Shown in pieces: positions 1 through 64,000 of a DNA stretch of 64,000 nucleotides. This DNA is from a bacterium (GTDB lineage: Bacteria; Myxococcota; UBA727; JAUIJE01). How positions within the stretch are numbered: the stretch's first letter is position 1; every line of letters starts with the position of its first letter. A program made the translations under genes and the position numbers. Under the pieces are notes generated by a model that did not search any database, was not told the origin of the DNA, and saw nothing but the letters and a program-made list of their open reading frames with translations. The DNA lies in assembly GCA_030431455.1 (NCBI GenBank), contig JAUIJE010000017.1, positions 62,001 to 126,000 on the forward strand. Reading direction: 5' to 3'.

Positions 1-724
1 AGAACCGCTCCAGGGTGCCGGCCACGACGGCCAAGGCCGCGAAAAACGCCGCGTGCCGATCCCGGGGCACGACCTGCGTCGACACCGGCTCGGGGGTGAG
101 CGAGAGGCTGGCCATGACCTCGTCCTCGACGTCCGGGGGGATGTTCCCGAAGTTGCCCACCGCCCCGGACAGCTTGCCCACCCGGACCTCGCCCACCGCG
201 GTCTCGAGACGGGCGATGTCGCGGTCGAGCTCGGCCACGTAGGTGAGCAACTTGAGGCCGAAGGTGGTCGGCTCCGCGGCCTGCCCGTGGGTGCGGCCCA
301 GGCACGGGGTGTGGCGGTGCTCGTCGGCCCGCCGGGCGAACGCCTCCCGCAATGTCTTTGTGCGCTCGACGAGCAGGTCACCGGCCCGGGCCAAAATGTG
401 CGCGAACGCGGTATCCACCACGTCGGACGAGGTCATGCCAAAGTGCACCGCCTTGGACGCGTCCCCGATCTGTTCTTCCAGGGCGGACAAAAACGCGATC
501 ACGTCGTGGCGCGTGGTCTCTTCGATCTCCACCGCCCGCGCCGCGAACGCGGTCCAGTCGATGGCCGCGGCCTTCTTTTCGATGGTGTCCGCGGTCCCGG
601 CCGCGAACCGGCCACGACCTTCCCAGGCCCGCACCGCGGCGAGCTCGACCAAGAACCAGGTGCGCAGCTTCTCCTCGTCGGACCACAGGGCGGCAAAATC
701 GGCGGGCTGGTAGCGCGGAATCAC
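1..724 (-). CDS. purB: Adenylosuccinate lyase, N-terminal part (runs off window)
   Basis: Adenylosuccinate lyase cleaves SAICAR and adenylosuccinate in purine synthesis; it belongs to the fumarase/aspartase superfamily. The visible 241 codons begin VIPRYQPADFAALWSDEEK and contain the family's TSSDVVDTA segment and the GRTHGQAAEPTTFG segment with the conserved His. The 3' part, including the C-terminal signature loop, lies outside the window. The start is a GTG at 724-722 that overlaps the TGA of the upstream hydrolase gene (GTGA), so the two genes are translationally coupled. Identification is firm; the product is cut only by the window edge. Confidence 0.93.
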   Translation of the reverse strand, partial: MIPRYQPADFAALWSDEEKLRTWFLVELAAVRAWEGRGRFAAGTADTIEKKAAAIDWTAFAARAVEIEETTRHDVIAFLSALEEQIGDASKAVHFGMTSSDVVDTAFAHILARAGDLLVERTKTLREAFARRADEHRHTPCLGRTHGQAAEPTTFGLKLLTYVAELDRDIARLETAVGEVRVGKLSGAVGNFGNIPPDVEDEVMASLSLTPEPVSTQVVPRDRHAAFFAALAVVAGTLERF

Positions 725-1632
725 GGCTCTCCTCCAAACAGCGAAAGTTGTCGCGACACCGCCAGCGCCCGGTGCTCCGACTTGCGCCGTCGCTGCTCCC
801 GGAGCGCGCGGGTGATGGCTTCGGTCTTGGGGGTGCGCGAGAACGTGCGCCGGGCGTGCCCCGGGGGGGCCACCCGCAGCCACCCGGTGGGATGGTGTTG
901 GGGGGCGACGGCGACCTCGACGTCCCGGCCCTCGACCGCGCGGTGGGCGGCGTCGAGGGCGAGCGCGGGGGTGTTGTTCACCTCGGACAGGTGGGCGAGC
1001 AGGACCTTGCGCAGCCCCGGCCGCGCCGCCGCGCGCAGCAAACGGCCCGCGTCGACGTTGGAGATGTGACCGTACTTGGACAGCACCCGGCGCTTGAGCC
1101 GCGGGGGGTAGGGCCCGTCCTGTAACATTTGCACGTCGTGGTTGAACTCGAGCACGAGGCTGTCGCAGGTGGACAGCGCGTCCGCGAGCCGGCGGTTGAC
1201 CACCCCGAGGTCGGTGCAATAGCCGAGGCGATGGTGGCCATCGTCGACGAGAAAGCCCACGCTCCCGGGCGCATCGTGGGGGGTGGGGAAGGTCGTGACC
1301 CACACGTCGCCGACCTGGATCTGGCCGTCCTCGTCGAGGGGGGCGTGATTCTGGATGCCGCCGGCCCGGGCCATCATCCGCGCGGTCTTCTCCGTGCAGT
1401 AGGTCAGCTGGCGCATCGCCCCCGCGAGCTTGTTGGCCGACCGGATGTGGTCGGCGTGCCCATGGGTGATGCACAGGGCGGTCAGGTCGGACAGACCTAC
1501 GTCCAAGCTCTTCAACCGGTCCCGGGTCTGCTTGGCGGTGAGGCCACAGTCGAGCAACAACCGGGTCGAACCCGCCTCGACGAGGACCGCGTTCCCTTTG
1601 CTCCCGCTGCCCAGAACCGCAAACCGAAACAT
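721..1632 (-). CDS. Metallo-beta-lactamase-fold hydrolase, YycJ/WalJ type
   Basis: The 303-residue protein has the N-terminal SGSKGN segment typical of YycJ-type MBL hydrolases and the metal-binding motif THGHADH at residues 56-62. Further His and Asp ligands occur downstream (TPHDAPG, LGYCTDLG, HLSEVNN). The family is thought to act as a nuclease or phosphodiesterase in the cytoplasm; the substrate here is not known. ATG at 1632 is chosen because the fold begins there (MFRFAVLGSGSKGN); an in-frame upstream extension to 1710 has no family similarity. The stop overlaps the purB GTG start. A C-terminal basic stretch ends in QLSLFGGEP, which resembles a sliding-clamp-binding peptide (QLSLF), so a link to DNA replication or repair is plausible but inferred. 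Confidence 0.85.
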   Translation of the reverse strand: MFRFAVLGSGSKGNAVLVEAGSTRLLLDCGLTAKQTRDRLKSLDVGLSDLTALCITHGHADHIRSANKLAGAMRQLTYCTEKTARMMARAGGIQNHAPLDEDGQIQVGDVWVTTFPTPHDAPGSVGFLVDDGHHRLGYCTDLGVVNRRLADALSTCDSLVLEFNHDVQMLQDGPYPPRLKRRVLSKYGHISNVDAGRLLRAAARPGLRKVLLAHLSEVNNTPALALDAAHRAVEGRDVEVAVAPQHHPTGWLRVAPPGHARRTFSRTPKTEAITRALREQRRRKSEHRALAVSRQLSLFGGEP

Positions 1633-1742
1633 CGCGGCCCGGTTACCATGTGCGGTTCGCGTCGAGAAGCTGGCATTGCACCCGCCGGGGCCCGCCCCCT
1701 CGACGAGCACCGGGTGCGGTACCGCACGGTGGTGCGCAAAAC

Positions 1743-2825
1743 CTAACGGAACACTTTGACTGTCAGGCCCTTGTCCGCGGCATAGCTCATGACTTGCCCG
1801 GCCATGGCCTCGCCCAGGCCCAGCTTGTCCGCCGCGCTCTGGGAATACGCGAGCTCGACCCCGTCCGGCTCGACGCTGCCGAGCTTTTCGATCTGGACGT
1901 CCCCGTCGAGCACCTGGTTGGTCATCTTGCCCACTTGGCGACCGACCTCGGCGTAGTCCACCCCGAAGGCCAGCAGCGCGCCCCGCTCGACGAAGCGCGC
2001 GGTCAACGCCACCACCGGCGCCTTCTCGGCCTCGGAGTAGGCGACCATGGCGTCGACCGCGGCGACGTTGAGCACGGTGGGGTCGCTGACCATGAACAGC
2101 GCGCCGAAGCTGCCCTTGCCCGCGGTCAGGGCTTTGTCCACGTCCTCGGCTTCGGCCACCTCGAGACCCACGAGCTTGAGGTCGTGGACCGCCGCGGCCT
2201 TGTCGACCTCGGCGAAGGTGCTCTTGGACAGCTCGGGGTTGTACAGCACCCCCACGCTTTCGGCCGCGGGCACGAGCTTTTTCAGCGCGGCGAGCTGCTG
2301 TTGGTACGGGACCTCGAGGCGCACGCCGGCCACGTCACTCTTGGTGAACCGGTACGCCTCGATGCGCGGCACCATACAGAACAGCACCGGCACGTCGGCG
2401 GCCTCGGCCGCGGCCAGCGAGCGCGGTCCCATCGCGATGATCGCCACGGGCTTTTCGGCCAGCGCCGCGGCGAGCACCGGCTCTTTGTTGGCCACGTCCC
2501 CCCCGAGGTGAAACACCGCCAAACGGCGCTGGGACTCGAGGGCCACCCCGGTCATCACCCGGCGGTACAGCGGCAGGTCGTCGTCCATGATCACCGCGAC
2601 CGGGGGGCCGTCGGTGGCCGGTCCCGCCGTCTCCGGGGCCGCGTCGGAGGCCGGGGCGGGGTCTTTGCCGTCTCCCGGGGTGGCGGTCTCGTCCTGGGCC
2701 GCGGGCTTTTCCGCCGCGCCTTGGTCGCCTTTTTCCGCCGAAGCGCCGGCCGGCTTGTCCGCGGCGCCGGCCATGCTGGCGCACAGCCACAACGCGGTCA
2801 GTCCCCAAAACGCGATCGTGCGCAC
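1743..2825 (-). CDS. ABC transporter substrate-binding protein (ABC_sub_bind family)
   Basis: A 360-residue exported protein. A signal peptide (MRTIAFWGLTALWLCASMAGAAD) is followed by a roughly 40-residue Ala/Pro/Glu-rich linker and a periplasmic-binding fold with the hallmarks of the DUF534/ABC_sub_bind family: a repeated alpha/beta pattern, a VGVLYNPELS strand-loop, VSDPTVLN, and a C-terminal VFGVDYAEVG-like segment (here LAFGVDYAEVGRQ). No permease or ATPase gene is adjacent, so it is an orphan binding protein. It lies 9 bp downstream of the kinase/FGE gene on the same strand and is probably co-transcribed with it. The ligand cannot be told from sequence. Confidence 0.8.
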   Translation of the reverse strand: MRTIAFWGLTALWLCASMAGAADKPAGASAEKGDQGAAEKPAAQDETATPGDGKDPAPASDAAPETAGPATDGPPVAVIMDDDLPLYRRVMTGVALESQRRLAVFHLGGDVANKEPVLAAALAEKPVAIIAMGPRSLAAAEAADVPVLFCMVPRIEAYRFTKSDVAGVRLEVPYQQQLAALKKLVPAAESVGVLYNPELSKSTFAEVDKAAAVHDLKLVGLEVAEAEDVDKALTAGKGSFGALFMVSDPTVLNVAAVDAMVAYSEAEKAPVVALTARFVERGALLAFGVDYAEVGRQVGKMTNQVLDGDVQIEKLGSVEPDGVELAYSQSAADKLGLGEAMAGQVMSYAADKGLTVKVFR

Positions 2826-2834
2826 CGCTGCCCC

Positions 2835-5800
2835 CTATTTCGGGTCCGCGCAGCAGCGGAAACCCAACGTCTTCGACGACGACCGCGGCGAGACCCCGCG
2901 GCGGGCCGCGCACCGCGACGCAAAATCGGCCCGGTCGGCGGCGCCGCCTTTGACCACTTTGCTCGACGCGCCCTGCCGGAACGCGTCGCCGGTCCACTCT
3001 TCGGCGTTGCCCGCCATCATGAAGATGTTGTACGGCGAGCGGCACTTCTTGAAGTCCTGGGCCGCGCCCAGCTCGCGCGCGTTGCCCTCGGCGTCGTTGG
3101 TGTTGCACCGGTTGGCGTCGTACCGGTTGCCGTAGGGGAAGCGGCGGTTCTTGGCGCCCTTGCAGGCCCGCTCCCACTCTTTTTCTGTGCACAGCCGCTT
3201 GCCACGTTTTTCGCACAACGACTTGGCGGTGCTGAAGGTGACCCCGGTGGTGGGCACACGCTTCTTGCTGTTCGGGTATTCGTAGTAGTCGATGCAGTAG
3301 GTGTCGGTGGACGCGGACGCGGCGAGCTTTTCGCCGAAGTTGCGCATCGGGTCCGACGGTGAGCTGCCAAAGGTGAAGGACCCGGCCTTGATTTTGACCA
3401 TGCCCGGCGGGCACTTCTTGTCCGCGGCCATCGCCACCTTCGCCTCCTGGGCGGCCTTTTCCTTGGCTTTTTGTTCGGCCTCTTCCTTCTCTTTGCGCTT
3501 GCGCTCTTCGTCGGCCTTCTTCGCTTCCCGCTCGCGCTCTTTGCGCTCGCGCTCTTCGCGGTCGCGCTCCTTGCGCTCCTCGGCCTTGCGGGCCTTCTCC
3601 TCCGCCTTGCGTTCGCGTTCGGCCCGGGCCTCGGCCTCGCGCTCTTCGCGTCGACGAGCCGCCGCCTCCCGGGCCTCTTTCTCGGCGTCGGTCTCCTTGT
3701 CGGCTTTGCGGCGGTCGCTCTTCAGGGCGACCTTGCGGTCGCGTTCTTTGCGCTCTTCTTCTTCGCGTTCGCGCGCGAGGCGCTCTTCCTCTTCCGCCCG
3801 CCGCTTTTCCTCGGCGGCCGCTTCTTCGTCCGCGCGCTGCTGGGCGAGGGCTTCCTCGTCGAGTACCGCGGCGTCGGGCTTGTGCTCCACCCCGGCATCG
3901 GGCCGGTGCGCGACCACCAGGTCCTCGGCCTTGGCCCCCACAAAGGCGAGCGAAAAATGCCGCACGTGGGTGGTGATGTTTTCGCCGGTGATGGTCGCCT
4001 CGAGCCGTTCCCACGTCGTGCCGTCGTGGCTCCAGAACATCCCGGCTTTGTCCGCGTCCCCCACAAAGGGAATGGTGACCTTCACCGGCTGCTCGAACAC
4101 GACGTCCGACGGCGCGAACCGGTACATGGGTGAATAGGCGACGTACCCGTCGGGGATCGGATCGTCGCTGCGCACCAACCGCAGCACCCGCTCGTCGCGC
4201 AGGGCCGTGCCCGGCACCATCGCGACCACCCCGTCGAGCTCGAGCGCGCCCCCGGCGGGCCCGATGCGCTGCGCGCCAGGGCCGAGGGCGACCTCGTCCA
4301 TGGGGCTGAAGTAGGTCCGGTACGCCCAGAACCCGGCGAACACCACGCCGACCATCAGCGCCCCCACCGCGATGAACACGCCCGCGGCCGACCGGCGCGG
4401 GGGCGCCGGCGGCTTGACCGGTCGAAGGGTGCGCTCGGTCGGTTCTTGTTCGCGGATGGGCCGCGCGTCGAGCACGCCCCCGTGGGCGGGCCGGCTCGGG
4501 CCGGTGCCGGGCCGCGGGGTGGGGTCGGGTCGTTTGCGGGGGGCGGTCTCCTCGAGGCTGTCCTCGGGCAGGTCGGGCGGCAGCTCGGTGGGGCCGGCCC
4601 GGTTGAGGGGGCCGCGTTCGCCCTTGGTGGGTTCGCCCTCGCCGGAGTCGTCGACGAGGGAAGAGCCCGCGAGCAGAGAAGCGCCGAAGGGCTGGGCCGA
4701 CGCGTCTTGCTCGGTGTCGGGGATGGAGGTCTCGTCGCTGACCGCGGCCGCGTGGTCTCGGTCCGCGGCGCGCTCGCCGACTTCTTTTTTGAGCGCGGTC
4801 AGCTCGTCGTGGATGCGGAACTTGCCGTCGTCGTCTTCTGGGTCGCCCTCGATGGACTCGTCGTCGTCAAGCTCGTACGGCGGGGGGATGGCCCGGTCCG
4901 ACAGCCCGCTGGTGTCGCTGTCCCCGGACACCGCCAGCACCCCGGCGGGCAAGCTGTCGAACGACGCCGACACATCGGCGTCCTCGTCGTCGGGGAGCGG
5001 CGGGGGGATCAGGCTCTCGTCGTTGTCGCTGTACAGCGTCTCGATCAGGTCTTCGGCCTTGAGGTCGTCGCGCCGCTCTTTGAACGACGGGGCCGAGCTG
5101 CCGTCGGGGTCGGCCTGCGTCGGCCCGTCGAGGAAGTCGTGGTTGACCGGGACCGCGCGGCTGTCGGCGATGGCCTCGCGGGTGCCGGTGTCGAGCAGCA
5201 CCACTTGGCTGGCGCCGATCTCTTCGAGGCTGCCGTCTTCGCCGGGTGGGGGGGCGGCGCCGGCGATGCCGGGATCCTCGGTGGTCAGCTCGCCGTCTTT
5301 GCCCCCGGCGAAGGTCTCGGCCGGCGGGGGCGGCGGGCGCTTTTTCTCGTCGACAGGGGCGCTGCCGTCGGTGGGCGCGGGGAGGCTGTGCCCCTCGAGA
5401 TCCTTGAGCGCGGCCTCGAGGCTGGTGGCGAAGTCCCGCACCCGTTTGAACCGCCCGTCGGGGTGCTCGGCCAGCGCGCGGCGGACCAAGCCGTCGACGC
5501 GCGAGGGCAGCCGCTCGAGGGCGGCGGTGACCGCGCGGGAGAAATGCCCCTCGTAGACCAGGCCGGTGAGCAGCTCGCAGAGGATGACCCCCAGCGAGTA
5601 CACATCGCACCGGCCGTCAATGTTGCTGGATTCGACCCGCAACTCGGGCGCGAGGTAGGGGAAGCCCTTGGACTTGGTCTTGGCCACCCCGAGGAACGGC
5701 TTGAGCGGGAGGCCCTTGATGAGGTTGAAGTCGGTGATCTTGAGCAGATCGGGGAGGATGATGATGTTCTCGGGCTTGAGGTCGCCGTGCCAGGTGGTCT

Positions 5801-6329
5801 TGTGGGCGTAATCCAGGCCCGCGGCGAGTTGGTGCATGATCGGCACCAGCTCCTCGACGGTGAAGCTTTGGCCTTTGCCGTGGCGCAGCTTGATGATCTT
5901 CCGCAGGGTCAGGCCCTCGAGGAGATTCATGGTGAAGTAGCGGCGCTCTTCGTGTTGGCCCTCGTCGTGGATGCGGACGATGTTGGGGTGGTGCAGCTTG
6001 CGCGCGGCGCGGATCGACTTGCTGAACTGGCGGCGCTCGTCGTCGGTCTGGAGCAAGTTCTTGGAGATGACCTTGAGCGCGACGTCGGACTCGGTCTCTT
6101 CGTCGGTCACGCGGTAGACCGCGCCGACCCCGCCCTGCCCGATCAGCGCCTTGACCACGTAGCGGTTGGCGACCTTGTCCCCCCGCGCGTAGGGCCCCGG
6201 CGAGCGGTGTGCGGCGGTGTTGCGCGACGACGGCTCAGCCCCGCTGCCCTCCTCGGCGAAGACCTGACCACACACCGTGCACTGTGCAGTGCCGTCTTGG
6301 TTGTACGAGCCGCAACGAAAACACAGCAC
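2835..6329 (-). CDS. Ser/Thr kinase-like receptor fused to FGE-sulfatase domain
   Basis: A 1164-residue membrane protein. Order: zinc ribbon (CFRC at 3-6, CTVC at 17-20); Hanks-type kinase domain about 55-310; long acidic/proline linker; one transmembrane helix about 647-670; a short extracytoplasmic beta domain (about 685-790, ZU5-like by eye); a 170-residue Lys/Glu/Arg coiled coil; and a C-terminal formylglycine-generating-enzyme/SUMF1 fold from about 971, with PPGMVKIKAGSF, RLCTEKEWERAC and the MMAGNAEEWTGD signature. The kinase keeps the Gly loop (GQGGVGAVY, 64-72) and Lys86, but HRD is HGD (181-183) and DFG is DFN (200-202), so activity is doubtful. The ATG at 6329 opens the zinc ribbon. 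It probably senses something in the periplasm and signals inward. Confidence 0.88.
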   Translation of the reverse strand: MLCFRCGSYNQDGTAQCTVCGQVFAEEGSGAEPSSRNTAAHRSPGPYARGDKVANRYVVKALIGQGGVGAVYRVTDEETESDVALKVISKNLLQTDDERRQFSKSIRAARKLHHPNIVRIHDEGQHEERRYFTMNLLEGLTLRKIIKLRHGKGQSFTVEELVPIMHQLAAGLDYAHKTTWHGDLKPENIIILPDLLKITDFNLIKGLPLKPFLGVAKTKSKGFPYLAPELRVESSNIDGRCDVYSLGVILCELLTGLVYEGHFSRAVTAALERLPSRVDGLVRRALAEHPDGRFKRVRDFATSLEAALKDLEGHSLPAPTDGSAPVDEKKRPPPPPAETFAGGKDGELTTEDPGIAGAAPPPGEDGSLEEIGASQVVLLDTGTREAIADSRAVPVNHDFLDGPTQADPDGSSAPSFKERRDDLKAEDLIETLYSDNDESLIPPPLPDDEDADVSASFDSLPAGVLAVSGDSDTSGLSDRAIPPPYELDDDESIEGDPEDDDGKFRIHDELTALKKEVGERAADRDHAAAVSDETSIPDTEQDASAQPFGASLLAGSSLVDDSGEGEPTKGERGPLNRAGPTELPPDLPEDSLEETAPRKRPDPTPRPGTGPSRPAHGGVLDARPIREQEPTERTLRPVKPPAPPRRSAAGVFIAVGALMVGVVFAGFWAYRTYFSPMDEVALGPGAQRIGPAGGALELDGVVAMVPGTALRDERVLRLVRSDDPIPDGYVAYSPMYRFAPSDVVFEQPVKVTIPFVGDADKAGMFWSHDGTTWERLEATITGENITTHVRHFSLAFVGAKAEDLVVAHRPDAGVEHKPDAAVLDEEALAQQRADEEAAAEEKRRAEEEERLAREREEEERKERDRKVALKSDRRKADKETDAEKEAREAAARRREEREAEARAERERKAEEKARKAEERKERDREERERKEREREAKKADEERKRKEKEEAEQKAKEKAAQEAKVAMAADKKCPPGMVKIKAGSFTFGSSPSDPMRNFGEKLAASASTDTYCIDYYEYPNSKKRVPTTGVTFSTAKSLCEKRGKRLCTEKEWERACKGAKNRRFPYGNRYDANRCNTNDAEGNARELGAAQDFKKCRSPYNIFMMAGNAEEWTGDAFRQGASSKVVKGGAADRADFASRCAARRGVSPRSSSKTLGFRCCADPK

Positions 6330-6356
6330 AGGGTCTCAGTCTCCTCGGGGCGGGCG

Positions 6357-6371
6357 CATTGTCGCACAATG
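6357..6371. promoter_or_regulatory. 15-bp perfect inverted repeat upstream of the kinase/FGE gene
   Basis: CATTGT-CGC-ACAATG is a perfect inverted repeat with a 3-bp centre. It lies 27 bp upstream of the start codon at 6329, between that gene and the 3' end of dut. The position and symmetry suit an operator. It contains the ACAATGTC octamer also seen in the inverted repeat upstream of clpB. Confidence 0.4.
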
Positions 6372-6421
6372 TCTCCCCGTCACAAACGTTTGAGCCAGGG
6401 CCGGGGTCTTTCTTTTTGGGC

Positions 6422-6892
6422 TCACGCCTCCGCCCCCGTGCTGCCAAATCCGCCGCCGCCCCGCGCGGTGTCGGTCAACTGGGTGGCGGTCACCAGCGAC
6501 ACCGGGCTCAGCGGCGCGATCACCAGCTGGGCGATGCGCAGGCCGCGCTCGACGACGAAGGGCGCGGGGCCGTGGTTGATCAACAACACCTGCACCTCGC
6601 CCCGGTAGTCCGCGTCGATGGTGCCCGGGGCGTTCAGCACGGTCACGCCGTGCTTTTTCGCCAAACCCGACCGCGGCCGCACCTGGCCCTCGTGGCCGAC
6701 GGGAATCTCCAGCGCGATCCCGGTGGGCACCGGGGCATAGCCGCCCGGGGCCAAGGTGATCGCGGCCTCGCCCGCCGCCACCAGATCAAACCCCGCGGCC
6801 GCGTCCGAATGTCGACGAGGAAGGAGCAACGCGCGCGCGTCCTCATCTCCCTGTGCCGCCTGTTGATCAACGAACCGAACCCGTACCTGCAT
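6422..6892 (-). CDS. dut: dUTP diphosphatase (dUTPase)
   Basis: A 156-residue trimeric-type dUTPase that hydrolyses dUTP to dUMP and PPi, keeping uracil out of DNA and supplying dUMP for dTMP synthesis. All five motifs are visible: SDAAAGFDL (I), RPRSGLAKK (II), [13 protein letters not shown] (III), RIAQLVI (IV) and the Gly-rich [10 protein letters not shown] tail (V). The ATG at 6892 (MQVRVRF) is preferred; an in-frame GTG at 6916 would add eight residues. Neither has a strong Shine-Dalgarno. The gene stands between the zinc-ribbon membrane pair and the kinase, all on the minus strand. Confidence 0.95.
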
Positions 6893-6951
6893 CCGCGGTT
6901 CTTTTGTCAGAACCACCCAAAATTAAAAGCACGTTGCGCGCCTACATTTCC

Positions 6952-8019
6952 TCACACCGTCGGGGCGCCGTCCGCTTCCTCGTCGAGGGCGATGACCATG
7001 GGCAGGCGCGCCCCGTCGGCTTGGACCTGAATAAACACCGAGCTCTTCCCGCATTGGGGACAGAACATCCCGTCGGTCTTGTCGTCGAGCACATCGAGCA
7101 TCGTCTCCGCCTGGCACACCGGACAGGTCACGAGCTGTTCGTCGCGGCGCCGGCGGCGCAGCAGCGGCCACAGGAAAAACGCGAACGCGAACGCGCCGCC
7201 CCCCACGCCCAACATCGTGGTCAGCGCCGCCTCATCCTCGTCGTGGCCGAGCCCCGGGGCGTCTCCCAAACCGTGGATAAAAGGGTTGTCGCCCTCGGTG
7301 TCGAACTGCGGCACCGGCACCTGCCCGCCGTGCACCGCGAACGTCAACGGCCCCACCCGGGACCCGCTCGCCAGGTGCACCGCGGTGATCGACACCGGCC
7401 CGTCGCCGGGGGCCAGGGCCAGCCCGTGCCCGCACACATCGACGCGGCCCAGGCCAAAGGTGCGCGCATGTCGCACATCGACCACCGCCCGGCGCCCCCC
7501 TTGCTCGACGATCAGCGCGTCGACGGGGGGGCTCTGTTCGCCCGCGTCGAACAACACCGCGTGGCTCTCGTAGGTGCCGCACCCTGCGCGCTCGCGTTTG
7601 ACCCGGGGACCGAGCCAGAGGCTGTCCAGCGACAGCTCGCCGGGGCGCGGGCCGGTCACCTGCACGTCCTTGGGGAACGCCTCTTGCGCCCGCAACAGGG
7701 CCACCCGGTCGTCGGGACCCAATGCCGTTGTGTCCACCCGCACCAGCCGGTGCCGCCCGGTCTCGCTCCCCCCCGCGAGGTCCACGTCCTCGGTGGGCAG
7801 CGCGCTGGCGGCGTCGAGGCTGGTCTTGGCCTCGAAGTAGGACAGCGGCACCGCCACGATGCGCGCCGCGGTCTCGTCGTCGTCGAGCCAGGCCCCTTGG
7901 CCCCCGTCGAGCAGGCGTTGGGGGGCGCAGCCGCAGGTGCGTTTTTGTTTGGCCAGGTCCTCGGCCACCGCCGGTCCTGCCCCCAGCGCGACGACGAGCA
8001 CCAAGACGAGACGGCGCAT
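6952..8019 (-). CDS. Exported single-pass membrane protein with C-terminal zinc ribbon
   Basis: 355 residues. Signal peptide MRRLVLVLVVALGAGPAVA, then a Cys-containing extracytoplasmic region starting KQKRTCGCAPQ, about 250 residues with no recognised family. A C-terminal transmembrane helix (GGGAFAFAFFLWPLL) is followed by a basic stop-transfer stretch and a cytoplasmic zinc ribbon (CPVC ... CPQC). The start at 8019 overlaps the TGA of the upstream gene (ATGA), so the two are coupled. Both genes share the architecture signal peptide, soluble domain, TM helix, zinc ribbon, and so probably form a complex. Function unknown. Confidence 0.75.
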   Translation of the reverse strand: MRRLVLVLVVALGAGPAVAEDLAKQKRTCGCAPQRLLDGGQGAWLDDDETAARIVAVPLSYFEAKTSLDAASALPTEDVDLAGGSETGRHRLVRVDTTALGPDDRVALLRAQEAFPKDVQVTGPRPGELSLDSLWLGPRVKRERAGCGTYESHAVLFDAGEQSPPVDALIVEQGGRRAVVDVRHARTFGLGRVDVCGHGLALAPGDGPVSITAVHLASGSRVGPLTFAVHGGQVPVPQFDTEGDNPFIHGLGDAPGLGHDEDEAALTTMLGVGGGAFAFAFFLWPLLRRRRRDEQLVTCPVCQAETMLDVLDDKTDGMFCPQCGKSSVFIQVQADGARLPMVIALDEEADGAPTV

Positions 8020-8540
8020 CACGCGGGGGCCTCGCCGGGGCCGACCACCGCGGTCCCGCAGCCGGGGCAGAACATGCCCCCCTCTTCTTCGGACACCGGC
8101 AGCTTCGCCCCGCACGTCGGACACGGGATGAGCGGGGGGGCCACAAACCGCCGGCGCATGATCAACGCGAAGCCCCACGCGAGCAAAAACACCCCGAGCA
8201 GCGAGCCGAACGCGAGGTACGGCACGATGGTGGTGTAAAACGCCACGTCCTCCTCGGTGAGGCCGAAGGGTTGTCCCCCCGCGAGGCGCACGGGGCGCAT
8301 CTTTTTCCAGCGCCGGTTGGCCCCCGCGGCGAACACGTCCGCGCCCTGGTTGCAGGTGTCGAAGTCCCAGGTCTCGCCAAAGCCGACCCAGCCCGCTTCC
8401 CGGACCTCTTCCCAAAACGCGACGTTGTCGCCCGGGCAACGAAACTCCGGCACCACCGTCGGGGCGGGCGCCTGCGCCATCGCCGCGGGCGCGACGCCCC
8501 CGGTGAGCCACACAAGTGCAAACAGCCAGCGGTGGGTCAT
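8019..8540 (-). CDS. Small exported membrane protein with C-terminal zinc ribbon
   Basis: 173 residues from the ATG at 8540 (MTHRWLFALVWLTGG), which opens a clear signal peptide ending near AAMAQA; the reading frame stays open upstream to 8624 but without a signal sequence. The extracytoplasmic part is short and has two Cys (FRCPG, DTCNQG). A TM helix (AFGSLLGVFLLAWGFALI) precedes a cytoplasmic zinc ribbon with CPTC and CPGC knuckles. The stop overlaps the start of the partner gene. Function not recognised; the shared layout suggests a heteromeric envelope complex. Confidence 0.7.
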   Translation of the reverse strand: MTHRWLFALVWLTGGVAPAAMAQAPAPTVVPEFRCPGDNVAFWEEVREAGWVGFGETWDFDTCNQGADVFAAGANRRWKKMRPVRLAGGQPFGLTEEDVAFYTTIVPYLAFGSLLGVFLLAWGFALIMRRRFVAPPLIPCPTCGAKLPVSEEEGGMFCPGCGTAVVGPGEAPA

Positions 8541-8704
8541 TGTCGTCCAACGTAAAGACCTGAGCGGCGCATGAAAAGGGCGACGGCAAAAGTCCGCAAA
8601 AGACCGGCCCCACCGGTGCGACAACCCGTTGCCGGCGCGGGTTCCGCCCGCTCTGGCATTTGGGCGGCGAATCCGTATATACAGGGATTTTAAGGGTTTT
8701 CTGA

Positions 8705-11338
8705 TTGACCGCCCGCGAGAGTACCCCGCCGAATCCCGTGACCGAGCTCGTCCGGCCGGACGCCCCGCCGCGCGAGCTGCGCGGCTACGGCATGAACGAT
8801 CGGTTCGGGCCCTTCGTGTCCGCGTTCGCCCGGCGGTATCTCGACTCGATTCACTACCCCCCCGAGATGGCCGCGCGCATCCGCAAGCTCGCGCAACAGG
8901 GCGTCGTGGTCTACGTGCACCGCACCCAAAACATCGCCGAACACCTGGCCCTGCAGCGCGCCGTGTACCGGCACGAGCTGCCCGTGGCCCGGTTCACCGG
9001 GGGCCTCAACGTCGCCACGGTCCAGCCTTGGTGGCGTTTTCCGCGCGAAAAACGCACCGGCACCCGCGCCGACAACCAGCTGCGCCTGCTGCGCACCTGC
9101 GTCGAGGCGGGCTTTTCCGCGCAGCTGTTCTTGCGGCGGCCGCTCACCCTGATCAACGCCAAGACCGCCCAGCGCATCGACTACGTCGCGGCCCTGATCG
9201 ACCTCTGCAAAGAGCGCGACCTGCCGATCTTCCTCGTGCCCCACTTCCTCGCCCTGCGCTCGGAGCCGGGCAAGTTCGAGCCCACCGCGGCGGACGCGAT
9301 CTTCGGGTCCGCGGATGCTCCAGGCACATTGCGGGCACTGGCCCGGCTGATGCTGTCCCGCAACGTGGCCCGCTTCGAGGTCTCTGAGCCGATCTCGCTG
9401 CGGGCGTTTTTGCACCAGCAAGGCAAGGACCTGCCCACCGCGGCGTTGGCCAAAAAAGTGCGTTGGTCGATTCTGCATCACCTCGCGCGCATCGAGCGCA
9501 TCGCGCACGGCCCGCCGCTGAAGAGCCCCGCCCGCATGCGCGAAGACGTGTTCAAGGACGCGCTGCTGCAAAAGGCCATCGGCGAGCAGGCGACCAAACG
9601 CGGCGTCACCCGCGAACGTGTTCGTCGTGAAGCCGAAAAGATGTACGAAGAGATCGCGGCCAAACCGGACTTCGATTGGGCCCGGATGATGGACAAGCTC
9701 CTCCGGCTCATCTGGCGCGTCATCTACGACGGGCTCATCATCAACAAGACCGACATCGCGCGCATTCGCCAAGCCGCCCGCGACGGGCCGTTGGTGCTCG
9801 TGCCCTCTCACCGCAGCCACGTCGACTACCTGGTGATGAGCCAGGCGTTTTTGTGGAACGGGCTGCTCCCCCCCTACGTCGCCGCCGGCAACAACCTGAA
9901 CTTCTTTCCCCTCGGCCCGATTCTCCGACGGGGCGGCGGTTATTTTATCCGGCGCACCTTCCACGGCGAGCCCCTCTACCCCCACGTGTTCCGCGCCTAT
10001 GTGCGGCGGCTGTACCGCGAGGGTTTTACCCAGGAGTTTTTCATCGAGGGCGGCCGCTCCCGCACCGGCAAGACCCTGGCCCCCAAGCTCGGCATGCTGC
10101 GCATGTTGATCGACGCCTACCTCGAGTCGCGCCAGCCCGACGCGGTGTTCGTGCCCGCGAGCATCGCCTACGAAAAGATCATCGAGGCCGGGGCCTACTC
10201 CCGCGAGCTCAAGGGGGGCGAAAAGGAGGCCGAGAGCGCCACCGCCCTCATCCGCACCGCCGGGGTCCTCACCTCGCGATACGGCCGGGTGTTCATCACC
10301 TTTCACGATCCCATATCATTGCGCACGTTCCTGCGGCGCCACGGCACCACCAAAGAAGAGCTGCTCAAGGGCACCGAAGAGGAGCGCCGCCACCTCGTCC
10401 AGACCCTCGCCTTCCGCATCGTCTACGGCATCAACTCCGCGGTCCAAATCACGCCCAACGCGTTGCTGTGCCTGGTGCTGTTCGGCTTTCGGGGGCGGGG
10501 CATCGAGCGGGAAGAGCTGGCCCAGACCATTGACATTGCGCTGGCGCACATCATGGACCAATCCGAGGGCAAGGCCCGGCTCTCCCCCGGGCTCGACCAC
10601 GCCCCCATGGCCGCGGTGGAAGCGGCGGTGGCCTTGCTCATGGCGGACAAGAGCATCACCGTCGAGACCGTGGCGGGGCGGACCTTCTACCGGGCCGCCC
10701 CGTCGGGTTTTCTCGAACTCGAGTTCTACAAAAACAACATCATTCACTTCTTCGTGCCCGAGGCCATCCTCGCCACCGCGATGCGCGCGGCGGGGGCCCG
10801 GCCCGGCCGCCCCGTCGACCGGGCCGAGGTCAAGGCGCTGACCCTGCAGTTTTCGCGGGTGTTCAAGTTTGAGTTCATCTTCCGCGAAGGCGACTTCACC
10901 ACCCTGTTTCGCCAGACCTTGGCCCGGGCGGACAAAAACGGCGTGCTCGACATCGAGGACACGACGTTGACCCTTCGCGACGAAAAGGACGCCAAGCGGT
11001 GGGGGGCGTTTTCCGCCAACCTGGTGTCCAACTTCGTCGACACCTACTGGTCGGTGGCCAAAAACCTCCGCACCGCCCTGCCCGGCGCGGCCCACAAGAA
11101 GGCCCTGACCCAGTCCTTGCTCGAGCACGCCCGGGCCGACCTCATCGCCGAGGACATCGTGTGCCCCGAGGCGGTGAGCAAGGCCAACATCGAAAACTGC
11201 CTGCAGCTCCTCGTCGACCAACAAATCCTGCTCACCGGCGACAAGGGCCTGTCCCTCATCGACGGCAGCGCCGCGGCCCTGGACGACATGCAGGAGCTGC
11301 TCGACCGGGCCCGCCTCGGCCGGCTCCGGTCGTCGTGA
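8705..11338 (+). CDS. plsB: Glycerol-3-phosphate 1-O-acyltransferase (PlsB type)
   Basis: The 877-residue protein acylates sn-glycerol-3-phosphate at position 1, the first step of phospholipid synthesis, at the inner membrane. The four acyltransferase blocks are clear: HRSHVDYL (His at residue 369), GGYFIRRTF, FIEGGRSRTGK and VPASIAYEKI. The size fits PlsB (about 800 residues) and not the short PlsY/PlsC types. The longest frame starts with TTG at 8705; a GTG at 8738 or the ATG at 8792 (MNDRFGPF) are alternatives, so the true N-terminus is uncertain by up to 29 residues. The stop overlaps the GTG of the next gene (GTGA). Confidence 0.92.
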   Translation: MTARESTPPNPVTELVRPDAPPRELRGYGMNDRFGPFVSAFARRYLDSIHYPPEMAARIRKLAQQGVVVYVHRTQNIAEHLALQRAVYRHELPVARFTGGLNVATVQPWWRFPREKRTGTRADNQLRLLRTCVEAGFSAQLFLRRPLTLINAKTAQRIDYVAALIDLCKERDLPIFLVPHFLALRSEPGKFEPTAADAIFGSADAPGTLRALARLMLSRNVARFEVSEPISLRAFLHQQGKDLPTAALAKKVRWSILHHLARIERIAHGPPLKSPARMREDVFKDALLQKAIGEQATKRGVTRERVRREAEKMYEEIAAKPDFDWARMMDKLLRLIWRVIYDGLIINKTDIARIRQAARDGPLVLVPSHRSHVDYLVMSQAFLWNGLLPPYVAAGNNLNFFPLGPILRRGGGYFIRRTFHGEPLYPHVFRAYVRRLYREGFTQEFFIEGGRSRTGKTLAPKLGMLRMLIDAYLESRQPDAVFVPASIAYEKIIEAGAYSRELKGGEKEAESATALIRTAGVLTSRYGRVFITFHDPISLRTFLRRHGTTKEELLKGTEEERRHLVQTLAFRIVYGINSAVQITPNALLCLVLFGFRGRGIEREELAQTIDIALAHIMDQSEGKARLSPGLDHAPMAAVEAAVALLMADKSITVETVAGRTFYRAAPSGFLELEFYKNNIIHFFVPEAILATAMRAAGARPGRPVDRAEVKALTLQFSRVFKFEFIFREGDFTTLFRQTLARADKNGVLDIEDTTLTLRDEKDAKRWGAFSANLVSNFVDTYWSVAKNLRTALPGAAHKKALTQSLLEHARADLIAEDIVCPEAVSKANIENCLQLLVDQQILLTGDKGLSLIDGSAAALDDMQELLDRARLGRLRSS

Positions 11339-12159
11339 CCACCCGGACCACCCGGCGGGTGTTTGTCGTCGGGAGCGCGTCGGGCGCGGTGCTGTCCGCG
11401 TGCGCCACGCCCCGGCCCGCGCCCGCCCCCCGCTTGTCCCGGTTGCGGCCCACCGTCACCGTGTCCGCGCCCGCCCGCCGCCCCGACGCGGCCGGCTTTG
11501 TCGCCGCCCACCTCGACGCGGCCTTGGCCGCCATCGCCGGGCACGGCCTTTCCGCGCCCCGGCCGGTGTTGATCGCGGTGCACGACACCGTCGACGAGTT
11601 CGTGGCCGCCACCGGACAGACCGCGCCCTGGATGCGTGCCTATGCACAATATGCCCGGGTCGATTTCCTCGCCCCGCGGTTCTGGTCGGACCCGGGCCAG
11701 CACGCCCGCCGCGAAAAGCTCACCCACGAGCTGTGGCACGTCTCGACCTTCCAGTGTTTCGGCACCCGCGAACACGCGGTGCAGGCTCATTTGCCGTTCT
11801 GGTTGCGCGAAGGCAGCGCGAGTGTCGTCGCCGGTCAAGTCCGTCGTCGTGCCCCGCTGGCGCTTGTGCGGGGGCTCGACGATGCCCTGCGCGCGCCGCC
11901 GACTGACCACCGGTTGCGTTACGCCGCGGCGCATCACACCTGCGCCCACCTCGTGCAACGGCATGGGGACGACGTGTTTGCGCGGTTGTTCGCCGCGACG
12001 GGAGACGCGGTCCGGGGGAGGGACCCCCACCCACTCTCGCGCGCCCTGGAGGGCGTGCTCTCCACGTCGGAAAAAGAGTTGTGGCGAGAGGTTGTCGAGC
12101 GGTCCCCAAATCGGGCAAAGATCCGACAGCCGCAGCCATCGTGGCTTGTGCGATACTGA
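11335..12159 (+). CDS. Lipoprotein with HExxH (gluzincin-like) peptidase motif
   Basis: 274 residues from the GTG at 11335, which overlaps the plsB stop. The N-terminus has twin arginines (TRRVF) and a lipobox-like LSAC with Cys23, so it is probably exported, perhaps by Tat, and lipidated. HELWH at residues 131-135 is a zinc-metallopeptidase motif; WLREGSAS further on supplies the Glu/Gly arrangement of Peptidase-MA-like gluzincins. The substrate is unknown. Coupling to plsB suggests co-expression rather than a shared reaction. Confidence 0.75.
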   Translation: MTTRTTRRVFVVGSASGAVLSACATPRPAPAPRLSRLRPTVTVSAPARRPDAAGFVAAHLDAALAAIAGHGLSAPRPVLIAVHDTVDEFVAATGQTAPWMRAYAQYARVDFLAPRFWSDPGQHARREKLTHELWHVSTFQCFGTREHAVQAHLPFWLREGSASVVAGQVRRRAPLALVRGLDDALRAPPTDHRLRYAAAHHTCAHLVQRHGDDVFARLFAATGDAVRGRDPHPLSRALEGVLSTSEKELWREVVERSPNRAKIRQPQPSWLVRY

Positions 12160-12245
12160 TCGGGTTGCGCGTTGTGAAGCAACCGCGAAGACCCTCCCCG
12201 GGCACCGCAGGTGTCTCGGCGAGGAAGCGCTGGGGAGGCGAGACG

Positions 12246-13322
12246 ATGATGAAGAAGCTGTTCCTGTTCGGGGTCGCGATGTCATTGATGGCGCTGTTGG
12301 GCGCGCGGTGCGGGACCGACGGCGACGGATTGGACGCGGGTTCGCCCGACGTCGTCGTCAACGGCATCGACGCCGGCCTCCCCGATGTCGATCCCCCGGA
12401 CGTCGGGTGTTACGACCGCGACGACGACACGGTGTGCGACTACCAGGACAACTGTCCCGATGCGCCCAACCCCGATCAGCTCGACCACGACGGCGACCAG
12501 ATCGGCAATGCTTGTGATCCCGACTGCTTCGGCACCGAGACCGCCCTGCCCACCGAGCAAGAGGCGCAGGCGAAGTTCACCCAGCTCGGCATCGGCGGGT
12601 ATTACGACTCGTGCGCCAACTGCCACTACGCGGGCACGCCGTCGGGCGAAGACACCCAGTGGGGTGGCCAAGCCGACTGGTACGCGGCGGTGATCGGCCA
12701 CCTCACCCGCACCGGACAACTCGAGACCGCGGGCGCGTCGACGACGATCGCCACCTACTGGGGCCCCAACGCGGTGGTGCCGCACAGCAACAACCCCGAC
12801 GCCTACGGCGCGCTCGTCGAGTTCTTGGACTACCGCAACACCCCACAACCCGTCGCGGTCGACTGCACCGGGGACGGAGACGGAGATGGCGACGGTGATG
12901 GGGACGGCGATGGAGATGGAGACGGAGACGGAGACGGAGACGGCGACGGTGATGGGGACGGTGATGGAGACGGCGACGGAGAACCCACGCTCGCGTTCGA
13001 GGACACCACGCCACCGGTCGAGCCCCGCCAACAGTGCTCTGACCCCATCCGCATCAAGCTCCGCGACGGCGCCGGCAACCCCTTGCCCGCGTCCGGCCCC
13101 GAACAGATCACGCCCACCGTCGGCCCCGTCGGGGTGAACGACGTCGACCTGTACTTCGACCAGTTCTGCAACAACCCGCTGTTCCAGGTCTCGATCCCGT
13201 CGGGGGCTGACCAGGGGACGTTCTACTTCCGGAAACAGGAAGCGGGCACGTTCACCATCACCGTGACCAACGTCGGCGGCAACTACGCGAGCGCGTCCCA
13301 GGACTTCACGGTCATTCCGTAG
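12246..13322 (+). CDS. Acidic lipoprotein with TSP3-like repeats, CxxCH motif and Gly-Asp linker
   Basis: 358 residues from ATG 12246, with a GGAGG upstream; the codon right after is a second ATG. A signal peptide ends in LLGARC, a lipobox. Next come thrombospondin type-3-like Ca-binding repeats (DRDDDTVCDYQDNCPD, DHDGDQIGNACD), then a region with one CANCH motif of the kind that binds c-type haem, an 18-unit Gly-Asp run, and a C-terminal beta-rich domain (about 115 residues). The run of DNA encoding (GD)18 is a tandem repeat and probably varies in length. TSP3-like lipoproteins are common in Myxococcota and relatives. Surface role likely; actual function unknown. Confidence 0.75.
   Translation: MMKKLFLFGVAMSLMALLGARCGTDGDGLDAGSPDVVVNGIDAGLPDVDPPDVGCYDRDDDTVCDYQDNCPDAPNPDQLDHDGDQIGNACDPDCFGTETALPTEQEAQAKFTQLGIGGYYDSCANCHYAGTPSGEDTQWGGQADWYAAVIGHLTRTGQLETAGASTTIATYWGPNAVVPHSNNPDAYGALVEFLDYRNTPQPVAVDCTGDGDGDGDGDGDGDGDGDGDGDGDGDGDGDGDGDGDGEPTLAFEDTTPPVEPRQQCSDPIRIKLRDGAGNPLPASGPEQITPTVGPVGVNDVDLYFDQFCNNPLFQVSIPSGADQGTFYFRKQEAGTFTITVTNVGGNYASASQDFTVIP
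12870..12977 (+). repeat. Hexanucleotide (GGN GAY)18 in-frame tandem repeat
   Basis: Eighteen consecutive GGN-GAY hexamers encode Gly-Asp 18 times inside the acidic lipoprotein. Synonymous positions vary between units (A, C, G or T after GG; C or T after GA) and a block order is partly repeated (GGCGAC GGTGAT GGGGAC occurs twice), which points to past slippage or duplication. The encoded linker is flexible and strongly acidic and may bind Ca2+. Confidence 0.9.
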
Positions 13323-13356
13323 TCGCGCGGGACCGGTCCGCGCCGGCCCGGTCCAC

Positions 13357-13384
13357 GTCCCCGCGGGCATTGCGCCGCGGGGAC
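13357..13384. other. Perfect 10-bp hairpin between the lipoprotein and HIT genes
   Basis: GTCCCCGCGG and CCGCGGGGAC flank an 8-nt loop GCATTGCG. The element lies 34 bp after the lipoprotein stop. It has no U-tract, so it is either a Rho-independent-like stem without tail, an mRNA 3'-end protector, or a protein-binding palindrome. Confidence 0.5.
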
Positions 13385-13416
13385 GGGCGTGCGCATGCTC
13401 TGGCGGGAGGTGAAAC

Positions 13417-14355
13417 ATGCCCCATGTCACTGAGCGAGGTCGAACATCCCCGGCGCGTACCCCGCGCGCCGACGACGCGGCCCCCGCGGCCCCCGCGGAC
13501 ACGGCCCCCACGCCCCCCGACGACGACGGCCCGGCGCTTCCGCCCGCCTCCCGCTTCAGCGGGGCCGACGCCCGCGCGGCGTATCGCATCTCGGTGCGTT
13601 CGGTGGCGGGCCAGCCCACCAAGGCCCCCGCCCTGGCCGACGACTGGTTCGAGGCCGCGTACACCGCCGAGGCCAAACACCTCGCCAACCTCGACGTGCA
13701 AAAGTTGATCGACGACGCCATCGCCACCGAAGAGGCCCAGCTCGGCCGGCCCCTCGACCGCGACGAGCAACGCGCCCTCGCCCGCCCGATCCACAAAGCC
13801 CAGTTCCGCGGCTTTTATGCCAAGCACTACAAGAAGGTGGCCAAGGACGACGCGTCCAAAAAGAAGGCGGTCTCATCGGCCAAGCGCCGTGAGAAAAAGC
13901 GCCTCGAGGCCCGCGGCCGGGACCCGTTCACCCCCCTGGCCCAAGGCGACCGCGCGGCCCGGCAAAAAGAGGTGATGCTCTTCGAGGACGCGGACCTGAT
14001 GGTGGTGATCGACCGCTTCTCGCCGTCGCCCAAGGCGCTGGTGGTGCCCAAAGAGCAGGGCATGTTCCCCACCGACATCAAAAAGGCGACCTTGGCCAAG
14101 CTCTCGGAGGTCTCGGCCCTGGTCAGCGATGCTTTTGCCCAGGTGGCGGGCAGCCAGCCGGCGGAGATTTGGATCAACCCCCCGCAGAACTTGTCGCTCA
14201 AGCAGCTCCACGTTCATGTGCAGCCGCGACTGCCCGCGTGGGAGGACACCCCCCGCCCCCGCGGCGTGCCGCCGCCGCCCGACCTGGTGGCCGAGCAACA
14301 GAAGTTTTACGCGGAGCTGGGCGCGAAGATCGCCGCCCTCATCGCCGCGCACTGA
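13417..14355 (+). CDS. HIT-superfamily protein with HxHxQ motif
   Basis: 312 residues with a good GGAGG site before ATG 13417. The first 50 residues are Pro/Ala/Asp-rich and probably disordered. A Lys/Arg-rich helical middle follows. The C-terminal half carries a HIT-like fold with KALVVPKE, IWINPPQNLS and LHVHVQPR: the nucleotide-binding histidine triad reads H-V-H-V-Q, with Gln in place of the third His. HxHxQ is the arrangement of the GalT/Ap4A-phosphorylase branch, which makes a nucleotidyl-His intermediate. A nucleotidyltransferase or dinucleoside-polyphosphate role is therefore possible; the substrate is unknown. Confidence 0.7.
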   Translation: MPHVTERGRTSPARTPRADDAAPAAPADTAPTPPDDDGPALPPASRFSGADARAAYRISVRSVAGQPTKAPALADDWFEAAYTAEAKHLANLDVQKLIDDAIATEEAQLGRPLDRDEQRALARPIHKAQFRGFYAKHYKKVAKDDASKKKAVSSAKRREKKRLEARGRDPFTPLAQGDRAARQKEVMLFEDADLMVVIDRFSPSPKALVVPKEQGMFPTDIKKATLAKLSEVSALVSDAFAQVAGSQPAEIWINPPQNLSLKQLHVHVQPRLPAWEDTPRPRGVPPPPDLVAEQQKFYAELGAKIAALIAAH

Positions 14356-14374
14356 CCCGCGCCGCCCACACCGG

Positions 14375-14518
14375 TCACCGGTCGCGCTCGTCGGTCACCG
14401 GCTGCAGGGTCAGCGCCTCATAGAGCGCCCGGGTCCGCATCAGGCCGGCGCGGGCATCGCGTTGCAGCCCATCCAGGGCCATCTTGAACTCGTCCACCGA
14501 CATCGTCTTCCGTGGCAT
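14375..14518 (-). CDS. Small hypothetical protein, 47 aa
   Basis: A 47-codon frame starting MPRKTMSVDEFK and ending PVTDERDR. ATG 14518 is preceded by GGTGGAGGCGGT, a good Shine-Dalgarno, which is the main reason to believe it. The peptide is charged and predicted helical (VDEFKMALDGLQRDARAGL). It is divergent from the 64-aa gene at 14622. No family recognised; moderate doubt that it is expressed. Confidence 0.45.
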   Translation of the reverse strand: MPRKTMSVDEFKMALDGLQRDARAGLMRTRALYEALTLQPVTDERDR

Positions 14519-14621
14519 ACCGCCTCCACCTGGTGTCGCCATTGGTCCCCCACTAGAGCAGAGGGTCGCCTGGGGGTCCAAAAAATGACCACGCGATCGC
14601 GGCCTCGACGGGTGTGGTAGA

Positions 14622-14816
14622 ATGATCGCGATGACCGAGTTGTCGCCCTCCGAAAAACAAGCCTTGCGCAAGAACACCGGCGTGCAGTTCGGCACCGACC
14701 GTCTGCTCGCGGCCCCCGGTGAGGGCAAAGGCCCCAAAGGCGTGCTCATCGTCGTCGCGGTGGTGCTGTTGGTGCTCGGCGTCGGCACCGCCATCGCGCT
14801 CTCCGCCGCCCAGTAG
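14622..14816 (+). CDS. Small single-pass membrane protein, 64 aa
   Basis: The peptide MIAMTELSPSEKQALRKN is followed by a hydrophilic stretch and one C-terminal membrane helix (GVLIVVAVVLLVLGVGTA). It is a tail-anchored-like small membrane protein. ATG 14631 (MTELSPSEK) is an equally good start. It lies 62 bp upstream of the AAA+ membrane protein on the same strand and could belong to that transcription unit. No family recognised. Confidence 0.5.
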   Translation: MIAMTELSPSEKQALRKNTGVQFGTDRLLAAPGEGKGPKGVLIVVAVVLLVLGVGTAIALSAAQ

Positions 14817-14878
14817 CCAAGATCGGCGGCGGGGAAAAACAGGGACCCCAGGGACAAACCTTCTAGACTCGCTCGACG

Positions 14879-17707
14879 ATGTTCGTGCTTCCGATCGTCC
14901 TGTGTTTCGCCGCCGATGTGGCCGTCGCTGAACAGCAAGCGGCGGCGTTCGTCGCGTTGTCGGAGAGCGAAGACGACGTCGAGGGGCCGCCTCCCCCGCC
15001 GGCGGTGGACGCGCCCGACGCGGGCCCCGACGCCGACGAGGTCGCGGCCGAGCGGCAGCGCGAGCAGGACCGCAAGGACGCCGAGGACAGCGCCGCCCGG
15101 GCCAAAAAGGCCGAAGCCGAGGCGGCCCAGAAAGCCGCCGCGGCCCAAGCCGCGATTCTCGTCGAGGTCTACGCCGCCGCCGGCCAGCTCCGGGTCCAGC
15201 AGGGCACGGCCGCGGACGCGCGGCTGCGCATGCAACAGGCGACCGACGCGGCCCGCGAGGCCCACGAGGCGGGCCGGGATCGGGCCCACGATCTGAAGGT
15301 GGCGGCGAACACCGCGCAGTCTTTGGACAAGCTGTTCGACCAAGCAGTGGAGGGCCAGGTCACGTCGTGGGACGCGATGGACAAGGCCTACCGCGATGCA
15401 GGCACATACGGAGACGAGACCTTGGCCGCGGTGCGCCGCAGCGTGCGGGACGCCGAGGTCGCACTCGACGACGTACAGAGCACCGGGAGCACCGACGGCC
15501 TCACCGACGCGCTCGCCGACCTCGGCGAAGCCCAGGCCGAGGTGAGCCGGGAAATCGCGCGGTTCGAAGAAGAGCGCGACCGGGTGTTCTTCGCGGTGGC
15601 GGAGGCGGCGGCCGAAGCGGCCCAGGCCTACCACGCGGCCCGGCTCGCGCTGTTGCCCAAGGTCAGCCGCGCCAAGTACGACCACCTGCACGAGCTCGGG
15701 GACCTCGACGCCCAGCAGAACCTGCGCGCCGCGTTCCGGCAAATCTGGCCTGGTCTCAAGTGGCACATGTGGATGCGGGCCCGGCAACTCATCGCCCTGC
15801 CCCACCGGCTGGTGAGCGAAGGGTTGTTCGTGACCTCGCTGCTGTTTGCCCTGATGCGCGCGCTGGTGGGGATCGCGGTGGGGGTGTGGCTGTACCGCCG
15901 TGTGCCGGCCGCGTTCAAGGCGTTGCGCTCGCGCTGGGTGGCCGCGGCCAAGACCGCGGTGGGCGCTCGTCAACGAGAGACGTTGGCCCAAGCCGCGGAG
16001 GCGGTGGGGCCGTTTGTGCTGCTCGCGAGCGCCGCGTGGTTCGTCAGCGACAGTCTCAGCCGGGTGGGTCCGCGCATCGAAATCGGCGTATTCCTCGAGG
16101 TCGCCCTCTACATCTGGGGATACCGGGCCGCGGCAAAGCTATTGCACCTGGTGGTGGTCAAGCTCGCCCGCCGTCACCACCAGCTGGAGATGACCACCAA
16201 GCTGAAGGCTTTGCGTTCGGTGCGTCTGCTGATGCGCTACACCTTCGTGGCCGCCTATGTGCTGGGTCTGGTGCGCGGGCTCGTCGGCAGCGGGGTGGTC
16301 ACCGCCAACGTGCAGCGCGCCCTCGTCGTCGGCTTCGCGGGCTGTTGTTTGCTGGTCGCGTACCGGTGGCGCAACGAGATCCACCAAGAATACAAACGCC
16401 AACAACCCGCGGGCCGACTGGCCGAGACCATGGACAAGCGCGGCACCGCTGGCGCCGGCTTTGTCTACGTGTTGCCCGCCCTCGGCGCAGTGGTGGGCGC
16501 GGCCCTGATCGCGGTGGCGCGCGACTTCCTCCTCGGGTTCGAACAAGCCCGCCGGGCCTCGGCCTATCTGTTCCAGCTGCGCATCGAGCGCCAAGCCAAG
16601 GATCGGCCCGCCACCGAGGTGGTGATCGAGACCTTGCCCGACAAGGTCAAACAGAACTTCCTCGACGCGCCCAGCACGGATCGCGCGGTGACCATCGACC
16701 GATTCTCGGCCGTGCCCGACGTGGTCAAACGCATGACCGAAGACTGCGCCAACACCGGCCTGTTGCTCGTGCACGGCCCGTACGGCGTGGGCCGCACGAC
16801 GTGGCTCAAACACCTGGAGGAACAGCTCCAGCCCCAGCTCCCGGTCAAGTGGTGGGCCCCGCACCACCGCATGTCCACCGCGGCGGAATTTGTGCAAAGC
16901 GCGGCCGCGCTCTTCGAGGTCGAGCTGGGCCACGCCGGCCCCACCGTGCCCAGCCTCGTCGACGCCCTGGCCGACCAGCCCCCCACCGCGGTCCTCCTCG
17001 ACGGACTCGAGTGGCTCTTCCTGCGCGGGCTGGGCGGCTATGGCGCGCTCACCGCGCTGTTCGAGGTCGCGAGCGAGACGCAGAATCGGTTCTCGTGGGC
17101 GGTCACCGTGCCGCGCCCGGGCCTGCATTTCTTGTCCCAGTCCAAACGTCTGCTCGACCACGCCAGCCAAGTCATCGAGCTTCCCCGCTGGAACGAACAA
17201 GAAATCCGGCAGCTCATCCAGCGACGGCTCAAACGCTGCAACATCAACGTGAGCTTCGACGAGCTGCTGGTCCAAGCCGGCGACGCCGAACGGCCCGATG
17301 CCCACCTCGTCGACAACGAGGACGGCTACCTTCGGCTGCTGTGGACATTCTCCGACGGCAACCCGCGCATCGCCCAATACTTCTGGCTGCGTTCGCTCGT
17401 GCGGCAGAACGACCAGGACTTCAAGGTCCGGCGCTACACCGCCGCCTCCCCCGACGATCTCGAGGTCATCCCCGAGGGGGACCGGTTCATCCTCGCCGCC
17501 TTCGTGTTGCACCGCGCCCTCACCGCCCACGAGGCCGCCCGCGCCTGCAACCTGCCGCTGGCCCAGACCCAAGCCCACATCCGCCGCTGCGTCGAGCGGG
17601 GCATCTACGTGCCCTGTCCCGTCAGCCCCGATCGGTGGGTCATCGCGGTGGCGTGGTGGGAGGCGACCCTGCGCTTTTTGCGCCGCAAGAATCTTTTCAT
17701 GTCCTGA
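14879..17707 (+). CDS. Membrane AAA+/STAND-like P-loop protein with six TM helices
   Basis: 942 residues. Signal-like N-terminus, then an Ala/Glu-rich coiled coil (about 60-270), six hydrophobic segments (about 314-338, 375-390, 402-416, 451-470, 480-495, 527-555) and a C-terminal P-loop domain. The last TM segment (LGAVVGAALIAVARDFLLGF) resembles the pore helix of MscS channels. The Walker A is GPYGVGRTT (633-641), with Arg where Lys is usual; Walker B is AVLLDGLEW (Asp708); a sensor-2-like DGNPRIAQYF and a C-terminal winged-helix-like region (about 865-925) follow, as in ORC/ExeA-type AAA+ proteins. It sits 15 bp upstream of an MscS gene and is probably co-transcribed with it. No characterised homologue recognised. 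Confidence 0.7.
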   Translation: MFVLPIVLCFAADVAVAEQQAAAFVALSESEDDVEGPPPPPAVDAPDAGPDADEVAAERQREQDRKDAEDSAARAKKAEAEAAQKAAAAQAAILVEVYAAAGQLRVQQGTAADARLRMQQATDAAREAHEAGRDRAHDLKVAANTAQSLDKLFDQAVEGQVTSWDAMDKAYRDAGTYGDETLAAVRRSVRDAEVALDDVQSTGSTDGLTDALADLGEAQAEVSREIARFEEERDRVFFAVAEAAAEAAQAYHAARLALLPKVSRAKYDHLHELGDLDAQQNLRAAFRQIWPGLKWHMWMRARQLIALPHRLVSEGLFVTSLLFALMRALVGIAVGVWLYRRVPAAFKALRSRWVAAAKTAVGARQRETLAQAAEAVGPFVLLASAAWFVSDSLSRVGPRIEIGVFLEVALYIWGYRAAAKLLHLVVVKLARRHHQLEMTTKLKALRSVRLLMRYTFVAAYVLGLVRGLVGSGVVTANVQRALVVGFAGCCLLVAYRWRNEIHQEYKRQQPAGRLAETMDKRGTAGAGFVYVLPALGAVVGAALIAVARDFLLGFEQARRASAYLFQLRIERQAKDRPATEVVIETLPDKVKQNFLDAPSTDRAVTIDRFSAVPDVVKRMTEDCANTGLLLVHGPYGVGRTTWLKHLEEQLQPQLPVKWWAPHHRMSTAAEFVQSAAALFEVELGHAGPTVPSLVDALADQPPTAVLLDGLEWLFLRGLGGYGALTALFEVASETQNRFSWAVTVPRPGLHFLSQSKRLLDHASQVIELPRWNEQEIRQLIQRRLKRCNINVSFDELLVQAGDAERPDAHLVDNEDGYLRLLWTFSDGNPRIAQYFWLRSLVRQNDQDFKVRRYTAASPDDLEVIPEGDRFILAAFVLHRALTAHEAARACNLPLAQTQAHIRRCVERGIYVPCPVSPDRWVIAVAWWEATLRFLRRKNLFMS

Positions 17708-17722
17708 GCCGAGGAGGCCACC

Positions 17723-18568
17723 ATGGAACTGCAAAACGTCCAATCTGTGCTCGGCATGATCCGGGTGGGCGGGCTCATCACCGCCGGGGTCGTGCTGCTC
17801 TTCACGGTTTTGCTCGCGCGCACCCTCACGTCGGTCTTGGTTCGCGCGGGCGATCGTTTCTTGGAGCGGCGCTTGTTGCTCAACCAGGTTGCGGCGTTTG
17901 TGCGGTTCGGGGTGTATTTCATCGGCATCCTCCTCGCGGTGGTGAGCGCGGTGGAGCTTCGCCAAGAGACCATCCTCGCGTTGTCGGGGACCATCGCCCT
18001 CGCCCTCGGGTTCGCCCTCAAGGACCTCGCGAGCTCCGTGCTCGCGGGCCTCACCATCCTTATCGACAAGCCATTCCAAGTCGGGGACCGCATCATGGCC
18101 GACGGGACGTACGGCGACGTCGTGGCCATCGGTCTGCGGTCGGTGCGCATCGCCACCCTCGACGACAACCTCGTCACCATTCCCAGCAGCCGCTTCCTCA
18201 CCGACAAGGTGTCCAGCGGCAACGCCGGAGAGCTGAACATGCTCGTGCAGATGGATTTTTTCATCGGCATGGATCAGAACGTCGAGCGCGGGGTGCAAAT
18301 CCTCGAGGAGGTGCTCACCGGTTCGCGGTTCTGCTACCTGAAAAAGCCCTGGGTGGTGCTCGTCAACCAAGTCGAGACCGGCGGCCACTTCGCGGTCCGG
18401 CTCCGGGCCAAGGCCTACGTGCTCGACACCCACTACGAAAAGCCGTTTGAAAGCGACGTGACCCGCCGCTTGATGAAGGCGTTCGCGGCCGAGAACATCC
18501 TGCCCCCCGCGCGGCTCGTGCGCGTGGTCGGCGGCGACGCGCCCCCGACCATGGAACTGGTGGCCTGA
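17723..18568 (+). CDS. MscS-family mechanosensitive ion channel
   Basis: 281 residues with GAGGAGG ahead of ATG 17723. Three hydrophobic segments precede the MscS pore helix (LSGTIALALGFALKDLASS) and the beta domain (KPFQVGDRIMADGTYGDV, IPSSRFLTD). The length is near that of E. coli MscS (286). Family members open under membrane tension to release osmolytes. Here the gene directly follows the AAA+ membrane protein, so gating or assembly may be coupled to that protein; this is inference. Confidence 0.9.
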   Translation: MELQNVQSVLGMIRVGGLITAGVVLLFTVLLARTLTSVLVRAGDRFLERRLLLNQVAAFVRFGVYFIGILLAVVSAVELRQETILALSGTIALALGFALKDLASSVLAGLTILIDKPFQVGDRIMADGTYGDVVAIGLRSVRIATLDDNLVTIPSSRFLTDKVSSGNAGELNMLVQMDFFIGMDQNVERGVQILEEVLTGSRFCYLKKPWVVLVNQVETGGHFAVRLRAKAYVLDTHYEKPFESDVTRRLMKAFAAENILPPARLVRVVGGDAPPTMELVA

Positions 18569-18977
18569 CCGTCCGCGCCCTGGCGCGCAGCCTCCGCCAC
18601 CCTGGCGCGGCGCGAACCCAGTTCCATTGGCGCAGACCGGTCACATCCTTTTTGCGCCCGCCATCTCAGTCTGCCCGCGGTCCGGCCACGTCTTTTTTGC
18701 GCAGGCCCACCCACAATCGGGTGGGCGGATCGCCCCACCCCCGCCGCCACGAAAGGACAAAACCTTCTCGTGCCGCACCGTGTGGGCAGCCAAAAAAAAA
18801 AAAAAAAAAAAAAAAATGTGTGACGCGTCTTCTCTGCATCCGGGCCGGAGACCGCCCGGTTGCGGCAGGCCCGGCCTGCTGAACTAATTTACCCTATGTT
18901 TCAAATACTTACGGCCTCGCCAGGGGACCGGATCTGGCCCCCGGCGGGCCGTCGGCCCATCCCGTAGAATCCTGTGC
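18569..18977. other. 409-bp intergenic with a 23-bp direct repeat and an A26 tract
   Basis: No convincing gene. It holds two imperfect 23-bp direct copies (18636-18658 and 18681-18703; 19 of 23 identical, ending TTTTTGCGC), 45 bp apart, then an A-tract of 26 bases, and finally an AT-rich segment (18885-18912) that may be the promoter of the downstream lipoprotein. Confidence 0.6.
18792..18817. repeat. Homopolymer (A)26
   Basis: Twenty-six consecutive A residues in otherwise GC-rich DNA. It could bend DNA or phase-vary promoter spacing by slippage; it could also be a sequencing or assembly fault. Confidence 0.85.
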
Positions 18978-21353
18978 ATGAGGTGTACGCGGACCTTCGT
19001 CGTCGTGGCGGCGCTGGCGAGCGGGGCGTGCGGCGAGCCGCCCCGGGCCACGACGTCGCTGTCCCCCGGTGACATCGCGCCCCCCGCGCTGGCCGCGCCG
19101 GTGGTGGTGGCCCGCTACGACGCCGCGCGCCACGATGTACCGCTGCCCAATGACCTGTACCGCGGCAGCCAGGTGCTGTCCGTGCCTGCCGAGGCCGCCC
19201 AGAGCGACGCCGAGGCCGACCTGTTCGCGCGGCTGCGGGGGGTGAGCGGCTACTTCGCGCAGAGCGCGATTTCGTTCCCGTTGTCCGGCCCGCTCGACGA
19301 AGCCACGGTGGCGGGCGCGACCCTGCTGTTCAACCCTGACACCCAAGCGGTGGTCGCACACAGTATCATTGTGCGGCCGGACGCGGTGGTGCTCGTGCCC
19401 GACGCCCCCCTGAGCCGCTCGTCACGGTTTGTCGCCGCGTTGCGCCAAGGCCCCACCGGGCCCGCGGGCGAGCCCTTCGTGCGCGACGAGGCGTACCAGG
19501 CCTACGCCGAGGGCCGGGGGGCCGCGTATGAGCTGCGGGCCGAGGCCGGGGTCACCGCCGCGCTCGCCGCGGTGCAAAGCCGGGGCATCGACCCCGACGA
19601 GATCGTGGTCAGCACGCTGTTCACGGTCACCGACGACGATGCGTTCCCGTTTGGGACCGGTCCCGAGGACACGCCGTTCCCTTCCCTCGCGCACATGAGC
19701 GCGCTGGGGCTGTCCATCCCCGGGCCGACCTTCGCCGCCCAGTTCGCCGATGCCCTCGTCGGGTACGACGGCTTTGGCACCCAGAGCCCGGTGCAGTTCC
19801 CGTTCCCCGAGCCCGCGGCCAACAACGCCGCGCTCCACAACGCCATGGCCCTGTACACCGTCGACGACGACGGCCTGCGGCCGGTCGAGGCCACCCACAC
19901 CGGGACGTTCGCCGGCGGCGGCACCATCGCGCCCACCGCCGCCCTCGCCCCCGAACAGGACGTGGTCGCGGCCCTGCACACCGGGCCCACCGCCGGCGGC
20001 CGGCTGTTCACCCCCGGGCTCACCCTGTTGGCGGTCACCTCTCCCGCTCCGCTCACCGACGACGACGGCCGCTCCACGGTGCGGCTGATCGCCGATGCCC
20101 GCGCCGCGGAGCTCGAGACCCTGCGGCCGGCCTACGCCGAGGCGGCGCTGTTCCTCGACGCCGACGGCACCCCGCGCGACGAGCTGCTCGCCCTGTCCCG
20201 CTATCCCCTGTTGCACCCCAAGACCCGGGTCCTGGCCATGCGCCAGGCGCTCTACGACCAGCAGGTCGACCCCACGCCCCACAACCTGCTGGTGGCCACC
20301 CCCGAGGAGCGCGGCATTCCCTTCGTGCTCAGCGACGTCGACACCGTGGTCACCGGCGACATCACCACCCTCGACTTCCTCGCCGGCGACAGCGTGGCCT
20401 TGTCGGTGTACGCCGAAGAGACGCCGGTGGACTTCATCCTCACCATCCCCGACGGCACCACCCCCGGCACCCCCATCCCGGTGGTGCTGTTCGGCCACGG
20501 GCTGTTCACCACCCGCGAGCTTGTCTACCTCGCCGCCGACTTCCTCGCCGCCGCGGGGTTCGCCGCGTTGTGCATCGACTTTCCCCTCCACGGCAAGCGC
20601 ACCCCGTGCCTGCAAAGCAGCGACTGCACCCAAGACGCGATGTGCGAGGCCGACGGGATGTGCCGCACCCCCGACGGCTCCGAGGTGCCGGTGGCCTCGG
20701 TCCAGAGCCCGTGGCCGGGAGGCCCGGCGGTGCCGGTGGCCACGGGCCGGGCGTTCATCAACCTGCAGACCCCGGCCAAGACCCGCGACCACTTCCTCCA
20801 GGGCCTCGTCGACCTCTCCCAGGCGGTGCGCTCGATCCAACTCGCGGACTGGGCCGGGTCCACCGGCTACACCCTCGACGGCAATGACATTGTGTACTTG
20901 GGCATGAGCCTGGGCGGCATCTATGGCGCGTCCTTTTCCGCCATCGAAGACCAAATCGGCAGCTTCGCCCTCAACGTGCCGGGGGCGGGCCTCGTCGACC
21001 TCATGCAAGAGAGCCAAGCCCTGCTCCCCGACGTGCAGGACTTCGCGTTCCAGACCGGGACCCTGCCCGGCACCGAAGCCCACTTCGCCTACGTGAGCAC
21101 CGCCCGGTGGATCTTCGACCTCGCCGACCCGCAAAATCTCGTGCGCCCCCACCCGGGCAAGCGCTACCTCATCCAAATGGCCAACGGCGACGAGATGGTC
21201 TCCAACGACGCCACCCACCGGCTCGCCGATGCGCTGGGCGAGCCCATTCAGGAGTACTTCCCGCTGCTCGGGCACGCGTTCTTGTTCGATCCCACGTCGT
21301 TGGAATCCGAGGCCGCCCGCGACGAGATCATCGCGTTCTTCGCCGCCCGCTAG
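18978..21353 (+). CDS. Alpha/beta-hydrolase lipoprotein (virulence-factor-lipase-like)
   Basis: 791 residues. The signal peptide has a lipobox-like SGAC followed by a Thr/Ser-rich linker. The N-terminal 400 residues are beta-rich and resemble the N-terminal region of bacterial extracellular 'virulence factor' lipases (start of mature part: PLPNDLYRG). The catalytic half has GHGLFTTREL (oxyanion HG), the nucleophile elbow GMSLGG and a late His (LLGHAFLFD). It should be an outer-membrane-anchored esterase or lipase. A Cys-rich insertion (TPCLQSSDCTQDAMCEADG) suggests disulfides. It is convergent with a paralogue at 21455. Confidence 0.82.
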   Translation: MRCTRTFVVVAALASGACGEPPRATTSLSPGDIAPPALAAPVVVARYDAARHDVPLPNDLYRGSQVLSVPAEAAQSDAEADLFARLRGVSGYFAQSAISFPLSGPLDEATVAGATLLFNPDTQAVVAHSIIVRPDAVVLVPDAPLSRSSRFVAALRQGPTGPAGEPFVRDEAYQAYAEGRGAAYELRAEAGVTAALAAVQSRGIDPDEIVVSTLFTVTDDDAFPFGTGPEDTPFPSLAHMSALGLSIPGPTFAAQFADALVGYDGFGTQSPVQFPFPEPAANNAALHNAMALYTVDDDGLRPVEATHTGTFAGGGTIAPTAALAPEQDVVAALHTGPTAGGRLFTPGLTLLAVTSPAPLTDDDGRSTVRLIADARAAELETLRPAYAEAALFLDADGTPRDELLALSRYPLLHPKTRVLAMRQALYDQQVDPTPHNLLVATPEERGIPFVLSDVDTVVTGDITTLDFLAGDSVALSVYAEETPVDFILTIPDGTTPGTPIPVVLFGHGLFTTRELVYLAADFLAAAGFAALCIDFPLHGKRTPCLQSSDCTQDAMCEADGMCRTPDGSEVPVASVQSPWPGGPAVPVATGRAFINLQTPAKTRDHFLQGLVDLSQAVRSIQLADWAGSTGYTLDGNDIVYLGMSLGGIYGASFSAIEDQIGSFALNVPGAGLVDLMQESQALLPDVQDFAFQTGTLPGTEAHFAYVSTARWIFDLADPQNLVRPHPGKRYLIQMANGDEMVSNDATHRLADALGEPIQEYFPLLGHAFLFDPTSLESEAARDEIIAFFAAR

Positions 21354-21454
21354 GGTCCAGCGACGAGGCACCCGACGGGGCCACGCCGAGCGCACTGCCC
21401 CTTTGGTTTTGAGATGCGCCAAAGGCGCGCTCGCCCCAGAATGTGACTGTGCGG

Positions 21455-23359
21455 CTACGGCAAGGGCCGGGTCACCGCCACCGGCGCGCCGTCGGTCAAG
21501 GTCTCGAAGAACAACCGCAGCGACTCCTGGGCGTTGGCGTCCCGGAACACCGCGAAGTGCCCCTCGTTGGGGTACTGCATCATCGCCGCGGTGGTGGGCG
21601 CGCCGTGGATGGTGCGGTTGGCTTGGGCCCGATCGCCGGCCGGGGGCACGTGCACCAGGTCGACGACGGCGAACCGTTCGCTCACCGGCTCGACCAAGGA
21701 CAGCCCATAAGCCGCGGCCATGCCCGCGTGGTTGCGCTTGGGGGTGAAGTCGTCGAGCAGGCCGGACGTCGCCACCAGGTGCGGCGCGTGGCCGGAGGCG
21801 CCGGTGCGCCACATGTCGCCGTAGTTGATGGGGTCGGCGGGGTCGACCCAAATCTGGAACAGGGAGAACACCGGGTGAAACCGGTCGAGGGACGCCTCCT
21901 CGGGCAGCCCGAGGAGGGTGCGGATGATCGCGGGGAGGTTCACGGGTTCGGTCTTTTCCGCCAGCGAGGGGGCAAAGCCGCCCCCCGCCCCGGACAGGTA
22001 CACCCCGGTGAGCCGCGGCTCGACCGCGGCGAGCATCGCGCCGACAATGCCGCCCTGCGAGTGGCCGAAGTACCCGATGCGCGAGGTGTCGAAAAACGCG
22101 GGCCCCCCGTCGAGCCAGATGCTCACCGCGAGGTTTTGCACCGCCGAGACCAGTTGCACTTTTTCAAGCACCGACTGCCGCCAGATGTTGCCGCCGGCGG
22201 GGGGGTTCAAAAAGTTGAACGTGAGCAGCTCCTCTTGGCCCTCGCGCCACCCCTCCCGGGTGCGGTGCACGGGCTCGCTGGTCATGATCGTGGCCCACCC
22301 CGCCCGGGCGAGCTGGTGCGACTCCGAGTACGGGGCGTTGCCGAGGCCGCTGCGGGCCCAACCTCCGGTGCCGTGGCCCATCACCGCGATGGGCCAGCCC
22401 CCGTCGGGCGCGGCTCCCTTGGGCACGGTGAGCACAAACTCCACCGTCTCCACAAACTGCGGGACAAACCGCCCGTCGTCGTCGATCTCCACCCGCCCGG
22501 TGGTGCCGTCGAAGCTGTCGTAGGGGGGCGCGCCCCGCAGGTATTGCTCGAGGTCGACCTCGCCCACATACACATTGTACTCGTCGAAGTTGACCTCCTC
22601 GTCGCGGTACAGCACCTCGGTGCGCGGGGGCGGCGCGTCCCGGAGCGCGCGCGCCGCGGCCAGCAGCGGCGGGGCCCGGTCCACGGTGTCGACGAACTGA
22701 ATCAACGCCACGTCCTCGGGACGGAGGGCGAGCGCGGCCAGGAGATTGCGGTACCGCGCGGCGTCGACCTTCACCCGCGCCTCGGGGTGCGTGCCGTTCA
22801 TCAGCTGGGTGAGGTCATCGGACGCGGCCAAGGCCGTGCCCGACGAGCCCCGGGCCGCGGTGGTGACCACCAACGCCACCGACCCCTGCGGCACCGCCCC
22901 GAGCAGCGGGGTCACGGCCACGGTGTCGTCCACAAAAAAGCCCCCGTCCCCGGCGAACACCTGCCACTCGATGGGCACCCGGACGCTGGGGTCGCTCAGC
23001 TCGACCATAAACATTGTCGCCCCGGGGCCGACCGAGTCCCCGGGGGTCTGGGGCAACGAGCCCTGGTCGATGCCGGCCGGGACCTGGAAATAGATGGTCT
23101 GGCTCTTGGCGTAGGCCGTGAGCTCTTGAAACAGCGCGAGGTAGTCCTCGAGCAGGGTGACCTCGCCGGGGTTGGGGAAGCTGCGCAGGGACAGCCGGGG
23201 CACGCCCTGCTCGTCGGGCTGCCGGAACACGTCCGAGGGCCAGGGCGCGCTCAGCCAGGCGGGGAAATTGTCCCGTGGGAGGGAGAAGGAGATTTCTTCG
23301 CCCGCGGGCGCGCAGGCCGCGCTGAGCACGAGGAGACACACGCCAAGGGGGGTTCGCAT
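21455..23359 (-). CDS. Alpha/beta-hydrolase lipoprotein, paralogue of the convergent gene
   Basis: 634 residues from ATG 23359 (MRTPLGVCLLVL), preferred over a TTG two codons upstream because it opens the signal peptide; the putative lipid-modified Cys follows LSAA. The mature N-terminus (PAPWPSDVFR-like: APWPSDVFRQ) matches the PLPNDLYR start of the neighbour. Catalytic motifs: GHGTGGW, GHSQGG (Ser nucleophile) and NEGHFAVF (His). Probably an envelope esterase. The two paralogues converge, 101 bp apart, with a short GCGCC-AAA-GGCGC stem between them. Substrate unknown. Confidence 0.8.
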   Translation of the reverse strand: MRTPLGVCLLVLSAACAPAGEEISFSLPRDNFPAWLSAPWPSDVFRQPDEQGVPRLSLRSFPNPGEVTLLEDYLALFQELTAYAKSQTIYFQVPAGIDQGSLPQTPGDSVGPGATMFMVELSDPSVRVPIEWQVFAGDGGFFVDDTVAVTPLLGAVPQGSVALVVTTAARGSSGTALAASDDLTQLMNGTHPEARVKVDAARYRNLLAALALRPEDVALIQFVDTVDRAPPLLAAARALRDAPPPRTEVLYRDEEVNFDEYNVYVGEVDLEQYLRGAPPYDSFDGTTGRVEIDDDGRFVPQFVETVEFVLTVPKGAAPDGGWPIAVMGHGTGGWARSGLGNAPYSESHQLARAGWATIMTSEPVHRTREGWREGQEELLTFNFLNPPAGGNIWRQSVLEKVQLVSAVQNLAVSIWLDGGPAFFDTSRIGYFGHSQGGIVGAMLAAVEPRLTGVYLSGAGGGFAPSLAEKTEPVNLPAIIRTLLGLPEEASLDRFHPVFSLFQIWVDPADPINYGDMWRTGASGHAPHLVATSGLLDDFTPKRNHAGMAAAYGLSLVEPVSERFAVVDLVHVPPAGDRAQANRTIHGAPTTAAMMQYPNEGHFAVFRDANAQESLRLFFETLTDGAPVAVTRPLP

Positions 23360-23456
23360 GTCCAAGTTGTAGCAGACCGCCCCCCGGGCGGCCGTCGGTT
23401 GTGCGAGATGTCGGTTGACAGCGGGCGACTTCGTCCTTAGAAATCGCGCTCAACTG

Positions 23457-23532
23457 GGGCGCATAACTCAGTTGGTAGAGTGTCACCTTCACACGGTGGA
23501 AGTCACAGGTTCAAGTCCTGTTGCGCCCACCA
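23457..23532 (+). tRNA. tRNA-Val (anticodon CAC)
   Basis: All arms fold: acceptor GGGCGCA/TGCGCCC, D-arm ACTC...GAGT, anticodon stem TCACC/GGTGG with loop TTCACAC (CAC at 23490-23492), and T-arm ACAGG-TTCAAGT-CCTGT. The CCA end is encoded (23530-23532). It reads GUG valine codons, among the commonest Val codons in this GC-rich genome. Confidence 0.97.
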
Positions 23533-23559
23533 AAAGCCGGCCCCCGGGGCCGGCTTTTT
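23532..23559 (+). terminator. Intrinsic terminator of the tRNA-Val gene
   Basis: The near-palindrome AAAAGCCGGCCCC / GGGGCCGGCTTTTT begins directly after the CCA end and finishes in a U-tract. The A-run on the other side could let it act in both directions. Confidence 0.9.
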
Positions 23560-23713
23560 GTTTGTCCCCGCGCCGGTCGGCGGCGCAGGTCGGGCGCGGC
23601 ACGTGGCGAATTCATGCGAGATGAATTGTTCATCTCGCAACATTGGCCAGGCCCACGCTGACGCCGCGGTTCGCTTCTGCTAGCCGACCGCGGTGGTTTG
23701 GCTTGGAGGCGAC

Positions 23714-25735
23714 ATGACCCGTTTGACCCTGTTCACCCTGGCCGGCTTGGCCCTTCTGCTCCCCGCGTGCTCGGCCGATGAGGCCGCGCAAAAGCCCACC
23801 GAGGAGACGTCCGGCGACGCCGCCCCCGCCCTCGAGCGCCGCGCGTTCAACAAGACCGCGGCCGCGTTGCACATCCCGCTGTTTTGGACCGCCGACGACC
23901 AAAACCCCGGCGTGATCGACCCCGGCGAGCTCGTGGTGCTCACCGGCTACGACGCCACCTGGGCCACCTACCTCAACGCCGACGGCAGCTTCACCGCCGC
24001 CACCTCCGCGGCCATCGACAACATCGCCAAGGTCCAGCAGGACGGCTTCCCCTGGGGCCACCTCACCGACCAAGAGCGGGCCCGCCGCCAAGCGTTGCTC
24101 CAGGAACTCAACCAGGGTCGCCCCACCCTGGTGCTCAACGACTTCTCCAGCGCCTCCGCCGAGGACAAAGCCATCGTCACCCACGTGCTCAACGCCGCGC
24201 GGTTGATCGAGGCCCTGCACGCCCAACAGATCGGCATCGCCCAGGTCGAGGACGCCCTCGCCGAGGACGACCGCATTTCCCGGGCGGTGCTGCACCGCAA
24301 CCAAGCGTCCTGGTGCGTGGCCCCCAAGACAGAGAACGACCCCCAATGTCACGTGACCCAGGAGGCCCCCGCCCGCCGCTTCGGGCTCTACCCCAAAGAC
24401 CTCCAAGCCGACAAAGGCTTCTGCCAGATGCTCGACGCCCACCCCCGTCACCAGGAGTTGCTCAACCCCTTCGTGGTGGTGCGCGCGGACGACAACGGCG
24501 AGCTCTCCCCCGTTCCCTACACCGAGGCCTACAAGGCCAAGATGGACGCCATCGCCAAAGAGCTCGACGCGGCCGCGGCCGCGATCGAGGACCCCGCGGA
24601 AGACGCGTTCAAAGCCTATCTCCTGGCTGATGCAGAAGCATTCCGGACCAACCAGTGGGAGCCCGCGGACGAAGCCTGGTCCAAAATGAACGTGCACAAC
24701 TCCAAGTGGTACCTCCGCCTCGCCCCCGACGAGGTCTACTTCGAACCTTGCAGCCGCAAGGCCGGCTTTCACGTCAGCTTCGCCCGCATCAACAAAGACA
24801 GCCTCGAATGGCAGAACAAACTGGAGCCGGTCAAAGCCGACATGGAACAAGCCCTGGCCGAGCTCGCCGGCCCGCCCTACGCCGCCCGCGACGTGAGCTT
24901 CCACCTGCCGGACTTCATTGACATTGTGCTCAACGCCGGCGACAGCCGGGCGCCGCACGGGGCCACCATCGGGCAGTCGCTGCCCAACTGGGGCCCGGTG
25001 GCCAACGAGGGCCGGGGCCGGACGGTGGCGATGACCAACCTCTACACCGACAAGGACAGCCTCGAGGCCCGCAAGGTCCAGGGCGAGAGCCTGTTCTGTC
25101 CCGACACCATCGGGCGGCTGGACCACGACCCCGCCCTCGGGACCATGAGCACGGTGCTGCACGAGGCGGCCCACAACCTGGGCCCCGCCCACGAGTACAA
25201 GGTCGACGGCAAGACCGCGGGCGAGATCTTTGGCGGCCCCTTGGCCTCGACCTTCGAAGAGCTCAAGGCCCAGACCGCGGCCCTGTATTTTGCCGAGTGG
25301 CTCAAAGACCGCGGCATCATCGACGACAAGACCGCCCAAGGCGCACACCTGCGGGACCTGACCTGGATGTTCGGCCACATCAGCCGCGGCATGTACGACG
25401 GCAACGGCAAACCCAAGGCCTATTCCCAATTGGCCGCGATCCAATTCGGGTGGTTGGTCAAGGCGGGGGCGGTGCAGTTCCAAAAAGACACCACCGCGGC
25501 CAACGGCACCGACGTGGGCTGCTTCTCGGTCGACGTGACCAAGCTCCCGGGCGCCATCTTTGGCCTCGCCAAAGAGGTGCTGCGCATCAAGGGCAGCGGG
25601 AACAAGGCCGGGGCCGAAGCCCTCAAGCAAGAGTTCGTGGACGACGAGGGCACCTACACGTCGCTGCGGGCGATCATCACCGAGCGCATGCTGCGCACCG
25701 AGAAGGCGACCTTCGTCTACGCGGTCCAACTCTGA
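23714..25735 (+). CDS. M49-like zinc metallopeptidase lipoprotein
   Basis: 673 residues from ATG 23714, with GGAGGC just upstream; signal peptide ends LLLPAC (lipobox). The fold resembles dipeptidyl-peptidase III (M49): VLHEAAHNLGPAHE followed about 30 residues later by TFEELKAQTAA, the second Glu motif. The first motif is HEAAH (HExxH) where classical M49 has HExxxH. Two Cys pairs (WCVAP, QCHVT; EPCSRK, LFCPD) suit an extracytoplasmic protein. It likely clips short peptides at the cell surface; an actual substrate is not known. It starts a three-gene plus-strand run. Confidence 0.8.
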   Translation: MTRLTLFTLAGLALLLPACSADEAAQKPTEETSGDAAPALERRAFNKTAAALHIPLFWTADDQNPGVIDPGELVVLTGYDATWATYLNADGSFTAATSAAIDNIAKVQQDGFPWGHLTDQERARRQALLQELNQGRPTLVLNDFSSASAEDKAIVTHVLNAARLIEALHAQQIGIAQVEDALAEDDRISRAVLHRNQASWCVAPKTENDPQCHVTQEAPARRFGLYPKDLQADKGFCQMLDAHPRHQELLNPFVVVRADDNGELSPVPYTEAYKAKMDAIAKELDAAAAAIEDPAEDAFKAYLLADAEAFRTNQWEPADEAWSKMNVHNSKWYLRLAPDEVYFEPCSRKAGFHVSFARINKDSLEWQNKLEPVKADMEQALAELAGPPYAARDVSFHLPDFIDIVLNAGDSRAPHGATIGQSLPNWGPVANEGRGRTVAMTNLYTDKDSLEARKVQGESLFCPDTIGRLDHDPALGTMSTVLHEAAHNLGPAHEYKVDGKTAGEIFGGPLASTFEELKAQTAALYFAEWLKDRGIIDDKTAQGAHLRDLTWMFGHISRGMYDGNGKPKAYSQLAAIQFGWLVKAGAVQFQKDTTAANGTDVGCFSVDVTKLPGAIFGLAKEVLRIKGSGNKAGAEALKQEFVDDEGTYTSLRAIITERMLRTEKATFVYAVQL

Positions 25736-25747
25736 CCGGAGCACCCG

Positions 25748-26059
25748 ATGAAACACGTCATCGAACACGACCTCGACCACGCCGACGCCAAACGCGCGGT
25801 GGAGGCGGCCATCGAGGCCTACAGCGAACGATTCTCGGAGTTCTCGCCCCAGGCGACCTGGACCGGCGACGACAAGGCGGAGATCTCGTTCAAGGCCAAG
25901 GGGGTCAGCCTCAAGGGCATCCTCGAGTTGACCGCCCAGGGGATCAAGATGGATCTCGACGTGCCGTTTGTTTTTAAGTTCATCCAGAAGAAGGCCATCG
26001 CCGTCATCGAAGAAGAGGTCCAACGTTGGGTGAAAAAAGCCAAAGCCGGCGACCTGTAG
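25748..26059 (+). CDS. Polyhydroxyalkanoic acid system family protein
   Basis: 103 residues, MKHVIEHDLDHADAKRAVE, matching the small PHA-granule-region family by its start (xHxLxxxxAxxRxE pattern), the TGDDKAEISFKAKGVSLKG beta hairpin and a C-terminal amphipathic helix. Members are found in PHA gene clusters but their role is undefined; no PHA synthase or phasin is in this window. The gene is 12 bp after the M49-like gene and overlaps the next gene by 34 bp. Confidence 0.75.
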   Translation: MKHVIEHDLDHADAKRAVEAAIEAYSERFSEFSPQATWTGDDKAEISFKAKGVSLKGILELTAQGIKMDLDVPFVFKFIQKKAIAVIEEEVQRWVKKAKAGDL

Positions 26060-27660
26060 CCGTCCTCGTCACCCTCGCCATCGCCGTCGGGGTGGCGGTG
26101 TGGGTGGCGGGTTCGGGGGGGGCCTCGCGGGCCTCAGACCAAGACCGCCCCGCGGCCAAAGACCCGCGCCACGATGGCGCCGACCGCGCGGTGCCCGACG
26201 AGCCCACGACCGAGGCCCGCGCGCCGGGGGCCACCGCGCGGGTGTTTCTCGAGGTCACGGACGAGGACCGGGCCCCGATCGTCGCCGCCCACGTCGAGGT
26301 CAAAGACCTGCACGGGACCGCGGCCCGGGCCCGGACCGACGACAGCGGCGTGGCCGAGCTGCAGCTGGGCCCGGGGGTGCGGGTCGCGGTGAGCGCGCTG
26401 GGGTTTGCGCCCCAGACGTTTATCCCCCCGCGCTTTCCCGGGCCCGACGCGGCCTGGACCGTGACCCTGAAGCGGCCCGCGGCGGCGGGCCAAGATGCGG
26501 TCAAGGCCTACGGCGCGCTCCTGTCCCCCACCGGGGCGGTGCACGACGGCACGGTGGCGTTTCTCCAAGCAGGCACATTGGTGGCGGCGGCGCGCGCGGA
26601 CAAGAGCGGGCGGTTCGCGGTGCCGGATGTCGACTTCGATGTCGCCCACGCGGTCAGCGCCGCCCACGGCGAGCGGCGGCAAGACCGGGCCGAGGGGCTG
26701 GTGCTCGCGCTGCCCGGGGGCGGGACCCTCTCGGGCCGGGTGCAAGGCCCGGACGGCGCCGCCATCGACGGGGCCAACGTGCGCGCGGTCCCGCAGATGG
26801 TGAGCGATGCCCGGCGGGCGTTGTTCGCGGCGCTGCCCAAAAAAGACAAAGCCCTGCGCGAGTCGTTGCGGCGCTCGCTCTCGTCGCTCACCTACGCGGT
26901 GGAGGCGAGGACCGGCCAAGGTGAAGACGCGCCGGGCACGTTTGTGCTCGGTCCGGTCGCCGCCGGCCCGCTCACCCTGCTCGCGGCCCACAAAGAGGGC
27001 TACATCCCCGACGACAAAGAGGGGCTGAGCGCCCGGAGCGGCGAGGAGGTGAGCGGCCTGGTGTTCACCCTCAAAGGCGCGCCCCAGCTCGTGGGCCGCA
27101 TCACCGACGCGGCCACCGGGGCCGCGGTGCCGGGCGCCCGGGTGCAGGTGGAGTTCGTGGGGGGACTCGGGCTGCCCGACTTCGGCCGGGCCCGGGCGGG
27201 GGCCGACGGCCGCTATGCCCTATCGGTGCACCCCGACACCCTGCTCTCGGTGGTGGTCGACGCGCGGGGGTACCGGGGCTACCGCGAAGGCGGCCTCGCG
27301 GTCGAGGACGGCGGCGAACTCGAGAAGAACTTCGCGCTCACCAAGCTGCAAAAGGGCGATCGACGCCGGACCATGGACTACGTCGGGCTCGGCACGGTGG
27401 TGAAGAAGGTCGACGACGGCATCTTGGTGCAAGAGCTCGTCGACGGCGGCGGGGCCGCGGAGGTGCTCGGTCCCGGCGACGTCATCCTGCGCGCCGACGG
27501 GGTTTGGCTCGACGAGCTCGGGCTCCAAGAGGCGGTGCAGATCCTGCTCGGGGAAGAGGGCAGCGAGGTCGAGTTGTTGGTGAAAAAACACGCCGCCCCC
27601 GAAGGCGAGCAAGAGCAGCTGGTGACCCTCGAACGCCAACGCATCAAGTACCAGCGCTAG
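26026..27660 (+). CDS. Membrane-anchored protein with CarboxypepD-like repeats and C-terminal PDZ
   Basis: 544 residues read from TTG 26026, the only start before the membrane anchor (VAVLVTLAIAVGVAVWVAG); AGAGG lies 7 bp upstream and the frame overlaps the previous gene by 34 bp. Several beta-sandwich modules of the carboxypeptidase-regulatory type follow (VTDEDRAPIVAAHVEV, GRITDAATGAAVPGARV). The C-terminus is a PDZ domain (YVGLGTVVKKVDDGILVQEL, GPGDVILRADG). It probably binds peptides in the periplasm; with the M49-like peptidase two genes upstream, a role in envelope protein quality control is possible but inferred. Confidence 0.72.
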   Translation: MGEKSQSRRPVAVLVTLAIAVGVAVWVAGSGGASRASDQDRPAAKDPRHDGADRAVPDEPTTEARAPGATARVFLEVTDEDRAPIVAAHVEVKDLHGTAARARTDDSGVAELQLGPGVRVAVSALGFAPQTFIPPRFPGPDAAWTVTLKRPAAAGQDAVKAYGALLSPTGAVHDGTVAFLQAGTLVAAARADKSGRFAVPDVDFDVAHAVSAAHGERRQDRAEGLVLALPGGGTLSGRVQGPDGAAIDGANVRAVPQMVSDARRALFAALPKKDKALRESLRRSLSSLTYAVEARTGQGEDAPGTFVLGPVAAGPLTLLAAHKEGYIPDDKEGLSARSGEEVSGLVFTLKGAPQLVGRITDAATGAAVPGARVQVEFVGGLGLPDFGRARAGADGRYALSVHPDTLLSVVVDARGYRGYREGGLAVEDGGELEKNFALTKLQKGDRRRTMDYVGLGTVVKKVDDGILVQELVDGGGAAEVLGPGDVILRADGVWLDELGLQEAVQILLGEEGSEVELLVKKHAAPEGEQEQLVTLERQRIKYQR

Positions 27661-27686
27661 CCAAAAAATGATTTGAAATCAAGCAG

Positions 27687-28244
27687 TTAACCGTCGCGGC
27701 GGGCGAGCAAGCGCGAGGCCCGGGTCAGCGCGGCGATGGACTTGGCGTCGCAGATTTTGCCCTCGTCGATCCAGGCCAGGGCCTCGTCGAGCGGGACCTG
27801 GCGGATGTCGTCGATGACCTCGTCCACCTCGTGGGCGGTGTCCACCGCGGAGAGCCCCTCGGCGAGGAACAGGTAGATCGTCTCGTCGCAAAAGCTGGGC
27901 ACGGTGAAGACGTGCCCCAGCGGGGTCCACGACGCGGCGGTGAAGCCGGCCTCCTCGACGAGCTCACGCTTGGCACAGTCGAGCGGGGGCTCGCCCCCAT
28001 CGAGGGTGCCGGCGGGCACCTCCCAGATGAAGCCCCCGGCCGCGTACCGGTATTGGTGGATGAGGGTGACCCCGGCGTCGTCGAGGGCGACGATGGCGGA
28101 CGCGCCCGGGTGCTCGAACAGCTCCATGTCGTACGGCGTGCCCCCCGGCAGGGTGATGGGGAAGGTCACGAGCTGAATCTTGCGGCCTTGGTAGGCGACC
28201 TTTTTGTCGGGGGGGGCTTTTTGCGAATCGTGGTGCGAGGTCAT
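27687..28244 (-). CDS. Nudix hydrolase (ADP-ribose pyrophosphatase-like)
   Basis: 185 residues. The Nudix box is present with its REL-EE core (GGEPPLDCAKRELVEEAG) and is preceded by an ADPRase-like VALDDAGVTLIHQYRYAAGG and WEVPAGTLD segment. Members hydrolyse ADP-ribose or related NDP-sugars to AMP plus sugar phosphate. The ATG at 28244 overlaps the TGA of the upstream amidase gene (ATGA), so the genes are coupled. Confidence 0.9.
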   Translation of the reverse strand: MTSHHDSQKAPPDKKVAYQGRKIQLVTFPITLPGGTPYDMELFEHPGASAIVALDDAGVTLIHQYRYAAGGFIWEVPAGTLDGGEPPLDCAKRELVEEAGFTAASWTPLGHVFTVPSFCDETIYLFLAEGLSAVDTAHEVDEVIDDIRQVPLDEALAWIDEGKICDAKSIAALTRASRLLARRDG

Positions 28245-28753
28245 GCAGGCTCCGCCATCTGGCTGTGCAGGTGCGCGCGGGTCGACCACGCCCCGGGGGT
28301 GGGCTCGTCGAGGTCCAACCAACGGGACAAGCAGTTGCCGCGTTCGGGCCGGATCGGCAACCACGGCGGCGGGGGCGCGCGGTACGCGCCCTCGTCGTCG
28401 AGCATGTGACTGCGGTCGGAGCAGAACTGCGCGCGGTAGGTCGCGATGTCGAACACCCGAAACGCCGGCGCGTACGCCGGCGCAAACACGCCCACGGGGA
28501 AACACGCGTCCAGGTATGCCGCGGCCCGGACCCCGGGCGCCAACGTGGTGTCGGGATCGTGCACCACCCGGTCGTCGTCGACGACGACCACGTGATAGTC
28601 CCAGACCACCACCGGGTCGCCCGCGCGCTGGTGCAGCATGGCCACGGTTCGCGCGCGGTTGGTGATCAGCCACACCCAGCCGCGCTCGATGCGTTGCGCC
28701 AGCTGCCACGCGTTTTCTTCGCAATAAAAGGGCTGGTAAGGCGCCTGTGTCAT
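28241..28753 (-). CDS. Protein N-terminal glutamine amidohydrolase (NTAQ1 family)
   Basis: The 170-residue protein matches eukaryotic NTAQ1, which converts N-terminal Gln of proteins to Glu and so creates an N-degron. Signature segments are intact: FYCEENAW (nucleophile Cys11), VVWDYHVV (His54), VHDPDT (Asp66), FCSDRSHM and APPPPW. The three residues align with the Cys-His-Asp triad of the human enzyme. Bacterial members are uncommon. ATG 28753 gives the family's normal N-terminus. It is coupled to the Nudix gene and divergent from the PEGA gene. Leucyl/phenylalanyl transferases or ClpS, which would complete an N-end-rule pathway, are not in the window. Confidence 0.9.
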   Translation of the reverse strand: MTQAPYQPFYCEENAWQLAQRIERGWVWLITNRARTVAMLHQRAGDPVVVWDYHVVVVDDDRVVHDPDTTLAPGVRAAAYLDACFPVGVFAPAYAPAFRVFDIATYRAQFCSDRSHMLDDEGAYRAPPPPWLPIRPERGNCLSRWLDLDEPTPGAWSTRAHLHSQMAEPA

Positions 28754-28852
28754 CGTCCGTCGACCTGTCGCCCGGCGCCCGCGCCGGTGTGGGCGAAGGT
28801 CGCCCCTTCGGCAACGCAGGGCAAGTGCGGTAAGACAGGCGCGAAGGTTGTT

Positions 28853-30388
28853 GTGCCCAAAAAGCCCCCGCCCCCCATCGACCCCGACGCCGACGACCGC
28901 GAAGACACCGTGGTCGAGGCCGCGGATGACATCCGCCGGCGCTTCGTGCCCGCGGATGCCGCGTCGTCGTCGGAAGAGGCCGACGTGTGGTCCACGTCCC
29001 GCTCGGCCGAGCCCCGCCCGTCGACAAAACACGACGTGGCGCTCAGCGGCCTGACCGCGGCGAGCGAGATGCCCGGCCTGAGCGACCTCGCCCTGTACGC
29101 CGACGAGTCGGAAGAGGACGAGGCCACCGCGATCCTGCCGCAGCCGCAACGGGCCGCGTCCTCCCGGCGCGATGACGCCCCGGTGGTGCCCCTGGCCAAC
29201 AGCAACCTGCGCGTCGCCCTCGAGGACGAGGCCGACGACGACGACGACGCGACCCAATACGTGCCCGTGCCCCGCGCCCTCGATGAGCTGCAGCCGCTCG
29301 ACGCCGACGAGAACCCGCGGCACGACCGCACGATGTCGAACCCGGTGCTGTTCCGCCAAACCGTGCAGCCGTCGGGCGAAGGCACGCCCCAGCGCATGCT
29401 CGACAAGGCCATCCGCCGCACGGTCCAGGAGGCGCAATCCAAGCTTCACCCCGCGCCGCCCCTCGCGCCGCCCGCGCCCGCAGAGGGCGCGCCCGGGCCC
29501 GATCCCGCGGCTGGGCCGCCCACCGGCAAGGTCCGCCCCCTGCCCTCGAGCATCGGCGCGCAAGCCCCGGTGGTGGACGCCCCGGGCGACATCGAGCCCC
29601 CGCCGGACACCGCGGGGGGGGACGTGTGGGACGCGCCCGACGACGACGACGACCTGTTCGCGGACGATGCCCTCGATGCCGCCCACGTGTTGGTGGTGCG
29701 GGGCGAAAGCCAGGAGCAGGCCCCGCGCCCCCCCACCGCCCCCCAGGCGGTGCTCGGCGGGACCGACGAGCAACGGGCGCAGGTGTTCTCGGCCTCGGGC
29801 AACGCCCGCTCGGTCGACGGCGCGGCCCCCGCGGCCCCGGCCCGGGCCGGCGACGAGGATCCGCCCACCCTGCCCCCCGACGGTGCGCCGGGCGGCCTCT
29901 GGGCGTCGGACGAAAAGACCCCGCCCCCGGACGTGAGCCAACCGAGCCTGCCCCCGGCCCCCGGGGGCGACGAGGTCCCGGCGGAGTTTGACGCTGCGGG
30001 GCCCGCGGACACCGACGCCGCCGACGGGCCCGCGGGCCCGCCGCTGTGGGCCGACGCGTCCCTCGACCCCAACGAGCACAGCGACGTCAGCGAACTTGTC
30101 GACGACGACGCCAGCCAAACCACCGGCATTCACGCCGGCCGGTCCCGGCCCATGTCCGAGCTGCAGGAGGCCGGGCTCGGCTTGCTCATCGTGGAGGCGC
30201 CGAAGGACGCGGTGGTGTTCCTCGACGGCAATGACATTGGACACGGCCGGGTCGAGATCGATGGGCTCAACCGCTTTCAGTCCTACGCGGTCCGGGTCCA
30301 CCACCGGGGCCACCGGCCGTGGTCGGGCACGGTGAGCCTGAAAGGCCACCCCGAGGCGGTGGTTCGCCCCGAGCTCGTGCCCCGCTAG
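28853..30388 (+). CDS. Acidic, low-complexity protein with C-terminal PEGA-like domain
   Basis: 511 residues from GTG 28853, with GAAGG upstream; the frame is open further upstream but that part is the shadow of the amidase gene. The first 430 residues are Asp/Pro/Ala-rich and probably disordered, with a recurrent short pattern of acidic patches (ADDDDDATQY, WDAPDDDDDLF). The last 70 residues (GLLIVEAPKDAVVFLDGNDIG, about 440-485) look like a PEGA domain, a surface beta-sandwich. No signal peptide or TM helix is visible. The stop TAG overlaps the stop of convergent ybeY in CTAG. Kinase-substrate-like composition, but function unknown. Confidence 0.65.
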   Translation: MPKKPPPPIDPDADDREDTVVEAADDIRRRFVPADAASSSEEADVWSTSRSAEPRPSTKHDVALSGLTAASEMPGLSDLALYADESEEDEATAILPQPQRAASSRRDDAPVVPLANSNLRVALEDEADDDDDATQYVPVPRALDELQPLDADENPRHDRTMSNPVLFRQTVQPSGEGTPQRMLDKAIRRTVQEAQSKLHPAPPLAPPAPAEGAPGPDPAAGPPTGKVRPLPSSIGAQAPVVDAPGDIEPPPDTAGGDVWDAPDDDDDLFADDALDAAHVLVVRGESQEQAPRPPTAPQAVLGGTDEQRAQVFSASGNARSVDGAAPAAPARAGDEDPPTLPPDGAPGGLWASDEKTPPPDVSQPSLPPAPGGDEVPAEFDAAGPADTDAADGPAGPPLWADASLDPNEHSDVSELVDDDASQTTGIHAGRSRPMSELQEAGLGLLIVEAPKDAVVFLDGNDIGHGRVEIDGLNRFQSYAVRVHHRGHRPWSGTVSLKGHPEAVVRPELVPR

Positions 30389-30839
30389 AGGGCGCGCCCG
30401 ATGAGCGCGACGCCGGGCTCGATGCCGGCGGCGGCGAGCAGGGACAGCTCGATCTCGGCCATCGCCACCGCCTCGCGCGGGCCGCGCTCGTGGTCGTAGC
30501 CGAGCAGGTGCACCACCCCGTGGCACAACAACGCCACGACCTCGACCGCGAAGGGATGTCCACACGCCGCCGCCTGCCGCCGCGCGGTGGGGGCGGACAC
30601 GATCACGTCGCCCAAAAACGCCGGCCCCCCCGCGATGAGGTCGGCGGGAAAGCTCAACACGTCGGTGGCGCCGGACTTGTGCCGGAACCGCGCGTTGAGC
30701 GCGGCGATGTCGTCGTCGTCCACCACCGCGAAGGACACCTCGATGTCGCCCAGCCCCGCGGCCCGGGCGAAGCGGCGGGCGCGCGCCCCAATGTCTTTGT
30801 GTTCGTGGGGGGTGAGCACGCCGGGGGCGGCGTCGAACA

Positions 30840-30843
<4 letters not shown>
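30385..30843 (-). CDS. ybeY: Endoribonuclease YbeY
   Basis: 152 residues. The zinc-binding motif H-x3-H-x5-H is seen as HGVVHLLGYDH, with the family's DDDIAALNARFRHKSGATDVLSF segment upstream. YbeY is a single-strand RNase acting in 16S rRNA 3' end maturation and ribosome quality control. Start ATG 30843 overlaps the phoH stop (ATGA). phoH-ybeY is a widely conserved order. The gene ends in an overlapping CTAG with the convergent PEGA gene. Confidence 0.93.
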
Positions 30844-31819
<976 letters not shown>

Positions 31820-31823
<4 letters not shown>

Positions 31824-33016
31824 CGCAGGGGGGGCCTCAGCTCAAAGCCGTCCACCGCGGTGCGGTAACGGAACGGCGCCTCAAAGGGTCCGTGCAGGTC
31901 GGCCTCATTGACCCAGCCCGCGACCGCGAGGTCGGACAGCGCCGCCGGGTACCGGCCGTAGGTGAGGCGGTAGACGTGCAAGGCGCGTTCGAGCCGTTGT
32001 TGGGCCCAGGCCGCCCGCGCGGTCTCGGTGGCCCGGGGCAACACCGTCGAGGCCCGGGCGGGGGCGAACAGCCCGCTGTCGTCGAGCTCGTAGAGTTTGA
32101 TGATGCCGAAGATCGCCGCCGCCACCACCGCGTACAGCGCGATGCGGGTGGCGAACTGGGGCGCCCAGGCGGCCACGCTGCTCATCAGGCCTTCGCGGGC
32201 CTGGGTGGGCAGCGCGGGCATGGTGGCCTCGACGTATCCGCCGCGCACGAGGTTGGCGAGGGCTTTGGACGCCTCGAACTCGCCCATGCGCGACAGGTCG
32301 ATCACCCGCTGCACCGTGCGGCCGGTCTCGACGTAATGAAACACCTTGCGCTCATTGCCGCCGAGGTGGGCGTCGGGTTTTTCGTGTTCGCCCGACTCCA
32401 TGCCCGAGAACGCGTCGTCGAGGCCGGACAGGAAATCGTCCTCGTCGTCCTCCTTGGCCGCGGGGGCGGCGGGCAACCCTTTGAGGGGCTTGAGCACCAT
32501 CAGCGACGAGACGATGACCTCGCGGACGCTGGGCCACTCGTCCACCATGCGGAAGGCCTCCATGAGGATCTCCTCCGCCCGGATCGGCGCCTGGGTCTTT
32601 TCGTCGTGGTCGATGTCATCTTGCTGCGAGAACTCGTACGTCCCCGCTTTCCACAAAAACAACCGGTAGATGGTCTCGGTGGTCTGTAGCTTGGTGAACT
32701 CCTTGAGCTGGTCGAGGGTCACCGCCCCCGACTCCAGCAACGCATCGCCCAGCCGGCGCATGGTCCGGGCCTGGTCCTCGAGGGCGGCCTCGAGCTGGTC
32801 CTTGCGCAGCACCTCGGCCCGCACCATCAGGTTGCCGAGGCGGTTGCTCTCGTCCCGGCTGCTCTCGTCGGCGCGCACCACGTTGCCGCTCTTGAAGTAG
32901 ATGCGCACTTCGCGTTCGCGGTTTTTGAGCAACAGCACGCCGGTCTTGGCCTGGTGGCCCACGAGCTGAAAAATATCAGCGATGCCGAAGTCGGACAGGG
33001 TCCCGCGCAATGCCAT
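31820..33016 (-). CDS. DUF4388 (PATAN-like) protein with TM helix
   Basis: 398 residues. The N-terminal 100 residues are DUF4388: MALRGTLSDFGIADIFQLVG, TGVLLLKN, IYFKSGNVVRAD. A second helical part follows (RRLGDALLESGAVT, a motif common after DUF4388), then a linker, a winged-helix-like stretch, a TM helix about residues 288-306 (IALYAVVAAAIFGIIKL) and a short extracytoplasmic C-domain. DUF4388 proteins are typical of myxobacteria and relatives and are linked to two-component and small-GTPase signalling. The ATG at 33016 lies inside a CAATG-C-CATTG palindrome (33008-33018). Confidence 0.8.
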
Positions 33017-33019
33017 TGT

Positions 33020-35152
33020 CTATTCGCTCCTCGCGAAGGCATCGCGCACGGTCAACAGATAAAGCACCAACCCCACCACCAGCACCGGCACCAGGAGCGC
33101 GACATCGATCGCCACCAGCGGCATCACCGTGAGCCGGGGCAACGCATAGGCGGCGGCCCCGAGCCCGACGGACAGCGCCATGAGCAGCAGCCCGAGCACG
33201 GCCCAGCCCCCCTGCCCCATCCACACGTGTCCCGCCCCGGCGAACACCAAGGCCAACAAGCGGGTGGCGCGAGACTCCCGGCTTCGGTGGTCGCGGACCT
33301 GACGTTCTTTTTGCACCCGGACCTTCGCGTCCACTTGGCCCGACCGGTAGAACACGTGAAAACACGACGCGCAGGTGCCCGCGGGCACGTCCGCGGCGTC
33401 GTAGCGCGGGCTCGACGGTTGGCCGCACCGCTCGCAGGGCCGCGAGGGCTCAAAGCGCCGGAAGAACAACGTGAGCAACAGCCAACCGAGCAACGCCCCC
33501 CCGGCGGCGCCCGCAGCGACATTGCGACTCAAGCCCATGAACAACGCGCCCAGCCATTCGTCCCGCACCTGCTCCGCCCCCGGCCCCGGGTCGGTGACCG
33601 CGTCCTCGAGCCACCACACCTTGGGCGCGGCCCGGGCGAACAGCTGGTTGTGCGGCACCGCCTTGTCGCCGGCTTGGAACGTCACGTTGCGCATCCGCTC
33701 GCGGTCCTCGAGGTGCGCCTCCACCAATGCCACTGCTTCCTTGGGGGCCTGAAGGCGCCCGGTGGGGTCGCGCAGGGCGGACACCGAGAGGTTGAACCCC
33801 GCCGCCACCAGATCGGGGTCCTTCTGCAGCGCGCTTTGGAACTCCGCGTGGGCCACATCCGGCCGCCCGGTCACGCCGGCGATGGCCCCGAGGTCGTTTT
33901 TGACCCACCCCGCGTCGGGCAGCCGCCGGTTGAGCCGGCCCGCGAGCTGCTTGGCCACGTCGAGCTGGCCTTGGCGGAACGCGTCGTCGGCGAGGGCCGC
34001 GAGCTCGATGACCTCGAGCTGCTCGGGCGGCCGGGCCAGAAGCTGCGCCCGCAGATCGGCCCCGGCCACGTCGATGCGCGCGCCGTGGCGGACCTGGGCG
34101 AGGGAATCGGGATAGGACAGCAACCGGGCGGACACGTCGAGCAGCAAGGGGGTGAGGGCCGCGAGCACCCCGATCAACACCACCGTCTGGCGCGTGCGCC
34201 GGCTCAGGTACACCCACGACAGCGTGAGCCACAGCAGCGGGGTGAACACCGGGCCGAGCCCGGCCACCAGCGGGGCCGCGACGAGCAGCGCCATCAGCAC
34301 CATGACCTGCCACTGCGCCGCCCCCCGGGGCAACACCGTGAGCACGTCGTACGACAGCATCGGGAACGTGCGCCACACGACCACCAGCGCGACCAGCCAC
34401 AACAAGATCAAGCCCGACAGCGCCACCCCCGCGCTCAACACCAGCGTCGACCGGACTTGGCCGTCCGGGGAGCGCAGGAGGTGGGTGGTGACCGCGTCGA
34501 TCATCGCGCCCAGCGCGCCGAACACATCGGTCTTGTCGCTCAGGGCGAGCCGGGCCCGCTCGAGGGGGACCGCGGCCAAGCTCGGGGCCCACTCCCCCGC
34601 GGTGTGCAAGAGCCGCTCGGCGCGTTCGGCGTCGCCCACCCCGCGGGCCTTTTGCGCCTCGTGCACAAACGCCCAGGCAAAATCCAATGCTTGTGGACCG
34701 TACGGCACGCCCTGCACCCCGAAGGCGCGGGTGCCGTTGATGAGCTCGCTCTCGGCCCTGCGCTCCTTGCTCACCTCGCCGGACTGCACCGCGAGCAGCC
34801 GCGCGTCCCAGCGCTCGACCAACCCTGCATAGCTGCGCGGGGTCAGGTCCACGCCCTCCGCCCCCTCCCCGTCGAGGTCGCCGGGGGCGCCCAGCTTGGC
34901 GTCCGCCCCGTCGGGGGTGGGCGCGGCGCGCGCGGGCCGGGCCGCGGGCTTGTCGCCGTCGCGCTTCTTTTTGGGGCGGGGCCGGTCGCGGTCGGGGCGA
35001 TCGGTCGCGCCGGGGCCGCGCGGGGGCGTGATCTCTTCGATGTATTCGGAGGGGTCCTGCGCCCAAGTGCCCGCCGCGCCCATCCAGACCGCGAGGGTGA
35101 GGATGCACGCGCCGGGACCGGAACATCGGCGGGCTCGAATCGAAGCCATCAT
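33020..35152 (-). CDS. Multi-pass membrane protein with TPR-like middle and zinc ribbon
   Basis: 710 residues from ATG 35152. Order: signal peptide (CILTLAVWMGAAGTWA), proline/charged linker, helical segment, three to four TM helices about residues 235-360 (LSGLILLWLVALVVVW, VMVLMALLVAAPLVAGL), TPR-like helices (LADDAFRQGQLDVAKQLAGR, NDLGAIAGVTGRPDVAHAEF), another TM helix, a zinc ribbon (CERCGQPSS, CASCFHVFY) and three C-terminal TM helices. No defined family. It is 3 bp upstream of the DUF4388 gene and clearly heads that leftward operon. Role unknown. Confidence 0.7.
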   Translation of the reverse strand: MMASIRARRCSGPGACILTLAVWMGAAGTWAQDPSEYIEEITPPRGPGATDRPDRDRPRPKKKRDGDKPAARPARAAPTPDGADAKLGAPGDLDGEGAEGVDLTPRSYAGLVERWDARLLAVQSGEVSKERRAESELINGTRAFGVQGVPYGPQALDFAWAFVHEAQKARGVGDAERAERLLHTAGEWAPSLAAVPLERARLALSDKTDVFGALGAMIDAVTTHLLRSPDGQVRSTLVLSAGVALSGLILLWLVALVVVWRTFPMLSYDVLTVLPRGAAQWQVMVLMALLVAAPLVAGLGPVFTPLLWLTLSWVYLSRRTRQTVVLIGVLAALTPLLLDVSARLLSYPDSLAQVRHGARIDVAGADLRAQLLARPPEQLEVIELAALADDAFRQGQLDVAKQLAGRLNRRLPDAGWVKNDLGAIAGVTGRPDVAHAEFQSALQKDPDLVAAGFNLSVSALRDPTGRLQAPKEAVALVEAHLEDRERMRNVTFQAGDKAVPHNQLFARAAPKVWWLEDAVTDPGPGAEQVRDEWLGALFMGLSRNVAAGAAGGALLGWLLLTLFFRRFEPSRPCERCGQPSSPRYDAADVPAGTCASCFHVFYRSGQVDAKVRVQKERQVRDHRSRESRATRLLALVFAGAGHVWMGQGGWAVLGLLLMALSVGLGAAAYALPRLTVMPLVAIDVALLVPVLVVGLVLYLLTVRDAFARSE

Positions 35153-35228
35153 CTGCGCTTCTCGAGGTACCACGTTCGGCCGGGCGAGGACAAAACGCGC
35201 CCAAACCAGAACGGCCGGCGAAGCCGGG

Positions 35229-36137
35229 TCAGAACTGGTCGAGCCCCGGGACCGCGAGCAGCCACTCCAGGATCGCCTGCTGGACGCACAGGCGGTTGCC
35301 GGCCTGGTCGAAGGCCAGCGACCGGCGCCCCTCGAGCACGTCGTCGGTGATCTCCGCGCCCCGCTGCGCCGGCAAGGGGTGCAGCACCACCGCGGACTCC
35401 GCCGCGTGGGTCAACAGCGCGGCCGAGACCTGCAGCTTGAGCAGCCCCGCCTCCTCGTCGGCCGCGGTCTGTTCGTGCCAGCGGGCGGTGCAGATCACGT
35501 CGCGCCCGGTCACCGCCGCCACCGGGTCGTCGGCCACGGTCACGCCCGCCTCTTGGGCCAGCGCCATCAACGCCTCCCGGCGCGGGCCCGGGGCGACGCA
35601 CAGCGTGACGTCGAGGCCGAAGGCCGCGGCCGCCCGCACGTAGCCGAACGCGATGCTGTTGGCCTGCCCCAGGTAACAAAAGCGGGCCGCGAGCGGCTCT
35701 TCTTTGCGCTCGTACACCGTGAACAGGTCGGTCAGCAGCTGGCAGGGATGGGCCAGGTCGGTCAGGCCGTTGATGACCGGAACCTGCGCGTGCCGGGCGA
35801 ACTCCTCGATGGTCTGGTGTTCGCGCGAGCGCACCACCAGCGCGTCGGTGTACTGGCCCACCACCCGGGCGGCGTCGCGCATGGGCTCGCCCTTGGCCGT
35901 CTGGGTGTCGCGGGCCTGCAACACCACCGTGCTGCCGCCGAGCAGGGCCACCCCCGCCTCGAAGGAGATGCGCGTACGCGTCGATTCGCGCTCGAACCAC
36001 ATCGACACCACCCGGCCGGTCAGCGTCGGGGCCAACCGGTGCTGGCGCCGGGCGCGCTTGAGCACCTCGGCGCGGGCGAGCAAAGGCAGCAGGGTCTCGC
36101 GGCCTTTGACGTCGGCCACGGTGCGCAGGTGTTTCAT
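35229..36137 (-). CDS. Carbamoyltransferase, OTC-like with an ATC-like substrate loop
   Basis: 302 residues of the ornithine/aspartate carbamoyltransferase superfamily. Carbamoyl-phosphate residues are intact: STRTR (52-56), HPCQ (130-133). But the ornithine-specific features are altered: the D-x3-SMG loop is replaced by DVICTARWHEQ (213-223), and HCLP is HPLP (253-256), as in aspartate carbamoyltransferase. The downstream QRGAEITDDVLEG and NRLCVQQAIL are OTC-like. It may still be ArgF, but an acceptor other than ornithine should be considered. Start ATG 36137 overlaps the upstream lipoprotein stop. No other arginine or pyrimidine genes are adjacent. Confidence 0.82.
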   Translation of the reverse strand: MKHLRTVADVKGRETLLPLLARAEVLKRARRQHRLAPTLTGRVVSMWFERESTRTRISFEAGVALLGGSTVVLQARDTQTAKGEPMRDAARVVGQYTDALVVRSREHQTIEEFARHAQVPVINGLTDLAHPCQLLTDLFTVYERKEEPLAARFCYLGQANSIAFGYVRAAAAFGLDVTLCVAPGPRREALMALAQEAGVTVADDPVAAVTGRDVICTARWHEQTAADEEAGLLKLQVSAALLTHAAESAVVLHPLPAQRGAEITDDVLEGRRSLAFDQAGNRLCVQQAILEWLLAVPGLDQF

Positions 36138-37402
36138 TCGGGGTCCTTGGCCGCGGGCGTCCGGGCGAGGTTGAGCGCTTGCAGGTCGACCACCACGAGG
36201 CCGGCGGGGGCCCGGCGCGGCTTCTCTTCGGTGGACAAGACCCGGCTGGCCGCGACCACGTAGCGCCCGTCGTCGGTGAACACCGGGTCAAACTCCTGGA
36301 AGGTCACGCCCCCCGCGGTCACGTGGTGGGCGGTGAGGGTCTCGGCCCGGGTCCCGTCCTTGGTCACCATCACCAGCGACCAGCCGTGGGCGATCACCAC
36401 CCACTCGTTGTCGGGGCTGACGTCGGGGTCTTTGGTGCCCCCCGCTTGCAGGCGGCCGGACACCGACTCATAGGCCGCGTCGCTCACCAGCCGGCGCGCG
36501 TTGGTGCCGTCGGCGTCGACGATCCACGGCTCGATGAGCGCGTCGTTGGACTGCTCGGCCTCGGGCACGTTGTATTTTTTCTTGGTCTCGTCGTCGAGGT
36601 ACTTGCCCACCACCTCGAACACGATGAACGACCCGTCGGGGGAATAGCGCGGGCGGTGAATGGCGCAGATGCGCACATCGTCGGCCACCGGGTTGACCCC
36701 GAACAGCTCGGTGGACTGGACGGTGGCGCCCTTCATCGCGTCGAGGGTGAACGTGCGCAGCTGGTTGCACGAGGCCACCACCACGGTCTTGCCGTCGGGG
36801 TGCACATCGGGGTTGCGGGCGGTCTTGACCCCGTCGACGACGATGGCCTGGACTTTGTTGGTCTTGATGTTGCCGAGCCCGATGACGTTGCCCCAGCGCG
36901 CGCGTTGTTTGATCGCGCTGCCCTCGAACAACACGTGCTCCCCGTCGGGGTGCACGGTGGGCGCGCCGATGTACCAATCGCGGCGGTTGTCGGCGCTGAC
37001 CTTTTTGCTCTTGTCGAACACGGGCTCGCTCAACACCAGCTCGGCCGGCTTTTCCCCATTGATGTGCAAGCGCCAAAGCCCGAGGGCGGGCCCGACCTTG
37101 GCGACGACCACGACCTCCTGCGTGCCGGGGATCGCGGCGGGGTCGCGGGTGTTGTTCACGTTGTCTTGCTGCAGGAACACGCGGGTGGCCCCGGCCCGCT
37201 TGGGGAACGATTCGGGGTCTTTGATGTAGTCCCGGTCGTTGAGGGGCCGCGACTCGACCGCCTCGGGCACCAGGGGACTCTTGGTGGTGGGGCGCGACGA
37301 CGGCTGGGAGGCCGCGGCGCCTGCCGGGGCCGCGGCGGGGGCTTTTTTGTCCGCGCACGCACAAAGCCCGACGAGGACCGGCACCAAAATCAACGCTCGC
37401 AT
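36134..37402 (-). CDS. TolB/WD40-like beta-propeller lipoprotein
   Basis: 422 residues from ATG 37402 (MRALILVPVLVGLCAC), which opens a signal peptide with a lipobox-like GLCAC. A Pro/Ser-rich linker is followed by repeated beta-propeller blades (APTVHPDGEHVLFEG, NPDVHPDGKTVVVAS, RPRYSPDGSFIVFEV, DPDVSPDNEWVVIAH, DPVFTDDGRYVVAAS), the PD-G pattern of the TolB/PD40 type. It is anchored to the envelope and probably mediates protein contacts. Coupled to the carbamoyltransferase gene by an ATGA overlap; 27 bp after the HEAT/cyclophilin gene. Confidence 0.8.
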   Translation of the reverse strand: MRALILVPVLVGLCACADKKAPAAAPAGAAASQPSSRPTTKSPLVPEAVESRPLNDRDYIKDPESFPKRAGATRVFLQQDNVNNTRDPAAIPGTQEVVVVAKVGPALGLWRLHINGEKPAELVLSEPVFDKSKKVSADNRRDWYIGAPTVHPDGEHVLFEGSAIKQRARWGNVIGLGNIKTNKVQAIVVDGVKTARNPDVHPDGKTVVVASCNQLRTFTLDAMKGATVQSTELFGVNPVADDVRICAIHRPRYSPDGSFIVFEVVGKYLDDETKKKYNVPEAEQSNDALIEPWIVDADGTNARRLVSDAAYESVSGRLQAGGTKDPDVSPDNEWVVIAHGWSLVMVTKDGTRAETLTAHHVTAGGVTFQEFDPVFTDDGRYVVAASRVLSTEEKPRRAPAGLVVVDLQALNLARTPAAKDPE

Positions 37403-37429
37403 GTCTCCTCCTCGCGGCACGCTACCGCA

Positions 37430-39526
37430 TCAGTCAGCGGGGTTGGGGGGGAAGTTGACCGACAGGATCGCGTCCCGGGGACGCAGCGCGTCGACGACAT
37501 CCTGGCCGGCCACCACCTCGGCAAACACGGTGTAGCGCCCATCGAGGTGGGGCTGGTCCGAGTGGGCGATGAAAAACTGGCTGCCGCCGGTGTCGATGCC
37601 GGCCAGGGCCATGCCCACGGTGCCTTGCGAATACGCTAAGTCGCTGTTTTCACAAGGAATTGTGTAGCCGGGGCCCCCGCTCCCGTCGCCCCGGGGATCG
37701 CCCCCCTGGGCCACAAAGTCGGGCACCACCCGGTGAAACGGCAGGCCATCGTAAAAGCCCGCGCGCGCGAGCTCGACGAAGTTGTGCACCGTGATCGGCG
37801 CGACCCGCGGGAAAAAGCGGAGCTCGACCGCGCCGCGCTCGGTGTTCAGCGTGGCCTGGCGCGGCAATGTCTCTGGATCAACCCACGCCACGTGCCGGGC
37901 CACCGACCGGGGCAAGCGGCCCGCGTCGGGCCGGCCGTCCACCGCGCGGCGCACCTGCGGGACCGCATGGTCGGCCACCCGCTCGAACAGGCCAAGCCCG
38001 CCCTCGGCATCGCGTTGTTCAGCGAGATGGAGCGCGGCGAGCACCGGCTCGGCGTCTTCAAAGTTGCTCGCGGTGGCGAAGCGGTCGACCACGTCGTGGA
38101 GCGCGGCCACCGGCACCTTGTCCGGGTCCTCGTCGAACACCGCGAGCAGCGCCGCCGCCACCCCCGGGTCCTCCTCTTTGGCCAACGCCCGCAGGGCCTG
38201 GTCCCGGGCGTCGTCGTCGCCGAGGCCGGCCAACGCCTCCGCCGCCTTGCGCCGCACCAGACGCGAGTCGTCCGAGAACGCGGTGGCCAACCAGCGGGCG
38301 CGCTCCTCCCGGGCGAGGTTGGCCTGGCGCACGACGTCGACCGCGAACAGGCCCACCTCCTCGGCGCTCAGGTTGTCGTCGCAGGTCTTGATCGCGTTGA
38401 GCTTCGCGTCTTGGCTGTCCAGCGCCACCGCGCACGAACAGGCGGCGTCTTTGTGCACCCCGCGCAGGCTCTGCACAGTTTTGCGCAGCACCGGGCGGGT
38501 CTTGGCCCGGGGGGCGTTGATCAACGCCCGGCACGCGGCCTCGACGACGTGGGCCGCGGCCGGCGCCGCCGCCACCCGGCCCGCGCGCACCTCGAGGGCG
38601 CCGAGGAGCGCGGCCACCGGCAGCTCATCGGCGCGCTGCACCGCGGCCACCGCCTCGGTGGCCACGCGCCAATCGGGGTCCGCGAGCAGCGCCCGCGCGG
38701 CTTGCTGGTGGCGCGCGGATTTGCCCAGGGCCCGGGTCAGGTGGATGCGGGTCTGGGCGTCGGGGATCGAGCTCAGCCCCTCGAGCACCGCGTCGGGGAG
38801 GGGCACGTGGCGGCGCAGGGCCGCGTAGGCCGCGGCCCGGCGGCGGCCGAGGGCGTCGCTTTTGAGCCCGTGGTGCACGGCGGCGATGGTGTCCGCGCGG
38901 GGCCGCTTGGGGGGCCGCCGCTTGCCCGCGACCCCGAGGGCGAGAAACGCTTGTTCGGCCAGGGCGTCGTCGGGGTCGTCGCACAGCGCGATCAGCGTGC
39001 CCAACCCGTCGCCGGTGGCCACGCGGCCGAGCGCCCGCACCGCGGCGAGCCGCACGCGCGGGGCTTTGTCCGACTGGGCGAGCCGCCCCAGGGCCGCTTC
39101 GATGCGGGCCCGGTCTTGCGCGCGGTCCTCGTCGAGGCTGCTGTCGTACTGCCCGAGGCCAAACGCGGCCCACTCGCGCACGGTGAAGTCCTCGTCGGAC
39201 AAGGCCGCGAGCAAGGGGTCAAGGCCGTCAAAAAACGCCCCCCGGGACAGGCCGCGCACCGCCGCGCGCCGGACCATCGCCTCCTCGTGGGCGAGCGCGG
39301 CCGCGAACTTGTCGGCGGGGGCGCGGGACAACGTCAGGGTGTGCACCTGGTCGAGCACCTGCTGCACATCCTCGTCGCTGCTTTGTTCGAGAGGGGCCTT
39401 CGGCCGGGCGTCGGGCTTTTTCTGGGCCCCACGCTCCGACGTCGAACAGTGGCACCCCGCCCAAACCATCCACACCGCCAACCCGGGACGCCACCAAGTC
39501 ATTCGCCAAAAAGAGTCTGCCCGCAT
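37430..39526 (-). CDS. HEAT-repeat/cyclophilin-type peptidyl-prolyl isomerase lipoprotein
   Basis: 698 residues. A signal sequence with the lipobox-like VWAGC is followed by about 480 residues of HEAT-like repeats (FTVREWAAFGLG, PRVRLAAVRALGRVA, RLVRRKAAEALAGLG) and a C-terminal cyclophilin domain (about 530-698): GLPFHRVVPDFVAQGGDPRGDGSGGPGY, QFFIAHSDQPHLDGRYTVF, split here for length. Cyclophilins catalyse cis-trans prolyl isomerisation. The start at 39526 is fixed by an ATGA overlap with the upstream gene; an internal ATG at 39502 would also give a signal peptide. Combining HEAT array and PPIase in one lipoprotein suggests a periplasmic folding scaffold. Confidence 0.85.
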   Translation of the reverse strand: MRADSFWRMTWWRPGLAVWMVWAGCHCSTSERGAQKKPDARPKAPLEQSSDEDVQQVLDQVHTLTLSRAPADKFAAALAHEEAMVRRAAVRGLSRGAFFDGLDPLLAALSDEDFTVREWAAFGLGQYDSSLDEDRAQDRARIEAALGRLAQSDKAPRVRLAAVRALGRVATGDGLGTLIALCDDPDDALAEQAFLALGVAGKRRPPKRPRADTIAAVHHGLKSDALGRRRAAAYAALRRHVPLPDAVLEGLSSIPDAQTRIHLTRALGKSARHQQAARALLADPDWRVATEAVAAVQRADELPVAALLGALEVRAGRVAAAPAAAHVVEAACRALINAPRAKTRPVLRKTVQSLRGVHKDAACSCAVALDSQDAKLNAIKTCDDNLSAEEVGLFAVDVVRQANLAREERARWLATAFSDDSRLVRRKAAEALAGLGDDDARDQALRALAKEEDPGVAAALLAVFDEDPDKVPVAALHDVVDRFATASNFEDAEPVLAALHLAEQRDAEGGLGLFERVADHAVPQVRRAVDGRPDAGRLPRSVARHVAWVDPETLPRQATLNTERGAVELRFFPRVAPITVHNFVELARAGFYDGLPFHRVVPDFVAQGGDPRGDGSGGPGYTIPCENSDLAYSQGTVGMALAGIDTGGSQFFIAHSDQPHLDGRYTVFAEVVAGQDVVDALRPRDAILSVNFPPNPAD

Positions 39527-39855
39527 CACAACCACCGAAAATGCCGCACCGTTTTGCTCGGGGGCTCCAGATCCACCTCGTACCGACGATCCTCGAGCCG
39601 CTCGATGAAGTCCACGAGGTCCTCCGCCCGGCGGATCAGGATCCGCACCCGAGGCTCCCACTCGACGGAGAAAAACTGCCCCGAGGCCCAGGAACATTGG
39701 GTCATCAACTTGTGGGGGTCCCCATCGTCCGGCACCCCCCGCGTGGGCACAAACGGCCCCGGCGCGCTCTGAAAACTCAAAATCAGCTGCCCGCGCTTGT
39801 ACAGCCAGAAGCTTTGCACCTCGAGGGGCGCGTCGGGTTCGGCCGCGGACATCAT
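39526..39855 (-). CDS. Conserved-looking hypothetical protein, 109 aa
   Basis: A 109-residue soluble protein beginning MMSAAEPDAPLEVQSFWLYK, with a strand-rich pattern and a C-terminal helix (AEDLVDFIERLEDRRYEV). The second codon is also ATG. It shares an ATGA overlap with the HEAT/cyclophilin gene and heads the leftward operon. It is divergent from murA. No family recognised. Confidence 0.6.
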   Translation of the reverse strand: MMSAAEPDAPLEVQSFWLYKRGQLILSFQSAPGPFVPTRGVPDDGDPHKLMTQCSWASGQFFSVEWEPRVRILIRRAEDLVDFIERLEDRRYEVDLEPPSKTVRHFRWL

Positions 39856-39943
39856 CGGGCCGAACTATCGCCAACTCCCATTCCGAGGACAACGGGAATC
39901 CCCGCCGCCGCTGATGTGCTGAAAGAACACACCCGGAGGACAC

Positions 39944-41317
39944 ATGAACGCGGCTGCATTTTTCCCCCGCCTTGGTAAACGACGGCTTCCTTCACCACAG
40001 CATTCCCAACCACGCGGGGCGGTCATGGACACACTGGTCATCGAGGGCAAACATCCCCTGTCGGGCGAAATCACCGTCTCCGGCAACAAGAACGCCGCCC
40101 TGCCCCTGCTCGCCGCGACCCTCCTCACCGAGGACGGCGTCACCCTCGAGAACGTCCCCGACATCCAAGACGTGCGCAACATGTACGTGCTCCTCGAGAG
40201 CCTCGGCGCCACCGTCGAGCGACGTCCCGACAACGTCGTGCACATCACCGCCCGGACGCTCACCCACACCGTGCCCGACGAGGATCTCTCGCGCCGGATG
40301 CGCGCGTCGTTCGCCCTCGCCGGCCCCCTGCTCGCCCGCGCCGGCCAGGTCAAGCTCGTCGCCCCCGGCGGTGACCGCATCGGCCGCCGCCCCCTCGACA
40401 CCCACCTCAAGGCGTTCGAAGCCCTCGGCGCCCACGTCGACATCACCGCCGACCACTACGTGCTCTCGGCCAAAAACGGCCTCCACGGCACCGACGTCTT
40501 CCTCGAGGAGATGAGCGTGCTCGCCACCGAGAACGTGATCATGGCCGCGGCCCTGGCCAAAGGCACCACCGTGATCCGCAACGCCGCGAGCGAGCCGCAC
40601 GTGCAGGATCTTTGTCACCTCATCGTGTCCATGGGCGCGCACATCGACGGCATCGGGACCAACACCCTCACCATCGAGGGCAAAGACCGCCTCGGCGCAG
40701 GCCACATCGAGGTCGGCCCCGACTACATCGAGGTCGGGTCGTTCATCGCCCTGGGCGCCCTCGCCGGCGGCGAGCTGTTGATCAAAAAAGCGCGCCCCGC
40801 CGACCACCGCATGACCAAGGTCGCGTTCGCCCGCCTCGGCGTTCACTTCGAAGCGCGAGGCAATGACATTTTCGTGCCCGCCGACCAGCCCCTCGAGGCC
40901 AAGCCCGGGGTGCACGGCGCGATGACGAAGATTCACGACGCGCCGTGGCCCGGCTTCCCCGCCGACCTGACCTCCATCGCCACCGTGCTCGCCACCGGGG
41001 TCAAGGGCACCTGCCTCATCCACGAGTGGATGTACGAGAGCCGCCTCTACTGGGTCGACCGCCTCATCTCGATGGGCGCGCGCATCGTGGTGTGCGACCC
41101 CCACCGCGCCATCGTCGAGGGACCGGCCCGGCTCATCGGCCGCACCATGTCGAGCCCCGACATCCGCGCGGGCATGGCCCTGCTCATCGCCGCCCTCGTG
41201 GCCGAGGGCCAAAGCGTGATCCACAACGCCCAACAGATCGACCGCGGCTACGCCAACATCGAGCAGCGACTCCGCGCCCTCGGCGCCCACATCACCCGCC
41301 GGGTCACCGAGGACTGA
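39944..41317 (+). CDS. murA: UDP-N-acetylglucosamine 1-carboxyvinyltransferase, Asp-type
   Basis: MurA adds enolpyruvate from PEP to UDP-GlcNAc, the first committed step of peptidoglycan synthesis. SGNKNAALPLLAA at the N-terminus (catalytic-site Lys22, numbering from 40025), AGGELLIKKA and RAGMALLIAALVAEG are diagnostic. The loop normally reading GGCxIGxRP is GGDRIGRRP: Cys is replaced by Asp117, as in the fosfomycin-insensitive enzymes of mycobacteria and chlamydiae. The strong site GGAGGACAC precedes ATG 39944, giving a 27-residue N-terminal extension; the canonical start MDTLVIEG at 40025 has only a poor site. Canonical length would be 430. Confidence 0.94.
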   Translation: MNAAAFFPRLGKRRLPSPQHSQPRGAVMDTLVIEGKHPLSGEITVSGNKNAALPLLAATLLTEDGVTLENVPDIQDVRNMYVLLESLGATVERRPDNVVHITARTLTHTVPDEDLSRRMRASFALAGPLLARAGQVKLVAPGGDRIGRRPLDTHLKAFEALGAHVDITADHYVLSAKNGLHGTDVFLEEMSVLATENVIMAAALAKGTTVIRNAASEPHVQDLCHLIVSMGAHIDGIGTNTLTIEGKDRLGAGHIEVGPDYIEVGSFIALGALAGGELLIKKARPADHRMTKVAFARLGVHFEARGNDIFVPADQPLEAKPGVHGAMTKIHDAPWPGFPADLTSIATVLATGVKGTCLIHEWMYESRLYWVDRLISMGARIVVCDPHRAIVEGPARLIGRTMSSPDIRAGMALLIAALVAEGQSVIHNAQQIDRGYANIEQRLRALGAHITRRVTED

Positions 41318-41354
41318 CCACGCCCATGCGATTGCACCGCCGCGCGGTAAATCG

Positions 41355-42164
41355 TCAGTAGGCCAACGCCGCCCGCCGCCTCGCGCGGGGCGGCGGCGCG
41401 TCCGGGCCGTCGACGGCAGGCGCGTCCAGGGCGTCGTAGGCCCGCACCGCCACCGGCACCGCCGAGGCCAACGTGCCCACCACCGTGGCCAACATGGCAT
41501 GGCCCGCGACCGCGGCCGCGAGCCAATACACCCACAGCTGGGACTGCAGGGCCGGCCACGCCGCCGGCGGCACCAACGGCGGCGGACTGGGCGCAAAGCT
41601 GTAGGCCGAGAGCATCGTCAGCGAGAACAAAAACGCGCTCCCGCTGATGAAAAGCCCCACCAACGACAGCGGGATACACGCCCCGTACCCCGCCAACATC
41701 GACGGCCACCAGGGCCCGTCGTCCTCGAGCAACTCATCGGCCACAAAGTCGACCAGGATCGCCTGCAACGGGGGCATGGTCGCCCCGAGCGCGCCCGCCC
41801 CGCACAGGCCCACAAAGGGCATACAGCAGGCCACCGCCGAGAGCGGGCCGGTGAAGCTGGTGAGCGTGAACAGGATGCTCCCGCCCACGCAGGCGTGGGC
41901 CCCGACGTACCCGCCCGCGGTGACCGCGAAGCTGGTGCCGAAGAGCGCGCCGGCCACGTCGAGGCTGGCGGGGTCGATGGTGGGCGCGGGGGGTGGCGGA
42001 GCCGCGACCGGGGGCGCGGGGGGGACGGACGGGACCGGTGCCTCGTCGGGCGCGGCCTGGACCCCGGGGCGCGGCGGCCCCTCGAGCCCCTCGTCGACCG
42101 GTTGCGCAGAGGCGGCCCCCGCCGCCCACCACATCGCCAAACACCACATCCCCGTGCGCGCCAT
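41355..42164 (-). CDS. Hypothetical multi-pass membrane protein
   Basis: 269 residues: signal-like N-terminus (MARTGMWCLAMWWAAGAASA), a Pro/Ala-rich linker and about four hydrophobic segments (ACVGGSILFTLTSF, GACIPLSLVGLFISGSAFLF, LAAAVAGHAMLATVVGTLA). Ends in a basic tail (PPPRARRRAALAY). It lies beyond the terminator of nrdJ and is convergent with murA. No family recognised. Confidence 0.6.
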   Translation of the reverse strand: MARTGMWCLAMWWAAGAASAQPVDEGLEGPPRPGVQAAPDEAPVPSVPPAPPVAAPPPPAPTIDPASLDVAGALFGTSFAVTAGGYVGAHACVGGSILFTLTSFTGPLSAVACCMPFVGLCGAGALGATMPPLQAILVDFVADELLEDDGPWWPSMLAGYGACIPLSLVGLFISGSAFLFSLTMLSAYSFAPSPPPLVPPAAWPALQSQLWVYWLAAAVAGHAMLATVVGTLASAVPVAVRAYDALDAPAVDGPDAPPPRARRRAALAY

Positions 42165-42187
42165 GCCTGGTTGTACCCCACCACAAG

Positions 42188-42216
42188 AAAAAGGGCCCCT
42201 CAGCGGGGGCCCTTTT
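42188..42216 (-). terminator. Intrinsic terminator downstream of nrdJ
   Basis: GGGCCCC / GGGGCCC stem with a 6-nt loop, flanked by an A5 tract on the left and a T4 tract on the right, so it can work in both directions. It sits 22 bp after the nrdJ stop and 24 bp before the next minus-strand gene. Confidence 0.85.
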
Positions 42217-42238
42217 CTGTCTGCGTCGTCGGGATGGC

Positions 42239-45187
<2,949 letters not shown>

Positions 45188-46046
45188 CGTTTTCCGTCTC
45201 CCTGCTTTTGGCCGTCTCGGTATCTAAGAAATCCCCAACTAGTCGCGACTCAAAGTATCCAAAAATAGGATTCGGACACACCTCTGCAGCGGGAGAATGA
45301 ACCCCTCCCGCGCGCCGGATGCCTTCCGGATCGTCGGTACCCTGATCGCGGCGCCCATCTGAAGCTCGTGAAAATTCACGAAAAACTGAGAGGCGCGGAC
45401 ATCAGTCGTAAATCCGAAACACGGGGTCCGTCAATGCTCCACATGAGAAAAACAACAAAATCTTGATCCCATGCGGGGGGTCGCCACCAGATCTGGTGGA
45501 CTTGGCATGAATCTGATTCGATCGTCATCTCGCAGCGCGTCGAAAGCAGAAATGAACTTATTTTTTATCAAGTAGATACCGAGCAAACCGGGTCCGGGAC
45601 CCGAACCCGGCGGCATCCGCAAACTGACCTGAGATTACTGCCGGCAACCCCCTAAAAACACTCCACATCACCGGGTTGTTGCGCATCTGTCACCCAATGT
45701 GCGCTACGCCGATGCGATCGGCCGATCAAAGCCGGAGCAGGACTGGGGGTTCGCCGGCCAACCTCGCAGATTGCAACGCTTTTCTCCCGTTTCCGGCCAA
45801 ATTGCCCACAAAAACCCACACCCCCGAAAAGGCCGCGGGCCGAATCGGACATTCGCCCGATCCCCCAGCCGCAACCATCGAGACCGGTTGGTTTTTTGGG
45901 TTGGTTTTTTCGGGGGGATCCAAGACCAAAATCCCCCCAGCCCCAATAGACATCGGCACGCGCCCGCACGGTCAAAGAGGTTTCCTTTTGACTGGGTTGG
46001 TGCGAGAAGACGGTGAGCCAGTCCGCTTAAGAAGGAGAAAAAATCC
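45188..46046. other. 859-bp AT-richer gene-free region with many inverted repeats
   Basis: This divergent gap between nrdJ and the SCP2 gene is visibly less GC-rich than its surroundings and has no frame with coding character. It contains GTGAA-AA-TTCAC (45368-45379), the perfect palindrome CCACCAGATCTGGTGG (45484-45499), a nested GGGTCC/CCCGAACCC element (about 45588-45609), GGGGGGAT/ATCCCCCC (45912-45938), and T-rich runs. Short weak ORFs on the minus strand (45431-45622; 45652-45975) match nothing recognised and are left out. Either it is a large control region or DNA of different origin. Confidence 0.6.
45912..45938. other. 8-bp-arm inverted repeat GGGGGGAT...ATCCCCCC
   Basis: Perfect arms around an 11-nt centre, about 108 bp upstream of the SCP2 gene, preceded by T-rich DNA (two T6 runs). 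Could be an operator or leader hairpin; no U-tract follows on the plus strand. Confidence 0.5.
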
Positions 46047-46409
46047 ATGTCGGTTCAGCTGCAGGCAGGCAAGCCCGTCGATCAAAAAACGCCGAATGAC
46101 GTGTTCGTCGATGCCCTCCCCAAGGTCTTTGAAATCCAAAAGGGCCCGGCATCCAAGATCACGGCCACCTTTCTTGTCACCATCTTCGGTGACGGCGGTG
46201 GCGCGTACTTCGTGGACCCGAAAAACGGGGTTTCGCGGACGCGTGCGGACGGCGACGCGGCGGATTGTGTGCTGGAAATGGGCATCGCCGAGTTCAACGC
46301 GATGACCAAAGGCACCCTCGACGCGGCCAAAGCGGTCAAGGAAGGCACGATGCGCTTTTCCGGTGACCCTGACCAACTCGTTTCCCTGGGCGCTTTGCTC
46401 GGGGGCTGA
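46047..46409 (+). CDS. SCP2 sterol-carrier-type lipid-binding protein
   Basis: 120 residues with an excellent AAGAAGGAG site. The SCP2 fold is seen in the DVFVDALPKVF start, the beta segments (ITATFLVTIFGDGGGAYFVD, split), AADCVLEMGIAEF and the C-terminal KAVKEGTMRFSGDPDQLVSLG helix. SCP2 domains bind sterols, fatty acyl-CoA or other lipids in a hydrophobic tunnel. No signal peptide, so cytoplasmic. It lies 56 bp upstream of the first Ala-rich gene and probably shares its promoter. Confidence 0.85.
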   Translation: MSVQLQAGKPVDQKTPNDVFVDALPKVFEIQKGPASKITATFLVTIFGDGGGAYFVDPKNGVSRTRADGDAADCVLEMGIAEFNAMTKGTLDAAKAVKEGTMRFSGDPDQLVSLGALLGG

Positions 46410-46465
46410 ACTTCAAAACCACCTTTCGGCCACGTCGTGGGCCCGGACGGGAAAGAGAGAGAGAC

Positions 46466-47251
46466 ATGAGCAACAAGATCAGTGGACGTCAGCAGACCAT
46501 TCGGAACCTCCGCGAGGGGATGGACAGCGGGAAGCAAATCCAGGACGCCAAAGACGACATCAAAGTCGCCGGCGACGCCGTGGAAGTGGCTGGCGAAATG
46601 GCCGCCGATGCCGCCGCTGATCTCGCCGGGGCCGCGGTGAACGTGGGCCGCTCCGGTTTCCAAGCGGGCAAAGGCGCGGCCGAAGCCGCGGGCGGCGTGG
46701 GCGCGGCCATCGCGGGCGGCGCGGCGAAAATCGCCGAAGTCGTGGGCGACGCGGTCGGCTTTGTGCTCCAAGGCCTCGGCCGGGCGTTCATCGGCGCGGG
46801 CAACGCGACCCGCGACCTCGCCGACATCGGCGGGCGCCAGTTCACCACCGAGACCATCCAAGGCGACAAGTTCGCCGAGATGTGGTCCGACGTGATGATG
46901 AACGCCTCCGCGGAAGCTTTCCAAGCCTCCGGTGAGTCGCTCCTCAAGTCGCTCCAATACGCGGGCGGCGCCGCTGCCAACGTCGGCGCGGCCACCCTCG
47001 AGACCGCCGTGGCCGCCGCTGCGCTGGTCGTGGCCGCCGAGAAGACCCTCGAAGCCGCGGGCAACCTCGGCCACGCCGGTGCCATCGAAGCCGCCAAAGG
47101 CGCGCTCGTGGCCGCCGAAGCCGCCGTCCGCGCCGCGGACGAAGGCGTCGACATCGCCGGTGCGAGCCTGCAGCAAGCGGGCAAGGCGCTCGTCGCCGCC
47201 GGCAACGCGGTCAACACCGCGCGCGGCGACGACACCGCCGTCCGTGGCTGA
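46466..47251 (+). CDS. Alanine-rich helical protein, copy A
   Basis: 261 residues, more than a third Ala, almost no aromatic or Cys residues, predicted to be long amphipathic helices (VAGDAVEVAGEMAADAAADL; AAVAAAALVVAAEKTLEAAG). No signal peptide. A middle segment QGLGRAFIGAGNATRDLADIG and the end AAGNAVNTARGDDTAVR are shared with the next gene, so the two are paralogues. Composition recalls phasins and LEA-like proteins that coat lipid or polymer surfaces, but no family is recognised. AGAGAGAGAC precedes ATG 46466. Followed by a terminator at 47273. Confidence 0.65.
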   Translation: MSNKISGRQQTIRNLREGMDSGKQIQDAKDDIKVAGDAVEVAGEMAADAAADLAGAAVNVGRSGFQAGKGAAEAAGGVGAAIAGGAAKIAEVVGDAVGFVLQGLGRAFIGAGNATRDLADIGGRQFTTETIQGDKFAEMWSDVMMNASAEAFQASGESLLKSLQYAGGAAANVGAATLETAVAAAALVVAAEKTLEAAGNLGHAGAIEAAKGALVAAEAAVRAADEGVDIAGASLQQAGKALVAAGNAVNTARGDDTAVRG

Positions 47252-47272
47252 GCCCCGCGCTCAACCATGACC

Positions 47273-47303
47273 AAAAGTGGCGCCTCCTGGAGGCGCCACT
47301 TTT
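47273..47303 (+). terminator. 31-nt near-perfect palindromic terminator between the Ala-rich paralogues
   Basis: AAAAGTGGCGCCTCC and GGAGGCGCCACTTTT flank a single T. The stem ends in T4 and is flanked by A4, so it terminates in either direction. It separates copy A from copy B, implying that copy B has its own promoter or is expressed by read-through. Confidence 0.85.
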
Positions 47304-47357
47304 GAATGTGCCCCGGCCGGCGCCACCGGCGCCAGGTCTGTCGATGCAGGAGACGCG

Positions 47358-48110
47358 ATGAAGGTCGGACCCAAACAAAGCGGACGCAGCCGCGCGCTCG
47401 AGCAGACCGCGGACAAACTCGCGGACAAAGCAACCGCCCAGCTCGACGAAGCCAAGGCCCATGGCGGCCAAGCCGCCGGGCATGCCCAGCAGGCCGGGCG
47501 CGACATCTCCTCGGCGGCGCAAAAGGCTCTCGACGCGGTCGAGAACGCGGCCGCCTCGGTGGCCAACGCGGTGAGCGGCTCGGCCGTGGCCGTGGCCGGT
47601 GGCGCCGTCGCCATCGCCGAACAGGTGGGCAACGCGGTGGGCGCGGCCCTGCAACACACCGGCCGCGCGTTCATCGCGGTGGGCAACTTCTTCCGCAAAG
47701 TCGGCGGCGGCGCGCAGGTCACGACCCGCACCGTCGAGGGCAAGGACGACGGCCCTTCCCTGTCGCAGCAGCTGTTCCAGCGCTCGCAGGAGAAGTTCCA
47801 GCTCGCGGCCCAGCAGCTCGACCACGCGGTGAACGATTTGGTGGCGAGCGGCGGCGACGTCGGCGCGGCCAGCAAGAACCTCCTGCACGCCGCCCAAGAG
47901 AGCCTGGCCGCGGCCAAGGACCTCGGGGACGCGGCCGTGATCGAAGCCGCCGAGACCGCGGTGGTCGCGGCCCAAGCCGCGGTCGAGGTGCTCGAGACCG
48001 GCGCGGACGGCGCCGGCGCGGCGCTGCAGACCGCGGGCCGGGCATTGGTGAGCAGCGGCAACGCGATCAACACCGCGCGCGGTGACGACACCGCCGTGCG
48101 GAGCGAGTAG
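47358..48110 (+). CDS. Alanine-rich helical protein, copy B
   Basis: 250 residues from ATG 47358, with AGGAG upstream. Same architecture as copy A: charged N-terminal helix (KQSGRSRALEQTADKLADK), Ala-rich amphipathic helices, the shared central TGRAFIAVGNFFRK segment, a polar middle (VEGKDDGPSLSQQLFQRSQ) and the shared C-terminal SGNAINTARGDDTAVR. The conserved end in otherwise drifting sequence suggests a docking or targeting tag. Function not known. Confidence 0.65.
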   Translation: MKVGPKQSGRSRALEQTADKLADKATAQLDEAKAHGGQAAGHAQQAGRDISSAAQKALDAVENAAASVANAVSGSAVAVAGGAVAIAEQVGNAVGAALQHTGRAFIAVGNFFRKVGGGAQVTTRTVEGKDDGPSLSQQLFQRSQEKFQLAAQQLDHAVNDLVASGGDVGAASKNLLHAAQESLAAAKDLGDAAVIEAAETAVVAAQAAVEVLETGADGAGAALQTAGRALVSSGNAINTARGDDTAVRSE

Positions 48111-48152
48111 CCGCGCCCACCGGCACGGTTCTCGACGACGAGCCTCGAAAAC

Positions 48153-48175
48153 GGCGGCCTTTTGGCCGCCTTTTT
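48153..48175 (+). terminator. Intrinsic terminator after copy B
   Basis: GGCGGCC-TTTT-GGCCGCC followed by T5, 42 bp after the stop of the Ala-rich copy B gene. Confidence 0.9.
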
Positions 48176-48208
48176 CAGACGAAGCGATACATCAGCATTG
48201 GGCGGAGG

Positions 48209-48745
48209 CTACTCCAGGTAGGAGTCGGCCATGGCCTTGACCCGGTCGTACAAAGAGCCCGCGGTCATCCACTGAAACAGGCAGCGACCGAACGCGATGC
48301 TGTCCCCGTCGACGAGGTCGATGCGGGCCCGGGCCGCGATGCGCTCGCCGCGCACCTTGGTCCCGTTGGCCGAGCCGGTGTCGACGACAAACCAGCGGGT
48401 GGTGATGTCGGGGTCGCGCGTGAAGTACGCGTGCAGCTTGCTCACCGTGCGGTGGGGGACCGAAATGTCATTGCTCTCGGCCCGGCCCAAGAAGATGCGG
48501 TCTTTGCCCGCGGCCCCGTCGGGTTTTTTCACCGCGATGACCCAATGCCGAATGCGCAGCTGGTCGCCGGGCGGCGGCTGGGGCCGGCTCTCCATGCTCT
48601 CGCCCGACGTGACCAGGGTCTGAAAGCGAAACTCTTCCTCGAGCACCTCGCGCCCAAACAAGAACGGATGACCAAAGCGATCACAGAACGTCGCTTTGGT
48701 CATCGAGCCCGCGATGGGGACGTAGTCCTTGGCCCGCTGGTGCAT
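48209..48745 (-). CDS. FHA-domain protein
   Basis: 178 residues from the second of two ATGs (48745). After a 75-residue N-terminal part, a forkhead-associated domain is clear: IFLGRAESNDISVPHRTVSKLHA (split by eye into GR, S, H/N-type contacts) and VVDTGSANGTKVRGERI. FHA domains bind phosphothreonine peptides. Three Hanks-type kinase genes occur in this window, so a partner is plausible. It follows accC by 36 bp on the same strand. Confidence 0.85.
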   Translation of the reverse strand: MHQRAKDYVPIAGSMTKATFCDRFGHPFLFGREVLEEEFRFQTLVTSGESMESRPQPPPGDQLRIRHWVIAVKKPDGAAGKDRIFLGRAESNDISVPHRTVSKLHAYFTRDPDITTRWFVVDTGSANGTKVRGERIAARARIDLVDGDSIAFGRCLFQWMTAGSLYDRVKAMADSYLE

Positions 48746-48781
48746 CATCGTGTGCAGAGTACCCCGCCCAACCCGCCGGGT

Positions 48782-50128
48782 TCAGCTCTTCTTGCCCAGC
48801 ACCTCGGCGAGGTAGGCGGTGGTGTAGGTGCCGCTGCCGAACGTCTCGTCGCCGAGAATCTCGTCGAACAGCGCGAGGTTGGTCGCGGTGCCCTCGAGGG
48901 TGGTGGCGGCCAGCGCGGCCCGGAGCCGGGCGATGGCCTCGTCGCGGTCCTTGCCGTGGGCGATGACCTTGGCGATGAGCGAATCGTAAAAGGGCGTGAT
49001 CGTGGCCGAGCCATCCACCGCCGCGTCGACGCGCACGCCCTCGCCGGTGGGCCACACGATGCGGGACAGTTCGCCCGGGCTGGGGAAGAACCGCTTCTCG
49101 GGGTCCTCCGCGCACACCCGCGCCTCGATGGCGTGCCCCTGGGGCTTTTTGCCCGCGAGGGCGGCGATGCTTTCCCCCGCCGCGACCTTGAACTGCCACT
49201 CGACCAAGTCGATGCCGAGGGTCATCTCGGTCACGGGGTGCTCGACCTGCAGGCGGGTGTTCATCTCGAGGAAATAGAAGTTCTGGTCGGCGTCGACGAT
49301 GAACTCCACGGTGCCGGCCCCGACGTAGCCCACCGCCTCGGCGACCTTGACCGCGGCCGCGCACATCGCCGCGCGGGTGTCGGCCGAGATGAACGGGCTC
49401 GGGGTCTCCTCGAGGACCTTTTGGTTGCGGCGCTGCACCGAACACTCGCGCTCGAACAAGTGCATCACGTGGCCGTGGGTGTCGCCCAGGACCTGAACCT
49501 CGACGTGGTGGGGCGCGACGATGGCCTTCTCGAGCAGCAGCTCGTTGGAGCCAAAAAACATCTCACCCTTTTTCTGGTTGTCCTCGAACGAGCTGCGCAG
49601 CTTCTTTTCTTTTTTGCACAAGGTCATGCCGATGCCGCCGCCCCCGGCCGACGCCTTGAGCATCACCGGGTATCCGATCTCCTCGGCGAGCTTGACCGCT
49701 TCCTCGACGTCACCGACCGCGCCTTCGCTGCCGGGCACCACCGGCACCCCCGCGGCCTTCACCGCTTGTTTGGCCTCGACCTTGGTGCCCATGACCTTCA
49801 TCGCCGCGGGGGGCGGCCCGATGAAGGTGATGCCGGCGCGTTCGCACGCGCTCACCAGCTCCTCGGACTCGGACAAAAACCCGTACCCAGGATGCAGGGC
49901 GTCCGCCCCGGTCTTTTCTGCCGCGGCGATGACCGCGGCGAGGTTGAGATAGGACTGCTTGGGGGGCGGGGGGCCGAGCAACACGGCCTCATCGGCCTCG
50001 GTCACAAACGGCATGTTCACATCGGCCTCGGAGTGCACCGCGACCACGCCGAGCCCCATTTTTTTTGCCGTGCGCCCGATGCGGCGGGCGATTTCTCCTC
50101 GATTGGCGACCAAGACCTTCTTGAACAT
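48782..50128 (-). CDS. accC: Biotin carboxylase subunit of acetyl/acyl-CoA carboxylase
   Basis: 448 residues, the usual AccC length, without a fused biotinyl domain. Motifs: VLVANRGEIARRIGRTAKK, HPGYGFLSE, ATP-grasp glycine loop KASAGGGGIGM, FERECSVQRRNQK and EMNTRLQVEHPVTE. It carboxylates biotin on a carrier protein using ATP and bicarbonate, for malonyl-CoA or propionyl-CoA carboxylation. The biotin carrier and carboxyltransferase genes are not adjacent, so the acyl-CoA specificity cannot be set. Start ATG 50128 has GGGAGGAGCC upstream. Confidence 0.88.
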   Translation of the reverse strand: MFKKVLVANRGEIARRIGRTAKKMGLGVVAVHSEADVNMPFVTEADEAVLLGPPPPKQSYLNLAAVIAAAEKTGADALHPGYGFLSESEELVSACERAGITFIGPPPAAMKVMGTKVEAKQAVKAAGVPVVPGSEGAVGDVEEAVKLAEEIGYPVMLKASAGGGGIGMTLCKKEKKLRSSFEDNQKKGEMFFGSNELLLEKAIVAPHHVEVQVLGDTHGHVMHLFERECSVQRRNQKVLEETPSPFISADTRAAMCAAAVKVAEAVGYVGAGTVEFIVDADQNFYFLEMNTRLQVEHPVTEMTLGIDLVEWQFKVAAGESIAALAGKKPQGHAIEARVCAEDPEKRFFPSPGELSRIVWPTGEGVRVDAAVDGSATITPFYDSLIAKVIAHGKDRDEAIARLRAALAATTLEGTATNLALFDEILGDETFGSGTYTTAYLAEVLGKKS

Positions 50129-50287
50129 GGCTCCTCCCTGCCCTCGCCTTGCCGCCTTGGCCGCGGTTCGCCAAGAGGGAAGTTTTCACCTCACATGGCG
50201 TTTTTCGATAGGATTCTGGCGTCCTGACTCGCGCCCTGGAGCCTCGCCATCGTCTCCGTCACCTCCGAGACCCAAGACGACCTGCCC

Positions 50288-52060
50288 ATGGGACTGACCG
50301 TGCTCGGTCGGTACGACATTTTGGGCAAGCTGACCCAAGGGGGCATGGCCGAGGTGTACCTCGCCCGGCAGCTGGGTCCGGCCAACTACCAAAAGCTCGT
50401 CGTGATCAAGCGGGTGCGGCCCCACCTCGCCACCGACAAGGACTTCGTGGCGATGTTCGTCAACGAGGCGCGGCTCGCGGCGTTGATCAACCACCCCAAC
50501 GTCGTGAGCATCTTCGACCTGGGGAACGAGGGCGACAACTGGTACCTGGCCATGGAGTACCTCGACGGGCGCGACATGCTCCAGATCGGCCGGGCCTGCC
50601 GCCAGCACAACAAGGCCGTGCCGTTCGACGTCACCGCGCGCATCGTCGCCGACGCCTGCGCCGGGCTCGACCACGCCCACCGGCTGTGCGGCAGCGACGG
50701 CAAACACCTGAATCTTGTGCACCGGGACATGTCCCCCGAGAACATCCTCATCACGTTCGACGGCTCGGTGAAGGTGCTCGACTTTGGCATCGCCAAGGCC
50801 CGCGACAACCAGCTGCGCACCCAGGCGGGCCAAATCAAAGGCAAGCTCGGCTACGTCGCCCCCGAGGCGATCAAGGGCGAGACCCTCGACGCGCGCGCGG
50901 ACATCTTCGCCATCGGGGCCACGCTCTACCTGTTCTTGTGCGGGCGGCCGGCGTTCTCGGGCAACAACCCCATGGAGGTGTTCGAAAAGTCGCTCCAGCC
51001 CCCCGTCCCCCCGAGCAAACTCAACCCCATGGTGCCCAAGGCCCTCGAGGCCATCTGCATGAAGTGCCTCGAACAGAACCCGCAAAAGCGGTTCAAGACC
51101 GCCGGGGATTTGCGCACCGCCCTCGAGAGCCACCTCGCCACCGCCCGGCGGCCCCTGGGCCCGCAACAGCTCGCGCACTTCATGCGCATCCTGTTCCCCG
51201 CCGACACCGACCCGGTGCGCAAGCGCACGGAACAACTGATCGAAAACGCCCCGCCCCCCGACGAGGCCGCCCTCGACGAGGACGCCGGCCCGGCCACCGC
51301 CGCGACCGAGGCGCTGGCCACCCAGCAGGCGCCGCCGTCGTCCGAACACGAGGCCACCGCCATCGTCACCGAGCAAGAGCTGCGCTCGGCCCGCGCCCCC
51401 GCCACCGTCGACCTCCCGTCGACGCCGCGCGCGGGCTACCACCTGCGGTCGGTCAGCCTGCCCGACCAGGTGCCGGAAGCGACGATGACCGAAGCCCGCG
51501 CGCCCCAGGCCGCGGCCCCGTTCGCCACGTCGGAAAGCGGGGGCGAGAGCTCGTCGGACTCCGAAAAAACCTTGGTGGGCCTGGCCCCCTCCCAGGTCGC
51601 CGACGACATCGACATCGACACCGACGAGGGCGCGTCCTCCGGGTCGATGACCGCGCTGCCCCCCTCGGGCTCGGGCTCCGAAGAGGCCGACCTCAACCCC
51701 GACGCGTTCCTCGGCGACCTCGGGGGCATGACCGCGGAGAGCGAAGCGCTCTTTTCCGACTCGGACGGGCCCGACCTGCCCCCGCCCCCCGTCGGGGACG
51801 ACCCGCCGTTCCCCCCGCTGGGGGACAACGATCTCGCCCCCCCCGCGGGGCCGCCCGGCCTGGTGCCGATGACCGACGCGAGCATTCCCCAGCCGACCTT
51901 TCCGGTGGCGGCCGAGCACGTGCCGGCGCCGTTTGGTCGTCGGGCGATGGCCTTCGGGGTGGGGCTGGTGGTCGGGACCGGCATCATCACCGGCGGGCTC
52001 TTTGCGATGGGGGACCTGATGCCCGCCATCGCCTACCTACGCAGTCTCATTGGGGCCTGA
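50288..52060 (+). CDS. Hanks-type Ser/Thr protein kinase with C-terminal TM helix
   Basis: 590 residues. All catalytic motifs are intact: GGMAEVYLA Gly loop, VVIKRV Lys, HRDMSPENI, DFGIAKA and YVAPEAI. The kinase domain spans about 8-290, followed by a long acidic Pro/Ala linker and one TM helix near the C-terminus (FGVGLVVGTGIITGGLFAM), leaving almost no periplasmic part. HRD-M-SPENI is typical of myxobacterial Pkn kinases. Divergent from accC. It should be active, unlike the degenerate kinase at 2835. ATG 50288 directly precedes the domain. Confidence 0.92.
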   Translation: MGLTVLGRYDILGKLTQGGMAEVYLARQLGPANYQKLVVIKRVRPHLATDKDFVAMFVNEARLAALINHPNVVSIFDLGNEGDNWYLAMEYLDGRDMLQIGRACRQHNKAVPFDVTARIVADACAGLDHAHRLCGSDGKHLNLVHRDMSPENILITFDGSVKVLDFGIAKARDNQLRTQAGQIKGKLGYVAPEAIKGETLDARADIFAIGATLYLFLCGRPAFSGNNPMEVFEKSLQPPVPPSKLNPMVPKALEAICMKCLEQNPQKRFKTAGDLRTALESHLATARRPLGPQQLAHFMRILFPADTDPVRKRTEQLIENAPPPDEAALDEDAGPATAATEALATQQAPPSSEHEATAIVTEQELRSARAPATVDLPSTPRAGYHLRSVSLPDQVPEATMTEARAPQAAAPFATSESGGESSSDSEKTLVGLAPSQVADDIDIDTDEGASSGSMTALPPSGSGSEEADLNPDAFLGDLGGMTAESEALFSDSDGPDLPPPPVGDDPPFPPLGDNDLAPPAGPPGLVPMTDASIPQPTFPVAAEHVPAPFGRRAMAFGVGLVVGTGIITGGLFAMGDLMPAIAYLRSLIGA

Positions 52061-52075
52061 GCGCGCGGCGGTGCG

Positions 52076-52741
52076 TCACGGCGCGGGGGCGTCGAGGCGG
52101 GCGGCGCGTTGGCCGACCCGCATGGGCTCGAGCAGCCGCCGGGGGGCGGGGAACATCGTGGCTTGGAGCAGCTCTTGGCGCACGGTCGCGACCATGTTCT
52201 CGTCGAGGCGGTCGCCGCTGTGCAGCGCGAGATAGGCCCGGGCCCGGCGCACGAACCGGTCCTCGTAGGACATGCGCCCGGCGTAGTGCACCAGCTGGGT
52301 CAACACCCCGAGACCGGTGGCCTCGAGGGCCACCGCCCGGCGGGACAAGGCACGGTCGAACGCGGCCCGCTCGGTGGCGCTGGCGTCGCGCGGATACGGC
52401 ACCCGCCGAATGCGCGACGCGAGGTCGAGGTGGAGCTCCCCGAGCCGCACGAGGGCGAGCACCCGCTCTTGCGGGCGGTCGGCGTCTTGCACGACGTCGA
52501 GGTAAGACAGGCGCAGCCCCTGCAATCGGTTGGTGGCCTCTTCGATGCGCACGAACACGTCGCGCTCGGCCAAGGGGGCCCCATCCTCGTCGCGATCGAG
52601 GGGCGCGCTGACGAACCGCGAGAACCGGTCTTCGAGGACCAACACCTTGTGTTTGGCCGCGCGGGCGTTGCCGGCGTGGTCGGGCGTGCTCGCGCAGGCG
52701 CCGAGCCAGACCAAAGACACAAAAACCCACGCTGTCCGCAT
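52076..52741 (-). CDS. Lipoprotein of unknown function
   Basis: 221 residues from ATG 52741 (MRTAWVFVSLVWLGACAS), a signal peptide with lipobox LGAC; the frame open upstream to 52858 has no signal. The mature protein is Arg/Leu/Ala-rich and helical (RLSYLDVVQDADRPQERVLA). It is convergent with the kinase gene (15 bp apart) and divergent from the 5'-nucleotidase-domain gene. No family recognised. Confidence 0.6.
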   Translation of the reverse strand: MRTAWVFVSLVWLGACASTPDHAGNARAAKHKVLVLEDRFSRFVSAPLDRDEDGAPLAERDVFVRIEEATNRLQGLRLSYLDVVQDADRPQERVLALVRLGELHLDLASRIRRVPYPRDASATERAAFDRALSRRAVALEATGLGVLTQLVHYAGRMSYEDRFVRRARAYLALHSGDRLDENMVATVRQELLQATMFPAPRRLLEPMRVGQRAARLDAPAP

Positions 52742-52881
52742 ACGGTGATTGTATCGACCCGCGCGGCACGCGCCAAAAGCCACGCCGCGGCCACAGGTGG
52801 GCGCACATCCGACATGTCGCGGCGGGGCTTTGTGGGTACACTGCCGGTGGTGGGCCAACCGATCGGCCGGTGAGGTGTGCG

Positions 52882-53781
52882 GTGCGGGTGCTGCTTTTGA
52901 CGACGCTGATGGCGACCGGGGCGCAGGTCGGGTGCGTGCAGTTCAACGAGTGTGACGTCGAGCGGGGCGCCCGGTTGGGCGCGGCGGCCATCGACCTGGA
53001 CATCCGCGAGAACATCGTGCGCACCCAGGAGACGGCCATCGGCAACATGGTCGCCGACGCCATCCTCGCCACCGGCCGCGCGGTGTGCACCGACGGGGGG
53101 AGCGCCCCCTGCCCGGACTTTGCCCTGCAAAACAGCGGCGGCCTGCGCGAAGAGACCGCCTGCGGCAGCCGCGAGACCATCGAAGCGGGCAACATCTTCG
53201 AGAGCGATGTGCGCGACCTGCTCCCCTTCGAGAACGAGATCGTCGTCGTGCGCCTCACCGGGGCCGACGTCCGGCTCGGCCTCGAGCGCGCGGTCAGCCA
53301 GGTCGGCCAGATCGGCGAGGCCGCGGCGGTGGGCTATTTCCTCTCGGTGAGCGGTCTGTCGTTCGACGTGAGCTGCGCGGGCACGTCGCAGACCGTCGAT
53401 CCCGAGGGCCGCGCCATCCTCAACCGCGGCACCCGCGTGTCCAACATCCTGATCAACGACCCCAACGGCGACCCCTACCCGCTCGATGACGAGGCCGAGT
53501 ACGAAGTGATCATGAACGCGTACATCGCCTCGGGGAACGACGGCTTTTTGGCGTTCTTGCTGCGCGACAACCTCGAGGTTGTGTTCGGCGACGACGGCGA
53601 ACCGATCGCAAAGATGAACGCCGAGCAGGATCGGGTGCTCACGTCCTCGGGCACCCAGGTCACCGACCAAAACGCCGCGGTCGCGTACATCGAGGCCTCC
53701 GACCGCGCGGGCATCGCCGTGGGCCGCCCCGCCGAGGGCCGCATCCGCATCGCCCCCGACTGCTTCGCGCTCGAACCATAG
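52882..53781 (+). CDS. Exported stand-alone 5'-nucleotidase C-terminal domain protein
   Basis: 299 residues. GTG 52882 is chosen because GAGG lies 7 bp before it; a GTG at 52870 adds four residues. After a signal peptide comes a 5_nucleotid_C-type domain: ETAIGNMVADAIL, FALQNSGGLRE, GNIFESDVRDLLPFENEIVV, LTGADVRLGLE, and IMNAYIASGNDGF (nucleoside-stacking segment). The N-terminal metallophosphoesterase domain that carries the metal site in UshA-type enzymes is missing. It may bind nucleotides without cleaving them, or act with a separate catalytic partner. Confidence 0.8.
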   Translation: MRVLLLTTLMATGAQVGCVQFNECDVERGARLGAAAIDLDIRENIVRTQETAIGNMVADAILATGRAVCTDGGSAPCPDFALQNSGGLREETACGSRETIEAGNIFESDVRDLLPFENEIVVVRLTGADVRLGLERAVSQVGQIGEAAAVGYFLSVSGLSFDVSCAGTSQTVDPEGRAILNRGTRVSNILINDPNGDPYPLDDEAEYEVIMNAYIASGNDGFLAFLLRDNLEVVFGDDGEPIAKMNAEQDRVLTSSGTQVTDQNAAVAYIEASDRAGIAVGRPAEGRIRIAPDCFALEP

Positions 53782-53824
53782 GCCGCGCCCCGATAAGCGG
53801 TTGATCGTCGCGGGCGGCTCGTCC

Positions 53825-55228
53825 ATGGTCCGCGCGATGTGGCGCCTCCTGCCCCTGTGTGTGCTCCTCTGCGGCCCGGCCGGGGCGTTGCCCCCCGACG
53901 AGGACACCCCCACCGACCCGGTCCTGGGCGAGGACGACGAAGACCCGCTCCAGCTCGGCCCGGTCGATGACGAGCTGCGCGACCTGCTGCTGGGGGGCGA
54001 CGGCGCGTCCCACGACCCCTTCGACGACGTCACCTTGATCACCGCCGGCCGGCTCCGGGTCGAGCTGCTCGACGTCGATGTACAAAATGACGCCACCCTC
54101 GCGCCCCAGCTGGTGTTGTCGGGCCGGGCCGGCCTGGCGCTCCCCCTCGGCGACCACCGGGTCACGGTGGTGCTGGGCGACGGCGTGCGTTTGGGCGAAG
54201 GCTTGAGCGCGGGGTCCGTGTCCGCGCTCAACCCGTTGTACGAGGTGAAGCTCGACCTCAGCCTGGGGGCATTTGGCCAGCCGGCCACGGTCACGGTGGG
54301 GCGCATGGCCTACCAGGTCGCGGACGGGCGGTACCTCGGCCACCGGTGGTTTCACCCGCGGTTCGGCGTGACCTACGACGGGGCCGCGGTGTCGTTGCCC
54401 TTGGGCCCGGTTTTGTTGCGGGGGGCGGCCTTTTACCTCGGGCCCTACGACGCGCTCGATGCCCAAAAGACCTCGTTCGTGACCGCGGTGGACGGCAACT
54501 ACGAAGAGACGTTCTTCGACTGGCTGCACATCGAGACCACCGCGTACGGTCTCGCCCACAAAGACGGCACCCCCGAGCGGCTGAGCGTGGACCCGATCAA
54601 CGTCGGCACCCTGGGCGCGCGGGTCGCGGGCACCGCCTATGGCGCGTTTGTGCGCGCGGGTCTCGACGGCCAGGTCCAGGTCCGGGACGACAACCCCCTC
54701 GCCCCCGCGGGCCAAGCTGTGCACGGCGAGACGAGCATCGGGTACGCCCCCCGCTTGTCACTGTTTGACCAGACCCTGGTCCCCCGCGTCGAGATCGCGG
54801 CCGAGAGCACCTGGGGCACGGCGGTGGCCGGTCGCGTGCTGCGGCTGCCCAACGGCGCGGTGCACGTGTTCTTGGGCAACCTCGACCTGTTCGCCCCGGA
54901 CAACATCACCGCCGCCACCGCGCTCATCGGGGCCACGGTCAATGACCGGCTGGCCTGCGACCTCTCGGTGCACACCTTCCTGCTCACCGACCCCGGCGCC
55001 CCCCTCATCGGGGCCCAAGGGGACACGATCTTACCGGTGGACCCGTCGAGGAGCGCGCGGTTTGTCGGCACGGAAGTGGACGGCACGGTCTCGCTGCGCG
55101 TGCACGAGGCGATTCAGCTCGTGGGCCAGTACGGCATCATCCTGTTCGGCGATGCGCTCCCCAACCGGCCGGTGACGCAGCGCCTGCTGATGTGGGTCGA
55201 GTTTCAACACGACGTGGGCGGGGGCTGA
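53825..55228 (+). CDS. Putative outer-membrane beta-barrel protein
   Basis: 467 residues from ATG 53825. The signal peptide (MWRLLPLCVLLCGPAGA) is followed by an acidic stretch, then a chain of alternating short strands with aromatic girdle residues (DVTLITAGRLRVELLDVDV, YEVKLDLSLGA, AYQVADGRYLG, RLLMWVEFQHD). The last residues (VGGG) lack the usual terminal Phe. The overall pattern is that of an alginate-export/porin-like barrel; substrate unknown. The kinase gene starts 2 bp after the stop, so they form one transcription unit. Confidence 0.65.
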   Translation: MVRAMWRLLPLCVLLCGPAGALPPDEDTPTDPVLGEDDEDPLQLGPVDDELRDLLLGGDGASHDPFDDVTLITAGRLRVELLDVDVQNDATLAPQLVLSGRAGLALPLGDHRVTVVLGDGVRLGEGLSAGSVSALNPLYEVKLDLSLGAFGQPATVTVGRMAYQVADGRYLGHRWFHPRFGVTYDGAAVSLPLGPVLLRGAAFYLGPYDALDAQKTSFVTAVDGNYEETFFDWLHIETTAYGLAHKDGTPERLSVDPINVGTLGARVAGTAYGAFVRAGLDGQVQVRDDNPLAPAGQAVHGETSIGYAPRLSLFDQTLVPRVEIAAESTWGTAVAGRVLRLPNGAVHVFLGNLDLFAPDNITAATALIGATVNDRLACDLSVHTFLLTDPGAPLIGAQGDTILPVDPSRSARFVGTEVDGTVSLRVHEAIQLVGQYGIILFGDALPNRPVTQRLLMWVEFQHDVGGG

Positions 55229-55230
55229 GC

Positions 55231-56553
55231 ATGACCCGCGAGCACGCCCCCACCGAACCCTTCGCCGATCCCGCGGACGCCACCGACAAGGTTGAGGGCG
55301 AACCCACGCGCCGCGACGAGGGCGCGCCCCCCCTCTCGTCCGCCCCCACCGCGCGGCACGACACCGACGCGCAGGCCGCCGCCCCCGACGCGGTCACCGA
55401 GAGCGACGCCGCCCCGGTGGCCCCCGCCGCGCCCCCCCTCGACGACGAGTTCGTCTCCCCGCCGCTCACCCCGTCGCGCATCGCGGCCGCGGCCCGGGCC
55501 TCAGCCCTGGACGACGTGCGGTACCGCGTCACCGAGACCTTGGGGCGCGGGGGCATGGGCGAGGTGGTGCGGGCCAAGGACCAGCGGCTGTTGCGCGACG
55601 TGGCCCTGAAGCGGGTCCGCCAGGCCGACGCCGAGTCGGTGGCCCGCTTCACCGCGGAGGCCCGCATCGGGGGACAGCTCGACCACCCCGCGGTGCTGCC
55701 GGTGTACGACTACGGGCTCGACGAGAGCGGCGCGCCGTATTTCGCGATGAAGCTCGTCGACGGGCACCTGACCCTGCACCAAGTTCTGCACCGGCTGCGG
55801 GCGGGCGATGAAGACACATTGGCGACGTGGAGTTTTCAGCGCCGGGTGGCGTTGGCCCAGACCCTCTGCCGGGCGCTGGCCCATGCCCACAGCCGGGGTG
55901 TGATCCACCGCGACCTCAAGCCGGCGAACATCGTGCTCGGCACCCACGGGGAGGTGTACATCGTCGACTGGGGCATCGCCCAGGTCGACAGCGAAAGCCC
56001 CCACAGCGTGCAGCTGTCCGACGAGGTCCGCACCGCGCTGGACAAGTACGAGGCCGAAGGGGTGGTGGGCACGCTCCCGTACATGGCCCCCGAGCACCTC
56101 CTGCACGGCACCTGCACCCCCGCGTCCGATACATTTTCATTGTGCGTGATCCTGTACGAGCTGCTCACGCTGGTGCACCCCTTCGACGGGGCCACCACCC
56201 CCGAAGAGATGATGCGGGCCCACCAGGCCCTGCCCCCGACCCGCGCCGAGGCCCACAAAGACCCCCGCTACGGCCGCGTGCCGCGGGCGTTGAGCCAGCT
56301 TTTGACCCGGGGCCTGGCCCTCGACCCGGGGGCGCGGTTTGCCTCGACCACCGAGCTCGAGGCGTCGCTGCAAAAATGGCTCGAAGGGGCTTCGCCGGTG
56401 GTCTGTCCCGGCACCCTGATGCAACGTCTGTTCGCCCGGGCGATCTATCTCATCGACCAGCACCCGGTGGCCTATCCCATCGCCCTGGTGGTGCTGTTCT
56501 GCGTGGGGTTGGGCCTGACCGTGAACGCCGGCCTCGATCTCATCCTCCGCTGA
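55231..56553 (+). CDS. Ser/Thr protein kinase with DWG motif and C-terminal TM helix
   Basis: 440 residues from ATG 55231, with GGGGG just upstream and 2 bp from the beta-barrel gene. An acidic Ala/Pro N-terminal 85 residues precede the kinase domain (about 88-385): GRGGMGEVVRA, VALKRV, HRDLKPANI, then DWGIAQV in place of DFG, and YMAPEHL. The Asp that binds Mg2+ is kept, so the Phe-to-Trp change need not abolish activity. A C-terminal TM helix (IALVVLFCVGLGLTVNAGL) anchors it to the inner membrane. Confidence 0.88.
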   Translation: MTREHAPTEPFADPADATDKVEGEPTRRDEGAPPLSSAPTARHDTDAQAAAPDAVTESDAAPVAPAAPPLDDEFVSPPLTPSRIAAAARASALDDVRYRVTETLGRGGMGEVVRAKDQRLLRDVALKRVRQADAESVARFTAEARIGGQLDHPAVLPVYDYGLDESGAPYFAMKLVDGHLTLHQVLHRLRAGDEDTLATWSFQRRVALAQTLCRALAHAHSRGVIHRDLKPANIVLGTHGEVYIVDWGIAQVDSESPHSVQLSDEVRTALDKYEAEGVVGTLPYMAPEHLLHGTCTPASDTFSLCVILYELLTLVHPFDGATTPEEMMRAHQALPPTRAEAHKDPRYGRVPRALSQLLTRGLALDPGARFASTTELEASLQKWLEGASPVVCPGTLMQRLFARAIYLIDQHPVAYPIALVVLFCVGLGLTVNAGLDLILR

Positions 56554-56600
56554 CGCAATACAAAACCGAAGTGCGGGCTAGTCGGGCGTCTGCATGGGCC

Positions 56601-56627
56601 TATAACCACAATGTCAACTGATTGTGG
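56601..56627 (+). promoter_or_regulatory. Possible -10 element and 22-bp inverted repeat upstream of clpB
   Basis: TATAAC (56601-56606) overlaps the left end of a perfect inverted repeat, CCACAAT-N8-ATTGTGG (56606-56627), 29 bp before the clpB start. It is neither CIRCE (TTAGCACTC...) nor HAIR (CTTGAGT...), the known heat-shock repressor sites. The overlap with the promoter fits an operator. Confidence 0.45.
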
Positions 56628-56656
56628 GGCCGCAGAATCTGCGGCGGGAGGCTCTG

Positions 56657-59263
56657 ATGAACTTCGAAAACTGGACCCTCAAGGCCCGTGAAGCCCTCGA
56701 CAGCGCGCGGGCGCTCTGTGTCGAGATGCAGCACCAACAGCTCACCCCCACGCACCTCCTGGTCGCGCTGGTGCAGCAACAGGACGGCCTGGTGCCCAAG
56801 GTGCTGACCCGCACCGGCGTGGACGCCAAGAAGCTCGCCCACGACCTCAACGACGCGCTCAGCAAAGAGCCCAAGGTCGCGGGCACCGGTGAGATCTATT
56901 TCTCCACCAACGCCAAGCGCGCGCTCGACCACGCCCAAAAGATCAAAGACCAGTGGGGCGACGGGTACCTGTCGACCGAAGCGCTGCTGCTTGGGGTGTT
57001 CGAGCACGGCAAGACCAGCCGCGCGCTGAAGGACGCCGGCGCCAATGAAAAGGCATTGCGCGACACCATCGAGGAGCTGCGCCAAGGCCAGACCGTGCAA
57101 GACGACAACCCGGAATCGAAAATGGAGGTGCTCGACAAGTACTGCACCGACATGACCGAGGAGGCGCGCACCGGCAAGCTCGACCCGGTCATCGGCCGCG
57201 ACGAAGAAATCCGCCGGGCGATGCAGGTCCTGTCCCGCCGCACCAAAAACAACCCCGTGCTCATCGGCGAGCCCGGGGTGGGCAAGACCGCCATCGTCGA
57301 GGGCATCGCCCAACGCATCGCCATCGGCGACGTGCCCGACTCGCTCAAAGACAAGCGCCTGCTCTCGCTGTCGCTCGGCTCCCTCGTGGCCGGCACCAAG
57401 TTCCGCGGCGAGTTCGAAGAGCGGCTCAAGGCCCTGCTCGCGGCGTTCAAAAAGGCCGAGGGCCAAATCATCCTCTTCATCGATGAGCTGCACACCCTCG
57501 TCGGGGCCGGCGGAGCGGAAGGGTCCATGGACGCGAGCAACATGCTCAAGCCCGCCCTCGCCCGCGGTCAGCTCCGTTGCATCGGGGCCACCACCCTCGA
57601 CGAGTACCGCAAACACATCGAGAAGGACGCGGCCCTCGAGCGCCGGTTCCAGCCCATCGTGGTGGGTGAGCCCAGCCTCGAGGACGCCATCGCGATCCTG
57701 CGCGGGCTCAAAGACCGCTACGAGGTGCACCACGGCATTCGCATCCAGGACGCGGCCATCGTGTCTGCGTGTACATTGTCGCACCGCTACATCACGGGCC
57801 GCAAAATGCCGGACAAGGCCATCGACCTCATCGACGAGGCGGCCTCGGCCTTGAAGATGCAAATCGAGTCCATGCCCGTCGAGATCGACGAGATCGAACG
57901 CAAGATCGCCAAGCTCGAGATCGCCCGCGAGGCGCTCAAGCGCGAGGCCGACGACGTGTCCAAGACCCGCCTGAAGGACGTCGAGCGCGAGCTCGCCGAG
58001 GTCAAAGAACAAGCCACCGCGATGCGCGGCCAGTGGCTGCTCGAAAAAGAGGGCCACCAGGCGATCAAAGACATCAAAGAAAAAATCGAACAGAAACGCC
58101 TCGAGATCGAGCGCGCCCAGCGCAACGCGAACTTCGAGGAGGCGGCCAAGCTGCAGTACGGCGACCTGCCCACCCTCGAAAAAGAGCTCGAGGACAAAGA
58201 GCACGCGTTGCACGAGGCGCTCTCGGGGGGGTCCTTCCTCGCCGAGGAGGTCACCGCCGAGGACGTGGCCGCGGTGGTCAGCCGCTGGACCGGCATCCCC
58301 GTGACCAAGATGCTCGAGGGCGAACAAGAGCGCCTGCTCCACATGGAGGACCGCCTGGCCAAACGGGTGGTGGGCCAGACCGAAGCCATCGCGGTGGTGA
58401 GCGACGCCATCCGCCGCTCGCGCGCGGGTCTGTCCGACGAGAACCGCCCCATCGGGGGGTTCTTGTTCCTCGGCCCCACCGGGGTGGGCAAAACCGAGCT
58501 GGCCCGATCCCTGGCGGAGTTCTTGTTTGACGACGAGCGCGCGATGGTGCGCATCGACATGTCCGAGTACGGTGAAAAACACGCCGTGGCCCGGCTCATC
58601 GGCGCCCCCCCGGGCTACGTGGGCTACGACCAGGGCGGCCAGCTCACCGAAGCGGTGCGGCGCCGGCCCTACTCGGTGGTGCTGCTTGACGAGGTCGAGA
58701 AGGCCCACCCCGAGGTGTTCAACGTATTGCTGCAGTTGCTGGATGACGGCCGGCTCACCGATGGCCAAGGCCGCACGGTGGACTTCAAGAACGTGGTCGT
58801 GCTCATGACCAGCAACATTGGGTCGCAGCACCTGCTCACGGGCAAGTCCGAGGCCACCGAAGAGCTGGTCATGAACGAGCTGCGCAACCACTTCCGCCCC
58901 GAGTTCTTGAACCGCTTGGACGACGTGATCATGTTCCACGCCCTGTCCCGCGACGACCTCAACCACGTGGTGAACATCCAGCTCGCCCAGGTTGAAAAAC
59001 GGCTCGCCGCCCGGGAGCTCAGCCTCGTCATCACCGACGCGGCCAAAGCCCGCCTCGTCGAGCTCGGCTACGACCCGGTCTACGGCGCGCGGCCGCTCAA
59101 GCGGGTGATTCAAAAACAGGTCACCGACCGCATCGCCCGGGCCCTGCTCGCGGCGCGCTATCAAAAGGGCGACACCGTGGTCGTCGACGTGGACGAGACC
59201 GGCGGCATCTGCCTTGAGGACGGCATGCCCGCCGGCGCCACCCAACCCCGCGCCGACGCTTGA
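56657..59263 (+). CDS. clpB: ATP-dependent disaggregase ClpB
   Basis: 868 residues. ClpB threads aggregated proteins through a hexameric AAA+ pore with DnaK. Domain order: Clp-N repeats (1-145), AAA-1 with GEPGVGKT and IDELHTLVG, the coiled-coil middle domain (about 410-525), AAA-2 with GPTGVGKT and [10 protein letters not shown], and a small C-domain. Pore loops are [11 protein letters not shown]-adjacent and GYVGYDQGG. Start ATG 56657 has GGGAGG 6 bp upstream; the frame is open to 56624. No CIRCE or sigma-32-like promoter is visible; see the inverted repeat upstream. Confidence 0.97.
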
Positions 59264-59661
59264 TGTACGGCACCCGGCCAGGCTCGGCTTCGCCTCGCGG
59301 CGGAGCCGACACTCTAGCGAGGTGTGTGTGCGGGCTGGGTAGAGGCTGTCGGGCTCGTGAACGGACGGTGTGCCACTCGGCCCGTGGGGTTGTGCAGCCT
59401 GCCGAAGTTTTGCCCGGACGGTGATCGTTGCGCCCCATCGGCGTACAACCGGGCACTGGCGCACGCGGCGCTCGAACGCGGGGGGCGCGCCTCGCGCGAG
59501 CGAGGCCTGTGCCCCGTGCACGTGTGTGAGATGGCACGGGTAAGTGGCTGAAATATTGAGAGAATCCGAACAGGCCAGGAGAGATTCCCTCTAGCCGCGC
59601 ACTAAAATACGCAGTAGGGGTAAGGGGCACACGCATTGGTTCCGCGGGTGCAGGAGCAGTC
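59264..59661. other. 398-bp intergenic between clpB and the desaturase
   Basis: Contains an imperfect hairpin 17-48 bp after clpB (CGGCTTCGCC / GGCGGAGCCG) without a U-tract, a CCTCGCGCGAGCGAGG stem near 59490, and an AT-rich patch (59551-59615) with TAAAAT at about 59603 that may be the -10 element of the desaturase. A 75-codon frame at 59324-59551 has Cys-rich, gene-unlike composition and is not called. Confidence 0.5.
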
Positions 59662-60801
59662 ATGGGCAAAGTCGAAAGCGCCGCGGGCGCCGTCGAGCAT
59701 CGCAAAAACCTGAGCAAGGTCACCTTTCAGAAGGCGCCCCCCGACGGGTTCTTCTCGACGCTGCGCAAGCGGGTCGATGCGCATTTCGAAAAGACGGGCC
59801 AGAGCCGCAAAGCCAATGCCTGGATGGTGACCAAGAGCGTGATCTTCTTGGGCTCCCTCGGCGCGATCTATTTCACGTCGCTGTTCGTGGCCATGCCTTG
59901 GTGGGCGTACGTCGGCGCGTACACCTTCGGCGGCGTGATCGTGGCCAACATCGGGTTCAACATCGGCCACGACTCCATCCACGGGGCGTACTCAGACAAG
60001 CCGTGGGTCAACAAGGCGATGAGCAAGTGGTTCGATTTTATTGGGGCGTCCAGCTATCCATGGTCGATCTACCACAACTTCGTGCACCACACCTACACCA
60101 ATGTCATTGGGGTCGACGACGACATTGAGCCGGGCAGCATCCTGCGCTTCCAACCCAACCACAAGACCTACTGGTTCCACCGGTACCAGCACATCTATGC
60201 GTGGTTTTTGTACTTCTTCACCGCCTTCGTGTGGGTGTTCAAAAAGGACTACAAACAGATCTTCACCACCAACCCCCGCACCGGAAAGCCCCACCCCACC
60301 AAACAGAAAGTCGGCGTGTTCGTGGGCAAGGCGGTGCACTTCGCGATTCTCCTCGTGACCCCGCTGCTGGTCGCGCCCCAAGCCTGGTGGACGGTGGTGG
60401 CCGGCTACATTGGCGCGGTGGCGGTGGCGGGTTTTCTGCTCGCCTTGGTGTTCCAGCTCGCCCACGTCGTCGAGGGCCCCGAGTATCCCGAGGTCGGCGC
60501 CGGCGACAAGCTCGACGAGGACTGGGCCGCGCTGCAGATGCACACCACCGCCAACTTCGCGCGGTTCAAGTTCTTCTCGGAGTTCTTCACCGGGGGGCTC
60601 AATCACCAGATTGAGCACCATCTCTTTCCCAAGATGTGCCACGTGCACTATCCCGGGATCAGCAACATTGTGAAAGAGACCGCGGAGGAGTTCGGCCTGC
60701 CTTATCATGAGCAGCCGACCATGTGGGCGGCGGTCAAGAGCCACTACCGGACCCTGAAGGTCCTCGGCCGCGGCGAATACCGCCCGGGCCCCCTCGCCTA
60801 G
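59662..60801 (+). CDS. Membrane fatty-acid desaturase (front-end-like, QxxHH)
   Basis: 379 residues with the three His boxes of di-iron desaturases: HDSIH, HNFVHH and QIEHH (Q in the first position of the third box, as in front-end desaturases and the linoleoyl-CoA desaturase group). Four or more TM helices. No cytochrome b5 domain, so an external electron donor is needed. It introduces double bonds into acyl chains at the membrane; regiospecificity cannot be read from sequence. The stop overlaps that of the convergent four-helix-bundle gene in CTAG. AGGAGC lies ahead of ATG 59662. Confidence 0.88.
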   Translation: MGKVESAAGAVEHRKNLSKVTFQKAPPDGFFSTLRKRVDAHFEKTGQSRKANAWMVTKSVIFLGSLGAIYFTSLFVAMPWWAYVGAYTFGGVIVANIGFNIGHDSIHGAYSDKPWVNKAMSKWFDFIGASSYPWSIYHNFVHHTYTNVIGVDDDIEPGSILRFQPNHKTYWFHRYQHIYAWFLYFFTAFVWVFKKDYKQIFTTNPRTGKPHPTKQKVGVFVGKAVHFAILLVTPLLVAPQAWWTVVAGYIGAVAVAGFLLALVFQLAHVVEGPEYPEVGAGDKLDEDWAALQMHTTANFARFKFFSEFFTGGLNHQIEHHLFPKMCHVHYPGISNIVKETAEEFGLPYHEQPTMWAAVKSHYRTLKVLGRGEYRPGPLA

Positions 60802-61127
60802 CGAAAGCGCCGGAGCATGGCCGCGATGTGGGAGGCTTTGTCGACGCCGCGATCGCGCGTCGCCGGCTCGATGATGCCCAACGCCTCACCGACGTCGAGA
60901 GCGGCCATCACCTCATGCGCGCTTCCCGTCGCGATATCGAAAAAGCGCCGACGCTCCTTGAGCGTCCGGCGCCCAAAACCTTCGGCGAAATTGAGAACCA
61001 CCGATGAGCTCGCACGCTTGAGCTGATCGGCAAGATAGGCGTGGCCCCCAGGCAGTGCTTCCACCGCTTCGCGGCTGATGCGAACAAGCTCAATCGACTC
61101 ACGGTAGATACGGATCTGACGGGCCAT
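60798..61127 (-). CDS. Four-helix bundle protein (S23/23S rRNA IVS type)
   Basis: 109 residues with the family's pattern: IYRESIELVRISREAVEAL (helix 1), YLADQLKRASSSVVLNFAEGFGR (split; the SS-V-NFAEG motif), RRRFFDIATGSAHEV and LDVGEALGIIEP. Members are often encoded inside 23S rRNA intervening sequences or scattered in genomes; Avd of diversity-generating retroelements shares the fold and binds nucleic acid. No rRNA, reverse transcriptase or variable repeat is present here. AAGGAG lies 9 bp before ATG 61127, directly beside a long hairpin (61141-61217) and a heptamer array. Confidence 0.9.
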   Translation of the reverse strand: MARQIRIYRESIELVRISREAVEALPGGHAYLADQLKRASSSVVLNFAEGFGRRTLKERRRFFDIATGSAHEVMAALDVGEALGIIEPATRDRGVDKASHIAAMLRRFR

Positions 61128-61140
61128 CTCGATTCGCTCC

Positions 61141-61217
61141 TTGTTGCTGTTGGGCCCGCGAGGACGGGGCCTTCAAAGCGCCAGCGGCCCCGCCCGCAGC
61201 GGGACCAACAGCAACAA
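61141..61217 (-). other. Long leader hairpin upstream of the four-helix-bundle gene
   Basis: TTGTTGCTGTTGGGCCCGC (61141-61159) is the reverse complement of 61199-61217 with one mismatch in 19. The 39-nt interior holds a second stem (GGGGCC / GGCCCC). On the gene's strand this is a 77-nt structure 13 bp before the start codon, and its 3' arm abuts the Shine-Dalgarno. It could be a structured RNA leader, a cruciform, or a protein-binding end of an element. Confidence 0.8.
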
Positions 61218-61229
61218 AGAGCACCGAAG

Positions 61230-61488
61230 TCGAAAATCGAAAATCGAAAATCGAAAATCGAAAATCGAAAATCGAAAATCGAAAATCGAAAATCGAAAAT
61301 CGAAAATCGAAAATCGAAAATCGAAAATCGAAAATCGAAAGTCGAAAGTCGAAAGTCGAAAGTCGAAAGTCGAAAGTCGAAAGTCGAAAGTCGAAAGTCG
61401 AAAGTCGAAAGTCGAAAGTCGAAAGTCGAAAGTCGATTGTCGATTGTCGATTGTCGATTGTCGATTGTCGATTGTCGAAAGTCGATTG
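61230..61488. repeat. Heptanucleotide tandem array, 37 units in blocks
   Basis: Exact period of 7 over 259 bp: 15 x TCGAAAA, then 14 x TCGAAAG, then 6 x TCGATTG, one TCGAAAG and one TCGATTG, ending in a further TCGA. All units share TCGA at fixed phase. The block structure shows serial expansion of single variants. It lies between the leader hairpin and the 3' end of the flavin reductase gene. Open frames through it (KIENRKS- or FDFRLST-type repeats) are artefacts of the repeat. Confidence 0.97.
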
Positions 61489-61496
61489 TCGACGGC

Positions 61497-62099
61497 TCAG
61501 AGCTTCGGCCGGGCGATGCGAAATCGCTCGCCCAGCTTGGCATAGTGGGAGCCGCCCAAGCGGGCCACCGGCCGAATCTTGTCTGGATCGGCGGACGACC
61601 GTCCCGCCGCGCACAGCTCATCATCGATGAAGAATTGCCGGACCTCGCCCACCACCAGATGGGTCGAGCCATAATCGTGAACATCGACCATGTGACACTC
61701 CATCGCGGCCCGGGCCCCGCGAATCCGGACCCCATCGATAAACGCGCACGGCACCGGATCGAGATGCAGCGTGGTCAGTTCGCTGACGTCCGGGCCATAC
61801 TCGGCGCTCGACCGGTTCATCACCTCGGCGTGATGCTCCTCGACGAGGTTGATGCAAAACACTTCGGTCCGCCGAATGTTGCGGAGGGTGTCCTTCTCGG
61901 TGCCGTCCCGTCGGTCTGACACGCCCAGGGTCAGCAGCGGCGGCTCGCTTCCCAACCCGGTGAAATACGAAAACGGCGCGACATTGATCGCGCCGGTCTC
62001 GTGCCGGGTGGTGACCCACGCGATGGGCCGCGGCACAATCACACTGGTCATCCAGTGATAGGCGTCGGCCTTGCTCATGTCCGCGGCAAGGATTTCCAT
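61497..62099 (-). CDS. Flavin reductase family (FMN-binding) protein
   Basis: 200 residues from ATG 62099 (MEILAADMSKADAYHW), with GGGGGG upstream. The flavin-reductase-like split barrel is recognised by VPRPIAWVTTRHETGAINVAPFSYF (split), PPLLTLGVSD, KDTLRNIRRTEVFCINLV and GSTHLVVGEV. Members bind FMN and often act as NAD(P)H:flavin oxidoreductases. The gene is bracketed by TCGAAAG-type repeats on both sides (array at 61230-61488 and TCGAAAGTCGAA at 62136-62147). Follows frr on the same strand. Confidence 0.88.
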   Translation of the reverse strand: MEILAADMSKADAYHWMTSVIVPRPIAWVTTRHETGAINVAPFSYFTGLGSEPPLLTLGVSDRRDGTEKDTLRNIRRTEVFCINLVEEHHAEVMNRSSAEYGPDVSELTTLHLDPVPCAFIDGVRIRGARAAMECHMVDVHDYGSTHLVVGEVRQFFIDDELCAAGRSSADPDKIRPVARLGGSHYAKLGERFRIARPKL

Positions 62100-62135
62100 C
62101 ACGCCCCCCGTCGATCCCGCCCCGCGGGTCGAGCG

Positions 62136-62147
62136 TCGAAAGTCGAA
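62136..62147. repeat. Short remnant of the TCGAAAG heptamer repeat
   Basis: TCGAAAGTCGAA, nearly two heptamer units, sits 2 bp past the frr stop and 37 bp upstream of the flavin reductase start, on the far side of that gene from the main array. Confidence 0.6.
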
Positions 62148-62149
62148 CC

Positions 62150-62707
62150 TCAGACTTCCAGAATCTCTTTTTCTTTGTTGGTGAACAGCTCGTCGCACAT
62201 GGCCACGTACTTGTCGGTGAGATCCTGAATCGCCTTGGTGCCGCGCTTCTCGTCGTCTTCCGAGATGTCGCCGTCCTTCTTCGCCGCCTTGAGCATGTCG
62301 TTGGCGTCGCGGCGCGCATTGCGCACCGAGATTTTGGCGTCCTCCGACTTGGACTTGGCCTGCTTCACGAAGTCTTTGCGGCGCTCCTCGCTCATCGGCG
62401 GAAGCGGGACACGCACGACCTCGCCGTCGTTGGTGGGGGTGATGCCGAGGTTGGCCTCGAAGATCGCCTTTTCGATGTCGCCGAGGAGATTTTTCTCCCA
62501 GGGCTTGACCACGATGAGGCTCGCGTCGGGGGTGGTGACGCTCGCGACCTGGGACAGCGGTGTCTTCGAGCCGTAGTAGTCTACCTGCACCCCGTCGAGC
62601 ATGGCCGCGTTGGCCCGCCCCGCGCGAATGGTGGAGAGCCCTTTGCGCAGGGCCTCGATGGAGCTTTCCATCTGGTCTTTGGCTTCTTTGGAGATGTCGT
62701 CGATCAT
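62150..62707 (-). CDS. frr: Ribosome recycling factor
   Basis: 185 residues, the standard RRF length. It splits post-termination ribosomes with EF-G. Typical segments: MESSIEALRKGLSTIRAGRA (split), LDGVQVDYYGSKTPLSQVAS, VVKPWEKNLLGDIEKAI, RVPLPPMSEERRKDFVKQAK and ISVRNARRDAND. AGGACC lies before ATG 62707, 24 bp after pyrH; pyrH-frr is a conserved order. Confidence 0.97.
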   Translation of the reverse strand: MIDDISKEAKDQMESSIEALRKGLSTIRAGRANAAMLDGVQVDYYGSKTPLSQVASVTTPDASLIVVKPWEKNLLGDIEKAIFEANLGITPTNDGEVVRVPLPPMSEERRKDFVKQAKSKSEDAKISVRNARRDANDMLKAAKKDGDISEDDEKRGTKAIQDLTDKYVAMCDELFTNKEKEILEV

Positions 62708-62731
62708 GGGTCCTCCAGAGGCGAAAAGGGG

Positions 62732-63517
62732 TCAGGCGTCGTCGGCGATGACGAAGGTGCCCACCGCCTCGCCTTTGACCGCGCGGGCGATGTTGTTTTT
62801 GCCCGACAGGTCGAACACGCACATGGGCATCTTGTTGTCCATACACAGCGACACCGCGGTGGCGTCCATGACCTTGAGGCCTTGGGACAACACATCAATG
62901 TAACTGATCCGGTCGTAGCGCTTGGCGTCGTCGTGCTTTTTCGGGTCCTTGTCATAGACCCCGTCGACCTTGGTGGCCTTGAACAGCACATCGGCTTGGA
63001 TTTCCATCGCCCGCAACGACGCGGCGGTGTCGGTGGTGAAGTATGGATTGCCCGTGCCCGCGGCGAAGATCACCACCCGGCCCTTCTCGAGGTGGCGCAT
63101 GGCCCGGCGGCGAATGTAGGGCTCGCAGACCTCTTCCATCGAAATGGCGGAGAGCACGCGGGTGTGCACGCCCATGCGCTCGAGAGCGTCTTGCAGCGCG
63201 AGGGCGTTCATCACCGTGGCGAGCATGCCCATGTAGTCGGCGGACGCGCGGTCCATGCCCTGGGTACTCCCCGAGAGCCCGCGGAAGATGTTGCCCCCGC
63301 CGATGACCACCGCGCACTGCACCTGCAGCTCGCACACCGCCTGTATCTCGTGGGCGACGTGGATGAGCACGTCGGGATCGATGCCGTAGCCCTGGTCACC
63401 GACGAGCGCCTCGCCGGACAACTTGACCAGAATGCGGCCGTATTCGAGACCCGGCGGCGGGGTGGCCCGCTCCGGGGGTCGCGCGTTTTGTTGATGTCGC
63501 AGAAGCTTGTCGCCCAT
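62732..63517 (-). CDS. pyrH: UMP kinase
   Basis: 261 residues. UMP kinase of the amino-acid-kinase fold phosphorylates UMP to UDP. Seen: [52 protein letters not shown] (split), [13 protein letters not shown] and [16 protein letters not shown]. The start at 63517 has GAGGGTGAAG immediately before; about 25 residues precede the core, slightly more than usual. rpsB-tsf, which commonly lie upstream, are absent; the upstream neighbour is divergent lexA. Confidence 0.96.
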
Positions 63518-63601
63518 CTTCACCCTCTGCGGCTGCGCGTTAGCATCCCTTCGGGAGGGAGGGAAACCGGACCGGACCCCCGCCGGCCATTCCGGCCCCG
63601 G

Positions 63602-63655
63602 ACTGAACAGGTCTGCGGTGAACACTTGCGCACCAAACAGGCGTTCAGGTAGAGT
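63602..63655 (+). promoter_or_regulatory. lexA promoter with two candidate LexA boxes
   Basis: TTGCGC (63627-63632) and TAGAGT (63650-63655) are 17 bp apart, like -35 and -10 elements. Between them lies CCAAACAGGC-GTTCAGG (63633-63649), which fits 15 of 17 positions of the Myxococcus-type LexA box CTRHAMRYBYGTTCAGS as I recall it. An opposite-strand near-match, CTGAAC-AGGTCTGCGG, lies at 63603-63618. Autoregulation of lexA is therefore likely. Confidence 0.6.
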
Positions 63656-63677
63656 CAAGGGGAATCTGGAGGTTCGC

Positions 63678-64000
63678 ATGTCCCAGCCCGAGGTCGCCCC
63701 GCTCACCGCCAAGCAAGAGGCCGTGTTGGCGTTCATCCGCGACGAGCTCGCCGACAAAGGCTACCCGCCGACGATCCGAGAAATCGGGTCCCACCTCGGA
63801 CTCAAGAGCACCAACGGGGTCAACGACCACCTCAAGGCGCTCGAGAAGAAGGGCTACCTCAAGCGTGGCGATCACAAGTCGCGCAGCCTGCAGGTCTTGC
63901 GGCACGCGGACGGGTCACCGGTGTTGCCGGACAACGTGGTGCCCTTGCACGCGATGGTCGACGACAGCGACATGGTCGACGTGCCCATGCTCGGCCGGGT
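63678..64000 (+). CDS. lexA: LexA repressor, N-terminal part (runs off window)
   Basis: LexA represses SOS genes and self-cleaves when RecA is activated. The visible 107 codons start [19 protein letters not shown] and contain the winged-helix DNA-binding domain with [20 protein letters not shown] and [13 protein letters not shown]. The tail VPMLGRV is the start of the linker and protease part; the cleavage site and Ser-Lys dyad lie beyond the window. GGAGG is 7 bp before ATG 63678. Divergent from pyrH. Confidence 0.95.

Follow-up and report, generated by a model that had tools for sequence, protein, structure and literature searches.

The window, a stretch of 64,000 nucleotides from a bacterium of the Myxococcota, contains a gene for a membrane-anchored AAA+ ATPase directly upstream of a gene for an MscS channel, and this pairing was found above chance at about 95 loci in several phyla. 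We propose that the pair is probably one functional unit, i.e., an MscS channel with a dedicated AAA+ subunit that regulates its gating by a cytosolic signal. In addition, we observed the module formed by the AAA+ and winged-helix domains of the ATPase on other K+, Cl−, and osmotic transport proteins. We lean, by a narrower margin of belief, toward the broader notion that this initiator-type module generally regulates the transport of ions and osmolytes, as a subunit not recognized before. It would serve an MscS subfamily in a haloarchaeon and in bacteria of several phyla, as well as Kef, K-Cl cotransporters, and Trk in Myxococcota, and it would make channel opening dependent on the cytosolic nucleotide or ligand state.

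The two open reading frames lie on the same strand, with the spacing of 15 nt stated in the initial annotation, and the ATPase gene is present as a single copy in its 7.7-Mb genome. A promoter scan gave nothing above chance. The features of the locus are as follows (residue numbers are those of the ATPase):

14879..17707, + strand: membrane-anchored AAA+ (ORC/Cdc6-like) protein, 942 aa, ATG start, the conserved upstream partner of MscS
14879..14929, + strand: signal-peptide-like N-terminus (MFVLPIVLCFAADVAVA), from sequence; a hydrophobic signal-like start also occurs in other members
15035..15793, + strand: long helical/coiled-coil region, residues about 53-305, presumed periplasmic; its length differs among members
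15821..16597, + strand: membrane domain, residues about 315-573, with five strong TM helices, a less strongly hydrophobic sixth one read as re-entrant or interfacial, and a helix in the cytoplasm
16631..17704, + strand: AAA+ plus winged-helix module, residues about 585-942, from module profile A2 and predicted structure
16775..16798, + strand: Walker A motif GPYGVGRT, with Lys replaced by Arg639
16988..17011, + strand: Walker B motif AVLLDGLE (D708); the Asp is kept in 86 of 97 modules
17450..17686, + strand: C-terminal winged-helix domain, residues about 858-936, from predicted structure
17711..17717, + strand: GAGGAGG, a Shine-Dalgarno-like sequence for the MscS gene, 5 nt before its ATG
17723..18568, + strand: MscS channel, 281 aa, ATG start, of a distinct subfamily dedicated to the AAA+ partner
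17960..18022, + strand: TM3a pore helix of MscS (TILALSGTIALALGFALKD), family motif G-T...GFA-(K/R)-D

Conservation of the gene pair

Searching 97 genomes of the same phylum (Myxococcota-like) with the ATPase and with the MscS protein, we found full-length ATPase homologs in seven genomes besides that of the window, at 24-30% identity, along with three further matches that comprised the P-loop domain alone, within other proteins. Some MscS protein was present in 94 of the 97 genomes. The paired subfamily (45-52% identity, E < 1e-60) occurred in exactly the eight genomes with the ATPase, always directly after it, and the next-best MscS outside this subfamily scored 3.7e-27. The probability of such a co-occurrence by chance is about 7e-12 when phylogeny is ignored, the genomes being related. 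An alignment of the eight paired MscS proteins was then scanned against GTDB r220 (one genome per species, 84,980 genomes). Among the best 80 of 471 MscS relatives, the ATPase lay directly upstream on the same strand at 79 loci, and the sole exception (L087) displayed a run of N, i.e., an assembly gap, at the upstream position; looser relatives beyond these best 80 may be unpaired. The hosts of the best 80 loci were Myxococcota, Acidobacteriota, and Gamma- and Alphaproteobacteria, and named hosts of paired loci included Solimonas, Paraperlucidibaca, Psychromonas, Vibrio, Aliivibrio, Shewanella, and Croceicoccus. In plasmid records, two independent searches, one starting from a Vibrio ATPase and the other from the MscS of the window, met on three shared replicons, two from Novosphingobium and one from Caulobacter, where the two genes are likewise adjacent. 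The neighborhood survey that the initial annotation had called for hence yielded a conserved pairing with MscS in 8 of 8 genomes, at all 79 assessable loci (of the best 80 of 471), and on 3 of 3 plasmids.

The arrangement within the pair was equally regular: All 90 pairs compared had both genes on the same strand, with the MscS domain starting 5-268 nt past the ATPase stop. Co-inheritance was also apparent from the mirror-tree comparison of the ATPase and MscS, which yielded r = 0.889 (0 of 999 permutations as high), a congruence that partly reflects shared ancestry. The neighborhood survey revealed that the pair alone is conserved, with no further neighbor kept beyond close relatives, such that, e.g., Vibrio species carry the pair among shared chromosomal neighbors. 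A scan of genome contigs with the single ATPase sequence gave no matches because this protein diverges too fast; the alignment of MscS succeeded.

Domains and predicted fold of the two proteins

The second gene encodes a complete MscS channel, as initially annotated. Its MscS beta-domain matched Pfam PF00924 (MS_channel_2nd) at E = 4.3e-17 and 62.4 bits, versus a cut-off of 20.2, and an alignment of residues 18-262 to Escherichia coli MscS and MscK covered TM1-TM3, a TM3a pore helix of small residues, and the C-terminal cage domain. The protein is 23% identical to E. coli MscS over 252 aa, and solved MscK and MscM structures are among the PDB relatives of this half of the pair. Across the subfamily, the small residues of the pore helix are kept, with the G-T in TM3a and GFA-(K/R)-D as hallmarks, and the position of E. 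coli Gly113 is occupied by Asp in 90 of 90 paired MscS proteins, while that of Gln112 is Lys or Arg in 89 of 90.

The ATPase runs from its signal-like N-terminus through the coiled coil, the membrane region, and a linker to the AAA+ module and the winged helix; in one family member, L017, the coiled coil is nearly absent. Averaged over the family, the hydrophobicity displayed five strong TM peaks with flanks in agreement with the positive-inside rule (N-terminus outside, C-terminus inside), plus a weaker sixth peak at residues about 525-552. Because six crossings from a periplasmic N-terminus would put the AAA+ domain outside, we read the sixth helix as re-entrant or interfacial, and a topology of five crossings plus a re-entrant helix, with the AAA+ domain in the cytosol, would fit these data. 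Of the initial description of a coiled coil, six TM helices, an ORC/ExeA-like P-loop domain, and a winged helix, all parts were recovered (the P-loop domain as ORC/Cdc6-class AAA+) except for the count of six TM helices, which is doubtful. Its suggestion that the last of these helices resembles the MscS pore helix did not hold up: A profile-profile comparison (hhalign) between the TM region of the ATPase (84 sequences) and the paired MscS proteins gave a probability of 0.4%, with the alignment falling elsewhere, and that with MscK/MscM gave 3.6%, so that we rejected homology to either. The Pfam families MscS_porin and MscS_TM had no match in the ATPase.

Structure prediction of residues 252-942 with AlphaFold2 reached a pLDDT of 90 and a pTM of 0.75 upon rerunning with 63 homologs, compared to a pLDDT of 69 with only 8 sequences. 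The best Foldseek matches of the model were Cdc6/ORC, RuvB, ORC2, and RFC, with E down to 4.4e-8 (Cdc6) at moderate TM-scores of about 0.5 by target, and matches of the first model included TnsC, MuB, Apaf-1, CED-4, NLRs, and Avs4. The predicted structure thus confirmed the C-terminal module as an ORC/Cdc6/TnsC-class AAA+ fold with a winged helix. At the level of families, the Pfam matches of the ATPase to AAA_22, AAA_16, and nSTAND were weak and sub-threshold; scores for STAND membership fell well short (nSTAND_NTPase5, 17.9 bits versus a cut-off of 34; NACHT, 12.9 versus 26.7), the KAP family gave no match, and no NCBIfam family matched significantly. The first gene is accordingly not an already named family, a case that the initial annotation had allowed for, as its only matches are weak and of the generic AAA_22/AAA_16 type. 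Profile A2 searched against PDB sequences retrieved mostly Clp/Hsp104/Midasin P-loops, with Cdc6 weak, and these matches therefore show membership of the AAA+ class only. We disregarded weak matches of the ATPase to DUF677 and DnaI and judged spurious a synthetic PPR repeat, the sole phmmer match in the PDB, which fell on the coiled coil.

The catalytic motifs of the window ATPase are not intact, with R639 in place of Lys and D708-G in place of D-E. We aligned 98 modules, of which 97 could be scored at Walker A, and the Lys position was occupied by Lys in 66, by Arg in 9, and by Thr, Ala, or Ser in 21, the latter mainly in Vibrionales. The replacement of Lys by Arg noted initially hence applies to the lineage of the window and not to the family as a whole. 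A Glu following the Walker B Asp was found in only 4 modules, whereas 93 modules retain a lid-region Arg and most retain G-N-P. Given its GPYGVGRT and LLDGLE motifs, the window ATPase is probably a poor or dead hydrolase, which does not apply to the whole family. Since the Walker A Lys was lost in several lineages, including that of the window, hydrolysis cycles are probably dispensable, and binding or scaffolding is the likelier role. Nucleotide dependence may also not be general across the family because the catalytic residues are degenerate in both the window ATPase and Vibrionales.

The module on other ion transporters

We searched 195 genomes, which are related to one another, with the profile of the AAA+/winged-helix module. 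All 13 TM-type module genes had MscS adjoining. Besides these 13 MscS-paired genes, and in few genomes, we found the module in four proteins whose N-terminal part is a Kef/Na+-H+ exchanger, in three whose N-terminal part is a K-Cl cotransporter (SLC12), in two genes located after trkA and trkH, and in one fragment. The Kef-type fusions carry an Na_H_Exchanger domain, and one K-Cl cotransporter fusion is encoded in the genome of the window itself (TIGR00930 at 3.9e-106). A haloarchaeal plasmid offered a further variant, where an MscS gene (36% identity) overlaps by 4 nt with a gene for a soluble, stand-alone module protein of 331 aa, in which the module is the only recognizable domain, TM helices and coil being absent; this was a single case in the plasmid collection. 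In a tree of the modules, those paired with MscS formed one clade (SH-aLRT 99), and the transporter-linked and haloarchaeal modules were located on the opposite side, on long branches. Open reading frames of 530-560 aa adjoining the Vibrio pairs also matched the module profile (E about 1e-4); the one that we read (L126) is an ABC-F protein, which shares only the P-loop.

Proposed regulation of the channel and competing readings

MscS channels are the textbook case of opening by membrane tension alone. For the paired subfamily, we propose that a helical bundle holds the ATPase, usually with a periplasmic coiled coil, in the inner membrane, and that its initiator-type module would sit in the cytosol beside the cytoplasmic cage of MscS, in physical contact with the channel. 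The state of the module (nucleotide or another ligand bound, oligomeric state) would set whether, or at what tension, MscS opens, with regulation running from the ATPase to the channel as a changed tension threshold or open probability. Release of ions and osmolytes would thereby be tied to a cytosolic signal plus membrane tension, and the periplasmic part of the ATPase may contribute an envelope signal. We read the module as a regulatory subunit reporting the cytosolic state because of its exclusive pairing and its sharing among K+, Cl−, and turgor transporters.

Alternatively, the AAA+ protein could be an assembly or maturation factor, i.e., a MoxR-like chaperone that folds, inserts, or oligomerizes MscS without regulating its gate. 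Its AAA+ fold and the strict operon pairing would suit this role, and MoxR AAA+ proteins act on the assembly of other complexes (PMC3893208). However, the covalent fusion of the module to Kef and K-Cl cotransporter domains better suits a permanent regulatory domain, and Walker A is often degenerate, unlike in chaperones that need hydrolysis. Other MscS proteins, to our knowledge, assemble without such a factor, and we consider a chaperone role unlikely.

The initial annotation had raised both defense and osmotic control as possible roles. As a defense system, a STAND-like sensor would open the MscS pore and thereby depolarize or kill the infected cell, and the fold likeness to STAND proteins (Apaf-1, CED-4, NLRs, Avs4), the patchy spread in Myxococcota, and the plasmid-borne pairs are consistent with it. 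PADLOC, however, gave no matching system, with only a chance-level match of the window ATPase to JetC (E = 0.61) and a match to a generic AAA model for 1 of 8 family members; our search found no phage relatives; the chromosomal neighbors are common to Vibrio species; and related modules reside on housekeeping K+/Cl− transporters. Defense is thus improbable, and for the module in the MscS pair we favor osmotic control, as this module also accompanies Kef, K-Cl cotransporter, and Trk K+ systems.

A reading that is less probable still places the real, MscK-like regulator in the periplasmic coiled coil together with the membrane domain, the AAA+ domain being a vestige or a structural scaffold. The degenerate motifs of the window ATPase would agree with this, as would a layout shared with the large MscS-superfamily proteins MscK (KefA) and MscM of E. 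coli, from signal peptide and periplasmic coiled coil to additional TM helices and the MscS core. However, L017, nearly without a coil, and the haloarchaeal form both retain the AAA+ module, many AAA+ motifs are still conserved, and the extra TM region has no detectable homology to that of MscK/MscM. Co-transcription of two functionally independent genes is very improbable given the exclusive pairing at about 95 loci in several phyla with no further conserved neighbor.

A dedicated AAA+ regulator of MscS appears to be without precedent, as the initial annotation had supposed: We found no description of an ATPase-MscS pair in Pfam, NCBIfam, PADLOC, or open-access full text, and the novelty of the pair is to be understood relative to these libraries. 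The closest known kinds are MscK, which is annotated as potassium dependent, and the bCNG channels, in which an MscS protein carries a cyclic-nucleotide-binding (CNB) domain; neither kind is known to have an AAA+ partner. In contrast to MscK/MscM, the pair has its MscS core on a protein of its own and includes an AAA+/winged-helix module in the cytosol. As in bCNG, an MscS pore would be combined with a cytosolic ligand-binding regulator, which here would be the AAA+/winged-helix module of a second membrane protein instead of a CNB domain. The module shares its fold, with a winged helix after the AAA+ lid, with ORC1/Cdc6, TnsC, MuB, RuvB, and STAND ATPases such as Apaf-1, yet the ATPase is membrane anchored, paired with ion transport, and often degenerate in its catalytic motifs, and nothing points to a function on DNA. 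TrkA/KTN and Kef regulation likewise involves a cytosolic nucleotide-binding regulator of K+ transport, and the module occurs in the same operons, but KTN domains are Rossmann folds, unrelated to AAA+. KAP P-loop NTPases (Aravind 2004, cited in PMC13192273) also combine a P-loop NTPase with TM helices, which in KAP interrupt the NTPase domain, whereas in the ATPase they precede it. The pair would thus combine an MscS channel with a putative regulator of a new kind.

If the dedicated AAA+ partner is real, a large MscS subfamily would also be under cytosolic control, in Vibrio, Shewanella, Solimonas, Acidobacteriota, Myxococcota, and on alphaproteobacterial megaplasmids. That the module also occurs on three further types of K+/Cl− transporter suggests an overlooked common signal for osmotic balance. 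The pair is directly testable, as it has culturable hosts. At six proteobacterial loci, from relatives of Solimonas/Paraperlucidibaca, we also observed a K+ channel-like gene directly downstream of the pair, with RCK-like sequence and a TVGYGD filter, the filter motif being present at five of the six.

The AAA+ module alongside ion transport systems

We observed that the AAA+ module, i.e., the ORC/Cdc6-like AAA+ and winged-helix part, also occurs joined to a K-Cl cotransporter, as in a 1742-aa protein encoded in the window's own genome (locus L141, G000:C16:367866-373091), where a cotransporter part (TIGR00930 match, 3.9e-106) is followed by a long helical region and then by the module. Fusions of a K-Cl cotransporter and the module that resemble this protein were found at L139 and L142. 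At four further loci (L019, L021, L133, and L138), a Kef/Na+-H+ exchanger domain, a long helical region, and the module make up a single protein; two of these four fusions were scanned for a TrkA_N domain, and neither gave a match. Directly after trkA-trkH, a soluble helical protein without TM helices carries the module at its end (L020:10200-16015 and L140:5413-11390).

Genes next to the ATPase-MscS pair

In the Solimonas/Paraperlucidibaca relatives (L058, L062, L071, L072, L075, and L077), a K+ channel-like gene lies directly 3' of the pair, downstream of MscS, with a TVGYGD filter (seen in five of the six loci) and RCK-like sequence. In the window, the ATPase gene is preceded, 61 nt upstream, by a small ORF (14631-14817) for a ~60-aa protein with a single TM helix, and the pair is followed by a long homopolymer A run (~18791-18816) and a 791-aa ORF (18978-21353) partly similar to VolA/Pla-1 family lipases (TIGR03502, 9e-23, under the cut-off).

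Plasmid-borne variants of the MscS pairing

On the Salinirubellus plasmid NZ_CP147842.1 (L144:3943-5744), a haloarchaeal MscS gene overlaps by 4 nt with a gene whose 331-aa product, a hypothetical protein by its annotation, is the AAA+ module in stand-alone form. A Caulobacter plasmid (L145:5824-7667) carries the ATPase gene followed by two MscS genes in tandem.

Follow-up and report, generated by a model that had tools for sequence, protein, structure and literature searches.

An SCP2-family gene conserved beside a distinct alanine-rich protein family in Myxococcota: a candidate lipid-handling module

SCP2 (sterol carrier protein 2 fold) proteins are common in bacteria and, to our knowledge, few of them have a known partner. 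MLDS/TadA and the perilipin-like proteins are lipid-droplet proteins that represent the amphipathic helical type of coat. As described in PMC9499169, the SCP2 protein of the UbiJ–UbiK pair acts in the ubiquinone metabolon together with a membrane partner that is helical and amphipathic, and phasins are described as small, highly helical, amphipathic and sequence-diverse (PMC5658603). Titles and the beginnings of abstracts on phasins, PHA granules, lipid droplets or bodies, SCP2 and myxobacteria yielded no description of an SCP2 protein paired with a helical protein. Here, we analysed a 64,000-nucleotide stretch of DNA (the window), in which an SCP2 gene precedes two genes encoding alanine-rich proteins, A and B (Table 1). 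The locus is moderately interesting in that the gene pair is conserved and its helical partner corresponds to no family model of Pfam or NCBIfam.

Table 1. Features of the SCP2 locus (positions counted from the first letter of the window)
Feature	Position	Strand	Description and basis
SCP2 gene	46047..46409	+	single-domain SCP2 protein, 120 aa; PF02036 match
Gene of protein A	46466..47251	+	Ala-rich, predicted helical, 261 aa; central RAFIGAGN; NTARGDDTAVR near C-terminus; 49% identity to G025 protein; leave-one-out 123 bits
Hairpin between A and B	47272..47304	+	perfect 15-bp stem, loop 3; A/T ends like a terminator; z-score
Gene of protein B	47358..48110	+	Ala-rich, predicted helical, 250 aa; paralogue of A; BLASTP, leave-one-out profile
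Terminator-like hairpin and TTTTT after B	48153..48170	+	7 G-C pairs; terminator scan

The original placement of an SCP2 gene ahead of two genes for alanine-rich proteins was borne out for all three genes. In Pfam, PF02036 matched the window's SCP2 protein with an E-value of 1.9e-7 (31.8 bits, above the gathering cut-off of 21.3) and extended to residue 118. All 11 SCP2 proteins linked to alanine-rich genes matched PF02036 at E <= 0.1, the best at 9.2e-17, and a profile built from them matched the structures 2nbm and 1qnd (E about 1e-12). SCP2 proteins of a generic kind are widespread: 175 of the 195 phylum genomes searched gave a hit at E <= 1e-9. The 11 linked genes ranked top when the phylum was searched with their own profile, a ranking that is partly circular because the same genes built it. 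Under a leave-one-out profile the window protein scored 84 bits and was not separated from a background that reached 113 bits, with the best score in genome G046. It is therefore an ordinary SCP2-family member, for which lipid binding and fold are predicted from the family match, and its distinctive point is the linkage to the alanine-rich family.

This linkage, also anticipated for the window, is conserved across the carrier genomes, which are scattered among the relatives of this bacterium. In 11/11 carriers an alanine-rich gene is immediately preceded by an SCP2 gene on the same strand, across a gap of 2–138 bp. Two of the 17 alanine-rich genes, the second copies in G025 and G178, are orphans for which the surrounding DNA that was read held no SCP2 gene, and the second copy in G008 is divergent. 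An all-against-all comparison of 13 contexts found no other neighbour recurring with the module, which suggests a stand-alone unit of SCP2 and a helical protein. The window's upstream flank (42239–45187) encodes a class II (B12-dependent) ribonucleotide reductase with a TSCPD domain, and the downstream flank (48209–52060) an FHA-domain protein, a biotin carboxylase and a Ser/Thr kinase; these genes look unrelated to lipid coats. With SCP2 as bait, the two best matches outside the 11 carriers were in G046 and G188. The G046 gene (L070, 134–643, minus strand) scores 113 bits, close to the subfamily, and its contig stops about 130 bases beyond it, so that an alanine-rich partner may have been cut off. 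No alanine-rich neighbour was found at the G188 locus or at the further SCP2 loci examined (L072–L088).

Some further features of these genomes were observed. A Cys-rich repeat protein adjoins the SCP2 gene of L070. In G033, the DNA downstream of the alanine-rich gene encodes a second SCP2-like protein (L006:566–1030, minus strand), whose C-terminal tail is basic and rich in Ala, Lys, Pro and Arg. Also, several genomes of the window's order (e.g. G005, G007, G009, G011–G015) measure 0.3–1.8 Mb compared with 7.7 Mb for the window genome, which looks like strong genome reduction within the order.

The extent of the alanine-rich family was estimated by successive searches. Protein A alone matched seven of 97 genomes at E <= 0.01, its own included, and two of its matches (L008 and L010) were later dropped. 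A nine-sequence profile reached 13 of 195 phylum genomes at E <= 0.001 and a 16-sequence profile 12 of 195 at E <= 1e-5. Solid members number 17 genes in 11 of the 195 genomes (G000, G008, G020, G025, G032, G033, G039, G051, G066, G149 and G178). G078, whose match is an unrelated secreted-looking protein, and G144, whose match covers 68 positions of an 892-aa frame, were dropped from the carriers. For spread beyond the phylum, narrow scans of genome contigs gave no relative with protein A as the single query, and only three matches (G149, G008 and G032) with specific peptide patterns from the alignment. Plasmids and viral contigs likewise gave no relative by these pattern and one-query scans, a result that applies to the sets scanned and does not imply absence elsewhere.

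Similarity among alanine-rich proteins of GC-rich genomes might be a low-complexity artefact, and the many candidates of the loose first look, together with the spurious or doubtful matches in G078 and G144, would be in keeping with this. Given the alanine content of 20–29%, leave-one-out profiles were therefore run as an artefact check. They covered 16 genes (the 17th, L041 of G178, was left out), and same-locus or window partners were removed as well, while the two G025 members stayed in each other's training sets. Scores of all 16 members lay at 123–303 bits, and those of reversed and shuffled copies were negative; with profiles holding neither window protein, A and B reached 123 and 141 bits, again with negative scores for the reversed and shuffled copies. 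Identity to a G025 homologue at the three codon positions was 0.68/0.72/0.46 and the sense frame scored best of six, so the coding strand and frame of the alanine-rich gene hold. These scores, the codon pattern and the independent SCP2 linkage in 11/11 genomes make an artefact scarcely credible.

The alanine-rich proteins thus are, as judged from their sequences, a real and distinct family that no model in Pfam or NCBIfam covers. Against both libraries, the two window frames gave nothing above chance, in agreement with the original view that they belong to no recognised family, and scans of the 16 members matched no known helical, LEA or phasin family. Nor did any of the 16 members match the UbiK/BMFP family in Pfam, and the named lipid-droplet families in Pfam and NCBIfam were likewise without a match. 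The hits of a PDB profile search (best E 0.0086) were for the most part designed proteins or helical ones.

A and B had been thought to share only two short segments, a view refuted by 47% identity across 172 aa (BLASTP, E 4e-30) and by the leave-one-out scores. For B, a start at the ATG of position 47358 is the sensible choice, the open reading frame itself beginning at 47277. Two alanine-rich genes occur in 6/11 carriers. In the family tree, there is strong support for the G008 (100/100) and G025 (98/98) pairs as products of lineage-specific duplication. Window A and B group with the G025 pair (100/99); for most of the other deep branches support is low. Such lineage-specific duplication in G008 and G025 fits roles in oligomer formation or dosage.

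The motif NTARGDDTAVR had been described as an exact C-terminal tag and a docking signal. It does occur in both A and B, but it is not terminal, with 1 and 2 residues coming after it. The coding pattern of its first ten residues has two hits in the genome, A and B only (control 0), and the sequence has drifted or been replaced in relatives. In the two closest relatives, both of G025, it reads NTERAADTGIA and NTLRGSDTAAA, and in the longer members its alignment columns hold NPDQGKVEVLV-like sequence that runs on into a further predicted helix. Similarly, the central RAFI-x-x-GN of A and B aligns with GFAxIAN-like sequence of the longer members. In a low-confidence model of a longer relative, the second predicted strand region shares alignment columns with the tag. 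Given the drift in G025 and this correspondence in the longer members, the tag is most simply read as a shortened terminus of the family domain, and its identity in A and B as a consequence of their paralogy. A docking tag was accordingly rejected as a demonstrated signal, the pattern being confined to the two window paralogues and giving way elsewhere to a longer C-terminus.

Amphipathic character, which the original prediction attributed to A and B, extends to most of the family. The hydrophobicity spectrum peaks at 99–101 degrees in 15/16 members, a peak that no more than 1 of 300 shuffles attained; L034 is the sole exception (69 of 300 shuffles). Alanine makes up 26% of A and 24% of B, and across the family glycine accounts for 10–16%, Cys and Pro are nearly absent and net charge is low. 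The highest 19-residue hydropathy means range from 1.0 to 2.0, and the usual 1.6 mark is exceeded in alanine-rich stretches of P0002 (1.86), P0003 (1.67) and three others; a membrane-inserted segment appears unlikely. AlphaFold, given seven sequences only, returned a poor, all-helix model for A (mean pLDDT 40) and a low-confidence model with helices and strands (134–141 and 266–273) for a longer relative (mean pLDDT 47). Foldseek with the poor model gave no match at E <= 0.001. This composition, together with the low structural confidence, which could reflect conditional folding, would be in keeping with A and B as a soluble scaffold or a stress protein of LEA-like or chaperone-like type, with the SCP2 neighbour serving a metabolic pathway. 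The lack of any LEA, phasin or other helical family in the Pfam and NCBIfam scans speaks against this, as does the conserved SCP2 linkage, which points to a lipid-related partner, and we consider such a role improbable.

PHA granules were examined as a possible site of action, with A and B as a phasin-like coat and SCP2 feeding or binding acyl thioesters. The window genome encodes one PhaC-like protein (TIGR01836 E 1.7e-69, below the cut-off), phasins have the same small, helical, amphipathic and sequence-diverse character (PMC5658603), and the basic Ala/Lys/Pro-rich tail of the second SCP2-like protein of G033 recalls PhaF, a phasin whose tail has been described as histone-like. However, tests with PF07167 and TIGR01836 across 195 genomes showed no enrichment, and a PHA association of the module was rejected: PHA synthase (TIGR01836, E <= 1e-30) occurs in 5/11 carriers (G000, G025, G032, G149 and G178) compared with 82/184 other genomes (87/195 in total; p = 1.0). 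In all five, the PhaC genes lie on contigs other than that of the SCP2-linked module. None of the 16 members matched the phasin families PF05597, PF09361, PF09602 or PF09650 at E <= 1, a phasin-related NCBIfam domain was matched by B only (E 0.23), and comparison of the family profile with one PF09361 and one PF05597 protein from the carriers gave probabilities below 1%. A PF09361 phasin occurs in 1/11 carriers, and short or partial PF05597 matches in 11/11 at E <= 0.01 (seven above the cut-off), so phasin-like matches exist separately from the alanine-rich family. A phasin-like coat is thus distinctly unlikely as an account of A and B.

Neutral-lipid bodies offer a second surface, on which A and B would form an MLDS/TadA- or perilipin-type coat of triacylglycerol or wax-ester bodies. 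Amphipathic alanine-rich helices and a lipid-transfer protein would suit such a surface, and Myxococcus xanthus is described as making triacylglyceride lipid bodies (PMC4048283). Against this, WS/DGAT (PF03007) was found in 0/11 carriers, the window genome included, compared with 101/184 other genomes, a difference with p = 2e-4 at genome level, where relatedness is ignored, and p = 0.057 at genus level; an association of the module with WS/DGAT was therefore rejected, and we regard this coat as unlikely. Six of the 11 carriers (G008, G020, G033, G039, G051 and G066), draft genomes that are 86–100% complete, hold neither PhaC nor WS/DGAT. The granule or lipid-body coat of the original prediction is accordingly weakened as a general role, while a granule coat in some carriers is possible, as is a coat on a lipid surface other than a PHA granule or WS/DGAT-type body. 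More broadly, the SCP2 carrier and the alanine-rich amphipathic proteins might act as shuttle and dedicated scaffolds, often as two paralogues, of a previously undescribed lipid-surface system that organises a membrane domain or a lipid compartment of which neither PHA synthase nor WS/DGAT is the maker, a reading we hold only tentatively and rate as somewhat unlikely.

Two hairpins may bear on the expression of B. Folding of positions 47240–47320 gave a z-score of -5.3, with 0/200 shuffles as stable. The perfect hairpin between A and B is absent from the consensus terminator scan list, probably because its T run sits within the stem. Control of read-through into B is a possible role for it, and B may be expressed by read-through from A or independently. 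The site after B comes from a terminator scan that yields a similar number of sites in shuffled sequence, and it is suggestive only.

Our preferred reading, to which we give slightly less than an even chance, is that SCP2 and the alanine-rich proteins constitute a stand-alone lipid-handling module, acting as a peripheral complex at a membrane or lipid surface, by analogy with UbiJ–UbiK. The alanine-rich proteins, as homo- or hetero-oligomers, would sit on a lipid surface, either a lipid body or the inner membrane, where an SCP2 protein recruited by them would take up or deliver a lipid such as an acyl chain or isoprenoid. The pair would work like SCP2-type UbiJ and amphipathic helical UbiK of Escherichia coli, but with an unrelated helical partner. 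What is observed is the linkage of the genes, from which we infer a complex of SCP2 with the alanine-rich proteins at the membrane. The conserved pairing with a dedicated amphipathic helical family provides a concrete and testable SCP2 partner, and the module may bring to light, in myxobacteria-like bacteria, a system of lipid transfer or of a lipid surface that falls outside the known phasin and WS/DGAT frameworks.

Compared with known systems, the alanine-rich family shares with MLDS/TadA and perilipin-like proteins the idea of an amphipathic helical coat. Its periodicity of 99–101 degrees in 15/16 members compares with 98 degrees for the 11-residue repeats of the lipid-droplet type, a weak discriminator. 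Like phasins, its members are small, helical and amphipathic, often with paralogues, but they match none of the four Pfam phasin families, and PHA synthase was not found in 6/11 carriers. The window SCP2 protein clearly belongs by profile with single-domain SCP2 proteins (PF02036; 2nbm, 1qnd, 2qzt) and differs from them in its conserved neighbourhood with the alanine-rich family. UbiJ carries a C-terminal region past SCP2 and binds UbiK by a coiled coil, whereas the 120-aa window protein is without such a region, and no quinone genes were found among the flanking genes scanned. The likeness to UbiJ–UbiK lies in the combination of an SCP2-domain lipid carrier with an amphipathic helical partner, for which, as described in PMC9499169, a membrane interface has been proposed.
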